This document shows, piece after piece, positions 1 to 54,135 of a stretch of 54,135 nucleotides of DNA. Below the pieces are notes generated by a model. The model was not told where the DNA came from, did not search any database, and saw only the letters and a list, made by a program, of their open reading frames with translations. The translations under genes were made by a program, and so were the position numbers. Source of the DNA: Clostridia bacterium (GTDB lineage Bacteria; Bacillota; Clostridia; Saccharofermentanales; UBA5734). Each line of letters opens with the position of its first letter. Within the stretch, counting starts at the first letter, position 1. Location of the stretch: positions 1 to 54,135 of the forward strand of contig SABL01000004.1 in the NCBI GenBank assembly GCA_009928985.1, read 5' to 3'.

Positions 1-1
1 T

Positions 2-496
2 GTCGTCTTCATCAATTCCAGCTCAACGGCCATGCGCATTGTCCCCTATTTGAAAGACAAGTCCGTGGTCATCGTGACCAACAATGCCAAACTGATCCAG
101 TTGCCCCACGATCGCACGGTCGAAGTCATCCTCACTGGCGGCGAAGTCTATGGCAACAAACAGTCGCTGATCGGTGAATTTGCCCTGAACACCCTGTCCA
201 AGATCAAGGCGACCAAATGCGTCATCGGTGTATCCGGCATCAGTGTCAAAGGAGGCATCACCACCGAGGTCCTGCCGGAGACCGCCATCAACCAGATGAT
301 GCTTAAGCGCTGCAATGGCAGCAAAATCGTCGTCACGGACGGCAGCAAGATCGGCCGCGAGCGCAATTTCCTCAGTGGCAGCCTCAGTGACATCACCCAC
401 CTGATCACCGATGATTCAGCTGACCCGGACGAACTCGAGCGGTTCCGGGCTAAAGGCCTGAAGATGACCCTGGTCCCATCTCATCCACCCGCCTGA
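2..496 (+). CDS. DeoR-family transcriptional regulator, C-terminal part (5' truncated by window)
   Basis: The reading frame is open from base 2, so the protein starts upstream of the window and the N-terminal helix-turn-helix is not visible. What remains is the DeoR C-terminal sensor domain, a sugar-phosphate isomerase-like fold. The stretch VTNNAKLIQLPHD, the LTGGEVYGNKQSLIG segment, the GVSGIS loop and the VVTDGSKIGRE motif are all characteristic of DeoR effector domains. By family knowledge such proteins repress sugar or nucleoside catabolic genes and respond to a phosphorylated sugar. The effector cannot be told here. The next gene, 83 bp downstream on the same strand, is an unrecognised protein and gives no clear clue. 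Confidence 0.9.
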   Translation, partial: VVFINSSSTAMRIVPYLKDKSVVIVTNNAKLIQLPHDRTVEVILTGGEVYGNKQSLIGEFALNTLSKIKATKCVIGVSGISVKGGITTEVLPETAINQMMLKRCNGSKIVVTDGSKIGRERNFLSGSLSDITHLITDDSADPDELERFRAKGLKMTLVPSHPPA

Positions 497-579
497 CCGT
501 TCAACCGCCCAGCCCCCTGACGAACCTTCCCGCCCTGCTTTGTGTACCAAAGCAAATCTAAGTCAAACCCGGAGGTCCC

Positions 580-1701
580 ATGCAATTTGAAAAGAAATTC
601 CTGACTGAACTCAACCGCTGCTACGCCACTGGCCAGATCGAATACAACGGCGAGCGACTTGCCCTGCTCGCCACCGAAGGCGAAGGTGCCTGTTTCGCCT
701 ACGCTGCACCCGGTTACGACCAGCAGCGCATCGTCTGGTCCGCACCCGGCGGCACCATGAGCTTTGTCCCCCTGTCCGGCACCAACGGCGAATTTCTCTC
801 CAACCAGAAGTTTTTCCGCATGTTCCAGTGGGAGGAAGCCACCATCGTCTGGGTTCGTCCCCAACCAGATGGCACTTTTGCCGTCAAAGAGCTCTTCACC
901 CTGCCCTACATCCACCGTTTTGATGTGTTGACAGCCGCCGACGGTCGCCAGTTCTTCGTTGGCTGCACCCTGGCCACCAAGAAAGAAACCAAGGAAGACT
1001 GGTCTTCACCCGGCAAAATCTACGTCGCCGAGCTGCCGGCCGACCTGAACCAGCCCGTCAACCTGACCGTGCTCAAGGACGGCCTGACCCAGAATCATGG
1101 CTATTCACGTGTCAACTGGAAAGGCCGCGAAGCCTCCATGGTCGGCGCCCGCGAAGGTGCCTTCATCGTCACCCCGCCTGCCGCCGCCGGCCAGGACTGG
1201 ACGATCGAGCAGATCATGGACTGGCCCGTCAGCGACCTCGCTGCCATTGACCTCGACGGCGACGGCGAGCTGGAAATCGCCACGATCGAGGCCTTCCACG
1301 GCCAGTACTACCGCATCTACAAACTCCGCGATGGCCGTTATGAGCGCATCTACGAGCACCCGGAAGTCAGCGAATTCTACCACGTCGTCGTCTCCGCCAC
1401 CCTGATCGGGCGTCCCGCCTTCATCGGCGGCTGCCGGCGCGGCAAACTGCAACTCTTCTGCGTGACCGCAACTGGCGACCAAGGCAGCCGTGCGGTTGAA
1501 TCTGGCACGGCTGGAACCGGATCTGGAGTCGGGGCAGCGGCAGGAGACGAGGCAGCTAGCGAACTGGCACTTGAAACGACCTTGATCGACGAGGGCGTCG
1601 GCCCCAGCAACGTCTCTGTGATCAACGAGTCCGGCCGCGATGTCATCGTCTCCGCCAACCGTGAGAAAGGCGAAGCCGCCCTGTATTTTGTTACGGAGTG
1701 A
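580..1701 (+). CDS. Hypothetical protein with FG-GAP/VCBS-like Asp-rich repeat
   Basis: This 373-residue protein is not one I recognise. The start has a clear GGAGGT site a few bases upstream. There is no signal peptide or membrane segment, so it should be cytoplasmic. Around residues 221-233 the sequence DLAAIDLDGDGELEIA resembles the calcium-binding loop of FG-GAP/VCBS beta-propeller repeats, and similar beta-rich blades (NVSVINESGRDVIVSAN near 346-362) suggest a propeller fold. An Ala/Gly/Glu-rich linker of low complexity lies at about residues 300-325. It follows the DeoR regulator on the same strand and is followed by a strong terminator, so it is probably the last gene of that unit. Function unknown. 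Confidence 0.75.
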   Translation: MQFEKKFLTELNRCYATGQIEYNGERLALLATEGEGACFAYAAPGYDQQRIVWSAPGGTMSFVPLSGTNGEFLSNQKFFRMFQWEEATIVWVRPQPDGTFAVKELFTLPYIHRFDVLTAADGRQFFVGCTLATKKETKEDWSSPGKIYVAELPADLNQPVNLTVLKDGLTQNHGYSRVNWKGREASMVGAREGAFIVTPPAAAGQDWTIEQIMDWPVSDLAAIDLDGDGELEIATIEAFHGQYYRIYKLRDGRYERIYEHPEVSEFYHVVVSATLIGRPAFIGGCRRGKLQLFCVTATGDQGSRAVESGTAGTGSGVGAAAGDEAASELALETTLIDEGVGPSNVSVINESGRDVIVSANREKGEAALYFVTE

Positions 1702-1753
1702 CAGCTGTCGAGTTTTCGCGAATTTTGTCGCGCGATTAGGACTTCTCTCCAGG

Positions 1754-1790
1754 AGCGGATCTGATACACTGGTGTCAGGTCCGCTTTTTT
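1754..1790 (+). terminator. Rho-independent terminator
   Basis: Arms 1754-1767 and 1772-1785 form a 14-pair RNA stem (allowing G-U pairs) with a 4-nt loop, followed directly by a run of six T. It lies 50 bases after the FG-GAP-like gene and closes the DeoR-linked unit before the transposase. Confidence 0.85.
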
Positions 1791-1870
1791 GGTGCGTCTG
1801 TACGCACGATCTCATCTTGTCTGATTTGATTTGCCGGTCAATCCAGCGGCCAGACAAGGAGAATGCGCCC

Positions 1871-2695
1871 ATGCCCAGACCTTTGCGTCAATTTCATCCC
1901 GGCGGCATCTACCACATCACCCACCGCGGCCACAACAAATTCCACATTTTTGAAGAAACGATCGACAAAGCCCATTTTCTCGACATCCTGCGCAAAGTTG
2001 CGGCAGAGACGAGATGCCATGTCCTCTACTATACGATCATGGACAACCACTACCACCTCCTGATCGAGATGCAAGAAGTGCCGCTGGACAAAATGATGCG
2101 ACGTCTGAACACACGGTATGCCATCTATTATGCGAAAAAACATAGACTCAGTGGGTCTGTTTTTGGCAGTCATTACTCAGCAAGCGAAGTCAATGACAAA
2201 AAGTATCTTGTATCTGTGATTCAATACATCGCGGCAAATCCAGTCAAGCCAAATCTCGTACAAAAAATTAATGAATATCGTTGGTGTGCGCATCTTGAGA
2301 TCGTAGCACGCAAGCAGGAAAATATCATAAGCAACCGACTTTTCGAATTACTAGGGGGGAATAACGACAAGGGGAAATCATGTTATTTCAAACTGATTCA
2401 GGAAGCTCAGCAGAAAGTGGAGCAAAATTCTGCCCTGGATTTAAGTCTATCAAATCGACGTCTCAACACACTTGAATCGCAACTCATGTCATTTCTAGCC
2501 AGCCAAAATAACACGCCCACGCTTAAACAGATTCGTTCAAATGATCGAGATCAGATCGTATCTGAGAGCAGGCGGGCTTTTACACGCATTGCTTTCTCAC
2601 AAGGCTATAAAGTAAGCGAAATTGCAAAAGTTCTGAATGTATCCGAACGAAGTATATATGGATGGTGCAAAATGATCGATTCTACTGATGGTTAG
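1871..2695 (+). CDS. REP-associated tyrosine transposase (RAYT, Y1_Tnp/IS200-like)
   Basis: A 274-residue single-strand-type transposase. The N-terminus has the RAYT opening GGIYHITHRGHNK. The metal-binding HUH-type motif MDNHYHLLIEM follows, then the YIAANPVKPNLV segment that carries the catalytic tyrosine region in this family. The C-terminus adds a helix-turn-helix (KVSEIAKVLNVSERSIYGW), as in many stand-alone RAYTs. Start chosen at MPRPLRQFHPGG, where homology begins; an upstream extension of the frame runs through the terminator and is unlikely. By family knowledge RAYTs act on REP-like hairpins. A 42-bp repeat array with hairpin potential starts four bases after the stop codon. The 3' two thirds are visibly richer in A+T than neighbouring genes, which fits acquired DNA. 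Confidence 0.9.
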   Translation: MPRPLRQFHPGGIYHITHRGHNKFHIFEETIDKAHFLDILRKVAAETRCHVLYYTIMDNHYHLLIEMQEVPLDKMMRRLNTRYAIYYAKKHRLSGSVFGSHYSASEVNDKKYLVSVIQYIAANPVKPNLVQKINEYRWCAHLEIVARKQENIISNRLFELLGGNNDKGKSCYFKLIQEAQQKVEQNSALDLSLSNRRLNTLESQLMSFLASQNNTPTLKQIRSNDRDQIVSESRRAFTRIAFSQGYKVSEIAKVLNVSERSIYGWCKMIDSTDG

Positions 2696-2698
2696 GGC

Positions 2699-2833
2699 TC
2701 AGTGGTCGGACATCGTTTGACACTCGTTCCGGAACCGGGCTCAGTGGTCGGACATCGTTCGACACTCATTCCGGAACCGGGGTCAGTGGTCGGACATCGT
2801 TCGACACTCATTCCGGAACCGGGGTCAGTGGTG
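2699..2833 (+). repeat. 42-bp tandem repeat array (three units plus partial fourth)
   Basis: Units start at 2699, 2741 and 2783, with a partial fourth at 2825-2833; the spacing is exactly 42 bp. Each unit can form an imperfect hairpin, AGTGgTCG pairing with CGACACT, followed by CCGGAACCGG. Units two and three are almost identical and the first differs at a few bases. The array directly follows the RAYT gene. It has no stop codons in one frame because 42 is divisible by three, but I do not regard it as coding. Confidence 0.85.
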
Positions 2834-2915
2834 AATTGGGGATCAAAGGAACTATCTATGACTGAGAACCACTGTGGCTGTAGGGTCTTCAGAGAAGGGT
2901 CGCAAACAATTTCTC

Positions 2916-2960
2916 AAACTAGGTCAGACCCTGCCTCCGCACCAGGGTCTGACCTAGTTT
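2916..2960. repeat. Perfect 18-bp inverted repeat (REP-like hairpin or bidirectional terminator)
   Basis: Arms 2916-2933 and 2943-2960 are perfect reverse complements of 18 bp, separated by a 9-nt loop. The core GGTCAGACCCTG/CAGGGTCTGACC resembles palindromes typically found near RAYT genes. The arms end in AAA/TTT, so it could also terminate transcription in either direction. Confidence 0.85.
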
Positions 2961-3025
2961 TCGCAATTCGGCCAGCAAACCCAATGATAGCAAGCGTTTC
3001 AGGGATATTCATTGTTTTAACCATC

Positions 3026-3050
3026 TGACCCCGATTCCGGAACAGGTGTC
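3026..3050 (-). repeat. Inverted partial copy of the 42-bp repeat
   Basis: The reverse complement of these 25 bases matches the GACACTCATTCCGGAACC-plus-GGGGTCA part of the tandem unit (for example 2803-2827) at about 21 of 25 positions. It lies in opposite orientation to the array, so the interval from the array to 3050 is bounded by inverted copies. Confidence 0.7.
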
Positions 3051-3053
3051 AAA

Positions 3054-3102
3054 CCTACCACCTACCACCTACCACCTACCACCTACCGCCTACCGCCTAC
3101 CA
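3054..3102. repeat. 7-bp microsatellite (CCTACCR)x7
   Basis: Seven consecutive heptamers starting at 3054, 3061, 3068, 3075, 3082, 3089 and 3096; five are CCTACCA and two are CCTACCG. Together with the repeats above, this fills the gene-free stretch 2696-3158. I see no supported gene there. Confidence 0.9.
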
Positions 3103-3158
3103 CCAGCGCCACCTACCCCCAGGCCAGTCAGACCGTTCTCGCACGCCCCCCTCTTCGC

Positions 3159-4013
3159 TCACACCTCGATCCCGAACACGGTTTTGACGAGCATTCCGAT
3201 CAGGAAGGAAATGCCGGAAACGCCAAGGCTGATGAGGGTCATTTCGAGGAAACGGCGCCGGAAAGGGGTGTCTTTGGCGACTGAGATGTAGTAGTTGAAA
3301 ATAAAAATGATCAGGACGGCGGCAACAAGGCTGATGCTCAGGCTGATGAAGGGATTGGCCAGCAGCAAAAATGGCAGGATCAGGACAACGACGGTCAGGA
3401 CATAGGCCAGTCCGGTGTATAAGGCAGATTTCAAAGATCGGTCGCGATCTCCTGTTTCCTGGATGGTCGAGAGATATTCACTTGAGGCCATGGATAGCGA
3501 GGCGCTGATGCCCGTGATCAGGCCAGTCACGGCAATCAGTCGGGCATTCTGAAAAGCGAAAGTGAACCCAGCCAGCGCACCGGTGAGTTCGACGAGGGCA
3601 TCGTTGAGACCGAGGACAATGGAACCGATGTAATTGAGCTTTTCCTCATCGATCATTTCGATCAGGCGCTCTTCGTGCGACTCTTCATCCTGGACCAGCT
3701 CAGCAACCTGGGGGTGATCCACTTTCAAATGGGAATAGACATCCACAGCGTTTTCTTCGCCTTTTTCCAGCAATTTCACGCCAAATGTCAAACCAAACAG
3801 TCGAATGATCACGTAGAAAAATACGACTCTGAAACGGTTCGGCCGGACATCCTGGCCCGTCAAACCTTTCAGGGTCTGGTAATGCTTTTGTTCTTCGTCG
3901 CTGATCTGGCGCAAGATATCCCGGTTGTGCGGATCGCGGATGGTCTGGCTTAGCATCCGGTAAATAGCATGCGACGTGATTTCATTTTTCTGTTCAACTA
4001 ACAAAGGATCCAC
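3159..4013 (-). CDS. Ferritin-like domain fused to VIT1/CCC1-type membrane transporter
   Basis: 284 residues. Residues 1-120 form a ferritin-like helical domain with two ExxH pairs (E41-H44 and E110-H113) typical of di-iron binding. Residues 125-284 form a VIT1/CCC1 membrane domain with the segments GLNDALVELTGALAG (135-149) and SMASSEYLS (174-182) and about five hydrophobic helices. By family knowledge such fusions (MbfA-like) export or sequester Fe2+/Mn2+. The GTG start has GGAGGAA 8 bp upstream. It is monocistronic, with no obvious Fur box seen. The domain assignment is solid; the metal and direction of transport are inferred from the family. Confidence 0.9.
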   Translation of the reverse strand: MDPLLVEQKNEITSHAIYRMLSQTIRDPHNRDILRQISDEEQKHYQTLKGLTGQDVRPNRFRVVFFYVIIRLFGLTFGVKLLEKGEENAVDVYSHLKVDHPQVAELVQDEESHEERLIEMIDEEKLNYIGSIVLGLNDALVELTGALAGFTFAFQNARLIAVTGLITGISASLSMASSEYLSTIQETGDRDRSLKSALYTGLAYVLTVVVLILPFLLLANPFISLSISLVAAVLIIFIFNYYISVAKDTPFRRRFLEMTLISLGVSGISFLIGMLVKTVFGIEV

Positions 4014-4102
4014 GGATCATTCCTCCACATCGTTTTCGTACTAACAGAGTAACCCGAATGTGGGCAAATGATCAAATTCAAACGGCTGACAAATCGGAAA
4101 TG

Positions 4103-4483
4103 TCACACCTTTTCCTGGCGGGCCCCTTCATAGGCCTCACGCAGCCAGGCCAAAAGCGTCTCATCCAGATCGGCGGCGGATGTGATCAGGACATGGTGCG
4201 TCCATTGCCCCGGATGTGGTTCGACGGCACTCACGATCCGGGGATGCACCACCTGGAAATCCAGGTAAAAACTGACAACAAAATACGTGTCCGGGCGGTT
4301 TTTCGCGGGCAAAACCGGGGGCCAGGCTGAGGCGAAAGTCCGCCGGGCATAAAAGGAAGCCTGAGTTTTCCGGTACACCACTCGGGTACCGGGCAAACCC
4401 AGGATCCATTGTTCCAGATTTTCATAAACGGGAATCAACGCCAGCTGGTTTGAAAATAGCTGTTGAATGTCCGGGCTGCTCAT
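4103..4483 (-). CDS. DUF5655-type protein
   Basis: A 126-residue protein, starting at MSSPDIQQLFSNQ. The open frame extends upstream into the serpin gene, but homology appears to begin here and 34 bases separate this ATG from the serpin stop codon. No strong Shine-Dalgarno sequence is visible. The stretches TRVVYRKTQASFYARRTFA and VEPHPGQWTHHVLI with the final LLAWLREAYEGA resemble DUF5655 proteins, small predicted nucleic-acid or ligand-binding proteins of unknown role. It is cytoplasmic, with no membrane segment, and possibly co-transcribed with the serpin. Confidence 0.7.
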   Translation of the reverse strand: MSSPDIQQLFSNQLALIPVYENLEQWILGLPGTRVVYRKTQASFYARRTFASAWPPVLPAKNRPDTYFVVSFYLDFQVVHPRIVSAVEPHPGQWTHHVLITSAADLDETLLAWLREAYEGARQEKV

Positions 4484-4517
4484 ACGCAGTCCGCTTTGGC
4501 TGCAATACCCAACCAGT

Positions 4518-5876
4518 TCATGATACGGGTTCAGGCTTTTCGAGAATGCCTGCAAACAGGGGCAGCCCGGTCTCTTTGTCCAGGATGCCATAGACAAAGG
4601 GCCGGTCGAAAACGATCTGGTTCTCAGAGAACGGGATGCTCGTCACGCGCATTTCGACCGAAGTGGCCGCTGCAGCCTCGGTCCCCTTCTCATCCACGCG
4701 GACAAACGATTTGTGTTTGACCTCGCCGATGTAGAGGATTTTCTCGTGGCTGTCGATCATCTGGCTGAAATCAGCCTGGTCCGGCTGGAAGGCGATGTCC
4801 ATGCCCAGCTGGGACAATTCATTGAGCAGGCTGTCTTCGTACCGCGACTCGAACTTGGGCAAAGCCAGATCGACCTCGAGCGAGTCCTGGCGCAACCCGG
4901 TCGCAACATCGCCGAATAAGCGTGCTGCGTCTTGTCCGGCCAGCCACGTCCGTGCGTCCAAACCTTCGTCCGGCAGAATGGCAAAAAAGGCAAACCGGCC
5001 GTCCTTGTATGGCAACCCGATTCCGGTCGCACGATCGAGCTGGTAAAAGTTCATCGTACCGGTCCGGTGCATGAAATCGACTTCCACCTCTCCATCAGGA
5101 GCTTGGAAAGCCTGTGGGCGCGTGTCTGCCTTTTCAAATGGCACGCCCCAGTCGGCGAGAAAATAGATCGCATTGATCAGGAACATGACCGAATCCGGGC
5201 GGATCTGGTCGATGATCTGCTCAATCCGGCCATTCGTGGCCTCGCTGACCCAACCGTTGATCACATCCAGGGTTTTGGGATCTTTGAAATCCAGCTTTTG
5301 CGCAGCTGCGTTGAAATAATCACCATTGGCCTGCAAAAACGGCTGGAAAGGCACAAAATCCTGGTCAAACCAGATCGAATTGCTGATCGAAACAGTCGTC
5401 CCCGCACTGGCACGGTTCAGACCCGTGATCCAGCTGCGCGCTGCACGGTTGACATCCGCGACCGTCAGACCCTGCGCAGCCAGAGCCGCCAGCATGGCAT
5501 CTCGTGTAGTACTATCCGCTCCGTTTAAAGTCATTGCCAGAGCCAGATACACCGAAGCAGGGGAAATCATGAAATTGCCTGGATTTGCTGCTGATTTCTG
5601 GAAAAGCAAGGCCGCAAAGCGTCCCGTCGCGTCCGTCCATCCTGCCGGTAAAGCCTCCGGCTCCACTGGCCAGGAAACGGCCTTGACTGAGGCCATCAAA
5701 TCATTCGCACCAGACACAGGCCGAGGAGGACGGCTCGTTTCGCCGGATGATTCCTGTGTGGTATCAGAAGCAGGTGAGGAAGCAGAACTCGTGCTCGTCG
5801 CCGGACCTGCACAGCCAGAAAGAACCAGCGCCAAGATCGATAGCATCAAGACACCAAATGATAACAACCGTTTCAT
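4518..5876 (-). CDS. Secreted serpin (serine protease inhibitor) lipoprotein
   Basis: 452 residues. The N-terminus is a lipoprotein signal (MKRLLSFGVLMLSILALVLSG, then Cys) followed by a Ser/Thr-rich linker. A full serpin fold follows, beginning near GNFMISPASVYLALAMTLNGA, with ISNSIWFDQ, LINAIYFLADW and the C-terminal FDRPFVYGILDKETGLPLFAG. The reactive-centre hinge EKGTEAAAATSVEM has the Gly, Thr and run of small residues that mark inhibitory serpins; P1 cannot be assigned with confidence but is probably in the RVTS stretch. Start chosen at the ATG with GGGGG 8 bp upstream; a GTG three codons earlier is an alternative. By family knowledge, surface serpins protect gut or cellulolytic bacteria from external proteases. 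Confidence 0.93.
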   Translation of the reverse strand: MKRLLSFGVLMLSILALVLSGCAGPATSTSSASSPASDTTQESSGETSRPPRPVSGANDLMASVKAVSWPVEPEALPAGWTDATGRFAALLFQKSAANPGNFMISPASVYLALAMTLNGADSTTRDAMLAALAAQGLTVADVNRAARSWITGLNRASAGTTVSISNSIWFDQDFVPFQPFLQANGDYFNAAAQKLDFKDPKTLDVINGWVSEATNGRIEQIIDQIRPDSVMFLINAIYFLADWGVPFEKADTRPQAFQAPDGEVEVDFMHRTGTMNFYQLDRATGIGLPYKDGRFAFFAILPDEGLDARTWLAGQDAARLFGDVATGLRQDSLEVDLALPKFESRYEDSLLNELSQLGMDIAFQPDQADFSQMIDSHEKILYIGEVKHKSFVRVDEKGTEAAAATSVEMRVTSIPFSENQIVFDRPFVYGILDKETGLPLFAGILEKPEPVS

Positions 5877-5977
5877 CACAAACACCCCCAGTCAAATCAA
5901 TTAACCATTGGACGCAGGAAACGGTCAAAAAGTTCTGAGTAAAACGAAGGTCTGAGCGTGACCGGTGTTGCCTTTCC

Positions 5978-6002
5978 AAATCGCCAGATTGACCGGCGAT
6001 TT
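5978..6002 (-). terminator. Possible weak terminator after panD
   Basis: Arms 5978-5985 and 5995-6002 are perfect 8-bp inverted repeats (AAATCGCC/GGCGATTT) that include the last bases of panD. Only three T follow on the minus strand, so termination efficiency is uncertain. Confidence 0.4.
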
Positions 6003-6384
6003 ACCCGATCATCCCATGCTCTTCGTAGTAGGTGATCTCCGAGATCACGTTTTTATCATCGACAAAAACAACTGTTGGACGATGGGTCTTGGCTTCTTCG
6101 GGGGACATGGTGCAGAAGGCCATGACGATGACTCGGTCTCCGGGGCTGACCAGGCGGGCAGAGGCGCCGTTGAGACAGATGATACCGCTGCCACGCGGTC
6201 CAGCAATGATGTAGGTCTCCAGACGATTGCCATTGTCGATATCAGCGACGAGCACTTTTTCATAAGACAAAAGCCCAGCGGCATCCATCAGATCCTGGTC
6301 GATCGTGATGCTGCCAACATAATGCAAGTCGGCTTCGGTCACCACAGCTCGGTGGATTTTGGCTTTCAGAACAGACAATTCCAA
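6001..6384 (-). CDS. panD: Aspartate 1-decarboxylase
   Basis: 127 residues, the normal length. PanD converts L-aspartate to beta-alanine, the amine half of pantothenate, in the cytoplasm. The self-cleavage site Gly24-Ser25 in YVGSITID is present and yields the pyruvoyl cofactor. The conserved K9 and the [17 protein letters not shown] stretch also fit. It is the last gene of the coaBC to panD operon, 14 bp after panC, and has a GGAGG-type site before the ATG. Confidence 0.97.
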
Positions 6385-6398
6385 GGAAGGTTCCTCCT

Positions 6399-7334
6399 TT
6401 ATTCGGGCCTGAAGGTAAAATTGTCAATCAGGCGCGTTTTGCCGAAATAGACGGCAACAGCAGCCAGGACGCTGCCAGTGATGGTCTCTATGGGCTGCAG
6501 GGTGTCACTGTCGACGAGCTCGATGTAGTCGATCCGGGCCAGGGGTTCGGCAGCAATACCCGAGCGAATGATGTCGCGGATAGCTGCGGCAGAACGTTCG
6601 CCTGCCTCGAGCGCCTGCCAGGCTTTTTCCAGGCTGCGCGACAAAGACAAAGCCGCCTGACGTTCTTCGGCGGACAGATAGACATTTCTCGAGCTCATGG
6701 CCAGGCCGTCGGATTCGCGGATGATCGGGCAAGGCACGATTTCGACCGGAAAATTGAAATCGGTGACCATCCGGCGGATGATCGCCAGCTGCTGGGCATC
6801 CTTTTCTCCGAAAAAAGCCTGATTGGGCTGGCAAATGTTAAATAATTTGGCTACAACTGTCAAGACACCCTGGAAATGGCCTGGCCGGCTAGCGCCACAA
6901 AGGTGTTCACCCAGCGAACGGATGTCCATGAAAGCCAGGTTGGCGGTTGGGTACATGTCCGCAACCTCAGGGACAAAAACGAGATCGGCACCGGCATCAC
7001 GGCACAGCTCAAGGTCTCGGTCGAGGTCTCGCGGGTAGCGGCTGTAATCTTCAGTCGGGCCAAACTGGATCGGATTGACAAAAATGCTGACGATGACGCG
7101 ATCACAGGACTTTCTGGCTTTTTCGATCAGGCTGACATGACCGGTGTGCAGATAGCCCATGGTCGGCACCAGTCCGATGCTCTCCTGGGCATTCTGGTAA
7201 AACTTGACGACGGTCCTGACGTCTGCGATGGTTTTGGCAATCTCCATGGCTTCCCGTTCGACCCGGGCTTCCAATGCATTCTTGCCCAGAACCGATGTTT
7301 GCTTACTGGCATCAGCACGTTGCTGCTTCTTCAT
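6399..7334 (-). CDS. panC: Pantothenate synthetase (pantoate-beta-alanine ligase)
   Basis: 311 residues. PanC joins pantoate and beta-alanine with ATP. The nucleotidyltransferase signature [10 protein letters not shown] is present, followed by [22 protein letters not shown], the [14 protein letters not shown] stretch and the SSRNVYLS motif. Family homology begins at [12 protein letters not shown] (ATG at 7247), but the ATG at 7334 has the better ribosome site (GGGAGG, 6-7 bp away), giving a 29-residue Lys/Arg/Gln-rich extension. It sits between panB and panD. Confidence 0.96.
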
Positions 7335-7355
7335 CTTCCCGCCTCCCGTTCACGC

Positions 7356-8213
7356 TCAGGCTTGTTGCGTTCCGGCAATTGGCGACTGTCTCAGACGCCG
7401 GGCCAGGTCTGGGTCGAGGGCGACCGTATGTTCAGGGCCTGGGAAGCTTCCCTGGCGGACAGCTGCGACAAAGGATTTCAGCCCTGTCTGTGCTGTCTGG
7501 GCGCCGTCGGCAAAGACTTTGGCAAAGCGCGGCTTGATGTCACCGGACAATCCCAGAATATCATGATAGACCAGGACTTGGCCATCACAGCCGACTCCCG
7601 ACCCGATGCCGATCATTGGAATGGAGACAGATTTGCTGATCACCTCTGCCAGTTCGGCAGGCAGGCATTCGAGGACGATGGCGAATGCGCCGGCATCCTC
7701 GAGGCGCTTGGCATCCTCGATCAGCTGGCGAGCTGCTTTTTCTTCCTTGCCCTGGTATTTGAAACCGCCAAACACGTGGACCGACTGTGGCGTCAGGCCA
7801 ATATGGCCCATGACCGGGATCTGGGCTTTGACGATCGCCCGGACCTGGGGCAATACCGTGGCCCCGCCTTCCAGCTTGACGGCCTCTGCGTTGCCTTCCT
7901 GAATCAGTCGTCCGGCATTGACAATCGCATCGCGGACCGAGGTCTGGTAGGACATGAAGGGCAGATCACTGACCAGCAGGGCGTCTTTGGTCCCGCGGGC
8001 GACGGCTTTGGTGTGGTGCAGCATGTCTGCCATGGTGACAGGCAGGGTATTGGGGTAGCCGAGGCAGACCATGCCCAGGGAATCCCCCACCAGGATGGCA
8101 TCCGCCCCGGCGCTATCCGCCAGGCGGGCCATGGAATAATCATAGGCAGTCACCATGGCCAGGCGTTCTCCGGTGGTTTTGGCTTTCTGGAAAGTCGTGA
8201 TGGTTCTTTTCAT
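7356..8213 (-). CDS. panB: 3-methyl-2-oxobutanoate hydroxymethyltransferase
   Basis: 285 residues. PanB adds a hydroxymethyl group from methylene-tetrahydrofolate to 2-oxoisovalerate, making ketopantoate. Present are [18 protein letters not shown], the metal-binding LVGDSLGMV, the KLEGG motif and [15 protein letters not shown], all family signatures. The ATG has AGGAGG 9 bp upstream and overlaps the stop codon of the upstream fusion gene by 4 bp (ATGA), implying translational coupling. Its product is the substrate for the PanG-like half of that upstream fusion. Confidence 0.97.
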
Positions 8214-9949
8214 GTAGATCCTCCTGAGTTGAGCAAATTGGCAAGCTCCTGGTCTTTGCGGTTGTGGTGGCGCAGGCGGGCCTGTTCCAGCAAGATCGCC
8301 GACAATTGGCAATACAGTGCCTGATCTTGCTCCGGCATCACCTGCAAATGGTGGCGAATCGTCTCAACATCGTTGCGTTCGACGGGTCCTGTCAAAGCGC
8401 CCGGCAGGCCATGGGCCCGGAAATTTTCCAGACTGGCCTGGACCAGGGGCCAGATAGCCTGCTCGGCCTCCTTGTGCGACAGGCCCAGAGTCTCCAGATA
8501 GGCACAGCTCTGGGCTATCACGGCCAAGGTCAGATTGGAAGCCCAGACACTGGCCAGGTGATAGAGGGGTTTTTGACCGGCAGTCAGCCGGATGACCGGG
8601 TGGTTCCAGTCCGATAGAGCCGCAGCCCATTCATCAGCAACGGCAGCATCCCCTTCCAGGGAAATACTGGCCGTATCGATGGCCTCCGGCATCATGTCCC
8701 GGCTGGCAAAGGCCAGCATGGGGTGCAGCGACAGGACTGACACATCTGGTTTGCCTGGCAGGCCGGCCCGCAGGATCTCAGCGGGCAAAGACCCGCTGGC
8801 ATGCATCAGCCATTGTCCCATGGCCAGGCGCCCAGCCAGGCGGCGAGCCACGCCGGCGATCTCGCCATCAGGTGTCGCGATCAGGATCATATCGGAAAAG
8901 GCCACAACCTCGTCGAGGCTGCGAAATGCTTTGCTGCCGGTCAGGCGGGCAGCTTTTTCCGCCGACAGGAAATTGCGGCTGCAGTAACCCGCCAGGGCAA
9001 TGCCGCGACTAGCCAGATACAGCCCCAGGCCAACACCCAGCCGTCCCGCGCCGATGATGCCCAGGCGCCGGCCGGACATTGGCCTGATGAGGGCCGTCGG
9101 CTGGCCGCCGAGAGCAATCAGGCGCAGCCCCTTGAGCAACAGTTCCGGATCATGTCGGACCGGTTTTCTGAAATGGTGGATCAGGCGGCCAGAAAGGCCA
9201 CCCGTCAAGATCAACGTCGCTGGGCGGCCCAGTTCGCCGGACATCCGCTCTGCAAGCCCTTCCAGCATGGCTGCGGTGCCGTTCAACAGGCCGCTGCGGA
9301 TGCTGTCCTCGGTATTGCGGCCGATCTGGGATGGCGGACTGGCCAGATCGGAGAGCGGCAGCTGGGCCGTCACCTGATGCAGGGCCCGGGCGCTGTTTTG
9401 CAGGCCAAGGCTGATCGAACCACCGACCAGGTTGCCAGTGGCATCGATGACGCTGATCGTCGACGCCGTTCCCACATCCATGACGATGGCTGGCAATGGA
9501 TAGAGCCGGGCCGCGGCAACGGCATTGGCGATCCGGTCGGCGCCGATTTTCTCCGGCACATCGACCCGGATCGGGATCGTGGCTGTCCGGACACTGGTCA
9601 GAACCGGCTCCAGACTTGTATAGCGGCTCAAGGATTCGACCAGTTGCGGTGTAGCTGGCGGGACCACCGATGAGATGCCGATGGCATCCAGCTGGGCCGG
9701 ATTCAGATTGTAGCGGGAAAAGAACCCCAACAGTTCCCGGTCCAGAAGGTCGTCCGCGTCTTCACGCACGGTGCCCCAGCGGGCTGTGCAACGCAGGGTA
9801 TCGGCATCAAACCAGCCAATGACAGTCTGGGTGTTGCCGATGTCTATGGCCAGGACACGGATACAGGTCTGATCCGGTCCGCAGGCCAGATCTGCCGGTA
9901 GGTCCTGGGAAAATTCTGGATCAGACATCGTTTCTGCTTCTGTTTCCAT
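8210..9949 (-). CDS. Fusion: type III pantothenate kinase (CoaX) + PanG/DUF2520-type ketopantoate reductase
   Basis: 579 residues from the ATG with GAGGT 5-6 bp upstream; a GTG at 9961 overlapping the coaBC stop codon is an alternative. Residues about 30-285 are a complete CoaX: DIGNT (36-40), GADR (136-139), MDVGTA (157-162) and TGGLSG (249-254). From about residue 295 a Rossmann protein begins ([13 protein letters not shown]), followed by [17 protein letters not shown] and [13 protein letters not shown], matching DUF2520 proteins. Family knowledge: Francisella PanG, an alternative ketopantoate reductase, belongs to this type. No panE is present in the operon, so the C-terminal half is inferred to make pantoate and the N-terminal half phosphorylates pantothenate. 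Each half has the length of a free-standing enzyme. Confidence 0.9.
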
Positions 9950-9957
9950 CGGTGACC

Positions 9958-11133
9958 TCACAAGCCTTTCGCCAGCATGGCGTCAAGAATGGCAAAGGCC
10001 AGTTCAGATTTCGGCATTTCGGGCAATTCCTCGATCTCCTCAGGGTCAACCAGCCAGACTTTGCCGGTGGTCCGGGCAAAATTGTCGAGGGAATTGGCGA
10101 TGATCAGGTCGAGCTTTTTGCGCTCGAGCTTGCCTTTGGCATTTTCCAGCATGGCTTCACTCTCGGCCGCAAACCCGATCAGCTTCTGGTGCGTCTTCAA
10201 CTTGGACAGTTCTAGCAAGACGTCGGTATTCGGCACCAGCTCGATGTTCAGGCCTGAGCCGGTCTTTTTAATCTTGGAATCACTTCTGGCAGTGGGCTTG
10301 AAATCAGACACGGCGGCGGTGGCAAACAGGTAGTCCGTTTCCGGAAATGCCTTGAGGGCCGCAGCATAGAGATCGGCGACGGTGTCGACACGGATGACAT
10401 CGACACCAGGAGCGTCCAAGGTGGAATTAGCCAGCAGCAGCGTGACCTCAGCTCCATAGTGGCGGCAAGCCCGGGCCAGGGCGACCCCCATCTGGCCGCT
10501 CGAGGCATTGGACAGGAAGCGGATCGGATCGATATACTCGCGCGTCGCTCCAGCCGTGATCAGCACGCGTTGGCCCAGCAAAGGCTTGGGCGTGAGAAAT
10601 GACTCGACCGCGTCGAGGATGGCCGGCACCTTGGCCAGGCGGCCTTTGGCATAGACGCCGCAGGCCAGCATGCCTTCTTCAGGATCGACAAACTGGCTGC
10701 CACGCGCTTTCAACGTGGCCAAATTGGCCTGGAAAGCAGGATTCTCGAACATGTTGACATTCATCGCCGGGGCGTACAGGACACGCTTGGGGTCAGCTGC
10801 CGCCAGAACCGAACTGAGCAAGTCGTCGGCGATCCCCTGGGCGGCCTTGCCAATGATGTTGAACGTCGCTGGAGCGATCAGTACCAGGTCAATGTTGGTG
10901 CCCTGTTCGATGTGGGATACCTGGCGGTGGTCCTCATCTGAGAACATATCGACCAGCACTTTCTGTCGAGTCAGGGTTTCGAATGTGACCGGCGAGATGA
11001 AACGAGTCGCATGTTCTGTCATGATCACGCGGACTTCATGACCCGCTGTAGTCAGGGCACTGGCGATCTCGGCAGCCTTGTAGGCGGCAATCGAACCCGT
11101 CACTCCCAATGTGATTTTTTTGGCACGTGGCAT
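9958..11133 (-). CDS. coaBC: Bifunctional phosphopantothenoylcysteine decarboxylase / phosphopantothenate-cysteine ligase
   Basis: 391 residues. The N-terminal flavoprotein CoaC half has GVTGSIAAYKAAEIA, the SHIEQGTNIDLVLIAPAT segment with its active-site His, the PAMNVNMFENP motif and the substrate-clamp Cys in GMLACGVYAKGRLA. The C-terminal CoaB half has VLITAGATREYIDPIRFLSN and the KK-containing IKKTGSGLNIELVPNTDVL. Start at MPRAKKITLG, where homology begins; AGGAGG lies 12 bp upstream, slightly far. It is the first gene of the CoA operon and its stop codon touches the next gene. Confidence 0.97.
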   Translation of the reverse strand: MPRAKKITLGVTGSIAAYKAAEIASALTTAGHEVRVIMTEHATRFISPVTFETLTRQKVLVDMFSDEDHRQVSHIEQGTNIDLVLIAPATFNIIGKAAQGIADDLLSSVLAAADPKRVLYAPAMNVNMFENPAFQANLATLKARGSQFVDPEEGMLACGVYAKGRLAKVPAILDAVESFLTPKPLLGQRVLITAGATREYIDPIRFLSNASSGQMGVALARACRHYGAEVTLLLANSTLDAPGVDVIRVDTVADLYAAALKAFPETDYLFATAAVSDFKPTARSDSKIKKTGSGLNIELVPNTDVLLELSKLKTHQKLIGFAAESEAMLENAKGKLERKKLDLIIANSLDNFARTTGKVWLVDPEEIEELPEMPKSELAFAILDAMLAKGL

Positions 11134-11272
11134 GCTGTAAAGAGCCCTCCTGCACCGGCACATCGAATCCCCATCGGATATGCCGGATTATCCGGATATT
11201 ATACCATAACCGGTCGGACGGGATCGGATGTGATATAGTAAATCCTAAAGGATCCTTGATCGACCCACGACC

Positions 11273-12211
11273 ATGGATACCCAATATTTCATGATGATGA
11301 AAGTGCCAACTGCCATGAAACCGCATTTTTCGATGATATCCATGCTGATTTTCACCTTAGTTGCCACACTGGTTATGGCAGGCTGTGTTTTGCAGCCTGT
11401 CACCAGCTTGCCCGCGACTACAGCTGCAGACGACCGTTCACCTGCCGCAAGCCAGAATGATGCAGCAACCACTTCTGCGCCTGAACACGCAATCACTTCG
11501 GCAGAGGCCAAGCCCACGACAGCGCCTGAATCGACCGCGGCCCCTGAGCCAACCGTCTATTCCGGCCCACCCAGCGAGGAACATCCGGCTATCGCCCTGA
11601 CGTTTGACGACGGTCCCTCCACCGACCTGACCGGACCTCTGCTCGATGTCTTGCTGGAAAAGCAAGTCAAAGCAACGTTCTTTGTCCTCGGCAACCGGCT
11701 CCAGTCCAGCCAGGTCCGCGGCGACTTGCTGCGGCGCGAGGTCGCGGAAGGCCACGAGGTAGGCAACCATACCTATACGCACCAGATTCTGAAAAAGGCC
11801 GACGCGGCCACGACGCGCGACGAGCTAACGCGCACAACCGACCTGATCTTGTCGATCGCCGGCGTCACCCCGACGATCATGCGCCCACCGACCGGTGGCT
11901 ACAGTGCCACCACCGAAGAGGTGACCCGGGAGCTAGGCCTTACGATCGTCAATTGGTCCTGGCAAAGCTGCCCGGAAGACTGGAACCACAAGGATGATCC
12001 CGACCACATCGCCAATTTTGTCATAGAAAATGCGGCCAATGGCCACATCATTCTGCTCCATGATACCAACAGTGCCACACTGGCCGCCGTGCCCCGGATC
12101 ATCGATGGCCTGGCCGAGAAGGGCTTTCGATTCATGACAGTCAGTGAACTCTTGTCTTACAGCAGTGACGGCGTGCCGGAGCCTGGCGATGTCGTGTCGA
12201 AACTGAAATAA
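11273..12211 (+). CDS. Polysaccharide deacetylase (NodB/CE4) lipoprotein
   Basis: 312 residues from the first ATG; ATGs at 11291 or 11315 are equally possible and none has a strong ribosome site. A lipoprotein signal ends at VMAGC (C38), followed by a Thr/Ala/Pro linker to about residue 100. The NodB domain follows: FDDGP (111-115, catalytic base and metal Asp), HTYTH (166-170, metal ligands), RPPTGGY, the NWSWQSCPEDW segment and ILLHD. By family knowledge these enzymes remove N-acetyl groups from peptidoglycan or chitin-like polymers outside the membrane. It is convergent with the next gene. Confidence 0.93.
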   Translation: MDTQYFMMMKVPTAMKPHFSMISMLIFTLVATLVMAGCVLQPVTSLPATTAADDRSPAASQNDAATTSAPEHAITSAEAKPTTAPESTAAPEPTVYSGPPSEEHPAIALTFDDGPSTDLTGPLLDVLLEKQVKATFFVLGNRLQSSQVRGDLLRREVAEGHEVGNHTYTHQILKKADAATTRDELTRTTDLILSIAGVTPTIMRPPTGGYSATTEEVTRELGLTIVNWSWQSCPEDWNHKDDPDHIANFVIENAANGHIILLHDTNSATLAAVPRIIDGLAEKGFRFMTVSELLSYSSDGVPEPGDVVSKLK

Positions 12212-12241
12212 CCAGCCTTTCGACCCGGTCTTCACGGATAT

Positions 12242-13627
12242 CTATTCTTCGGTTTTGGCCCGGAAAGCCTCAGCCGGATAGCTGGCGCGTGAATTCCACA
12301 GGATCCACTCTGTGTAACCGGCATCTTCAATGGCCTGGATCTGTTCACGGATCTCTTTTGCACCATAGGTCATGTAATAGCCATTGGGCAGATACGAAGC
12401 TGTAAAGGCTTGCAAATAGGGCGCAATCGCGACGTTGTAGCCCGGGGCAGCTGCGGCAAAATCCTGGCCAACCTTGAGGGTTTTGTACATCACATCATAA
12501 GGATACAAGTCCGGCTTGGTATAGAGCGTGTCTCCGACCTGCTGGCCAGTGCCGTTACCGGTGTAGTGGCCGGTCGAATTGTTGGCATAATGCGATGGGT
12601 AAATCATCGGACTGATCCGGTCGAGACCGAGCAGGCCGAGGGTTGCCCAATCCTGCCCGATCCGGTTGCCATCACCTTTGCTGATCATGACAATCGCGAA
12701 GACATCGGCGCCGAGCGGGATGCCCAGTTCGTCCTGGATCTGGACCCGGGCGAATTGCAGGAAACGGCTGATGGCCTGGACTTTGGTCGGCACCGTCCCT
12801 TCCTCGCCATAATAGGGGGATGCACCAGTGGTAGTCCCACCCGTCGGGAAACGCACATAATCAAACTGGATCTCATCGACGCCGATGGCAATTGCTTCTT
12901 TGGCGATGTCGACATTGTACTGCCAGACATCCTGGTTGTAGGGATTGACGAAAGGCTTTTTCCCCTCGAGCTTGTAGAGCAAGGCATTTCCGTTCTTGTC
13001 CTGGATCGCCAGGTCTGGCCGAGCCTCGGCCAGGAAGGGGTCTTTGAAACAGACAATCCGGCCGATGACGGTGATGCCCTCGGCATGGAGTTTCTCGATG
13101 ACGGCCGGCAAATTGTACAAAGCATGGACCAGATTGTTTTCGACAGCGAGCGGCACCTGGGACTTGTATTTGACCCCGTTGGATTCCTTCAAATCGATGA
13201 CAACCGCATTGACCTCCGTCTCACGGGCCAGGCGAATGGTTGAGTCCAGATTGGCTGCTGCCCCCAGATACAAAGCGCGGATTTCATTGTGCTGATACGA
13301 AACGACCTGGCTGGCCGTCGGCAACGGGCCAAAATAAGACTCGACGATCGGATCGATCGGCAAAGCCGGGACTGGAGTCGGAGTCGGAACGGGCGTCGGT
13401 GTCGGCGTCGGGGCTATTGTTTCAGAAGGCAATGTAGCAGAGGCAGCCGGACCCTCGGTCGACTGGCCTGCCTGAGCGCCGGAGGTTGCCGTCGCGGTAC
13501 CCGTCGACTGTCCAGGAGCCGCCAGCTGCAGATTGCATCCCGCCAGCAGGAGGCTGGTGACCAGCAGGATGACAGCTACCCGCACAGCGGATCTGCTCAT
13601 AACCGGGAAGGACTTGGCTTGCTTCAT
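12242..13627 (-). CDS. DUF4015/COG1306 putative glycoside hydrolase, lipoprotein
   Basis: 461 residues, with a lipoprotein signal (VILLVTSLLLAGC) and a Pro/Thr-rich linker made of PTPTPTPVPTPTPVP. The remaining ~350 residues match the COG1306 putative glycosidase family: RALYLGAAANLD, TEVNAVVIDLKESNGV and the characteristic EIQFDYVRFPTGG barrel strand with acidic residues, then DRISPMIYPSHYAN. By family knowledge this is a TIM-barrel protein related to GH13, with no settled substrate. The ATG at 13627 has GAGGG 7 bp upstream. It is transcribed alone and lies between gal and the deacetylase. Confidence 0.88.
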   Translation of the reverse strand: MKQAKSFPVMSRSAVRVAVILLVTSLLLAGCNLQLAAPGQSTGTATATSGAQAGQSTEGPAASATLPSETIAPTPTPTPVPTPTPVPALPIDPIVESYFGPLPTASQVVSYQHNEIRALYLGAAANLDSTIRLARETEVNAVVIDLKESNGVKYKSQVPLAVENNLVHALYNLPAVIEKLHAEGITVIGRIVCFKDPFLAEARPDLAIQDKNGNALLYKLEGKKPFVNPYNQDVWQYNVDIAKEAIAIGVDEIQFDYVRFPTGGTTTGASPYYGEEGTVPTKVQAISRFLQFARVQIQDELGIPLGADVFAIVMISKGDGNRIGQDWATLGLLGLDRISPMIYPSHYANNSTGHYTGNGTGQQVGDTLYTKPDLYPYDVMYKTLKVGQDFAAAAPGYNVAIAPYLQAFTASYLPNGYYMTYGAKEIREQIQAIEDAGYTEWILWNSRASYPAEAFRAKTEE

Positions 13628-13723
13628 ATCGTACCCTCGCAAAGGATTCTTGTTGGATGAATTCGTTCCGACTATACCACAACCGGATACCCTTCTCCAA
13701 GGGAGCTTCGCCCTGAAAACCGT

Positions 13724-13761
13724 GAAAAACGCGCTTTGATTGTGTCAAAAACGCGTTTTTC
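13724..13761 (-). terminator. Terminator of the gal operon
   Basis: Arms 13724-13733 and 13752-13761 (GAAAAACGCG/CGCGTTTTTC) with an 18-nt loop. On the minus strand the stem ends in a T run just before the DUF4015 promoter region, 40 bases beyond the galK stop codon. The right arm also contains a 14-bp perfect palindrome. Confidence 0.7.
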
Positions 13762-13800
13762 GAACCACAAGTCCATATCCGTCCCGGAAGGCTGCTGACG

Positions 13801-15108
13801 TCAGCCGATCCAGCAGCCACCGATGGGGCGGATTGAGAGGACATGGCAAGAACCCTGGCCCAAGACAGCCTCCATGGCTGCCTTGAAATGATCCACTTCG
13901 GCCAGCGGCACAAAAGCCTGCACCGTACCGGCAAAGCCACCGCCATGGACGCGCCAGGCACCGCCAACCGGTGCCAGCAACCGCTCGCACAAGGCCAGGA
14001 CCAGGGCAACCGACTGCTCCCGGGTCGAGCCGGTGGCAAAAATGTTTTGCAAGTTGTCGCTCGACGAACGGCCCGATTCGATGATCAGGGCTTTGAAACG
14101 CTCGACATCGTTGGCTTTCAGTGCCTGGGCCTGCAGGGCAACCCGCTGGTCATCGGTGAAAAAGTGCAAGGAGCGCAGCACCGCCCGGTCACCAGCCGTC
14201 CGGCGTATGGCAGCCAGCGACTGGAAGAATCCAGTCTCCGGCACTTCACTCAGGTGCTTCTTGCCAAAATGCGCCGCCACGGCTTTCATTTCGGCGGGGA
14301 TGGCGGCATATTCGTCAGTCAGGTCACCATGGTCCGCGCCGCTGTCGATGATGCACAGTGCAAGTCCAGAATGAGCAAAATCAAAGGGGACTGGTTCGAT
14401 CACGGGCAGGAACGGATCACCAAAATCAATCGCGATAATCCCGCCGACCGAGGATGCCATCTGGTCCATCAGGCCACACGGTTTGCCATAGTAGGCATTT
14501 TCCGCATATTGGCCGATCTGGGCGATCGCCACCGGGCTGACCTCGCCCCTGGCAAACAAGGTATTGAGGATGTTGCCGACCAGCACTTCAAAAGCGGCCG
14601 ATGATGAAAGACCGGACCCCTTGAGGACGTTGGACGTCGTAAAAGCATCAAAGCCGGTTACCGGATAGCCAAGCTGGGCAAATCGGGCAGCCACGCCACG
14701 AATCAGGGCAGACGAGGTGTTCTTTTCTGATTCATGGATGGTCAGGTCATCGAGATCGACGACATCGAGCGGAAAGCCTTCGGACTGGATCCGGATCATG
14801 CGGGTGCCATTGATGCGGGCAGCGGCAATGATGTCGAGGTTGACACTGGCTGCGAGGACATGGCCGTGCTGGTGGTCGGTGTGATTGCCGCCGATCTCGG
14901 TCCGGCCAGGGGCGGAAAACAGGTTCAGCTCGGCTGGGGCTGCCGCTTCACCTGGTTCTGGAAACACGTGGGCAAATTTTGCCACCAGATCTTCCAGCCG
15001 CCTGGCGTAAGGGGCCGCTGCATCCAGAGGGCAACCATAGATTTCGGCCAGGCGAGCATCCAGCCCGCCCGATTTCAAAGTCACAAGCACGGATTCAATT
15101 GTTTTCAT
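13801..15108 (-). CDS. galK: Galactokinase
   Basis: 435 residues. It phosphorylates galactose to galactose-1-phosphate. GHMP-kinase motifs are present: the galactokinase signature [15 protein letters not shown], the ATP loop [13 protein letters not shown] and the C-terminal [14 protein letters not shown]. The ATG overlaps the galE stop codon by 4 bp (ATGA) and has AAGGAG about 10 bp upstream. An open frame continues upstream into galE and is not coding. Last gene of galT-galE-galK; translational coupling to galE is likely. Confidence 0.97.
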
Positions 15109-16136
15109 GGGGCGGCAGTCTCCTTTGCATAGCCGTTGGGATTCTGGCTTTGCCAGCGCCAGGTGTCGCGACACATCGTCTCCAGGTCGCGCGTCGCTTG
15201 CCAGCCGAGCAGTTTGCTGGCTTTGGCCGGATCGGCATAGCACAGGGCGACATCGCCGGGGCGGCGCGGATCGATCTGGTAAGGGACCTGGCGGCTAGTT
15301 GCGTGTTCAAAGGCCTTGACCATCTCAAGGACGCTATAGCCCTGCCCGGTCCCCAGATTGATCGCCTCGGTTCCGGTGTGGGCGGCAGCATATTCGAGCG
15401 CCCGGATATGGCCGATCGCGAGGTCGACGACATGGATATAGTCGCGCACGCCGGTGCCATCGACAGTCGGATAGTCGTCGCCAAAAACGTGCAGTTTGTC
15501 GCGCCGGCCGACAGCTACCTGGGAAATATAAGGCATCAGGTTATTGGGGATGCCGCTGGGATCTTCACCGATCTGGCCTGATTCATGGGCACCGATCGGA
15601 TTGAAGTAGCGCAGCAGCACGATCGACCAGCCTGGATTGGCACTCTGGATGTCGCGCAGGATTTGCTCGTTCATCAGCTTGGTCCAGCCATAGGGGTTGG
15701 TGCACCAGGTCGGGAAATCCTCGGTGATCGGCACGCGCTCCGGGAGGCCGTATACGGTCGCTGACGAGCTGAAGACCAGCTGGCGCACGTCAAACTCAGC
15801 CATCACCTCGCACAGGGCGAGGGTGCTGTCGAGGTTGTTGCGGTAGTAGCGCAAAGGTTGGGCGACCGATTCACCGACGGCCTTGAGCCCGGCAAAATGG
15901 ATCACCGCATCCATGGCATGCTGCTGGAAAACGCCGCGCAAAGCCTCGCGGTCACAAACATCAACCGGATAAAAATCGACAGGTTTGCCTGTGATGGCCT
16001 CGACCCGGTTCAGGGCCTCCCGGCTGGAATTGTCCAGATTGTCGACCACGACAACCGAATACCCTTCGTTGAGAAGTTCGAGGCAGGTATGGCTGCCAAT
16101 ATAACCAGCACCGCCGGTCACCAGAATGGTACGCAT
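15105..16136 (-). CDS. galE: UDP-glucose 4-epimerase
   Basis: 343 residues, the standard length. It interconverts UDP-galactose and UDP-glucose using bound NAD. The Rossmann motif [11 protein letters not shown] is at the N-terminus, followed by [10 protein letters not shown], the SSSATVYG segment with the catalytic Ser/Thr and the YGWTKL Tyr-x3-Lys pair. [12 protein letters not shown] near the C-terminus is typical. AGGAGG lies 9 bp before the ATG. Middle gene of the operon. Confidence 0.97.
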
Positions 16137-16153
16137 GTTAACTATCCTCCTGT

Positions 16154-17704
16154 TTAGAAAATGAAACCAGCGGACACCAGGAATCGTTTGAGTGCGGCGG
16201 TCCCTTCTTCATCCTGCTTGAAGACCCCGCAATGTTCAAGACCTGTCTTGAACATCCGGCCGACTTCCTGCTGTAAGGCTGTATCCATCGAAAGGGGGTC
16301 CTTGGCACCGGTCAGACCGCCGCGCACGGCCAGCGCTTCCACCCAGGCCAGATGTTTGTGCAGTGGATGATCCAAACTGACCAGCTCTGCATGATCCATT
16401 CCGGCCAGCAACCAGTCGCGCAAACCAGCCAGCTCTGCCTGCAAACGCCCTGGCAAGATCGCCAGGCCCATGACCTCGATCAGACCGATGTTTTCTTTTT
16501 TGACCGCATGAATTTCCGGATGCGGGTGGAAAATTCCCAGTGGGAAATCTTCCGTTGTCCGGTTGTTGCGCAAGACCAAGTCAAGCTGGAAGCGCTCATC
16601 GGTAAGTTTGCGGGCGATCGGGGTGATGGTGTTGTGCGGTTGAAGCTGGCCAGCCTGCTCCGATTCGCACCAGATATCTGCTTCTGGGTCTGAATAGCCT
16701 CGCCAGACATTCAGGACTTGGTCTGCCAGGGCAATTAGCGCCTCAGAGTCAGTGCTCGAAAGCCGGAGCGTGGTCAACGGCCAATGAATATGGTACGCCT
16801 CGACACCTGGGAAATCTGGATGAGTAAAGGCCATCGTACACGGTGCCTGGTCCATCGGGAACGCGGCGCGTCCGCCCTGGAAATGGTTGTGGTTCAGGAT
16901 CGAGCCCCCGACGATCGGCAGGTCGGCGTTCGATCCGCAGAAATAGTGCGGGAACTGGCGCACGAAATCGAGCAGGGCGGCAAAGGTCCAACGGTTGATC
17001 ACCATCGGTTCATGCCGCTCGCCGAGGACGATGCAATGCTCGTTGTAATAAACATAGGGCGAATACTGCAAATACCAGCGTTCTCCGGCCAAGTCCAGCG
17101 GCACGATCCGCAGCGTCTGGCGGGCCGGGAAATCGATCCGGCCGGCATAATCGACATTTTCCGGACAGAGCAGGCAGCGCGGGTACTGGGTGCTTTTCTG
17201 GGACAGAGCCAGCGCGATGGCGCGTGGATCTTTTTCCGGCTTGGCCAGATTGATCGTAATCTCGAGGTCGCCGTATTCGGTCACCGTCTGCCAGGATTTG
17301 TTGCGGGCGATCTCGGCCATGCGGATGTAATTGGAGTCGATCGACAGCTGGTAGAAATAATCGGTCGCCGCCAGGCTGGACACCTGATCGCGCAGCCGGT
17401 TGAAGGTCGCTGTCACCACGGAGGGCCGCGGCATGAGAAGACCCATGATCCGGGTATCGAACAGGGCTCGCAATTCGAACATCGAACTGTCAACAAGGCC
17501 TCGTTCGCCTGCTGCGTCGACCAGCCGGCCCAGGACCTCCGGAATCGTCTCTGTTGGCGCCAAAGCGACTGGCTCAGCAGCCGGCTGCTCCAGCCGGAAA
17601 AGATCCAAGAGCAGATTGCGGCTGCCGGCACGATCCATCGGATCAAGGATTCCTTTCTGCACCACCAGCAGCAGCAATTTTTCTATATCAGTCTGGATTG
17701 ACAT
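16154..17704 (-). CDS. galT: Galactose-1-phosphate uridylyltransferase, class II
   Basis: 516 residues, the length of the Bacillota class II enzyme rather than the ~350-residue class I form. It swaps UMP between UDP-glucose and galactose-1-phosphate. Signatures seen are [32 protein letters not shown] with the His-rich active-site region, and the [13 protein letters not shown] cysteine pair. GGAGG is 10 bp before the ATG. First gene of the operon; its start is 130 bp from the divergent AraC gene. Confidence 0.96.
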
Positions 17705-17834
17705 CGCACATGAACCTCCACAAGGTGTATCCGCCAGTTCTTTCGTGTATACTGCCAGTATAAGAAACGATCAGGATCCTTTCCTCTCTTTTTTTATGCA
17801 GGACTGGTACGATTTTTCGCTCATGAGGTATCGG

Positions 17835-18704
17835 ATGGCAACCGTCTACAAACCGAAAGACTTACCGGCAGACTTTCCCTTTGCGATCAAATTCGCGGAA
17901 ATGCCGCCGTATTACTGCATGGATCACACGTTCCACTGGCACAATTACCTGGAGATTTCCTATGTCAAGCAGGGACTTGGCCGGTACTATATTGAGAACA
18001 AAGTCTATGACATCGCACCAGGCGACATCGTGGTCATCAACAACATCGAACCGCACTATATGGAGGTTCTGCCACCCGGGCCTATGATCCAGCCTGTGGT
18101 CATGTTTGACGGCCGACTGATCAGTGACGGTGCCAGCCCACTTTTCGACAATCAGTACCTGGTGCCCTTTTTCGAGCGCGGTTCCAATTTCAGCAACAAG
18201 ATCGACCGCCATACGGCGATCGGCCAAAAGATTTTTACCCTGTTGAACGAGATTGAAGACGAGTACAACAACCAGGCCCACGGCTTCCAGTTGATGATCA
18301 AGGCCAAACTGCTGGCCATCTTCACCTACCTGGTCCGCTATTACCAGGACGAAGCCAAGTCCAGCCTCACGCCGGCCCAGAAAAACAAACGCCTCGAACA
18401 GCTGCAGATTGTCTTTGAGCACATCAGCCAGAACCTCGACCAGCCGCTCTTGCTCGATGACCTGGCGGCCCTCGTCTACATGACACCCAGCTATTTCTGC
18501 ACGTTCTTCAAGCGGGCCACCGGCCAGACCCCGATCCAGTACATTCACAAGGTCCGGGTCGCCCGGGCGATCGACTTGCTGCGCACAACCGGCCAAGGTA
18601 TCTACGAGATTGCGATCGAGAGTGGTTTTGCCAATCTGGCCAATTTCAACCGGATTTTCAAGCGCGTAACTGGCCAGACCCCGAGCGCCGTCCGGAGCAG
18701 CTGA
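17835..18704 (+). CDS. AraC-family regulator, probably of the gal operon
   Basis: 289 residues from the ATG with GAGGT 6 bp upstream; ATG at 17823 or 17796 are alternatives. N-terminal cupin-like sensor (HFHWHNYLEISYVKQG-type region, then DIAPGDIVVINNIEPHYME). Two C-terminal AraC helix-turn-helices follow: LDDLAALVYMTPSYFCTFFK and IYEIAIESGFANLANFNRIF, ending QTPSAVR. It is divergent from galT, so control of galactose use is the natural inference, but the effector is not visible in the sequence. A TATACT hexamer at 17748-17753 could be its -10 element. Confidence 0.88.
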   Translation: MATVYKPKDLPADFPFAIKFAEMPPYYCMDHTFHWHNYLEISYVKQGLGRYYIENKVYDIAPGDIVVINNIEPHYMEVLPPGPMIQPVVMFDGRLISDGASPLFDNQYLVPFFERGSNFSNKIDRHTAIGQKIFTLLNEIEDEYNNQAHGFQLMIKAKLLAIFTYLVRYYQDEAKSSLTPAQKNKRLEQLQIVFEHISQNLDQPLLLDDLAALVYMTPSYFCTFFKRATGQTPIQYIHKVRVARAIDLLRTTGQGIYEIAIESGFANLANFNRIFKRVTGQTPSAVRSS

Positions 18705-18803
18705 TTGTAATACAATCACAGAAAAACAACCGGTCCTTCGTTTATGCTGCACTCAGTGAAAAATATCCCGGCACACGCGTGCTGACAAATCAGGAGTGAT
18801 TCC

Positions 18804-19136
18804 ATGTTTGGATTGTTTGGCAAAAAGACCCCTTCCTTGTCGATGAAAGATGCACAGGCCGAACTGGCCAAGGACCGTTCCATCGTCCTGCTCGATGTTC
18901 GGACCAAAGATGAGCATAAAAATGGCCACATCAAAGGCAGCGTCAATGTCCCGCTCGACCGCCTGCCAGTCTCGATCGCCCAGAAAGTGCCCAGCAAACA
19001 AGCCAAGCTTTTCGTCTACTGCCTGAGCGGCAGCCGTTCCAGCCAGGCCTGCAGCTGGCTGATGAAAAACGGCTACGAGAACGTCACCAACCTCGGTGGC
19101 ATCACCGCCTGGCCGGGTGTCGTCGTCCGCGGCTGA
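18804..19136 (+). CDS. Rhodanese-domain protein
   Basis: 110 residues, a single rhodanese domain with no signal peptide. The active-site loop is CLSGSRS, with the Cys that would carry a persulfide; LLDVRTKDEHKNGHI and GGITAWPGVV are family marks. AGGAG lies 7 bp before the ATG. By family knowledge it transfers sulfur or detoxifies cyanide-like acceptors; the physiological acceptor is unknown. Transcribed alone between the AraC gene and the convergent DUF155 pair. Confidence 0.92.
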   Translation: MFGLFGKKTPSLSMKDAQAELAKDRSIVLLDVRTKDEHKNGHIKGSVNVPLDRLPVSIAQKVPSKQAKLFVYCLSGSRSSQACSWLMKNGYENVTNLGGITAWPGVVVRG

Positions 19137-19148
19137 TCGAAACGGTTT

Positions 19149-19658
19149 CTAGTCAAACAGCCAATGAAATAATGGGAAGAGCGCGAGCAGGAGGATCTCC
19201 AGCCGAAGCAGCCAATTCTCAGTCAACCTGCTCCTGGATACGATGGTTTTACTGATCAGCGTATCCAGGAGTTTTGCTTTATCCGTCAGACGATCATGGC
19301 TGAGCTGCAGTTCATGTTCACCTGCCAGTTTCTGGTATCGTTGCTGCAACTGCGCTGAAGATCGGCAGATTTTGGGCATCTCCAGTAATTCAATCAAGCG
19401 CAGGTTCTGGAACTGGATCCGCACGACGCGGGTCAGGAGCCGGATATTCCGCTGCGACCGAATGAACAAGCGCCGCTGACCAAGCTCGGTCACCACACGT
19501 TCGACCGCATCGAGAACTTCATCGAGATTTGATTCGGCTGCGGCAAAAGCGCGCGAACGTGCTACGACAACTGCCAGCACCGGGTCATCTGCGCCCATGT
19601 GTGCCTCAGCACCTGATCCTTCTATCACCGGCCCCCTCGAGGGATTTTCGCCTTCCAT
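19149..19658 (-). CDS. Small membrane protein related to the C-terminal half of DUF155/RMD1
   Basis: 169 residues, from the ATG with GAGGT 8 bp upstream; a TTG two codons earlier is possible. It is largely helical and ends in one hydrophobic segment (LEILLLALFPLFHWLF). Side by side with the upstream gene it shares the order LDEVLDAVERVVTEL, RRLFIRS, LTRVVRIQF and a final membrane helix, matching LEPILDTIETKLDRL, IARVVRHEY and the last helix of that protein. I infer it is a paralogue lacking the N-terminal half. It begins next to the upstream gene's stop codon, so the two are co-translated and may form a complex. Confidence 0.75.
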   Translation of the reverse strand: MEGENPSRGPVIEGSGAEAHMGADDPVLAVVVARSRAFAAAESNLDEVLDAVERVVTELGQRRLFIRSQRNIRLLTRVVRIQFQNLRLIELLEMPKICRSSAQLQQRYQKLAGEHELQLSHDRLTDKAKLLDTLISKTIVSRSRLTENWLLRLEILLLALFPLFHWLFD

Positions 19659-19664
19659 CGCCAA

Positions 19665-20489
19665 TTACCTCAGCAAATCGAGCAACATCAGGATGACTTC
19701 GACCACGATCAGCAAGACGATCACCCATTCGACGAAAAGACCCCGGATTGAGTGGCTGATCGACATGAAGCCATCGAGGATCCGCTCGAGGATGGCTGTT
19801 TTGTGCTTGATCACCTCATAGCGGTCGGTCAGCTCGAAGAAATCGGCCATTTTCTCATAGAAATCGGTGGCGTCGCTGCTGGCCCAGGTGATGTCAGGCT
19901 TATCGAGAATCATGATGTAGGCGATGGTGTTATATTCATGCCGGACGACGCGGGCAATCGTCTGGGCCAGTTCCCTGTTGCCCAGGCCCAGTCGTCCCTT
20001 CTCCAGCCGGTCGAGTTTGGTTTCGATGGTATCCAGGATCGGCTCCAGCTGGACTTCGATCCGCTCGAGGGCTGCTGATTTGGCCATGACGGTGGACACC
20101 AGCTCGGGATAATATGGCAACAGGACTGGCACTCGCACAAAATGATCGGTGCATTCGACCGTCAGGCCTGGTTCGACATGCAAGGCATAGTCTTCCCGGT
20201 ACACTCGATAATTGACCGCGTCGATTCCCGGCACCCATTTTTTCAGGAACGCCAGGAATTGCTCCATATGTTCACGGCTGGAGTTGATAAAGACAAGACT
20301 GCCAAAAGAAAAAAGCAGGATTTGCTCGCCAGCACGGCTTTGCCAGCCAGTCATCTGGCCCAGGACCTGCTCAGGCAGGACAAGCGCTTCTTCCCACGTG
20401 TATTTCTTGCGGATCCCGAACGCATCCGCGACCCGGTTCAGATCGATTTCCTGGGCGATCGCAAAGGTGGTGAAACGCAATTCGGGCAC
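19665..20489 (-). CDS. RMD1/DUF155-family membrane-anchored protein
   Basis: 274 residues. GTG start chosen because AGGAGGT lies 5 bp upstream; the frame continues further but without a site. The N-terminal part is soluble (ELRFTTFAIAQEIDLNRVADAFG; LLFSFGSLVFINSS). The helical middle part holds TIETKLDRLEKGRL and HEYNTIAYIMILDKPDITW, and the protein ends in a single membrane helix (WVIVLLIVVEVILMLLDLL). This is the layout of DUF155 proteins such as yeast Rmd1 and bacterial YagE; the biochemical role is unknown. Partner gene directly downstream. Confidence 0.88.
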   Translation of the reverse strand: MPELRFTTFAIAQEIDLNRVADAFGIRKKYTWEEALVLPEQVLGQMTGWQSRAGEQILLFSFGSLVFINSSREHMEQFLAFLKKWVPGIDAVNYRVYREDYALHVEPGLTVECTDHFVRVPVLLPYYPELVSTVMAKSAALERIEVQLEPILDTIETKLDRLEKGRLGLGNRELAQTIARVVRHEYNTIAYIMILDKPDITWASSDATDFYEKMADFFELTDRYEVIKHKTAILERILDGFMSISHSIRGLFVEWVIVLLIVVEVILMLLDLLR

Positions 20490-20551
20490 GGGCGACCTCC
20501 TTTGTCTGGATCGATCCAGCAAACCTCAGCCAATTGTTCTATCTATCTCCA

Positions 20552-22054
20552 TCATAGCCCGGTTCCGTGGACCAGGCCAGCCCAGGCCTGATGCAACAGA
20601 TCTGCGGCCGCGACTAGTTCCTCTGGAGTCAGATGGGCATAACCCAGGATCAGGGTAGGCAATAATTTGTCTGATGTTTGCCCCAGGCGGTATTCGGAAA
20701 GGCCATGGACGCTGATTCCAACCTCGGAAGCTGTAGTCACCAGAGCATCTTCAACAACATAAGCATGGAAAACCACAACCAGATGAAGTCCCGTTTCGAT
20801 GCCGTTGATCTCGATTTTTGACCGGAATTGCCAATTGTCGATGGCTGCAAGCAAAGCATCCCGGCGTTCACGGTAGATCCTGCGCATCTTGTTGAGGTGA
20901 TGCTCAAAATAGCCGCCGTCAATAAAACGGGCCAATGTCATTTGTTCCAGGCGTGAAACTGTCGAAGCGTAGAACATCAGTTCCTGCCGGTATCGCATCA
21001 AGAGTTGGGGTGGCAGGATCAGGTAGCTGATTCGCAGAGATGGGGCAAGACTCTTGGAAAAAGTGCCCATGTAAATCACTTGACCCTGTTGGTCAAGGCT
21101 ATGCAGGGTTGGGATGGGTCGCCCGGAAAAACGGAATTCACTGTCATAGTCGTCTTCGATGATGTAATGATCAAAGAAGCCATTGACGCGGTGCAGCATG
21201 TTTTCCCGTCGCTTCAAAGGCATGACCACCCCCGTCGGAAACTGGTGTGAGGGTGTCAAGTAAATAACATCTGGTTTTGCAAGCTCCAGCGGGTGGATGA
21301 ACATGCCGTGGCGATCGACCTCGAAGCGCAGGATTTGTGCTTTGTGTTTCTCAAGGATCCGGCTGACTTTGACATAACCTGGGTCTTCAATGGCATAGCG
21401 CCTGCCAGGTCCGAGCAGCTGGATGATGAGGCTGAACAGGTATTCGCTCCCAGCACCAATGATGATTTGTTCTGGATCACAGGCCATGCCGCGGTACGCC
21501 TGCAAATGCCTGGCGATACTGGCCCGGAGCCGTTCATCCCCTTGCGGCGGGCTGATCTCCAGAAGGTCGCGGCCTTCTTCCTGCAGGACTTGGCGCGATA
21601 GGCGGGCCCAGATGGTAAAAGGAAATGACGCCGTATCCACTTTGTTGGTTGAAAAATCATAGGCCAACCCTGGCTTGTTCACTTCCCGTTCTCGTTGCCA
21701 AGCCGCTTTATACCGGTTTATGAGTGGACCTGATTTTTCAAGTTTGGCTTGTTTTTTCAAAAAGGACCGGTCGAATGGTTCGAAAGAATTGCGGACAAAA
21801 TAGCCACGCCGTGGCAACGTTTCAACTTGTCCTTCCGCCACCAGTTGGCTATACGCATTTTCCACGGTGATGGAGCTCACTCCCAAATGGGCCGCCAGAA
21901 CTCGTTTGGAAGGCAGCCGCTTGCCCGGAACCAGAACATGGGTCTGGATTTCCCGGCGCAACAACTGGCAAAGCTGCTCATACATGGGAACCTGAGAGCG
22001 TGGATCCAGCGTCCACGTCAGGAGCTTGATCTGCCTTCTTTCACGAATATTCAT
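20552..22054 (-). CDS. pdxR: PdxR-type MocR regulator (GntR HTH + aminotransferase domain)
   Basis: 500 residues. The N-terminal winged helix (LPSKRVLAAHLGVSSITVENAYSQL) is linked to a fold-type I aminotransferase domain. The PLP-binding Lys lies in GTFSKSLAPSLR, with EDDYDSEFRF upstream. By family knowledge PdxR senses PLP through the aminotransferase-like domain and activates pdxST when PLP is low. It is divergent from pdxS, which supports the name. The ATG at 22054 has AAGGA about 10 bp upstream. Repeated ACTGG elements in the shared promoter are likely its operators. Confidence 0.9.
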   Translation of the reverse strand: MNIRERRQIKLLTWTLDPRSQVPMYEQLCQLLRREIQTHVLVPGKRLPSKRVLAAHLGVSSITVENAYSQLVAEGQVETLPRRGYFVRNSFEPFDRSFLKKQAKLEKSGPLINRYKAAWQREREVNKPGLAYDFSTNKVDTASFPFTIWARLSRQVLQEEGRDLLEISPPQGDERLRASIARHLQAYRGMACDPEQIIIGAGSEYLFSLIIQLLGPGRRYAIEDPGYVKVSRILEKHKAQILRFEVDRHGMFIHPLELAKPDVIYLTPSHQFPTGVVMPLKRRENMLHRVNGFFDHYIIEDDYDSEFRFSGRPIPTLHSLDQQGQVIYMGTFSKSLAPSLRISYLILPPQLLMRYRQELMFYASTVSRLEQMTLARFIDGGYFEHHLNKMRRIYRERRDALLAAIDNWQFRSKIEINGIETGLHLVVVFHAYVVEDALVTTASEVGISVHGLSEYRLGQTSDKLLPTLILGYAHLTPEELVAAADLLHQAWAGLVHGTGL

Positions 22055-22087
22055 AACTGTTCCGATCCTTGAACAAGTGCTCATTGG

Positions 22088-22166
22088 ACTGGTTTTGCAC
22101 GCCAGTTCCTATGCAAACTGGTCATATCAAATTAGCACAAACTGGCACTTTTGATAAGGCCAGTTT
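22088..22166. promoter_or_regulatory. Putative PdxR operator cluster
   Basis: The pdxR-pdxS intergenic region has CAAACTGG at 22114-22121 and 22138-22145 (direct repeats 24 bp apart), the inverse CCAGTTT at 22160-22166, and an ACTGG/CCAGT inverted pair at 22088-22106. MocR regulators bind such direct-plus-inverted sets. Binding is inferred. Confidence 0.6.
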
Positions 22167-22264
22167 CCGTATAGAGTTGGGACAGGCCACCCGCCACAGT
22201 TCAATCATAATCGAGGCCAGCCAATGGCTCGCGCCACTGATTCATGAAAAAGGAGTCCCAAACT

Positions 22265-23143
22265 ATGTCAGACCAACTTACACTCAACAAGAACCTGGCC
22301 CAGATGCTCAAAGGCGGTGTCATCATGGATGTCACCAATGTCGCGGAGGCCGTCATTGCCCAGGAAGCCGGAGCCGTCGCCGTCATGGCGCTCGAACGCG
22401 TACCTTCGGACATCCGGAAACAAGGCGGTGTCGCCCGGATGAGCGATCCGCGCATGATTCGCGAAATCCAGGCCGCCGTTACCATACCGGTGATGGCCAA
22501 AGTCCGGATCGGCCATTTCGTTGAAGCCCAGATCCTCGAAGCCCTGAAAATCGACTTTATTGATGAAAGTGAAGTCCTGACGCCGGCTGATGAAACCTTC
22601 CACATCGACAAGCGTGTCTTCAAAGCCCCTTTTGTCTGCGGGGCCAGAAATCTTGGCGAGGCCTTGCGCCGGATCGGTGAGGGGGCAGCCATGATCCGCA
22701 CCAAAGGCGAAGCTGGCACCGGCAATGTCGTCGAAGCCGTCCGCCATATGCGCACCATGATGAGCGAAATCCGCACCTTGAGCCACTTGCCAGCCGGGGA
22801 ACGGATGAATGTTGCCAAGGAAATCGGCGCTCCCTACGATCTGGTCGTCTGGACCGCTGAAAATGGTCGCCTGCCGGTCGTCAATTTTGCTGCCGGCGGC
22901 ATTGCCACACCCGCCGATGCAGCTCTGATGATGCAACTTGGCAGCGAAGGCGTCTTTGTTGGCTCGGGAATTTTCAAATCAGCCGATCCAGCCACCCGGG
23001 CCAAAGCGATTGTCCGTGCCACCGCCTTCTACAACGATCCGGAAATCCTGGCCGAAGTCAGCGAAAACCTCGGCGAGCCGATGTCCGGCCTCGATATTCG
23101 CGAATTGCCAGCCAGCCAGCTGATCGCCACCCGTGGCTGGTAA
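22265..23143 (+). CDS. pdxS: Pyridoxal 5'-phosphate synthase, PdxS subunit
   Basis: 292 residues. PdxS condenses ribose-5-phosphate, glyceraldehyde-3-phosphate and ammonia to PLP in a (beta/alpha)8 barrel. [19 protein letters not shown] and the second-lysine region [19 protein letters not shown] are present, with the [16 protein letters not shown] phosphate site. Start at [13 protein letters not shown], with AAGGAG 9 bp upstream; an earlier in-frame ATG overlaps that site. It overlaps pdxT by 11 bp. Confidence 0.98.
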
Positions 23144-23732
23144 ATCTGTGATCTGCACGATTGGAGTCCTGGCCTTGCAAGGATCCGTGGCGGAGCACAT
23201 GGCTCATCTTGCGGTCCTGTCCAATGTCTTGCCTCGCGAAGTCAAAAAGCCCGCAGACCTGGACGGGATCGACGGCCTGATCCTGCCCGGCGGCGAGAGC
23301 ACCACGCTGTCCCGGCTGATCAAAACTTTTGGACTGTTCGAACCACTGCACCAGAAAATCCAGGCTGGTCTTCCCGTCTGGGGGACCTGTGCCGGACTGA
23401 TCCTGCTGGCCCGTGAGATCGTCGGCGAGCCATGTCACCTCGGTGTCTTGAATATAGCCGTCCGGCGCAATGCCTTCGGCCGCCAGGTGGACAGTTTCCG
23501 CCAGACTGAGCTCATCCCGGTCGTATCCAAAGAGCCGACTGAACTGGTTTTCATCCGTGCCCCCTGGATCGAACAGGCAGGGCCAGACGTCGAGATCCTT
23601 CATGCCATCGAGGGCAAGGTTGTCGCAGTCCGGCAGCAATACTTGCTGGCGACCGCCTTCCATCCGGAATTGGCCGCCAGCTCAGACTGGCACAGCTATT
23701 TTGCCGATCTGGTCGCACAAAGCCTGATATAA
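23133..23732 (+). CDS. pdxT: Pyridoxal 5'-phosphate synthase, PdxT glutaminase
   Basis: 199 residues from the GTG inside the end of pdxS; a GTG at 23148 is an alternative. It supplies ammonia to PdxS from glutamine. Present are [25 protein letters not shown], the nucleophile Cys in [23 protein letters not shown] and the His/Glu pair in AFHPEL. Translationally coupled to pdxS. Confidence 0.97.
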
Positions 23733-23792
23733 TTGAATCAGTGAACAAATGGCTGTTTGGAGAGTCACTCGCCACAGGCAAAGGAGGCCGCC

Positions 23793-24890
23793 ATGCACTT
23801 TTCACTGGCCACCTATCAACCGCCAGATTTTTTCGCACCAGAACTGGACAGCGCCCCGCCAGCCAGGCTCGAGCCAGCGCCACAGGATGGTGTCGCACCG
23901 GAACACTACCATGCCACCAGCATTTTCCCGGAGTATTTCAAAATCGATGACCAGTGGCTGCTGGCCAGGGAAAGCCGCATGGACTGTGTCGCCATCTACG
24001 AACAGGGCCAGATCGAAGTCCGTGAATTCCGGAATATTCGTCGCGGCGATCGTGTGGTGGTCGGGCGTTCCGAAGATGGCCGGGACGGCATTTTTGTCCA
24101 CACCAGCGGTTTCCCCCGGCGATCATCAGCCAATGGAGACACGTTCATTTTCCGCCAGGGGCGCTCACGGGAAACGGCTTTTTCGATGGATTATGATTTC
24201 ATTTATGAGCTGCTGCGCCATGAGCAAAAGCACGGCCTGATCACCTGGGTGCTCGGGCCAGCCTGCTCCTTCGATGCCGATGCGCGCGAGGCTTTTTCCG
24301 GGCTGATCCGGCATGGTTATGTGGATGCTCTGCTGGCGGGCAATGCCCTGGCTGTGCACGATCTCGAAGCCGCCTGGTTCCAGACGGCGCTCGGCCAGGA
24401 CATTTACACCCAGGAATCGAGAAAGCATGGCCATTACCATCATCTCGACACAATCAACCGAGTGCGTGAACACGGCTCGATCGAGCAGTTCATTGCCAAT
24501 GAAAAGATGACGGATGGCATCATCTGCCAGTGTGTCAAAAACCACGTGCCGATGGTCCTGGTTGGCTCGGTTCGTGACGATGGACCATTGCCGGAAGTCT
24601 ATGCCGATGTCTACCTCGGCCAGGCCGCCATGCGCGCCCTGACAAGCCAGGCGACAACGGTCATCTGCCTGGCCACGACGCTGCACGCCATCGCCACCGG
24701 CAATATGACCCCTTCATACCGCGTCCTGCCCGACGGCACCATCCGCGAAGTCTACTTCTACATCGTCGATATTTCCGAGTTCACTATCAACAAACTGTCC
24801 GACCGGGGCAGCCTGTCCTCGCGCGGGATTGTCACCAATGTCCAGGATTTCCTGGTCAACCTCGCCAACGGACTGCATGCATTGCCCTGA
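23793..24890 (+). CDS. TIGR00300-type ornithine cyclodeaminase-like protein (LOR/SDH domain)
   Basis: 365 residues, from the ATG with AAAGGAGG 5-6 bp upstream. The sequence matches the TIGR00300 family: ESRMDCVAIYEQGQIEVREF at the N-terminus, GPACSFDADAREAFSGL, VDALLAGNALAVHDLEAAW, the CQCVKNHVPMVLVGSVRDDGP segment and NMTPSYRVLPDG. Family knowledge: archaeal and cyanobacterial members act as an NAD-dependent ornithine cyclodeaminase that forms proline. It lies 60 bp after pdxT on the same strand and its last 35 bp overlap the convergent VOC gene. The activity in this organism is inferred. Confidence 0.85.
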   Translation: MHFSLATYQPPDFFAPELDSAPPARLEPAPQDGVAPEHYHATSIFPEYFKIDDQWLLARESRMDCVAIYEQGQIEVREFRNIRRGDRVVVGRSEDGRDGIFVHTSGFPRRSSANGDTFIFRQGRSRETAFSMDYDFIYELLRHEQKHGLITWVLGPACSFDADAREAFSGLIRHGYVDALLAGNALAVHDLEAAWFQTALGQDIYTQESRKHGHYHHLDTINRVREHGSIEQFIANEKMTDGIICQCVKNHVPMVLVGSVRDDGPLPEVYADVYLGQAAMRALTSQATTVICLATTLHAIATGNMTPSYRVLPDGTIREVYFYIVDISEFTINKLSDRGSLSSRGIVTNVQDFLVNLANGLHALP

Positions 24891-25551
24891 TCCCATAGGT
24901 CTCGGGCATCGGTACAGCCTGCCAGTCGAGGAACTGGTAAATTTCCAGCGTGATGCGCTGGCCCGAAGGGTCATCCTGGCTGAACATGCCGCAGAGGATC
25001 CGGCCTTCGGTCGCATTCCAGTTTTCGACCGGATCGAAGTCCGGAGTAAAACCCTGCTGGCTGAACGCATGGACGGCGACGGCAAAGTCCGCCGACGGCA
25101 GGCCGAGATGGTCGAGGCCGCAAATCACAGGGTCCTGACAGGGTGACGGCTCGGACAGGCGCTGGCTGACCTCAAAGATCACACCAAACGGGCTGATGAT
25201 GTTGAAAAAATACTCACCCTCGCCATAGACCTTGGGATTGAAAAAGCGCCGGCCGTGGTCGAGCTGCAACTCAAGCGAACGGCTCTGGCACCAGGTGATG
25301 GCTTCCTCAATGTCACGTGTCCGCAGGGCGATGTGCGCCAGACCGGCATAGTAAGTTCCCGCTGCCGGATCTGGCAGGGATTCGCAAGTGCCAGTCTGGA
25401 GCTCGATCAGGCAATTGCCGTTGGCGGCCAGAAAGCCTGCTTCATGATCGGCGACCGAAAAAAACAGGTTTTCCTCGAGCCACTGGGCGGCCAGTTCCGG
25501 AGCTGGAACAGTCAGATGGACACCCCAGCGTGTTTTCAGCTGCTCAAGCAT
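24856..25551 (-). CDS. Two-domain VOC (glyoxalase/extradiol dioxygenase-like) protein
   Basis: 231 residues. Two vicinal oxygen chelate modules can be seen, the first starting GVHLTVPAPELAAQW and continuing GLAHIALRTRDIEEA, the second GLDHLGLPSADFAVAV and ending ITLEIYQFL. Candidate metal ligands are the His of GVHL, of AHIAL and of LDHLG, and the Glu of TLEIYQ. The ATG has GGGGGA 7 bp upstream. It is the last gene of the fucose-type operon, 19 bp after fucU, so a role in clearing an aldehyde such as lactaldehyde or methylglyoxal is possible but not shown. Confidence 0.82.
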   Translation of the reverse strand: MLEQLKTRWGVHLTVPAPELAAQWLEENLFFSVADHEAGFLAANGNCLIELQTGTCESLPDPAAGTYYAGLAHIALRTRDIEEAITWCQSRSLELQLDHGRRFFNPKVYGEGEYFFNIISPFGVIFEVSQRLSEPSPCQDPVICGLDHLGLPSADFAVAVHAFSQQGFTPDFDPVENWNATEGRILCGMFSQDDPSGQRITLEIYQFLDWQAVPMPETYGIRAMHAVRWRG

Positions 25552-25570
25552 GCCAAATCCCCCCTTTGTC

Positions 25571-26005
25571 CTATTCTTTGACGACACCTTTTTTCAAAAT
25601 GATGTTCGCATACAGGGCCTTCTCCCCAGTTGCCACCACGGCAAAGGTCGTTTTGGCCCGGTCATAGAAAGCAAAGCGCTCGATGTTCGTGATCTTTTCA
25701 GCCGCAGCCGGATCGTGCCTGGCAACGATGGCACGATAGTCGTCCCAGATCGGCGTTGCCACAGGATCGCCAGGGGTAACTTGCATCAGCATGACCGGAC
25801 TGTCGACATAGGTATCGAGAGGCATCAGCTGGAGGATGGCATCCAGAAGTTCGGGGATGCCATGGCCGTCGCAGCGGATGACGCGGCTGTTCATGCTGGC
25901 ATGGGGGAAATTGCCATCGCCGAGGCAGATTTCATCGCTGTGACCCATGGTCATCAGGGTGGCGAGCAATTCCGGAGAGAGGATGGATGGAATGCCTTTG
26001 AGCAT
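25571..26005 (-). CDS. fucU: L-fucose mutarotase (FucU/RbsD family)
   Basis: 144 residues or so, starting MLKGIPSILSPELLATLMTMG; AAAGGAA lies 8 bp before the ATG. FucU interconverts alpha- and beta-L-fucopyranose. The active-site His is in MGHSDEICLGDGNFPHAS, and the C-terminal ALYANIILKKGVV matches the family. Two details favour FucU over RbsD: the opening motif, and a separate rbsD in the ribose locus of this window. It sits behind a sugar ABC transporter and near fucI. Confidence 0.92.
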   Translation of the reverse strand: MLKGIPSILSPELLATLMTMGHSDEICLGDGNFPHASMNSRVIRCDGHGIPELLDAILQLMPLDTYVDSPVMLMQVTPGDPVATPIWDDYRAIVARHDPAAAEKITNIERFAFYDRAKTTFAVVATGEKALYANIILKKGVVKE

Positions 26006-26142
26006 GGTTTGATTCCTTTCCGGCTTTTCCAGGGAGACAAAGCCAAGGGAACAGCCGTTGCCTTGATGTCCGGCAGGCCAGACAACGGCAACGGCTGTTC
26101 GCGTTTTCAAGTTCTATTCTTGATGGTAGCAGATGATCTCAA

Positions 26143-27279
26143 TCAGTCATAGAGCAGCTGGGCAATATCTGGCTGGGTCATGTTGTCTTTGGTGTAGAAC
26201 TTGGCACCGGTGTCGATGTCGGCAACGGATTCGCCCTTGTAGGCCTTGAAGGCCAGTTCAACAGCTTTGTAACCGATGTTGAAGGGGTCCTGGGTGATCG
26301 AGCCCATGAAGACACCGGATGAGACAGCAGCCTTCTGGCGTTTGCCGGCGTCAAATCCGACGGCCAGGATGCCTTTGCCACCGAGGTCAACACCTTCGTT
26401 GGAGGAGTCGAGGATGCCATTGGCGGCAGCTTCATTGGAACCGAAGATGGCGACCACATTGTCCTTGGAGAGGAGGGCGGTGCCGGCAGAGGCGATGTCC
26501 GTGGCACTGGTGCTGGCAGCAACGCCAACGTCAATCACAACTTTGGCGGTCTTTTCGTCGCCGTTTTTGAATTTGTCATGACCAACCGAGGCAACTTCGG
26601 CAATGCCGCCAGCCTTGACCAGTTCAGTCATTTTTTCGACAAAACCAGCTGTGCGATTGGTAACGGATTCGCCTACGGCATCCTGGGACAGGACCGCAAT
26701 GATCACTGGATTGCCAGCTGCGCCAGCAGCCAGTTTGTCTTTGATCGCCGGGTAGACATTCTCAGCAGCCAGGGCACCGGCAGCTTTGTTGTCAGTCGAC
26801 GCGTTGGCATAGACAGAGCCAGCCGGAGCATTCGGGACACCCGAGTCAAAACCAATGACCGGGATCTTGGAGGTCAGGGCTTTGTTGAGCTGGTCGGTGA
26901 CGGATTCGGTGGAGAGAGCGGCCAGGGCGATCGCAACTGGCTTCTTGGCCAGGGCGGAGTCGAGCATCTGGACCTGGGCCTGGATGTCGGATTCGGATGG
27001 CGGGCCTTCAAAGGTGATGGTTACGCCGAGTTCGTCAGCGGCAGCCTGGGCGCCTTTGTAGACGGTCTGCCAGAACTGGTGCTGGAAGCCCTTGGAAACG
27101 ACGGCGATGTAGACGTCTTCGGCCGGGGCAGCGGTGGTGGCAGCAGGTGCGGCCGTGGTCTCACCGGCAGCTGGGGCAGCAGTGGTGGTGGCAGTTGTCT
27201 GGCCGCACGCGGTCATGGACAAGAGCAGGGCGAAGGACAGCATGAGCAGGGCGAAAGTCTTGAGCGTTCGATGGTTCAT
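26143..27279 (-). CDS. Sugar ABC transporter substrate-binding lipoprotein (RbsB/PBP1 type)
   Basis: 378 residues. Lipoprotein signal (MNHRTLKTFALLMLSFALLL, then SMTAC), a repetitive Ala/Thr linker, then a periplasmic-binding fold: VSKGFQHQFWQTVYKGAQAAA, VIGFDSGVP, a FGSNEAAANGILD motif and GFDAGKRQKAAV. AGGAGG lies 5-6 bp before the ATG. It follows the permease gene after a 149-bp gap. The ligand is probably L-fucose or a relative, from the FucU/FucI context. Confidence 0.93.
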   Translation of the reverse strand: MNHRTLKTFALLMLSFALLLSMTACGQTTATTTAAPAAGETTAAPAATTAAPAEDVYIAVVSKGFQHQFWQTVYKGAQAAADELGVTITFEGPPSESDIQAQVQMLDSALAKKPVAIALAALSTESVTDQLNKALTSKIPVIGFDSGVPNAPAGSVYANASTDNKAAGALAAENVYPAIKDKLAAGAAGNPVIIAVLSQDAVGESVTNRTAGFVEKMTELVKAGGIAEVASVGHDKFKNGDEKTAKVVIDVGVAASTSATDIASAGTALLSKDNVVAIFGSNEAAANGILDSSNEGVDLGGKGILAVGFDAGKRQKAAVSSGVFMGSITQDPFNIGYKAVELAFKAYKGESVADIDTGAKFYTKDNMTQPDIAQLLYD

Positions 27280-27428
27280 TTTTTCCTCCTTTTTTGTCCA
27301 GGGAAATTTGGAACTTGGGTTTGTATTCGAAGCTGCCGGGTGGCAGGTCTTCGCAGGGCAACGGGGGTGAGTCAGGGCAAGGAATTCAACGATATCCAAT
27401 TGTGGGAGTGTGGATGGACAGGCACCAC

Positions 27429-28436
27429 TTAGCGTTTTTTCTGTTGGCTGATGTCCATCAGGACGGCGATGATGACGACAATGCCGGTGAAGAGTTTCTG
27501 GTAATGGGGCTGCAAGTCCATGGACGGCAGGCCGATGCGCAGGATGCTCATGATCATGACACCGATCAGAGTGCCAAAGACGGATCCGACACCACCAGAA
27601 AGCGACGTGCCACCGATGACAACACCGGCAATTGCATCGAGTTCAAAGCCCTGGCCAGCACCCGGCACGACCGTTGTGTAGGTCGAGGCATAGGCGATGC
27701 CAGCCATGCCGGCACACAGGCCGCTGATGATGTAAGGAATGGTCTTCCAGAAAACGACGTTGACACCAGACAGGCGGACGGCTTCTTCATTGCTGCCGAT
27801 GGCAAAGGTGTAGCGGCCGACTTTGGTTTTGTTGAGTACGACGAAGGCAATCAGGAGCACGGCCAGGAGCAGGATCGCTCCAGTTGGCAACATGGCCCCG
27901 CTGGGCAGCTGGACTTTGGAAAAGACCGATTTGAACCAGCCTTCTTCCGAGGTGCGGCTGGGAAAGTTGACCGTCTGGACCTTGGAGACAATCGAGCTGA
28001 TGCCCAGGGAAATCATCATGGTGCCCAGGGTGGCGATGAAGGGCGGCAGTTTCAGGCGGGAGACCAGGACGCCGTTCAAAAGGCCGAACAGGGCGCCCGA
28101 AACCAGGATGATGACCAGGCCGGCGGTAAAGGGCAAGCCCCACTTATCCCAGGCGACGCCGCCAATCATGGCTGAACACATGGCGACCGTACCGATCGAA
28201 AGGTCAATCCCGCCTGTGATGATGACAAACGTGACACCAATCGCCAGAAAGCCGATGTAGTACGAGGCATCGAGGATGTTGACCGCCGTTTCAAAACTGA
28301 AGAAATTGCGGCCAAAAATGGCAAACAAGGCATAAATCAGAATCATCGCGACCAGGGCATAGAGACGCTGGTTGCCGGTAAGGAAGTGCTTGCCAGTCTC
28401 TTCCCCGGTAGCGGGTTTTTTCGTCAGGACATTCAT
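27429..28436 (-). CDS. Sugar ABC transporter permease (RbsC family)
   Basis: 335 residues with about nine to ten hydrophobic helices. Family motifs include FVIITGGIDLSIGTVAM, the EAVRLSGVNV loop that contacts the ATPase, and VVIGGTSLSGGVGSVFGTLIG. It lies 21 bp after the ATPase gene and before the binding protein, so it forms the channel of the fucose-type importer. Confidence 0.95.
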   Translation of the reverse strand: MNVLTKKPATGEETGKHFLTGNQRLYALVAMILIYALFAIFGRNFFSFETAVNILDASYYIGFLAIGVTFVIITGGIDLSIGTVAMCSAMIGGVAWDKWGLPFTAGLVIILVSGALFGLLNGVLVSRLKLPPFIATLGTMMISLGISSIVSKVQTVNFPSRTSEEGWFKSVFSKVQLPSGAMLPTGAILLLAVLLIAFVVLNKTKVGRYTFAIGSNEEAVRLSGVNVVFWKTIPYIISGLCAGMAGIAYASTYTTVVPGAGQGFELDAIAGVVIGGTSLSGGVGSVFGTLIGVMIMSILRIGLPSMDLQPHYQKLFTGIVVIIAVLMDISQQKKR

Positions 28437-28457
28437 GCGTTCTTCTCCTCCATCTTT

Positions 28458-29963
28458 TCAAACCGCCGGCTGTTCTTGCCGCTGGTGGGCAAAGGACATG
28501 ATCGTTTCCTGAGAGGCTCCGGCATCTGCTTCACCAGTTATCCGGCCTTCACACATGACCAGGACACGGTCTGCCAGGCGCAAGACCTCCGGCAGTTCCG
28601 ACGAAATGACAATGATCGACTTGCCTTCATCCACCAGTTCGTGGATCAGTTTGTAGATTTCACTCTTGGCGCCAACATCGATGCCACGAGTTGGTTCATC
28701 GAAAATCAGGATGTCCGAATTGCGGATCAGCCATTTGGCGATGACGACCTTCTGCTGGTTGCCGCCGGACAGATTCCGGACGAGCTGGCGGATCGAAGGT
28801 GTCCTGGTGTTGAGTTTGTCGACATACTGGCTGGCGACCTGGTTGATCTCACGCTGGCGAATAAACAGGCGTCCGGAATACGCTTCGAGGTTGGAAAGGA
28901 CAGAATTGTCGGCCACGGAAAGTCCCAAAGCCACACCATAGCGCTTGCGGTCTTCTGATAGATAACCAATTCCGGCATTGACGGCGTCCTGGGGACCATT
29001 GATCTGCACCGGCTGGCCTTTGACCCGGATCGTGCCGGAGGTCTTGGGATCGGCACCGAACAAAGCCCGGGCGACTTCAGTGCGTCCAGCACCCATCAGG
29101 CCGGCAAAACAGAGGATTTCACCTTTTTTCAGCTTGAATGAGACGTTCTGAACCATGCGCCCGGCATTGAGGTTCTCGACCTCGAGGACAACTGGTGCAT
29201 CCGGTGGACAGGTGCTTTTCTGCTTCGGTTCTTCGAAAATCGTCCGCCCGACCATCATGCGGACGATCTGGTCGTGGGTAGAATCCTTGGTGACCAAAGT
29301 GCCGACGTATTCACCATCACGCAGGACCGTAACCCGGTCCGTGATCCGGGCGATTTCGTCCATGCGATGGGAAATGTAGATCATGCCGACGCCTTGTTCC
29401 TTGAGGTCCCGCATGACTTTGAACAGATGCTCGATTTCGACATCGGTCAGGGCAGCGGTCGGTTCGTCAAGGACCAACAGGCGCGAATTGAGGGAGATCG
29501 CCTTGGCAATTTCCACCATCTGCTGTTTGCCGACGGTGAGGTGCCCCATGATTTCTTTGGGATTGATCGCGATACCCAGCTTGGCCAGGATCTTGATCGC
29601 CTCATCATTGATTGCCCGGTCATCCAGGAACAGGCCTTTGGATTTTTCGCGGCCGATAAACATGTTCTGCGCCACGGTCAGGTGGTTCATCATGTTCAGT
29701 TCCTGGTGAATGATGCAGATGCCCTTGTCCTGGGCTTCCCGTGTGTTCTTGAAATGGACCGGCTGCCCAAAGCAGGTGATTTCACCTTCATCTCGCTGGT
29801 AAATCCCGGTCAACACTTTCATCAAGGTTGACTTGCCAGCGCCATTTTCACCCATCAGGGCATGGACTTCCCCGGCAAACAAATCAAAATGGACATCCTT
29901 GAGTGCCTTGACACCGGGAAAGCTCTTGCTGACTCCGGTCATGTTCAGGATCTGTTCAGGCAA
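28458..29963 (-). CDS. Sugar ABC transporter ATP-binding protein (RbsA type, duplicated ABC)
   Basis: 501 residues. It has two nucleotide-binding domains. The first has Walker A GENGAGKST and the DEPTAAL Walker B; the second has a degenerate Walker A (GLMGAGRTEVAR) and NLSGGNQQKVVIAKWL, as in other RbsA/MglA proteins. TTG start with GGGGGTGA upstream. First gene of the transporter set; 113 bp separate it from the sensor operon, which is room for a promoter. Confidence 0.95.
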   Translation of the reverse strand: MPEQILNMTGVSKSFPGVKALKDVHFDLFAGEVHALMGENGAGKSTLMKVLTGIYQRDEGEITCFGQPVHFKNTREAQDKGICIIHQELNMMNHLTVAQNMFIGREKSKGLFLDDRAINDEAIKILAKLGIAINPKEIMGHLTVGKQQMVEIAKAISLNSRLLVLDEPTAALTDVEIEHLFKVMRDLKEQGVGMIYISHRMDEIARITDRVTVLRDGEYVGTLVTKDSTHDQIVRMMVGRTIFEEPKQKSTCPPDAPVVLEVENLNAGRMVQNVSFKLKKGEILCFAGLMGAGRTEVARALFGADPKTSGTIRVKGQPVQINGPQDAVNAGIGYLSEDRKRYGVALGLSVADNSVLSNLEAYSGRLFIRQREINQVASQYVDKLNTRTPSIRQLVRNLSGGNQQKVVIAKWLIRNSDILIFDEPTRGIDVGAKSEIYKLIHELVDEGKSIIVISSELPEVLRLADRVLVMCEGRITGEADAGASQETIMSFAHQRQEQPAV

Positions 29964-30076
29964 TCGATCACCCCCACTTGCTAGTTTCTAGAGTCATCCT
30001 AGCAAATGCGGTCCCGACATTATTTTGATTTTCTCCGCTAAACTTTCGAAATTCTACACAGAACGGCAAACTGGCA

Positions 30077-31078
30077 TCAATCCTCGAAAGGGAACAGCAG
30101 CTTCTGGTTCTCCTCGGTGTAGATATTGTCCTTGGTGATCACGATGGACCCGGTGTCGTAAAATGGCTCGACCTTGCGGCCATTCAGCAGATCGATGGTC
30201 CTGGTTACCGAGAGGTAGCCCATGTTGAAGGGACGCTGGATGACCACAGCACTCAAGAGCCCTTCCTCCAGGTAGTTGATCAGCTCTTCCGAGCTGTCAA
30301 ATCCGACCAAGGTCACTTCACCGGTCAGGCTGGCCCCGCGAATGGCCCGGGCTGCACCGGCCGTGGTGTACTCATTGAGGCAGACGATCGCTTCGACATC
30401 GGGATGGTCGATCAAAGCCTGGCTGACCTGGTGGTAGATTTCATCACTGAGCTGACCGCCCGTGTCCAAGGTTGGCAGGACATTGAACGCATCTTGGATG
30501 ACAGCGCGCACGCCTGTTTCCCGGCCGATCAAGGAATCGCCGCGGGTCGAGGGCGAGATCACGAGGATCTTGGCGCCTGGACGGACACGCTGGACGACCA
30601 GTTCGCCCAATTGCTGGCCAGCCAGGACATTGTTGGTGGCAATGAAGCTCTGCTGAGGGCTCTTCTCCACATCAGCCAAGGCAGAATCGACCATGACAAC
30701 GGTGATTCCGGCTGCGCGTGCAGCCCGGGCTGGCTCGACCAGGCGGTCGGCATCCAGTGCGGCCAGGATGATCGCATCCGGTTTTTCTGCAATGGCCTGG
30801 TTAACGATGGCAATCTGGCGGCCCACCTCGGATTCATCAACCGTGGAGCGATAGTCTACAGACACTTGGAATTCAATGGCGGCAGCGGCCATGCCTTCGG
30901 CCATGCTATACCAGAAGGCAGTTCCCTGGGTGGAAGCCTTGCCGATGGCGATGATCCGGTACGGATAGGGCTTGTGCTGCAAGGGAAGGAACAGGCCCGC
31001 CACCAAGGCAGACACCGCAAGGCCAATCAAGAGCCAGGGCCAGTAAAATATAAACAGGCGGTTGACCTTTTTATGCAT
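30077..31078 (-). CDS. Membrane-anchored sugar-binding sensor protein (XylFII-like)
   Basis: 333 residues. Residues 10-32 form one transmembrane helix with no lipobox Cys, so the protein stays anchored facing out. The rest is a PBP1 sugar-binding fold (IAIGKASTQGTAFWYSMAEGM, DAIILAALDADRLVEPA, LVGFDSSEELINYLEEG). It lies 12 bp after a YesM-type kinase gene. Family knowledge: in Clostridium beijerinckii XylFII binds xylose and docks on the LytS kinase of XylFII-LytS-YesN. I infer the same role here, with a fucose-like ligand. It is not the transport binding protein, which is encoded separately. Confidence 0.85.
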   Translation of the reverse strand: MHKKVNRLFIFYWPWLLIGLAVSALVAGLFLPLQHKPYPYRIIAIGKASTQGTAFWYSMAEGMAAAAIEFQVSVDYRSTVDESEVGRQIAIVNQAIAEKPDAIILAALDADRLVEPARAARAAGITVVMVDSALADVEKSPQQSFIATNNVLAGQQLGELVVQRVRPGAKILVISPSTRGDSLIGRETGVRAVIQDAFNVLPTLDTGGQLSDEIYHQVSQALIDHPDVEAIVCLNEYTTAGAARAIRGASLTGEVTLVGFDSSEELINYLEEGLLSAVVIQRPFNMGYLSVTRTIDLLNGRKVEPFYDTGSIVITKDNIYTEENQKLLFPFED

Positions 31079-31090
31079 TCGGGCAGTCTC

Positions 31091-32878
31091 CTATTCGTAA
31101 ACCAGTGGCAGACGGATCGCAACGACGGTCCTGATTCCGGCCGCAGGATCAAAGCCGCTCTCATCCAGCAAGTCCTGGCCTGGACCGGCCGACCGGACTG
31201 TCACGCCGAAAGGCTTGCCAAAAAGCAGTTGGATCCGGTCGTGGACATTGTGAAGGCCAATGCTCTCACCTTCATCGGTGCTTTCTTCTGGAGACAGCAT
31301 CCAGGCATCCGGGGTAAATCCGACTCCGTTGTCCGCTACTTCCACAAGAAGCTCAGATCCGGCTCGACCGGCCCGAATCAGGATCAGACCGCCATCCCGC
31401 AGGGGCTTGATGCCATGGTAGATGGCGTTTTCCACCAGAGGCTGCAAGGTCAGGCGCAGCATGCGTGCCTGTCTGACTTCCGGGTCGATCATGATCTCAT
31501 ACTGCAGTTGATCCTGGTAGCGCAGTTTCTGGATGCGCAGGTAATGGCTGACGTAATCAAACTCCATCTGGACCGTGACCAGCTCCCGGGCTTTGCTCGC
31601 GCTAGCCCGCATCAGTTTGGCCAGGGATGAGGTCATCTCGACCACCTTCTCCTGTTCGCCGCTGCTGGCCATCCAGATGATCGATTCGAGCGTATTGTAA
31701 AGGAAATGCGGCCGGATCTGAGACTGCAGAGCCTGGATTTCGCTTTTTCGTTTCTGCTCCTCGATCAGGCGTTCATGTTCGACCAGTGTCTTGATCTGCT
31801 GGGTCATGGAATTGAACTGCTCCCCGAGTTCGGCAATTTCGTTGGTCACTGTGATTTCCGCTTTGGCGTCAAAGTCGCCCTGCTGGAAATTCTGCATCGA
31901 ATTTTTCAATTCCAGAATCGGATCGGTCAGCCGTTTGGAGGCCTTGAGCGAAACAACCAGGGCGATCAGGGCGAAAATCAGGGCGATGCCGATGTAGGAG
32001 GCAATGACCAGCGGACTGATCTGGACCATCTGGCGCGTATCCGTGACACTGACAATCACCCAGTCGGCAGATTTGATTTGGACACTGGAATAAATGATGC
32101 CATCCCGGGTCACCGATTCGATGGCTGCACTGCGCCGGACCAGGTCAAAACGCTCGGACTTGACCGAACTGTAAATCAGGCGTTGCTGAGGGTGGTAGAC
32201 CAGCTCATCATTGGCACCCTGGATGTAGACATACGCGCCATTCTGGCCGGACAGATTGCTGCAGATGTCCGAAATAGTCTGGAAATTCAGATCGATCAGC
32301 AAGACGCCCAGCAAGTGGTCCCGGTCATAGATTGCCTGGCTCAGTGAGACCACCCAGCGATGCTCTCCGGCTATGACATTCTCCACCCGGGATGAGGACA
32401 GGCGTGGCAGTCCTCTGGCAGCAATGGTCTCCTTGTACCAGTCAAACTCACGGTAATCCCAGTAAGGCGTCAGACCGACGTGGTCCCGGTTGGAGATGAA
32501 ATTGCCATCCTCACGAAATAGAATCACATTGACCAGGTCCTGGCGGGTGCCACTGATCGCTTTCAGTTCAGACGCAATCCGGGCCCTCTGCTGGTAGAGG
32601 CTGACTGAAGACGGTGCCAGCGGGTTTTCACCTTTCAAGTACACGAGCACATCCGGATGCCCGGCCAGGTAATCGGACACCATGATCATTTCTTCGGTGT
32701 AGAATTCGATGCTGTTTTTGATCTGGCCCAGAAGTTGACGGCTGTAATCCAGGGCATTGTCCTCGGTCAGGTCGGTCGTCAGGAAATACGACAACGGGAA
32801 AAAGACAGCCATTATACCTGCAATGGTGAACAATGACGTCAGGAAAATGCTGTCTCGAAGGTGCGATTTGCGCCGCAT
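31091..32878 (-). CDS. Sensor histidine kinase (YesM/LytS-like)
   Basis: 595 residues. Helix at 11-33, extracellular Cache-like domain to about 285, second helix 288-310, HAMP to about 365, then the His_kinase region with phospho-acceptor H391 in RPHFLYN. The ATPase domain has N484 in QPLVENAIYHG, the G1 box DNGVGF (516-521) and SIGLHNVHDR. AGAGGAG lies 7 bp before the ATG. It is 3 bp after the response regulator gene and followed by the anchored binding protein. Confidence 0.95.
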   Translation of the reverse strand: MRRKSHLRDSIFLTSLFTIAGIMAVFFPLSYFLTTDLTEDNALDYSRQLLGQIKNSIEFYTEEMIMVSDYLAGHPDVLVYLKGENPLAPSSVSLYQQRARIASELKAISGTRQDLVNVILFREDGNFISNRDHVGLTPYWDYREFDWYKETIAARGLPRLSSSRVENVIAGEHRWVVSLSQAIYDRDHLLGVLLIDLNFQTISDICSNLSGQNGAYVYIQGANDELVYHPQQRLIYSSVKSERFDLVRRSAAIESVTRDGIIYSSVQIKSADWVIVSVTDTRQMVQISPLVIASYIGIALIFALIALVVSLKASKRLTDPILELKNSMQNFQQGDFDAKAEITVTNEIAELGEQFNSMTQQIKTLVEHERLIEEQKRKSEIQALQSQIRPHFLYNTLESIIWMASSGEQEKVVEMTSSLAKLMRASASKARELVTVQMEFDYVSHYLRIQKLRYQDQLQYEIMIDPEVRQARMLRLTLQPLVENAIYHGIKPLRDGGLILIRAGRAGSELLVEVADNGVGFTPDAWMLSPEESTDEGESIGLHNVHDRIQLLFGKPFGVTVRSAGPGQDLLDESGFDPAAGIRTVVAIRLPLVYE

Positions 32879-32881
32879 CTG

Positions 32882-34480
32882 TCAGCTCCTCTTGCCAAAT
32901 TGCTTGCGGTAGTCGCGCGGACTCAAACCAACCTGTTTTTTAAAAGCCACTGTGAAATAAGCCGGATTATCATAGCCGACGCGTTCGGCAATGTCATACA
33001 GCATCCGGTCCGTATTGCGCAGCAGTTCCTTGGCCTTCTCCATCCGCACTTCAGTCAGGAACTCGACAAAGGTCTTGCCGGTTTCTTCTTTGAAGATCTG
33101 GCTGAAATAGGACAAGCTGATGTTGGCATGGTTGCTGACCGCCATCAAAGACAGCTGGCTGTCGGCATAATGGTCCTTGATGTAGGTCTGGGCCAGTAGG
33201 CCCAGGCGTTGGTTTTCCCGGTTGCGCTGGCCACCCAGGCAAGCCATGCATTGCAGACACAGGGTCTGCAGGCGGCGGTCAAAGACAACCAGGGAATCCT
33301 GGGCATCGGTCGGGGGCCAGGACGCATCCGGGAGCTGGCTGATGATACCTTCGGTTGGGATCAGCCCGAGCAGGCGATTGGCCAAACGGTTCCATTCAAA
33401 ACGGATTTCAGCCTGGGACAGGGCAGCAGACTGGATGGCCCGGGACAAATCAGCGATGGCCGGCACCAGTTCCTTTTCTTCCTGAAGGCGAACCTTGAGA
33501 ATCACCTGCTCCTCATAAACGGACAGATCGACCGGATTGGCCGGAATTTCCAGATCACCAGCAAACAAGATGGCCTGTCCTGGTATCCGGTAGATCTGGT
33601 CCAGAGCTTGCTGGGCAGACAGGAAGGAGGCCTGGATCTGGGCTGGAGCTTGCACCGGATGACCGCCCCCGACCGTGATATCCGCCTTGAGAACTTGGCG
33701 AATCGTGACCCAGATCCTTTGGGCCAGGCTGCGCAGGGCCTGGTCCAGATTCATGGCCTCAGGCATGGCGCCGATCAGGCAAGCCCGGCCGTCCGGCAGC
33801 TGAAAGGCGGTGATCTGTTGCACCCCTCCGGCCAGTTCCTGCGTGATATTGAAAACCATGTACTGCAGCAACTGGCTGTTGACTCCTAACCGCTGGGCGT
33901 CTGCTTGCAAGTGCTGGGGCAAGACCAGGGCAACCTGGTAGATGCCGGCCGAAAAATCCAAGCCGGTCTCCTGGCCGATTTCGCCCAGCTCGACCGGATC
34001 GAAGGTGCCCTGGACCAGGCGGCTCAAGATCTGGTCGCGCACCAGCGGACTGGTCCGGTGCAATTGGCGCTGGGCTTTCTGGACTGCCAACGTCTGGGTC
34101 TGGCGCTCGTCCAGCTTTTTTCTGGCTTCTGTGAGAACGTCCCTGAATTCACTGGGGGTCACTGGTTTGAGAATGTAGTTGGCCACCTGAGTCTTGATCG
34201 CCTGCCTGGCATAATTGAAATCATCAAAGCCCGTGATGATGATCACAGGCGTTCCCCGGCCAGATTCGTGGATCAGGCCTGCCAGCTGCAGTCCACTCAT
34301 GCGCGGCATGCAAATATCGGTGATGACCAAGTCCGGGTTGTGGTCGAAATACGCCTCGGCAGCTTCATGGCCGTCCGCACAGACCGCCACGACCTCAAAG
34401 CCATGCTGGGCAAAATCGATCATTTTCAGGATGGCGTCCCTGGCCAGTGCTTCGTCTTCAACGATCATCAGCTTATACAT
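32882..34480 (-). CDS. Response regulator, YesN/AraC type
   Basis: 532 residues. Receiver domain at 1-120 with D9, phospho-acceptor D55 in LVITDICMP and the K of LKPVTP. A central region follows, then a C-terminal AraC HTH pair from about 430 (SLMAVSNHANISLSYFSQIF; DIAERVGYDNPAYFTVAFKK, ending LSPRDYRKQFG). It is the DNA-binding output of the three-component sensor and probably activates the transporter and fucI. It lies 27 bp after an AraC gene on the same strand. Confidence 0.95.
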   Translation of the reverse strand: MYKLMIVEDEALARDAILKMIDFAQHGFEVVAVCADGHEAAEAYFDHNPDLVITDICMPRMSGLQLAGLIHESGRGTPVIIITGFDDFNYARQAIKTQVANYILKPVTPSEFRDVLTEARKKLDERQTQTLAVQKAQRQLHRTSPLVRDQILSRLVQGTFDPVELGEIGQETGLDFSAGIYQVALVLPQHLQADAQRLGVNSQLLQYMVFNITQELAGGVQQITAFQLPDGRACLIGAMPEAMNLDQALRSLAQRIWVTIRQVLKADITVGGGHPVQAPAQIQASFLSAQQALDQIYRIPGQAILFAGDLEIPANPVDLSVYEEQVILKVRLQEEKELVPAIADLSRAIQSAALSQAEIRFEWNRLANRLLGLIPTEGIISQLPDASWPPTDAQDSLVVFDRRLQTLCLQCMACLGGQRNRENQRLGLLAQTYIKDHYADSQLSLMAVSNHANISLSYFSQIFKEETGKTFVEFLTEVRMEKAKELLRNTDRMLYDIAERVGYDNPAYFTVAFKKQVGLSPRDYRKQFGKRS

Positions 34481-34507
34481 CAGTTTATGTGACCTCGCGA
34501 TCTAATC

Positions 34508-35389
34508 CTATCCGGGCGTTGAGTGGCGGAGAACCGCATTGATCCGCCGGTATTCGCGCGGGCTGTACTCCATTTTCTGTTTGAAGAACCGGGAAAAATA
34601 GAATTCATCCGCAAACCCTAGCTGGCCGGCAATCTGCTGGACCGTGTCCTTGGTCAAAAGCAGCCCCAGTGATGCGCGCTGGATCAGTCGGTCGGCGATG
34701 AACTGGTGCAACGTGATCCCGTTATCCCGGCGAAACTTGCGGCGAAACGTTTCATAGGGCAGATCCAGATCTTCGCAAATCTGCTGGGTCGACAACCTGG
34801 CTGACAAATTTTGCTCGATATAAGCATAGACCAGCTTGTATTCGTTGGCTAGGGCCAGGCGATCACTGATGTCCGGCAGACAATCGCGGAAAAAGCTGGC
34901 CAACGTCTGGTAGACCAATCCCTTGATTGCCAGCAGGTCCGGCAACTGGCCGCCCGAGTAGGCAGACAACAGCTGATGAAGCAGGTCCGGCCGCAAAGGC
35001 AAGGCGAAGCAGCGATTGATGTTGTCCAGAATATCCATGTCACCATACCGGCAGGTGACGTGGAAGTAGAACTTCTCGATCCGGCCATCCGTCCGGAGGT
35101 CGACCCGGGTCCGCGGCGGGATCAGGTACATGGTGCCGGGAATCAGCTCGATCCGCCCCTGGGCCGTGTCGAGCCAGCCCCGGTCGGCCACCATATAGTA
35201 AATCCGGGCAAAAGGAGAATGGACGCCATACTGGTTCCATTGCAAATTGCCAATAAAATAGCCATGGTCCAGCAGCTCGACCGACAGCTGGTTGAGATGG
35301 CTCATCAGCAGGTTATTCCGCGTGATTCCGCGCGAATCGGTTGTGAACTGAGCCCGGTTCTCGATCGGCTCATGCCGGGACGTCTTCAT
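34508..35389 (-). CDS. AraC-family regulator divergent from fucI
   Basis: 293 residues, from the ATG with GGAGG 8 bp upstream; a GTG at 35404 is an alternative. An N-terminal cupin-like sensor ([26 protein letters not shown]) is followed by AraC helices [20 protein letters not shown] and [20 protein letters not shown], ending [10 protein letters not shown]. Divergent from fucI and upstream of the sensor operon, it is a likely local regulator of the fucose-type genes. Confidence 0.9.
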
Positions 35390-35528
35390 CACAATAGCCT
35401 CCACCCCGTTCCTGTTGCTTCATTATTTTACCAGATTATCCATGTTTTTAATTTTAAGCTGCCATAGAATGAAGTTACAAGCTCTAAATTTGCTGCCACT
35501 CGCATTTCGCTCCACGGAGGTAACCCTG

Positions 35529-37337
35529 ATGCCGCAAGTCAAGAATCCCCCTGTCAACAGAAACGTCGGTCGCATGCCGAAGATTGGCATCCGCCCCACC
35601 ATCGACGGTCGCCGGATGGGCGTCCGTGAATCCCTCGAAGAACGCACCATGGCGATGGCCCGCCAGGCTGCCGACCTGATCACGAAAAACCTGCGCCACG
35701 CCAATGGCCTGCCGATCGAATGTGTCATTGCAGAAACCTGCATCGGCGGCGTTGCCGAAGCAGCGGCCTGTGAGGACCTCTTCGCCCGGGAAAATGTCAC
35801 CGCGACCCTGACCGTCACACCCTGCTGGTGCTACGGTACCGAAACCATGGACATGAATCCGCTCACCATCAAAGCAGTGTGGGGTTTCAATGGGACCGAG
35901 CGTCCAGGTGCCGTCTATCTCGCCGCCGTCATGGCCGCTCATGCCCAGCGCAGGCTGCCCGCTTTTTCCATCTACGGCCATGATGTCCAGGATTCCGATG
36001 ACACCAGTGTACCGGCCGATGTCTCTGAAAAGATCCTGCTCTGGACCAAAGCTGCCATCGCCGTCGGCACGATGAAAGGCAAATCTTACGTCAACATCGG
36101 TGGTCCCTGCATGGGTATCGCTGGATCGGTCGTCGATCCCCAGATGCTGCAGGAGTATTTTGGCCTCAGGACCGAATGGCTCGACCAAGTCGAAATCGAG
36201 CGGCGCATCGCCCGTGGCATTTACGACCCGGAAGAGTTTGCCAAGGCCAAAGCCTGGCGCGAGGCCTACTGCAAAGAGGGATTTGACGTCAATGTCGGCA
36301 GTCCATTCGCCCACACTGCCGAAGAGAAAGCGTCCGAATGGGATCGCGTCATCCTGCAGACCCTGATCATCCGTGACATCCTGATCGGCAATCCCAAGCT
36401 GGCCGCACTGGGCTATGGTGAAGAAGCCCTCGGCCGCAATGCCATTGCCGGCGGCGTCCAGGGCCAGCGCCAGTGGACCGACCATTTCCCGAACCACGAC
36501 TTTTCCGAAGCCATTCTCGGTTCTTCTTTCGATTGGAACGGCATCCGCGAGCCGATGGTTCTGGCGACAGAAAATGACACCCTGAACGCCATGGCGATGC
36601 TGCTCGGCCACCTCGTCAATGATGCTGCCTCCGTCTTTGCCGATGTCCGCACCTACTGGAGCCCGGAAGCCATTGAACGCGTCACCGACTGGAAGCCGGA
36701 AGGCAAGGCAGCCCATGGCCTGATCCACCTGATCAATTCCGGCGCCGCCGCCCTCGATGGCAGTGCTGCGATGCGTGATGCCGAAGGCAAAGCCGTCATG
36801 AAACCTTTCTGGGAAGTCACCAGCGAAGACGCAGATGCCTGTCTGGCAGCCACTGCCTGGTGCCCGGCTGATGTTGGCTATTTCCGCGGCGGCGGCTTCT
36901 CCTCGATGTTCGAAACCAAGGCCGAAATCCCGGTCACCATGGTCAGGGTCAACAAAATCGAAGGCATCGGTCCGGTCCTCCAGATCGCCGAAGGCTATAC
37001 CGTCGAACTGCCGGAAAAAGCCAGCCAGACCCTGCAGCAACGCACCAATCCGACCTGGCCGACGACCTGGTTCGCCCCCACCCTCACCGGTGAAGGCGCG
37101 TTCAGCGATGTCTACAGCGTCATGGCCAACTGGGGTGCCAACCACGGCTCATTCAGCTACGGCCATATCGGTGCCAAGCTGATCACCCTGGCCAGCATGT
37201 TGCGCATCCCCGTGTCCATGCACAATGTACCGGCAAACAAGGTTTTCCGTCCCCACGCCTGGGCCGCCTTTGGCACCGTCGACTCGGAAAGCGCCGACTA
37301 TCGCGCCTGCGAAACCTACGGACCCGTCTACGGCTGA
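35529..37337 (+). CDS. fucI: L-fucose isomerase
   Basis: 602 residues, close to the usual ~590. It converts L-fucose to L-fuculose (and D-arabinose to D-ribulose) with Mn2+. [23 protein letters not shown] is the family opening. Metal-site regions are [11 protein letters not shown] (Glu), [14 protein letters not shown] (Asp) and [13 protein letters not shown] (His). GGAGGT is 7 bp before the ATG. Genes for fuculokinase and fuculose-phosphate aldolase are not in the window. Confidence 0.96.
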
Positions 37338-37401
37338 TCCCCATTCCTTGATCGACAACAGGTCAGACACTCACCTGTTTACTCGAATTTTCTCCTCAGA
37401 T

Positions 37402-37437
37402 GCCAAACGCCGGGTTTGCAGAACCCGGCGTTTTGGC
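37402..37437. terminator. Bidirectional terminator between fucI and the reductase
   Basis: Arms AACGCCGGGTT (37406-37416) and AACCCGGCGTT (37422-37432) with a 5-nt loop, extended outward by GCCAA/TTGGC and flanked by A and T runs. It lies between convergent genes and can serve both. Confidence 0.85.
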
Positions 37438-37460
37438 GTCTGCCATAGATTATAAGCAAC

Positions 37461-38600
37461 TCACCCCAGATAGGCGTGCGCATCTTTCAGCTTCTGTATG
37501 ATCGGGATATGCTGCGGACAGACTTGCTCGCAGGCACCACATTCAACACAGATCGAGGCATCCTCGTGGTTTTTGACCAGCCAGGCGTAGCTGTCCCGAC
37601 CGGAAGCCAGATCCTCGATCATGAAGGCCTGGTTATAGGCGCGGAAAACGGATGGAATCGCAACCCCTGACGGACAGGGCAGGCAGTATTCACAGCCGGT
37701 GCAGTCAACCTGGATTTTGCTCTGATACAAGGCCCGGACTTTTTCCACCCTCGCTTCATCCTCGGCAGTCAGGCAGCCCGGTTTCGTGTCGGCAAAAATC
37801 CGGAGATTATCATGGAGCTGGTCCATCGTGCTGACGCCACTGAGGATGACTTTGACCTCTGGCTTGTTGGCCAGCCAGCGGAACGCCCATTCCACGCCCG
37901 ATCGTTGTTCGGTCGCCTCATCCCATATCGCCTGGATTTCAGCTGGAACATGCGCCGCCAGAGCCCCGCCGCGCAGCGGTTCCATAACGACCACCCCGAT
38001 TCCTCGTGCTGCCGCATAATCCAGGCCGGCCAAACCAGCCTGGTAGTCGACATCGAGGATATTGAGCTGGATCTGGCACATGTCCCAGGCGTAGCTGTCA
38101 ACAATCTCCTTGAACAGTGGCAATTGGTCATGAAACGAAAATGCTGCAAACCGGATCCGGCCATCGGCCTTGGCCCGGTCGAGGAAATCCAGGACGCCCA
38201 GATCGCGCACCTTGCCCCACGTTCCCTGATGCAAGGCATGCAGCAGATAGAAATCGATCTGGTCTGTCTGCAATTTCTCCAGCTGGCGGTTGAGCAGCCG
38301 GTCAAAATCATCCGCTGTCTTAACCTCCCAGACCGGCAGTTTAGTCGCAAGAGACACTCGTTCGCGATAACCACCCTGCAAAGCCTTGCCAACAACGAGT
38401 TCGCTGTTGCCACCATGATAGGGATAGGCCGTATCCACATAGGTGACACCACCGTCGATACCAGAGCGGATCATCCGGATCGCCTCCGGCTCATCTATCT
38501 TCGTGCCATCAGACTGGCCCGGCAACAGCGGCAGTCGCATGCAGCCAATACCAAAAATTGACGTTTCAAGCCCCAGTTTTTTCCAATGCCTTTTTTCCAC
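37461..38600 (-). CDS. Aldo/keto reductase with C-terminal 4Fe-4S ferredoxin domain
   Basis: 379 residues. The AKR barrel comprises residues 1-~280 (GIGCMRLPLL; YVDTAYPYHGGNSELVVGKAL; DFYLLHALHQ). It is followed by two Cys clusters, CTGCEYCLPCPSGVAIP and CVECGACEQVCPQHIPI, that would hold two 4Fe-4S centres. GTG start with AAGGAGG 9 bp upstream. By family knowledge such enzymes reduce aldehydes or ketones. With fucI next door, lactaldehyde is a possible substrate but unproven. Confidence 0.93.
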   Translation of the reverse strand: MEKRHWKKLGLETSIFGIGCMRLPLLPGQSDGTKIDEPEAIRMIRSGIDGGVTYVDTAYPYHGGNSELVVGKALQGGYRERVSLATKLPVWEVKTADDFDRLLNRQLEKLQTDQIDFYLLHALHQGTWGKVRDLGVLDFLDRAKADGRIRFAAFSFHDQLPLFKEIVDSYAWDMCQIQLNILDVDYQAGLAGLDYAAARGIGVVVMEPLRGGALAAHVPAEIQAIWDEATEQRSGVEWAFRWLANKPEVKVILSGVSTMDQLHDNLRIFADTKPGCLTAEDEARVEKVRALYQSKIQVDCTGCEYCLPCPSGVAIPSVFRAYNQAFMIEDLASGRDSYAWLVKNHEDASICVECGACEQVCPQHIPIIQKLKDAHAYLG

Positions 38601-38748
38601 GATGAAATTCCTCCTTGAAGCCAGCGACCGAATGGATCAGCCATTCCTTGCCAGCCGAATTTTGCTGGTCTACAATGACATCATACGACTAAAAGTCAAC
38701 TTCAAGTCAAGCTCAGGCAGCAGATTCTTCGGACGATCGGCGGAAATT

Positions 38749-39183
38749 ATGCGCGGAAAACTTTTCTACGAAACCGGCCAGCTCAAGTACGAGGGCGAAT
38801 ACAAAATGGGAGCATCCGGTGCCATCCCTAATGGTCGTGGCATCAGCTACTACCCCGATGGCCAGTGCCACTTCGATGGTATCTTCAACGACTGGTCGGT
38901 TGACATCGGCGTCGAACACTATCCCAATGGACAGATCAAATTTGAAGGAATTTTCAACAAGCGTCCACGCGCCTACATCGGCCCCCGCTACTACGCCAGC
39001 GGCATCCTCTACCGCGATGACGGCAGCAAATGGTTCATCGGCACCTTCAATGTTTTAAAGCGCGGCCCGATCGAATCCCCCGTTGTCAAATTTCCCGACT
39101 GCTTTTACGACGGCATCGAATACACCGAGAACGGACAGCTGATTTTCCATGTCCCGTCGGATTTTATCAACTACGTGTATTGA
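38749..39183 (+). CDS. MORN-repeat-like small protein
   Basis: 144 residues. Repeated YEGEYKMGAS, FDGIFNDWSV and FEGIFNKRPR units with YYPDGQ/YPNGQ turns match MORN-like (toxin-antitoxin YwqK-type) beta-hairpin repeats. No signal peptide. ATG start with only a weak CGGAAA upstream. It is divergent from the reductase and convergent with the deacylase gene; the role is unknown. Confidence 0.75.
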   Translation: MRGKLFYETGQLKYEGEYKMGASGAIPNGRGISYYPDGQCHFDGIFNDWSVDIGVEHYPNGQIKFEGIFNKRPRAYIGPRYYASGILYRDDGSKWFIGTFNVLKRGPIESPVVKFPDCFYDGIEYTENGQLIFHVPSDFINYVY

Positions 39184-39190
39184 AAACGGC

Positions 39191-39661
39191 CTATTCCCAA
39201 TTCTTGCAGACATCCACCCAGCCCATTGCATTGGCGTAGTGTTCCAGTTCAACCAACGTCAGCTCGATCGCGCTGTTGCTGCTGCCACATGCGGGAAATA
39301 CTGTTGTGAATCGCTGCAGCGACACATCGAGATGCACCGGCACACCGTCCGGGATGGCGAAAGGGCAGACGCCGCCAACCGCATGGCCTGTCGCGGCAAG
39401 GACGTGCTCGACATCGAGCATTTTCGGTTTGGCACCAAACCGAGTTTTGAATTTGGCGTTATCGACTCTGGCATCACCGGCAGCGACCACCAGGACGGCG
39501 GATCCATCGACCAGGAATGACAAGGTCTTGGCGATCCGTTTGGCCTCGCATCCCAGAGCTTGGGCCGCCAGCTCGACAGTCGCACTCGATACCGGAAATT
39601 CGAGAATCCGGTTCGCAATACCTTGATCGTAAAAAAAAGCACGTACAATTTCGATAGCCAT
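39191..39661 (-). CDS. YbaK/EbsC-type aminoacyl-tRNA deacylase
   Basis: 156 residues. The YbaK/ProX fold is indicated by AAQALGCEAKRIAKTLSFLV, DARVDNAKFKTRFGAKPKML, and GHAVGGVCPFAIPDGVPVHLD. By family knowledge these proteins hydrolyse misacylated tRNA (for example Cys- or Ala-tRNAPro). The ATG has no clear Shine-Dalgarno site, and a TAAACT-like box lies about 8 bp upstream, so a leaderless transcript is possible. Confidence 0.88.
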   Translation of the reverse strand: MAIEIVRAFFYDQGIANRILEFPVSSATVELAAQALGCEAKRIAKTLSFLVDGSAVLVVAAGDARVDNAKFKTRFGAKPKMLDVEHVLAATGHAVGGVCPFAIPDGVPVHLDVSLQRFTTVFPACGSSNSAIELTLVELEHYANAMGWVDVCKNWE

Positions 39662-39806
39662 GATGATAGTTTAAAGCAAAGACAGTCGTTTTTCAGCATC
39701 GGGCATTAAAAAGCCTCGGGGGTTACCGATTCCGATCTTAGAAACCCACTAGAATAATAGCTAACAACTCCCTCAGCAGAACGCTCGAACCGAGCCAGGA
39801 GGTTCT

Positions 39807-40190
39807 ATGACATCCTTATCGATGAGAATCCGGTCTTATTTCCAGCTAACCTGGGCCCTTTTGCTTCTCACAGCTCTGATCGCTGGCTGCAGCAGTCCTT
39901 CCACTTCAACTTCAGCAACTTCAGGTGTCAATGACCCCACAACGGCAGCATCCAGCATCCAGGCCTTCACATTGGAAGAGCTGGCCTCCTTCGATGGCCA
40001 GGATGGCCGCAAAGCCTACATTGCCGTCGATGGGATTGTCTACGATGTCACGCTGCTCGCTGAATGGGGGAACAAGATGCACGCCGGTCGTTTCTCAGCC
40101 GGCAAAAACTACAGTGAAGAGATCAAGAATGCACCCCATGGCTTGGACAAATTACTCAAGGCGGTCCAGGTGGGTGTCCTGTCTGAATAG
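39807..40190 (+). CDS. Cytochrome b5-like haem-binding lipoprotein
   Basis: 127 residues. Lipoprotein signal ending at C28 (ALIAGC), a Ser/Thr linker to about 52, then a cytochrome b5-like domain: FTLEELASFDGQDGRKAYIA, VDGIVYDVTLL, and the two candidate haem ligands H92 (KMHAGRF) and H111 (APHGLDKL). AGGAGG lies 5 bp before the ATG. It is followed after 55 bp by a membrane protein with paired His residues. Together they look like a small haem electron-transfer module on the outer face of the membrane. Confidence 0.87.
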   Translation: MTSLSMRIRSYFQLTWALLLLTALIAGCSSPSTSTSATSGVNDPTTAASSIQAFTLEELASFDGQDGRKAYIAVDGIVYDVTLLAEWGNKMHAGRFSAGKNYSEEIKNAPHGLDKLLKAVQVGVLSE

Positions 40191-40245
40191 CATCATCCGT
40201 TCATCGTTACAGTAATTACAACAGATCACACCAGAGGAGGACTTC

Positions 40246-40662
40246 ATGTACACATTGGGCAGGTTCCTTGGCTACGTCATCACCTTCGGTTATCTCTTAA
40301 CGATCCTCAACTATTTCGTCAAATGGCTGAATCGGACAGTCATGGCCAAGCGGCCCAAAGACGACTCCGCCCGCATGGCTTATACCCGTTTCATGCGGTT
40401 TATTGTCAGCAATCATCGCGTGTTTGCCATCATCACCTCAACCGCCCTGATTGCCCATTTCCTGATCCAGTCGCAAAGCTGGGGCCTTTATCCAACAGGG
40501 ATCATAGCCGGGTCACTCTTGCTGGTCCAGGGGAGTCTGGGGGGATTTGGCACCTACGTGAAAAAGAAAAAGCCTGGCGTGTGGCTAATGGTTCATCGTG
40601 TTGTGGCTATTCTGCTCGGCTTGGCGATTGTTCTGCATGTGTTGACCGCTCGCTTCAGCTGA
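40246..40662 (+). CDS. Four-helix membrane protein with four spaced histidines (putative dihaem cytochrome b)
   Basis: 138 residues with four hydrophobic helices. His57/His71 lie in one helix and His117/His131 in another. Both pairs are exactly 14 residues apart, the spacing used for bis-His haem ligation in cytochrome b561 and bc1-type b cytochromes. I do not recognise a named family. AGAGGAGG lies 5 bp before the ATG. It follows the cytochrome b5-like lipoprotein in the same unit. Haem binding is an inference from spacing. Confidence 0.75.
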   Translation: MYTLGRFLGYVITFGYLLTILNYFVKWLNRTVMAKRPKDDSARMAYTRFMRFIVSNHRVFAIITSTALIAHFLIQSQSWGLYPTGIIAGSLLLVQGSLGGFGTYVKKKKPGVWLMVHRVVAILLGLAIVLHVLTARFS

Positions 40663-40686
40663 ATCGTTTCTTCACAGATCCACGAC

Positions 40687-40727
40687 AAAACTCCGCTGTA
40701 TGACCAATTGGCCATCAGCGGAGTTTT
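40687..40727. terminator. Terminator after the haem pair
   Basis: Arms 40687-40698 and 40716-40727 (AAAACTCCGCTG/CAGCGGAGTTTT), perfect over 12 bp with a 17-nt loop. A second, shorter stem (ACGCC/GGCGT then TCTTTTTT, about 40768-40798) follows before the end of the convergent gene. Confidence 0.8.
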
Positions 40728-40794
40728 CGACTTTCTTGTAACAGTCCTGTGTCATCTACTAGAGCGCAACGCCGTCTCAACAAAGGCGTCTTTT

Positions 40795-41433
40795 TTAGCG
40801 ACCGCGACCGCCTGCTCCACGACTGGCAGCACGAGAAGTTTGATTGCCACGTGAGTTGCTGTCATCACCATTCTGGGCCTTGGCACCTGTTCTGGAACCG
40901 GTTCCTGCAGACAAGCCCAGGCCGACTCGTTCATCGAGTCGTTCAAAAGCGGCCAGGTGGTTTTCCGAACCTTTCATCAGGTTTTCGAAGACGATCCGGA
41001 TATCATCTGGCAGGTCCTGCGCGAGGAACTTTTCATACATACCAATGTTCAGGACTTCTGCGGTCACTCCGATGGCATAGGTTTCGGCAAGCGTAGCCGG
41101 CAATTCATAACTGTCCGGATCCGGCTGGGCCGGGACGGCGACATCATAGGCATCAAGCAAGGGCATCAGAGCCGCGATGTGCTTGTCTTCCGCTTTTTCA
41201 ATGTTGCTGTAGACTCGCACCGTGCCAAATTCATCCTGGATCGCAGCGTATTCGGCTTTGGCATTGAATTCGTCCTGGATGGCATAGGTCAGCATGTCTT
41301 CAATCGTATAGGAGGTATCTGCGTCAGCTGCAGCGGCGCCGGTCAATTCTGCGGCAGAAACCGCCATGCCGAAGGCACCGGTCAGGGCAAGGCTCAGGGA
41401 CAAAGCAGTGGTTATCTTGGCAAACTGTTTCAT
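40795..41433 (-). CDS. Secreted DUF2202 ferritin-like protein
   Basis: 212 residues. A cleavable signal peptide ends near VSAAE. A DUF2202 ferritin-like four-helix domain follows, with candidate di-iron ligands in EFNAKAEYAAIQDE, KAEDKHIAAL (ExxH), VTAEVLNIGMYEKF and SENHLAAFERL (ExxH). The last ~40 residues are Gly/Arg/Ser-rich and probably disordered. AAAGGAG is 8 bp before the ATG. Facing the haem-protein pair, it may bind metal at the cell surface. Confidence 0.9.
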   Translation of the reverse strand: MKQFAKITTALSLSLALTGAFGMAVSAAELTGAAAADADTSYTIEDMLTYAIQDEFNAKAEYAAIQDEFGTVRVYSNIEKAEDKHIAALMPLLDAYDVAVPAQPDPDSYELPATLAETYAIGVTAEVLNIGMYEKFLAQDLPDDIRIVFENLMKGSENHLAAFERLDERVGLGLSAGTGSRTGAKAQNGDDSNSRGNQTSRAASRGAGGRGR

Positions 41434-41715
41434 TGTTATTGCTCCTTTCAAGGCTGGTCTGGAATCCAGATCTGCCCGATCCGTACACGTGTTGTGAGAG
41501 ATCTTATGGTCTCAGCATAGACCTCAATTGTCAGAACTTTGTGTGGGAATTAGCAAATTTTTGTGAAGGAAAAAGTGCGCGATTGCTGCTTTCTTAAGGA
41601 TTCGACCAAAGCCGTGCAGGCCGCAAGGCTATCTTTCGTGCTACACTTGAAGCAGGCAGGACCATGCGCCATAGGGTGGCCAGGTCCGTCAGAAATGGAT
41701 TTCCGGAGGATTTGC

Positions 41716-42990
41716 GTGCGGCACGAGGCATGGTACAGGCTGGACAATGTGGCCAAGATATACCCGGTTCTGGCGCGCTCGCGCCACCTGACCATGTTCC
41801 GGTTGTCTGCCACCCTGACCATCCCCGTTGATCCTGCCATTTTGCAGCAGGCCCTGGCCCAGACACTGGAACGTCTGCCTTTTTTCGCCGTCCGCTTGCG
41901 CCGCGGCCTGTTCTGGTATTATTTCGAAGCCAATCCACACCCGGCCCGGATCGAAGAAGATGTCCGCCAGCCTCTGCGGCCCCTGATCAAAGGTGAGCAG
42001 TCCGGGTTCCTGTTCAAAGTCCGCTACACCGACCGCCGGATCGCCGTTGACTTCTTCCATGCCCTGACTGACGGCACCGGAGGCAATATTTTCTTGAAAA
42101 CACTGGTTGCCTGCTATTTGAACCTGGCCGGTCATCCCGTCAAGCCGGATCCTGCCCATGGGATCCTGGATTGCCATGCTGCATTCGACCCGGCAGAGAT
42201 GGAGGATGCCTACAAGCGTCATGCCCGGTTCCGCAAAGCCCATCGGCCGAGCTCTTCGCGCGCTTTCCAGCTCCAGGGCACCCTGAAGCCGGGCCATCAC
42301 TTCCAGATCATCAGCGGGACGATGCCAGTCGAAGCCCTGAGCCGAGTTGCCAAGGCCCACAAAGTCTCCGTCACGGAGTTGCTGGTTGGCGTTGCGATGT
42401 TCCAGATCTACCGGCTCCAGCAAAAAGGCGGATTCAAAATCGACACACCCGTCCGGATTTCGGTGCCCATCAACATGCGGCGTTTCTTCCCCAGTCAAAC
42501 CTTGCGCAATTTCTTTCTCTACGCTTTGCCCGGAATCGAGCCGGCCTATGGCGATTACACGTTTGATGAAGTTCTGCAGGCGGTTCACCATTTCATGCGC
42601 TACACGGTCAACGAAAAATATCTCAATGCCATGATGGCAGCCAATGTCATGCCGGAAAACAACTGGCTGATCCGGATCAGTCCGCTGGTCCTGAAAAACG
42701 CCATCTTGCGACTGATCTATACCGCAACCGGAGAAGCCAGCTTTTCAGCCACCTTTTCCAACTTGGGTGTCCAGAATCTGCCACCAGACTTGGCCAAATG
42801 GATCGAACACCTGGATTTCCTGCTCGGACCTTCCCGTTGCACGCCGGTCAATGGAGCTGTGGTCAGCTGCAATGGCCAGGTCGTGGTCAATCTGACCAGC
42901 ACGATTGTCGAGACTGATTTCCAGCGCGAATTTTTCCGCCAGCTGGTCCGACTGGGCGTTCCGGTCCGGGTCGCCAGCAACCTCAATTAA
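41716..42990 (+). CDS. Condensation-domain-type acyltransferase
   Basis: 424 residues from a GTG with GGAGG 6 bp upstream; the open frame extends back without a site. The HxxxDG catalytic motif is present as HALTDG (115-120), preceded by a Tyr/Phe-rich strand, and SVPINMRRFFPSQTLRNFFLYA is similar to the latch region of CoA-dependent acyltransferases and wax-ester/alcohol acetyltransferases. It lies first in an operon with a zinc-ribbon membrane protein and an esterase. The acyl donor and acceptor are unknown; a small-molecule ester or a surface polyketide-like product is possible. Confidence 0.8.
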   Translation: MRHEAWYRLDNVAKIYPVLARSRHLTMFRLSATLTIPVDPAILQQALAQTLERLPFFAVRLRRGLFWYYFEANPHPARIEEDVRQPLRPLIKGEQSGFLFKVRYTDRRIAVDFFHALTDGTGGNIFLKTLVACYLNLAGHPVKPDPAHGILDCHAAFDPAEMEDAYKRHARFRKAHRPSSSRAFQLQGTLKPGHHFQIISGTMPVEALSRVAKAHKVSVTELLVGVAMFQIYRLQQKGGFKIDTPVRISVPINMRRFFPSQTLRNFFLYALPGIEPAYGDYTFDEVLQAVHHFMRYTVNEKYLNAMMAANVMPENNWLIRISPLVLKNAILRLIYTATGEASFSATFSNLGVQNLPPDLAKWIEHLDFLLGPSRCTPVNGAVVSCNGQVVVNLTSTIVETDFQREFFRQLVRLGVPVRVASNLN

Positions 42991-43024
42991 TCGTTTCGGG
43001 GATCACTCAGGAGGAACCTTTTTT

Positions 43025-43735
43025 ATGTCTTATTGTGTCAATTGCGGGGTCGAACTGGCGCCATCTGAAAAGCAGTGCCCCCTCTGCGGTGCGGAGGTCA
43101 TGAACCCTGCCCAACCAGCGCCGGAAAACCCCTGGCAGCCCTATCCGCACCGCGATGATCCCCTGATCGCCCAGATCAACCGGCGTTTCATTGCCGCGAT
43201 GATCACCATTGCACTGACGTTCCCGATGGCCATTTGCCTGGCCATCGACTATTCCTATTCAGGCCAGTTGAGCTGGAGTCTTTATGTTGCCGGTGCGCTG
43301 GCGATGCTCTGGTGCTGGCTGGCCCCGGGTTTTCTTTACAAAAAAGCTCGATTTTTGCCGGTGATGTTACCGATCAGCTGCAGCTTGCTCGGATTTCTCT
43401 ATCTGGTCGAGTATCTGACAGCTCCGGCAACGCGCTGGTTTGTCCCCCTGGCCATGCCCTTGGTCTTGCTTCTGACAGTTCTGGCTGGTACGGTCACCAT
43501 CCTGGCCCGGCGCTCAGTCATTCGCGGTTTTGCCATACCTGCAGCCATCCTGATCGGTTCCGGCCTGATGGCTGCCGGCACCGATCTCCTGATCACCCAG
43601 TTGCGCGAGCAGCACTGGATAGTATCGTGGTCCTGGTTTGTGCTTCTGCCCTCTCTGGCAGGGGCAGCCATTTTCCTGGTCATCGCCCGCCGGCAGAAAA
43701 TGCGGACCGAAATTCTGAAGCGACTACATATCTGA
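43025..43735 (+). CDS. Zinc-ribbon membrane protein (DUF6320-like)
   Basis: 236 residues. The N-terminus has a zinc ribbon with C4, C7, C18 and C21 (CVNCGVEL; CPLCGAEV), then a Pro-rich stretch and six hydrophobic helices from about residue 50. AGGAGGAA is 8 bp before the ATG. It sits between the acyltransferase and esterase genes. By memory DUF6320 proteins have this layout, but no function is established. Confidence 0.78.
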   Translation: MSYCVNCGVELAPSEKQCPLCGAEVMNPAQPAPENPWQPYPHRDDPLIAQINRRFIAAMITIALTFPMAICLAIDYSYSGQLSWSLYVAGALAMLWCWLAPGFLYKKARFLPVMLPISCSLLGFLYLVEYLTAPATRWFVPLAMPLVLLLTVLAGTVTILARRSVIRGFAIPAAILIGSGLMAAGTDLLITQLREQHWIVSWSWFVLLPSLAGAAIFLVIARRQKMRTEILKRLHI

Positions 43736-43748
43736 CAAGGAGTCTGTG

Positions 43749-44630
43749 ATGCCTAAACGCTTCCCCCTCTTTCCGCTTGCCCAAGCGGCCCATTTCCGGA
43801 TCGGAGGCAGCCTGGCCGAAGGTTTGCAAGCTTTGTTGAAAAGCAGGATCGAAGGATCTTACCAGGTTTTATCCGTCTGGAGTCCAGTGGAAATCTTGCA
43901 GCAACCAGCCCGCGATCGTGTCAAGCTGTACTATTTTCCGGCTGATGCAAAGAAGCCTTTCGCGCTGGTCTGCCCAGGTGGTGCTTACGCCAGTGTCGCT
44001 CGTGTCCGTGAAGGGTTCCCGACGGCAGCAGCCCTGAACCAGGCCGGGCATCCAGCTTTCGTCCTGGTCTACCGGACTGGCCTTGCAGCCCGCCACCCAG
44101 CGCCGTTGGAAGACGTCGCCCAAGCCATTCGCCTGATCATGGCGCAAGCTGGCAAGCTGGGCCTGGAAAATCTTCGCTATTCTGTCTGGGGCTACTCAGC
44201 CGGTGGCCATCTGGTCCTGAGCTGGGGGACATCGCACCTGGGCGCGCCTGCCTGGCAGCTGCCAAAGCCCACGGCCATTGTGGCCGCTTATCCGGTCGTC
44301 AACATGGGTGAGCACGCCCATGCTTTAAGCCGCGGACTCCTTCTTGGCCGCAATCCCAGCGACGAAACAATCGTGGCCCATTCGATCGAGCAGCAAATCA
44401 CGCCTGACTATCCCCCCACTTACGTCTGGCATTGTACAGCAGACCCTGTGGTGTCCATCACCAACAGCGACCGCCTCGTCGAAGCTCTCGACCAGGCCGG
44501 GGTCCCCTGCCAATACAAAGTCGTTCCCGGAGTGGCCCACGGCTGGGGCATCGGCCACGGCACCGCCGCAGAAGGCTGGTTCGAGGAAGCGCTCGAGTTT
44601 TGGCACAAAAGAGACGGGGTCTTGAATTGA
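43749..44630 (+). CDS. Alpha/beta-hydrolase esterase (BD-FAE/lipase-like)
   Basis: 293 residues, no signal peptide. The oxyanion strand is VCPGGAY, the nucleophile is Ser150 in GYSAGGH, a probable acid lies in CTADPVVS and the His in VAHGWG. AAGGAG is 6 bp before the ATG. Third gene of the acyltransferase operon. Its last codons coincide with one arm of the palindromic repeat at 44611-44662, so the C-terminus RDGVLN is encoded by repeat DNA. Confidence 0.87.
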   Translation: MPKRFPLFPLAQAAHFRIGGSLAEGLQALLKSRIEGSYQVLSVWSPVEILQQPARDRVKLYYFPADAKKPFALVCPGGAYASVARVREGFPTAAALNQAGHPAFVLVYRTGLAARHPAPLEDVAQAIRLIMAQAGKLGLENLRYSVWGYSAGGHLVLSWGTSHLGAPAWQLPKPTAIVAAYPVVNMGEHAHALSRGLLLGRNPSDETIVAHSIEQQITPDYPPTYVWHCTADPVVSITNSDRLVEALDQAGVPCQYKVVPGVAHGWGIGHGTAAEGWFEEALEFWHKRDGVLN

Positions 44631-44662
44631 AAAACCGATATCGGTTTTCGATATCGGTTTTT
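44611..44662. repeat. Palindromic repeat, copy 1, also the terminator of the esterase operon
   Basis: Shares about 45 bases with the copy at 45207-45264, starting GAGACGGGGTCTTGA. Here the right arm differs, and a perfect 13-bp stem (44630-44642 with 44650-44662) ends in five T, so it would act as a terminator. The left arm starts at the last base of the esterase stop codon. Confidence 0.8.
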
Positions 44663-44683
44663 ACAATCAAGGCTGTGTTTGAA

Positions 44684-45070
44684 TTATTTTGAGCTGTCAA
44701 TCGCTGACTTGAGCGCAGCTTCAACTTCGCTCGCAACATCAACCAAACTTGAGTTTTCAATCAAGCCGATGAGCGCACTCGGTCTGGGCAATGCCAGATG
44801 GACCTCGCCGGCCTTTTCAAAAACGACCAATTTGCATGGCAGGAAGGCACCCACCTCGATCTGAGTCTCCAAAGCCTTTTTCGCCTGTTTTGGATTGCAA
44901 ACCTCCAGAATCTGGATATTGTCCGCAAAATCCAGCCCTTTTTCATGTAACTTGTCCCGAAAATTGAGCTCCCACAAAACACCAAAGCTGACCGCACCCA
45001 GGCTCGCCTTGAGATCCGCCACAGCCTGCTCGAACGATTTATCAGTCACCACATCAAAGAGAATATTCAT
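44684..45070 (-). CDS. DUF302-family protein
   Basis: 128 residues, starting MNILFDVVTDKSFEQAV with AGGAGG 6 bp upstream. The VCNPKQAKKALETQIEVGAFLPCKLVVFE stretch is the DUF302 core (residues ~65-93); it includes the two conserved Cys. By family knowledge the fold binds a small ligand or haem-like cofactor; no enzyme activity is assigned. It sits alone between two copies of a palindromic repeat and is convergent with the esterase. Confidence 0.88.
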   Translation of the reverse strand: MNILFDVVTDKSFEQAVADLKASLGAVSFGVLWELNFRDKLHEKGLDFADNIQILEVCNPKQAKKALETQIEVGAFLPCKLVVFEKAGEVHLALPRPSALIGLIENSSLVDVASEVEAALKSAIDSSK

Positions 45071-45206
45071 CCTGAACCTCCTAAAAAAGTTCAATGACCA
45101 TCCCAGTCAGCATGATTAGCTAACTACGATAACCCGATGGTTATACCTAGACTCTACCACGCCCAGAAATTGCTGCTGTCACCAGCGGCACTGGTGTGCC
45201 GATTTT

Positions 45207-45264
45207 GAGACGGGGTCTTGATATTGCAAACCGATATCGGTTTTCGATATCAAGACCCCGTCTC
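45207..45264. repeat. Palindromic repeat, copy 2 (58 bp)
   Basis: Outer arms 45207-45224 and 45247-45264 are perfect 18-bp inverted repeats (GAGACGGGGTCTTGATAT). The middle holds the perfect 16-bp palindrome AAACCGATATCGGTTT (45228-45243). The element lies in the gap between DUF302 and the PhnB-like gene. The rest of 45071-45334 holds a short inverted repeat ATAACC/GGTTAT at 45129-45144, a possible operator. Confidence 0.85.
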
Positions 45265-45334
45265 TTTTCATTCACCGGTTACCGCCTTGCAGCTTGTGCC
45301 GTGATAAAATCGATTCTGCAAAGGGGGTGTCTCC

Positions 45335-46216
45335 ATGAAACCCATCGTTCCGTATCTGTGGTTTGAACATGAGGCTGAGGCAGCTGTGGATTTATATACG
45401 CATACGTTCCTTCATTCGCATGTTGTGTCGAACAGTTTGTATAGCCGGTCTGGCGCCGAAATCTCTGGCCAGCCGGAAGGTTCGCTGCTTTCCATCGAGT
45501 TTGTGATCGCAGGGCAGCCAATGGTCGCGCTCAATGGCGGTCCTGTTTACTCCTTCACGCCGGCCAACTCGTTCTACGTTCATTGTGCCTTCCCCGAGGA
45601 AGTCGACCGGATCTACGAGAAACTGTCTGCCGGAGGCGAGGTCCTGATGGAATTGGGCGCATACCCCTTTAGTCCGCGCTACGCCTGGATCAAAGATCCG
45701 TTTGGTGTCAATTGGCAGATCATGCAGTCGGACCACAAAGCGCAAATTGTGCCGGGCTTTTTATTCACCGGGCCACACATCGGCCAGGCCGAATCCGCCA
45801 TCCAGCATTACATCACCACGATTCCCAATTCAGGCCTTCAGACGCTGGAAAAAGGCCCGGACGGATTCGTCCAGTATGCGCAATTCACACTCAATGGTCA
45901 GGCATTTGCTGCCACGGAGAGCAGTTTTGACCATGGCTTCGACTTTTCGCCTGCCATTTCCTACCTGCTCAGCTGCGAAACTCAAGACGAATTCGAGTCG
46001 ATCTGGACTGCCTTGGCCGATGAAACGACAAAGCCTCAATGTGGCTGGGTCACAGACCGGTTCGGCATCACCTGGCAAATCGTACCCGAGGCTTTACTCG
46101 CCCTGATCGACTGCGATGACGAGATTCGCCGCGAACGGGTACTCAAGGCCATGTATCCGATGAAAAAAATCAACTTGGCTGTCTTGAAACAAGCCTTTCA
46201 CGGAGAGGTATTCTAA
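45335..46216 (+). CDS. Tandem PhnB-like VOC protein
   Basis: 293 residues, two PhnB-type (3-dmu-9_3-mt) VOC units: YLWFEHEAEAAVDLYTHTF with AWIKDPFGVNWQI, then GPHIGQAESAIQHYITTIP with GWVTDRFGITWQIVPEAL. This two-unit arrangement is known in PhnB-like proteins. Its stop codon overlaps the next ATG (TAATG). Function unknown; not a methyltransferase despite the family name. Confidence 0.88.
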   Translation: MKPIVPYLWFEHEAEAAVDLYTHTFLHSHVVSNSLYSRSGAEISGQPEGSLLSIEFVIAGQPMVALNGGPVYSFTPANSFYVHCAFPEEVDRIYEKLSAGGEVLMELGAYPFSPRYAWIKDPFGVNWQIMQSDHKAQIVPGFLFTGPHIGQAESAIQHYITTIPNSGLQTLEKGPDGFVQYAQFTLNGQAFAATESSFDHGFDFSPAISYLLSCETQDEFESIWTALADETTKPQCGWVTDRFGITWQIVPEALLALIDCDDEIRRERVLKAMYPMKKINLAVLKQAFHGEVF

Positions 46217-47244
46217 TGGGCAAATCAACTGGGACCGATCCTTCTATCATCACCGAGCCCAAGACAATTCGCTGGGGCATCATCGGTTGTGGAGCCGTCA
46301 CCGAGGTCAAGAGTGGCCCCGGATTCCAGAAAGCGGACCACTCCGAGTTGGTTGCTGTCATGCGCAGAAATGGCGACCTGGCACGCGACTATGCCGAACG
46401 CCATGGCGTGCCGCGCTGGTACGACCAGGCCGAAGCCCTGATCCTCGACCCGGATGTCGACGCCATCTACATCGCAACCCCGCCGGCTTTCCACAAACCT
46501 TATGTATTGCAGGCTAGCGCAACCGGCAAGCCCGTCTATGTCGAAAAACCGATGGCCCTGAACGGATCTGAATGCGACGACATGATTGCGTCCTGTGAAT
46601 CTGCCGGCGTGCCCCTGTTCGTGGCTTATTACCGGCGCGCATTGCCCCGGTTCCTCAAAATCAAGGAGCTGCTTGATCATGGAACAATCGGCGACATCCG
46701 GCTGGTCACCACGCAATACTTGCGCCCGGCGCTGAAGGGTAGCCAGCGTGATCCCCAGCACAATTGGCGGGTTGATCCTGCCCAGGCTGGTGGTGGTTTA
46801 CTGCTGGATGTTGGTAGCCACACCTTAGACATTCTGGATTTTTTGCTCGGCCCGGTGAAAAGCGTGCAAGGTCACGCCAGCAGCCTTGGGCATCTTTATC
46901 CAGCCGAAGATACAGTCACTGGTATCTTTACGTATGAAAGCGGCGTCCACGGTATTGCCAGCTGGTGTTTTTCAGCCTCAACCGCAGAGGACCGCAACGA
47001 GATGATCGGCAGTCTCGGCAAAATCAGCTTTTCGACCTTTGGTGATGACCCCATCGAACTGGTGACAGCGGGCACCCGTCAGGTGTTTGAAATTGCAAAT
47101 CCCTTGCACATTCAGTTGCCCCTGATCCAGAGCATTGTCAACGAACTGAATGGCGGCCCACCTTGCCCCAGCACGGGACTTTCAGCCGCAAGAACCAGCC
47201 GGGTTATGGACAGTCTGCTCAAGGATTATTACGCCAGGCATTAA
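46216..47244 (+). CDS. Gfo/Idh/MocA-family oxidoreductase
   Basis: 342 residues. N-terminal NAD(P)-binding domain (RWGIIGCGAVTEV), the EKPMAL motif with the catalytic Lys, and the C-terminal sheet domain beginning near GGGLLLDVGSHTLDILDFLL, where the DxxxH pair fits the family active site. It overlaps the stop codon of the PhnB-like gene. The substrate (sugar, inositol or similar) cannot be told. Confidence 0.92.
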   Translation: MGKSTGTDPSIITEPKTIRWGIIGCGAVTEVKSGPGFQKADHSELVAVMRRNGDLARDYAERHGVPRWYDQAEALILDPDVDAIYIATPPAFHKPYVLQASATGKPVYVEKPMALNGSECDDMIASCESAGVPLFVAYYRRALPRFLKIKELLDHGTIGDIRLVTTQYLRPALKGSQRDPQHNWRVDPAQAGGGLLLDVGSHTLDILDFLLGPVKSVQGHASSLGHLYPAEDTVTGIFTYESGVHGIASWCFSASTAEDRNEMIGSLGKISFSTFGDDPIELVTAGTRQVFEIANPLHIQLPLIQSIVNELNGGPPCPSTGLSAARTSRVMDSLLKDYYARH

Positions 47245-47273
47245 AAAAAACGGGCCGCTGATCAAGCGGCCCG
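47243..47273 (-). terminator. Terminator reading on the minus strand
   Basis: Arms CGGGCCGCT (47251-47259) and AGCGGCCCG (47265-47273), with eight A at 47243-47250 that become a T run on the minus strand. The nearest minus-strand gene ends 420 bp away, so either there is a long 3' region or another transcript. Confidence 0.75.
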
Positions 47274-47360
47274 TCTGGGCTTGGTGGCGTACCAGATAGA
47301 GAAAAGAACGAGTCGTGTTTTCATTTCGATCAGGTATCGGTTCGGTATCGATTCAAATAT

Positions 47361-47519
47361 TTACCACCAACCCGGAGCTTGGAATAAATAGAGCTCCAGC
47401 GAACCTGTCAGATTTCTCATTTCACGTCGTGTACCCTTTGTGCGAGCATTGGCCTGATGTTTGTTGTACGTCGTTTTGATTGACTCAGTTACCCATCTGG
47501 TTTCTTTTTAATCATTACT
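47361..47519 (-). other. Open stretch of uncertain coding potential in an AT-rich gap
   Basis: The gap 47245-47692 has no gene I can support. On the minus strand a frame of about 53 codons is open here and ends in the peptide MRNLTGSLELYLFQAPGWW with a TAA at 47361; the only ATG is at 47420 and lacks a good ribosome site. It could be a gene remnant or chance. There is an inverted GGAGCT/AGCTCC pair inside. Confidence 0.25.
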
Positions 47520-47692
47520 GTCCGTATTGTTTAGATCAGGTTGTGACTTGTAAATACTTTCGTATTCCCTGAATCACTTTTCGCTTTCCAAATCTTTCGA
47601 TCTGGCGGTACTCCGTTGGGTGAGAGTCTTCTTTGGAATTCCCTGGAGCTTGATTTAATTATAGCACTCTACGACAAATAGTCAAACCTCTT

Positions 47693-48985
47693 TTATGAAT
47701 ATTGCGTAAATTCGCCATGAATAATCTGCGGTAAACGGATCTGCATCCAATGGCCTTTCTGGTCCTGCATCGGATGATGAGGGATGCTCCTGAATCCTTG
47801 ATGCAGGCCCATTTTGGCGCAGACAGCGAGGGCCAGGGCATCCAGCACATCTGTGTGCAGATGGCTGAGGCGAGGATTGGCCCCAGCCCGGGCTAGTATT
47901 TCACGGGTTCGCGGTTCATAGGCCGACAATAGATGAGTCCGTTCCTGGCGGCCGCCTGCCGTATGTTTGCTTGCCAGAGGCATGAAAGACCGTCCATGGC
48001 CATTGAGGAAAGCAAAACACAACTCCGGGTGACTTTCCCACATTTTTTCGCGGGCTTCCGGCTCATGCTCGAGAAAGCCGTCCACTTCACGGATGGCGGC
48101 GCACAAGGCGTAGGACTGGCGGCTCAATCCCCGGCCCAGGGTTTCACGATTGACCGCATTGGCCGCCGTGTAATCATGAGCGTAGGCGGCTTGCCGGCAG
48201 GGCACGGGGAACAAAGTCGCAGCCCGGCCGGGCAAGAGTGGACGCGCCTGGGGTTCGGGACGAATGTCATCCAGACCAGATGGCAAGCCCACTGGCATGT
48301 CCAGAAGAAGGCAGTCGGCCTGATGGCCGCGCGCCCAGACTTCGGCAATCGACTGTGACCAGCTGACATCAGCTAACCGGTCGGTCAGGCAGACTGACAC
48401 CCAGCCGCTCCGGCAGCCATCCACACCGACCACATGCCAGGCCGGGCTTGCCAGTTCCAGGTCCAAAAACAAGTCCAAAAATTCCATCTCAACGGATGCA
48501 AAATCGCGCTGGGAAAAGTCGTGATCCCGCTCGACGATGGGTGGATCAGCGAAAAACAAGATCCCGCGCAAGGCGGCAAATTCATGGTGCAGCAAGGCAT
48601 CGTCGATCGCCCGGACTTGTTCTTTCTCCTGCTCACTAAGATCTGCAAGGCCATATTTGGCATAGATCAAACCCTGCAGGGCAGCCTCGACAGCTGCATA
48701 GCCGCCGAGCTGTTTTTTCACAGGCCGGGTCAGGTCCGACAGATAACTCTCGCTGGCATCATGAAGCAGGCAAGCCAGCTGGACCCGCTGGGAATAATCT
48801 CTGGCGCGTGCCTCAAGGCAGCAATTGACCGAATGCTGTGCGATCGAATAAAACGTGCGGATGTGTCCATTGGCGCGTGTCATCAAAGACAAGGCATGGG
48901 CAATGTCCGAGATCTGGATATCGGAAAAGGTCGCCTGGAACGGATTGAAACGGATCCCAGAGAGGGTCAGAATTTCATTGGCCAT
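47693..48985 (-). CDS. Fusion: HD phosphohydrolase + DUF429 (RNase H-like) protein
   Basis: 430 residues. Residues 20-180 form an HD domain like YfbR (5'-deoxynucleotidase) with H51, H75-D76 and D129 as metal ligands. From residue 184 a DUF429 domain begins, with VGVDGCRSGWV, the LLLDMPVGLP acidic strand, WESHPELCFAFLNG and DVLDALALA, a predicted RNase H-fold nuclease. The last-base overlap with the rbsR stop codon (TAATG) puts it in the ribose operon. Each half looks complete. Confidence 0.88.
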   Translation of the reverse strand: MANEILTLSGIRFNPFQATFSDIQISDIAHALSLMTRANGHIRTFYSIAQHSVNCCLEARARDYSQRVQLACLLHDASESYLSDLTRPVKKQLGGYAAVEAALQGLIYAKYGLADLSEQEKEQVRAIDDALLHHEFAALRGILFFADPPIVERDHDFSQRDFASVEMEFLDLFLDLELASPAWHVVGVDGCRSGWVSVCLTDRLADVSWSQSIAEVWARGHQADCLLLDMPVGLPSGLDDIRPEPQARPLLPGRAATLFPVPCRQAAYAHDYTAANAVNRETLGRGLSRQSYALCAAIREVDGFLEHEPEAREKMWESHPELCFAFLNGHGRSFMPLASKHTAGGRQERTHLLSAYEPRTREILARAGANPRLSHLHTDVLDALALAVCAKMGLHQGFRSIPHHPMQDQKGHWMQIRLPQIIHGEFTQYS

Positions 48986-49989
48986 TAGCGTAACCGCGCC
49001 TCGCCAGACAGACGACTGGTCTCGCGAATCACGAGTTCCACCGGCAGGATCCTGGCCTTTTGCAGTTGGGTCTGCCCCTCGACCAAGTCGGCCACAATGG
49101 CAGCAGCCACCGTACCGATCTCGGTGATGGGCTGGCCGATCGTGGTCAAAGCCGGGGTCATCAACTGGCTCAGATAGATATTGTCAAACCCGACCACCTG
49201 GACTTGGTCCGGGATCCGGATTTTTTTTGCTGCCAGGACCTTGACCACCGAAAGAGCGACGACATCGTTGGCAGCCAGGATGCCATCCACATCAGGAAAC
49301 CGATCGAGAAGCTGCTGGGTTTTCAAAAGTCCGTCGGCAAAATCAAAATCGCAATCGACTTCATGAGGCTTTAGACCCTGTTCGCGGCAGACATCGCGAT
49401 AGCCATGCAAGCGCATGGCTGCTGAGGTGTATTTTTGTGGTCCGGTCATCATCACAATCCGCCGGCAGCCGCACTGCACGAGGTGTTCGGTCGCCAGCCG
49501 ACCGCCCTGGTAATGGTCAGCCCGCACGCTGTAGGCGGTTGTCTCCTGGCTGGGTGCCCGGTCCAGGATCACCATCGGCACAGGGCAGGCTTTGATCAGG
49601 GCATCCATCTCTTCATGCGTGGTCGTGATGATGATGCCATCGGCATTCATCCGCTCCAGCATATCGATGTATGCTTCTTCCTTGGCCGGGTCTTCATCCG
49701 AGTTGCACAGGATCAGCTTATACCCGCGCCGGAATGATTCATCTTCGATCGCCCGGGCCAGTTCAGTGAAAAAAGGGTTGGCGATCGTCGGCACGATGCA
49801 GCCGATGATGCGCGAAGACCGTTTGCTCAGGGAGCGGGCGACTTCATTGGGCTTGTAGCCAGTTTCCCGGATCACCTTGAGCACGCGTTCCTCTGTCTGT
49901 GGATCAACCGCTGCCGTACCGTTGAGCACGCGTGAGACAGTTGCGGGTGAAACATTGGCCTGGCGGGCTATTTCCCTGATGGTTGCCAT
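48985..49989 (-). CDS. rbsR: LacI-family regulator of the ribose locus
   Basis: 334 residues. The N-terminal HTH with hinge is ATIREIARQANVSPATVSRV, followed by a PBP1-like sensor (VPTIANPFFTELARAIEDES; ADHYQGGRLATEHLV). It is downstream of rbsB, and a TGAAACCGATTTCA site lies 31 bp before its start. The same palindrome appears before rbsK, so autoregulation and control of ribose genes are inferred. The name rests on context. Confidence 0.9.
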   Translation of the reverse strand: MATIREIARQANVSPATVSRVLNGTAAVDPQTEERVLKVIRETGYKPNEVARSLSKRSSRIIGCIVPTIANPFFTELARAIEDESFRRGYKLILCNSDEDPAKEEAYIDMLERMNADGIIITTTHEEMDALIKACPVPMVILDRAPSQETTAYSVRADHYQGGRLATEHLVQCGCRRIVMMTGPQKYTSAAMRLHGYRDVCREQGLKPHEVDCDFDFADGLLKTQQLLDRFPDVDGILAANDVVALSVVKVLAAKKIRIPDQVQVVGFDNIYLSQLMTPALTTIGQPITEIGTVAAAIVADLVEGQTQLQKARILPVELVIRETSRLSGEARLR

Positions 49990-50020
49990 GGGGTGTCGTG
50001 CTCCTTCTTTTGGGACGGCC

Positions 50021-50034
50021 TGAAACCGATTTCA
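50021..50034. promoter_or_regulatory. Putative RbsR operator upstream of rbsR
   Basis: TGAAACCGATTTCA, one base from the perfect 14-bp palindrome TGAAACCGGTTTCA found upstream of rbsK. It lies between the rbsB terminator and rbsR. Confidence 0.7.
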
Positions 50035-50101
50035 ATTTCCATTGTGTCTGGCCAGACAGCCAACTGTCAATTCAATGTTCAAATAAATTTCCAGTCTGGC
50101 A

Positions 50102-50132
50102 AGAAAAGGGCGCCCGGTTGTGCCGGACGCCC
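50102..50132 (-). terminator. Terminator or attenuator after rbsB
   Basis: Arms 50108-50117 (GGGCGCCCGG) and 50123-50132 (CCGGACGCCC) with one mismatch and a T-rich tail (CCCTTTTCTT) on the minus strand. It would lower expression of rbsR and the HD-DUF429 gene relative to rbsB. Confidence 0.75.
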
Positions 50133-50176
50133 TCGATCTGCTTGGCTATGAAAGTCAACGGACTCCCTGCGGTTGC

Positions 50177-51130
50177 TTATTTGGTCACCAGTTCAACCGG
50201 AACCGGAATGCTGGCTTCGATGGTTTCTCCGGACAGGTGCTTGATCGCAGATTCGACGGCCATCTCACCCATCAGGCCGGGCTGCTGGGCCACGGTCGCA
50301 GCCATTTTGCCTTCGGCAACTGCTTTGAGGGCATCGTCGGTAGCGTCAAAGCCGATCACAACCATCTCGGTTTTGCGGTTTTCGGCAGCGACCACGGCGC
50401 CGAGGGCCATTTCATCGTTGTGGGCGAAAACGCCTTTGAGGTCAGGGGTGGCCTGGAGCATGTTTTCCATGACGGTCACACCTTCCGCACGGTTGAAATT
50501 GGCGGTCTGCTTGGCTGCGACATCGAGCTTGCCGTCGACGGCCAGATGGAAACCAGCACCACGGTCATTGGTCGCCGAAGCACCGGGAACGCCTTCCAGT
50601 TCAGCAACTTTGGCGCCTTCTCCGACCAGGCTGATCAGGTACTCGCCCGCCAGCTTGGCTCCCAGGACATTGTCGGAAGCAATATGGGAGATCACGGTGG
50701 CGCCATCGACGCTGCGGTCAACGGAGATGACCGGGATCCCTGCATCGCTGGCGGTCTTGACCGATGCAGCGGCGGCTTTGGAGTCAACAGGGTTGATGAT
50801 GATCAGGTCAACACCCTGGACGAGGAAGTTTTCAATGGTCGAAGCCTGCTTGGCGGTGTCGTCACTGGCGTCGACGACCAGCAGTTCAGCCCCCAGGGCT
50901 GTTGCTTTGGCAGTCGCAGCTTCTGTCATGGTGACAAAGAAAGGATTGTTCAATGTCGAGACTGAAAAGCCGATTTTGAACGACTGGGCAGCAGGTGCGG
51001 TGGTTTCTGCGGCCGAGCTGGCAGCAGTGGTCGGAGCCTGGGTCGGAGCAACGGTGGTCTGGCTGGTGGCACAGGCACCGAGGCCGATAACGAGGGTAAG
51101 CATGAGAACGATTGCGAGCATTTTTTTCAT
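50177..51130 (-). CDS. rbsB: Ribose-type ABC substrate-binding lipoprotein
   Basis: 317 residues. Lipoprotein signal (MLAIVLMLTLVIGLGAC), a short Ala/Thr linker, then an RbsB-like fold: GFSVSTLNNPFFVTMTEAATA, VDLIIINPVDSKAAAA, VDRSVDGATVISHIASDN and FAHNDEMALGAVVA. AAGGAG is 7 bp before the ATG. It follows rbsD. No rbsA or rbsC lies beside it, unlike the usual rbsDACBK order, so it must use a transporter encoded elsewhere. Confidence 0.93.
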   Translation of the reverse strand: MKKMLAIVLMLTLVIGLGACATSQTTVAPTQAPTTAASSAAETTAPAAQSFKIGFSVSTLNNPFFVTMTEAATAKATALGAELLVVDASDDTAKQASTIENFLVQGVDLIIINPVDSKAAAASVKTASDAGIPVISVDRSVDGATVISHIASDNVLGAKLAGEYLISLVGEGAKVAELEGVPGASATNDRGAGFHLAVDGKLDVAAKQTANFNRAEGVTVMENMLQATPDLKGVFAHNDEMALGAVVAAENRKTEMVVIGFDATDDALKAVAEGKMAATVAQQPGLMGEMAVESAIKHLSGETIEASIPVPVELVTK

Positions 51131-51252
51131 GGGACTCTCTCCTTTTTGATTTGGAATGATGGATTGCTGGGTTGGGACGGGCATTTGCTTACGGCGGATG
51201 CGGCTGGGATCGGGTGGTGAGGAAGGGCATTTGCATGCAGCGGGCTGTCTGA

Positions 51253-51648
51253 TTAGAAAATGACACCGGCATGGAGAATGATGTTGGCGTAGGGGGTGGC
51301 TTCACCTGTCCGGATGATCGCCCGGCAGGATCGCGTCTGTTGCTTGAACTGATCATGGCTGGTCCATTCGACCGGAACATCCGGCAGCAGCTGGCGGATC
51401 TGGCTCAGGACCACCGGATTAGCGGATTCAATCTCCTGGGCCAGGGTTATTTTTTCAATCACCATGTCAAATTGTACGACAGCCAAGGTTTCAAGAAACG
51501 AAGGACTGCCCAGCTTGAGGGCCAGATCGATCGTTTCGACACCCGCTGGTGATGGCAGACCGCAGTCGGCGATGCAGAGGGTGTCCGTATGGCGAAGTTC
51601 ACCCAGGACACGATTGATGGAACTGTTCAAGGGACCGGATTTTTTCAC
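51253..51648 (-). CDS. rbsD: D-ribose pyranase
   Basis: 131 residues, GTG start with GGAGT 8 bp upstream. It interconverts pyranose and furanose forms of ribose before phosphorylation. LGELRHTDTLCIADCGLPSP carries the active-site His20; VLSQIRQLLPDVPVEW and the end YANIILHAGVIF fit the family. It lies between rbsK and rbsB. Confidence 0.96.
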   Translation of the reverse strand: MKKSGPLNSSINRVLGELRHTDTLCIADCGLPSPAGVETIDLALKLGSPSFLETLAVVQFDMVIEKITLAQEIESANPVVLSQIRQLLPDVPVEWTSHDQFKQQTRSCRAIIRTGEATPYANIILHAGVIF

Positions 51649-51735
51649 AGCAGCAACTCCTCAGATTGGAAAAGGACTTGGATGGTCTGGGATAGATGGA
51701 TCATAAGCATGGCTTGATTTGAGGGCGGTCAAGGA

Positions 51736-52620
51736 TCAGGTCAACCGCGCGGTGACTTGTGCCAGTGTGGGCATGCCTCCCTGGGCGCCAAATTTTTCCG
51801 TGCTCAACCCTGCGGCACAATTGGCAAAGAGCAGAACTTTGTCCAGTGAGAGGTTCTGCGACCAGGCATAGGCGAGGGCGGCATTGAAGGTGTCTCCCGC
51901 TCCAGTCGTATCGACAACGGTCGCTGGGCTGGCAGGAATCTGGTGGACCTCGCCGTTTTTGCCGGCAAAACTGGCCCCTGCAGAGCCCTGAGTAATGATC
52001 AGTTTTTCCGGGTAGCGGCGCAAAAGCTCACGATAATCACCCTGATCATCGAAGACAATGGCTGCTTCATGTTCATTGGGCGTGACAAAGGTGATTTTTT
52101 CAATCAAATCCGCAGATAATTTGAGCGCAGGCGCAGGATTCAACAGAACTGCCACACCTGCCTGATGACAGAGGTCTACCACGTAGGTGGCTGTGTCGAG
52201 CGGGATTTCCAGCTGCAAAATGACCAGCTGGTTCTGGAGCAGTTCTTCCTTGATCGAATCGATGTAGGCGCGACCGACCTGGCCATTGGCACCAGGCACC
52301 ACGACAATCGAATTGTCACCGTCTCCAACGGTGATCATGGCGACCCCTGTTGTCACGCCCTGAAGGGTGCGGACCCGGGCAGCCTTGACTGAGTTAGCAG
52401 CCAGATTTTCAATCAGCTGGCGGCCAAAATCATCATCACCGACACAGCCAAACATGGTCACATCCGCACCGAGCCGGCCCAGCGCGACTGCCTGGTTGGC
52501 CCCCTTGCCGCCGGGCACAAAATGCAACGCCTGGCCCGTAATGGTCTCACCCTTGAGCGGAATCCGCGGGGCGGTCACAACCATGTCCATGTTCAGGCTG
52601 CCAACAACTGCAATGTTCAT
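51736..52620 (-). CDS. rbsK: Ribokinase
   Basis: 294 residues. PfkB kinase with the N-terminal GSLNMDMVVTAPRIPLKGET, VPGGKGANQAVALGRLGAD and the catalytic DTTGAGDTFNAALAYA near the C-terminus. AGGAG is 6-7 bp before the ATG. First gene of the ribose operon; three operator-like palindromes lie 58-181 bp upstream. Confidence 0.97.
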   Translation of the reverse strand: MNIAVVGSLNMDMVVTAPRIPLKGETITGQALHFVPGGKGANQAVALGRLGADVTMFGCVGDDDFGRQLIENLAANSVKAARVRTLQGVTTGVAMITVGDGDNSIVVVPGANGQVGRAYIDSIKEELLQNQLVILQLEIPLDTATYVVDLCHQAGVAVLLNPAPALKLSADLIEKITFVTPNEHEAAIVFDDQGDYRELLRRYPEKLIITQGSAGASFAGKNGEVHQIPASPATVVDTTGAGDTFNAALAYAWSQNLSLDKVLLFANCAAGLSTEKFGAQGGMPTLAQVTARLT

Positions 52621-52677
52621 AAGTGTCTCCTAGTCTAGCTGGGGTGTATAAGCTGAGCAAGTTATTTACGAGTGTTG

Positions 52678-52801
52678 TGAAACCGGTTTCATCAACGTTA
52701 AAAAAATAGAGGTGGACGAGGTCTACGAGTCTGAAACCGGTGAAAACCAAATGCTGGGTGACTTTTTGATGACAGTGAAGTTAGTCTTGAAACCGGTTTC
52801 A
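52678..52801. promoter_or_regulatory. Three LacI-type operators upstream of rbsK
   Basis: Perfect palindromes TGAAACCGGTTTCA at 52678-52691 and 52788-52801, and a half-degenerate TGAAACCGGTGAAA at 52732-52745. The spacing (54 and 56 bp) is about five helical turns, compatible with looping. They explain most of the 364-bp gap 52621-52984. The rest holds the palindrome ACAGATCTGT (52915-52924) and a -10 element for the next gene. Confidence 0.8.
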
Positions 52802-52939
52802 TGCTTTCATCATAGCTGGTGATTCCACCATTGTCAAGAGCCATTTTTCGAAATCATTTGGTGATTTTGCATATTTGGCCTGATCAGTGAATGTCAGCGT
52901 TGGTCTTGCACAAAACAGATCTGTGTGATATTCTGGCTA

Positions 52940-52945
52940 TATAAT
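52940..52945 (+). promoter_or_regulatory. Probable -10 element of the HTH-PfkB kinase gene
   Basis: TATAAT, 40 bp before the start codon at 52985. No good -35 hexamer at 17 bp is seen; a palindrome ACAGATCTGT overlaps the expected position and may bind an activator. Confidence 0.5.
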
Positions 52946-52984
52946 CATTTGCTTATAGAATAAGCTTTTATAAAGGAGTCGGCC

Positions 52985-54082
52985 ATGACCAATCGCGAAG
53001 AAGAATTGCTTGCGCTCATCCGCAGGAATCCCGCGATCTCCCAGAACGAACTTGCGGCTGCTCTTGGCATTACTCGTTCGTCGGTTGCTGTCCATATCAC
53101 CAACCTCATGAAGAAGGGGCTGATCCTGGGCAAAGGCTATTTGCTAAGGCAAGAGGACTACGTCTGCGTGCTGGGCGGATCCAATATCGACATCAGCGGT
53201 TTTCCCAACCAGAAACTCGTCCTTCACGACTCCAATCCCGGCAAGGTCAAGATCAGCCTGGGCGGGGTTGGTCGCAACATTGCCGATAATCTCGTTCATC
53301 TTGGAGTCCCGACCAAGCTGATCAGCGCAACGGGCGAGGATGTCTACGGCAAAAAATTGATCGGCCATGCCAATGACATCGGACTGGATGTCCGGCATTC
53401 CCTGATCTTGAGCAATCGCGCCACGTCGACCTACCTGGCCATTCTTGATGAAACCGGCGACATGAAAGTCGCCATATCGCATATGGACATTTTTGAAGAC
53501 CTGTCGATCGATTTCATTCAAACCAGACGCCAGGTGATAGAAGATTCGAAAATCTGCGTCATCGATACCAATATCCCGACCGAGACAATCAGTTATGTCG
53601 TGGATAATTTCAAAAACACGGAATTTTTCCTGGATACGGTATCAACCACGAAAGCCCTGAAAATCAAGGACAAAATCGGAGCCTTCCACACGATCAAGCC
53701 CAACAAGATCGAAGCCGAACTGCTTTCCGGTCTGGAAATCAGGAGCGAAAGGGATCTGGTCCACGTATCCGAATATTTTCTGGACAAAGGCGTTCAGAGA
53801 GTGTTCATCACGCTGGCTGAGTCAGGTGTCTTCTACCATGATGGCACCGAACATGCCTTGATTCCCAGCCCCAAGGTCAACGTCGTGAATGCGACCGGTG
53901 CCGGTGATGCCTTTGTGTCTGCCCTGGTATTTGCCCGTTTCAACCAGTATGAAATGCCTGAAACGGCCAGATTTGCCATGGCCGCCTCTGTCCTGGCCTT
54001 GAGGCACGAAGAAACCATCAATCCCAGCATGTCCAGGGACAATGTCCTGCTTACCATGAAAGAGCTGGGACTGGACCAGTAA
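52985..54082 (+). CDS. PfkB-family nucleoside/sugar kinase with N-terminal HTH (YeiI-like)
   Basis: 365 residues. Residues 1-55 form a winged helix-turn-helix (NPAISQNELAAALGITRSSV), followed by a PfkB kinase (VCVLGGSNIDISGFPNQ; ISLGGVGRNIADNLVHLG; NATGAGDAFVSALVFA). AAAGGAG is 6 bp before the ATG. This layout is that of E. coli YeiI and related proteins, which by family knowledge phosphorylate pseudouridine or other nucleosides. A pseudouridine glycosidase gene may follow beyond the window. It is divergent from the ribose operon. Confidence 0.92.
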   Translation: MTNREEELLALIRRNPAISQNELAAALGITRSSVAVHITNLMKKGLILGKGYLLRQEDYVCVLGGSNIDISGFPNQKLVLHDSNPGKVKISLGGVGRNIADNLVHLGVPTKLISATGEDVYGKKLIGHANDIGLDVRHSLILSNRATSTYLAILDETGDMKVAISHMDIFEDLSIDFIQTRRQVIEDSKICVIDTNIPTETISYVVDNFKNTEFFLDTVSTTKALKIKDKIGAFHTIKPNKIEAELLSGLEIRSERDLVHVSEYFLDKGVQRVFITLAESGVFYHDGTEHALIPSPKVNVVNATGAGDAFVSALVFARFNQYEMPETARFAMAASVLALRHEETINPSMSRDNVLLTMKELGLDQ

Positions 54083-54135
54083 AGAACCAGATCAAAAGCC
54101 TGAATACAACTGTTCAACATCAAAAAACATAGAAG

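Follow-up and report, generated by a model that had tools for sequence, protein, structure and literature searches.

Cytochrome b6 features four helices with His pairs spaced 14 residues apart on helices 2 and 4, and two such pairs, each placing one His at either membrane face, represent the layout of electron-transfer b cytochromes. Binding of haem b upon expression was demonstrated for one DUF4405 cytochrome with four conserved membrane His and for one FezC of ferrosomes, the four His being the most conserved residues (PMC10979944). In archaea, arCOG04002 (DUF4405) was placed in the cytochrome b family, including a fusion to Cyt-b5 in Thermococcus barophilus, and ferritin-like genes neighbour DUF4405 genes in Thermococci (PMC5898192). 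A CPR operon reported by Tamarit et al. (2021) comprises, according to PMC10093951, cytb5MY, two b5 proteins, TSPO and a putative ferric reductase. Both kinds of component discussed in the following, haem-b DUF4405 cytochromes and a DUF4405-b5 fusion in Thermococcus, are already known. A search of the literature for named b5 lipoprotein systems in clostridia returned nothing relevant, and no description of the clostridial split pair, the 4-helix core or the fusion was found in the literature searched. Here, we analysed such a pair in a stretch of 54,135 nucleotides (the window; contig SABL01000004.1, assembly GCA_009928985.1) from a Clostridia bacterium.

The locus and its cytb5M-type lipoprotein

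Both genes lie on the plus strand with 55 bp between them and an AGGAGG-like site before each ATG, and the open reading frames proposed by the sequence-only reading were recovered at 39807-40190 (127 aa, lipoprotein) and 40246-40662 (138 aa, membrane protein). Downstream of the pair, a hairpin at 40686-40730 (+) is likely to form the end of the transcription unit, common to the convergent gene; folding of 40663-40745 yielded -26.2 kcal/mol (z -4.3), and the hairpin is missing from the listing of the consensus terminator scan. The convergent gene (40795-41451, minus strand) encodes a secreted ferritin-like protein (DUF2202, E 2.5e-9), while a gene for a MORN-repeat-like protein is located upstream (38443-39183, plus strand) and adjoins the pair in close relatives, too. 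The membrane gene of two close relatives is directly followed by a Pyr_redox NADH-oxidase-like gene (L040 6638-8014 and L041 5230-6591), which is lacking at that place in the window. We rejected the DUF2202 ferritin-like and Pyr_redox genes as fixed partners, as only some of the closest relatives have them next to the pair, and in the loci examined no gene for an electron donor or acceptor was conserved alongside it.

The lipoprotein carries a hydrophobic signal and the lipobox LIAGC up to Cys28, as is typical of bacterial lipoproteins, followed by a Ser/Thr-rich linker (residues ~29-52) and the b5 domain (~53-125). An alignment of 13 sequences showed no variation at C28, H92 and H111, so that the two His which the earlier reading had highlighted are present at these positions and invariant; they represent candidate axial haem ligands, judged from the sequence. 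The designation as cytochrome b5-like lipoprotein held with respect to PF00173 (Cyt-b5), which was matched just above the cut-off (24.6 versus 23.7 bits), and to the lipobox Cys28, but a classical b5 identity was dropped in favour of the cytb5M class (MAPR-like prokaryotic b5), since the solved cytb5M proteins are nearest by both sequence and predicted fold. In fact, 6NZX and 6VZ6 were matched in a sequence comparison with the PDB (E 9.4e-12 and 9.5e-11, respectively), in a profile comparison with solved structures (E 6.5e-24 and 1.1e-20) and as the top two structure matches of the predicted fold, and both keep His at the two sites corresponding to H92 and H111. The tyrosinate haem ligand of MAPR/cytb5MY proteins is absent from the lipoprotein: the Tyr of 1t0g aligns with Gly94, four residues before A98-G99 and close to the invariant His92.

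A four-helix membrane protein with two invariant His pairs

The second gene encodes a predicted dihaem-b-type membrane protein with exactly four His, located at positions 57 and 71 on helix 2 and at 117 and 131 on helix 4. The two helices with one His pair each, 14 residues apart, that had been noticed in the sequence-only reading thus proved exact in their spacing and required refinement in their setting, as the predicted structure (pLDDT 74, four-sequence input) and hydropathy both give four helices, of which the second and the fourth bear the pairs. Among 14 aligned sequences, four of the 12 invariant columns are His; this share is 4/9 in an alignment of 23 sequences and 4/5, with a Gly as the fifth column, in one of 16 sequences with pairwise identities down to 13%. 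Within each pair, the spacing is 14 without exception in the latter two alignments, and the two pairs lie between 42 and 46 residues apart, depending on the sequence. For four His placed randomly in 138 residues, two 14-spaced pairs would arise with P = 5e-4 and two pairs with any common spacing of 10-18 with P = 4e-3; the conservation of the His is, however, the stronger test. Unconserved His in homologues had been named beforehand as speaking against the idea, and all six His across both proteins were invariant.

Lys and Arg residues are concentrated in the loops between helices 1 and 2 (seven) and 3 and 4 (four), with 0-1 at the other ends, which according to the positive-inside rule places both termini outside. 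Helices 2 and 4 would consequently run in parallel, with H57/H117 near the inner and H71/H131 near the outer face, and these inner and outer pairs are what is expected for two stacked b haems. This ligand pairing is suggested by the topology together with the analogy to the b-cytochrome layout.

The membrane protein reached 17.8 bits with DUF4405 (PF14358; cut-off 26.7) and 11.6 bits with PF01794 (Ferric reductase superfamily; cut-off 28), and none of the haem family models scanned gave a score above its cut-off. Among its relatives, 11 of 16 matched DUF4405 at E values up to 0.1 (best 3.3e-5), and the family as a whole shows mostly sub-threshold similarity to DUF4405, Ferric_reduct and b561. 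The four conserved membrane His, a DUF4405 trait, are present, and the six helices of the published DUF4405 models were not seen in the four-helix protein; membership in DUF4405 was rejected on account of the score and the two missing helices. Given the scores below the cut-offs and the four helices, we filed the protein in none of the three families; in its function, it would resemble them. A fold search with the membrane model placed the best matches (Z up to 11) among unrelated helical bundles, and cytochrome b6, NOX5 and b561 were listed without exceeding this four-helix background, e.g., the cytochrome b6 4h0l at Z 8.9 with 19% identity over 126 residues. When the sequences of the membrane-protein family were compared with those of solved structures, only insignificant cytochrome b6 matches resulted (E 3-5).

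Linkage of the two genes and the proposed relay

Of the 23 genomes of the host family, 13 contain the membrane gene and 12 the lipoprotein gene, and the two are adjacent in all ten genomes harbouring both. The lipoprotein gene precedes the membrane gene in the window, G018 and G012, and the order is reversed in the other host-family pairs. Further adjacent pairs were found at L005, G085, G138, G234 and G292, including distant Clostridia. Of special interest is the distant single-contig Clostridia genome G112, in which one 240-residue protein (L068 7316-8038) comprises four helices followed by b5; being C-terminal in this fusion, the b5 domain would come to lie on the outer side, where the lipobox places it as well. 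The proposed search for the pair in other genomes consequently revealed recurrent adjacency in either order as well as one natural fusion, and the occurrence of both orders and the fusion in distant genomes argues that linkage was selected repeatedly. Among b5 genes sampled across the class and sorted by eye into secreted and cytosolic from their sequences, a four-helix gene was linked to 5/12 of those with signal, anchor or fusion and to 0/24 of the cytosolic ones (Fisher p 0.002 on raw counts, ignoring kinship). The cytosolic proteins of this sample mostly have a CH motif where SPHG stands. A second, cytosolic clostridial cytb5M group (L075-L099 and L110, the latter with two tandem b5 domains) shows mostly a CH motif for the second His, and no linkage of this group to a four-His membrane gene was seen.

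Each gene also occurs by itself: the membrane gene in G017, G019, G305, G340, G206, G439 and G780, the lipoprotein gene in G001, G002 and some other Clostridia. In G020, about the last 23 residues of the b5 lipoprotein persist convergent to an intact membrane gene (L034 7790-7951, minus strand), and this remnant is a decaying copy.

Gene structure, six invariant His, fixed spacing, lipobox, topology bias, linkage and fusion are direct observations. They lead us to regard the pair as probably a minimal relay that passes electrons through the cytoplasmic membrane to the surface cytb5M lipoprotein, and the interpretation already offered by the sequence-only reading is supported as the most likely one. 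For haem occupancy, ligand pairing, direction, donor and acceptor, we infer the following course. The four-helix protein would sit in the membrane with both ends outside and bind, between its parallel helices 2 and 4, one haem b near the inner face via H57/H117 and a second near the outer face via H71/H131. The inner haem could receive electrons, most likely from a quinol of the demethylmenaquinol type or from an NAD(P)H flavoprotein in the cytosol, and hand them via the outer haem to the H92/H111 haem of the lipid-anchored cytb5M domain. On its flexible Ser/Thr-rich tether, this domain may deliver them to an acceptor outside the cytoplasm, which might be ferric iron, an oxidant or a partner protein. 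Weighing against this reading are the genomes with one of the two genes only, the fold matches of the membrane model that stay within the four-helix background, the absence of a conserved donor or acceptor gene next to the pair, and the failure to find ferrochelatase or AhbD over the cut-off in the host assembly, as set out below.

With regard to the donor, the host genome contains three consecutive genes (L115 8896-12852) for an NADH dehydrogenase-like (NDH-2-like) flavoprotein, a polyprenyl diphosphate synthase and a MenA-like prenyltransferase, a cluster which makes a quinol plausible as donor to the relay. We take this cluster to resemble those genes of flavin-based electron transfer loci that serve demethylmenaquinone; PMC9888254 was used for comparison. 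ApbE is encoded by two genes, both on contigs other than that of the window, and the lipoprotein adjoining one of them has no family match; a flavinylation partner was therefore rejected. Elsewhere in the host, a lipoprotein with thioredoxin-like, MsrA and MsrB domains (L062 2690-5098, minus strand) is encoded beside a CcdA/DsbD-type membrane protein, and it likely serves extracytoplasmic methionine sulfoxide repair. All statements on other contigs have to be read in the light of the host assembly, which is 97% complete and 7.7% contaminated. In this assembly, no ferrochelatase was found over the cut-off, and for AhbD only weak radical-SAM matches far under the cut-off. An apparent siroheme-type cluster contains hemB and, as recognized by eye, hemA-like, hemC-like and hemL-like genes; a family scan added a precorrin-2-dehydrogenase-like NAD-binding domain, CbiX and sulfite reductase. 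The host may scavenge its haem, make it by an unrecognised step or carry the genes in the missing 3%.

This lack of a recognised ferrochelatase or AhbD would also suit a role in haem handling, in which haem from outside is captured by the lipoprotein and then moved inward or stored by the 4-helix protein, in a host unable to make its own. For such capture, a lipoprotein at the surface with a haem-binding fold would be apt. However, the two invariant His pairs with their 14-residue spacing and one His per face follow the electron-transfer b layout, and no haem importer was recognised among the genes flanking the copies in the loci examined, where some of the neighbours were scanned against families; we therefore consider this option unlikely.

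An alternative option, in our view quite improbable, could be separate functions of an independent quinol or ferric reductase and a lipoprotein acting as haem sensor or carrier, whose adjacency is an inherited neighbourhood. Such independence is in line with the genomes carrying either gene alone and with the membrane gene being kept where the lipoprotein is missing (G019) or reduced to its C-terminal remnant (G020), but hardly with the selection for linkage deduced above. Finally, the His might bind another metal or a quinone, as could be proposed for a protein that no haem family model scores above its cut-off; this is rendered very unlikely by the invariance of four His at two depths of the membrane, beside a b5 domain and once fused to it, and by the haem b found in related DUF4405 proteins (PMC10979944).

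Comparison with known systems

If the electron relay is true, it would assign a concrete partner and job to prokaryotic relatives of MAPR proteins (PGRMC1) and reveal a very small two-protein design for electron export from Gram-positive anaerobes; most likely, the pair is among the smallest wires carrying electrons across a cell membrane. Tentatively, it may even exemplify a stand-alone, modular haem wire of Gram-positive anaerobes, in which a ~138-residue 4-helix dihaem b protein with a dedicated cytb5M outlet would be fed by demethylmenaquinol and, in haem-scavenging hosts, do with haem what flavins do in flavin-based extracellular electron transfer. The relay would also raise the question of where its three haems come from in a cell that has no recognisable haem synthase. 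For structure work, the G112 fusion offers a single-chain target.

The lipoprotein domain resembles the cytb5M proteins 6NZX (Hadesarchaea) and 6VZ6 (Methanococcoides burtonii) and their MAPR/PGRMC1 relatives in sequence, predicted fold and the two His, whereas in the window the domain belongs to a Gram-positive lipoprotein whose partner is a 4-helix membrane protein. The latter shares four helices and 14-apart His on helices 2 and 4 with cytochrome b6 and the N-terminal four helices of cytochrome b, at an insignificant sequence match. The CPR operon (PMC10093951) is comparable in placing a MAPR-like b5 beside a membrane haem reductase, but its b5 is Tyr-ligated and the operon is larger, with TSPO and a two-component system. 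DUF4405 cytochromes and FezC are likewise small membrane proteins with four His as the most conserved residues; the published DUF4405 models, however, have six helices and some are associated with ApbE, in contrast to the four helices and sub-threshold score of the protein described here. The arCOG04002-b5 protein of T. barophilus (PMC5898192) also joins DUF4405-type helices with Cyt-b5, and the ferritin-like neighbours in Thermococci add to the likeness; this archaeal system is fused, whereas in Clostridia the lipoprotein and the 4-helix protein are mostly separate.
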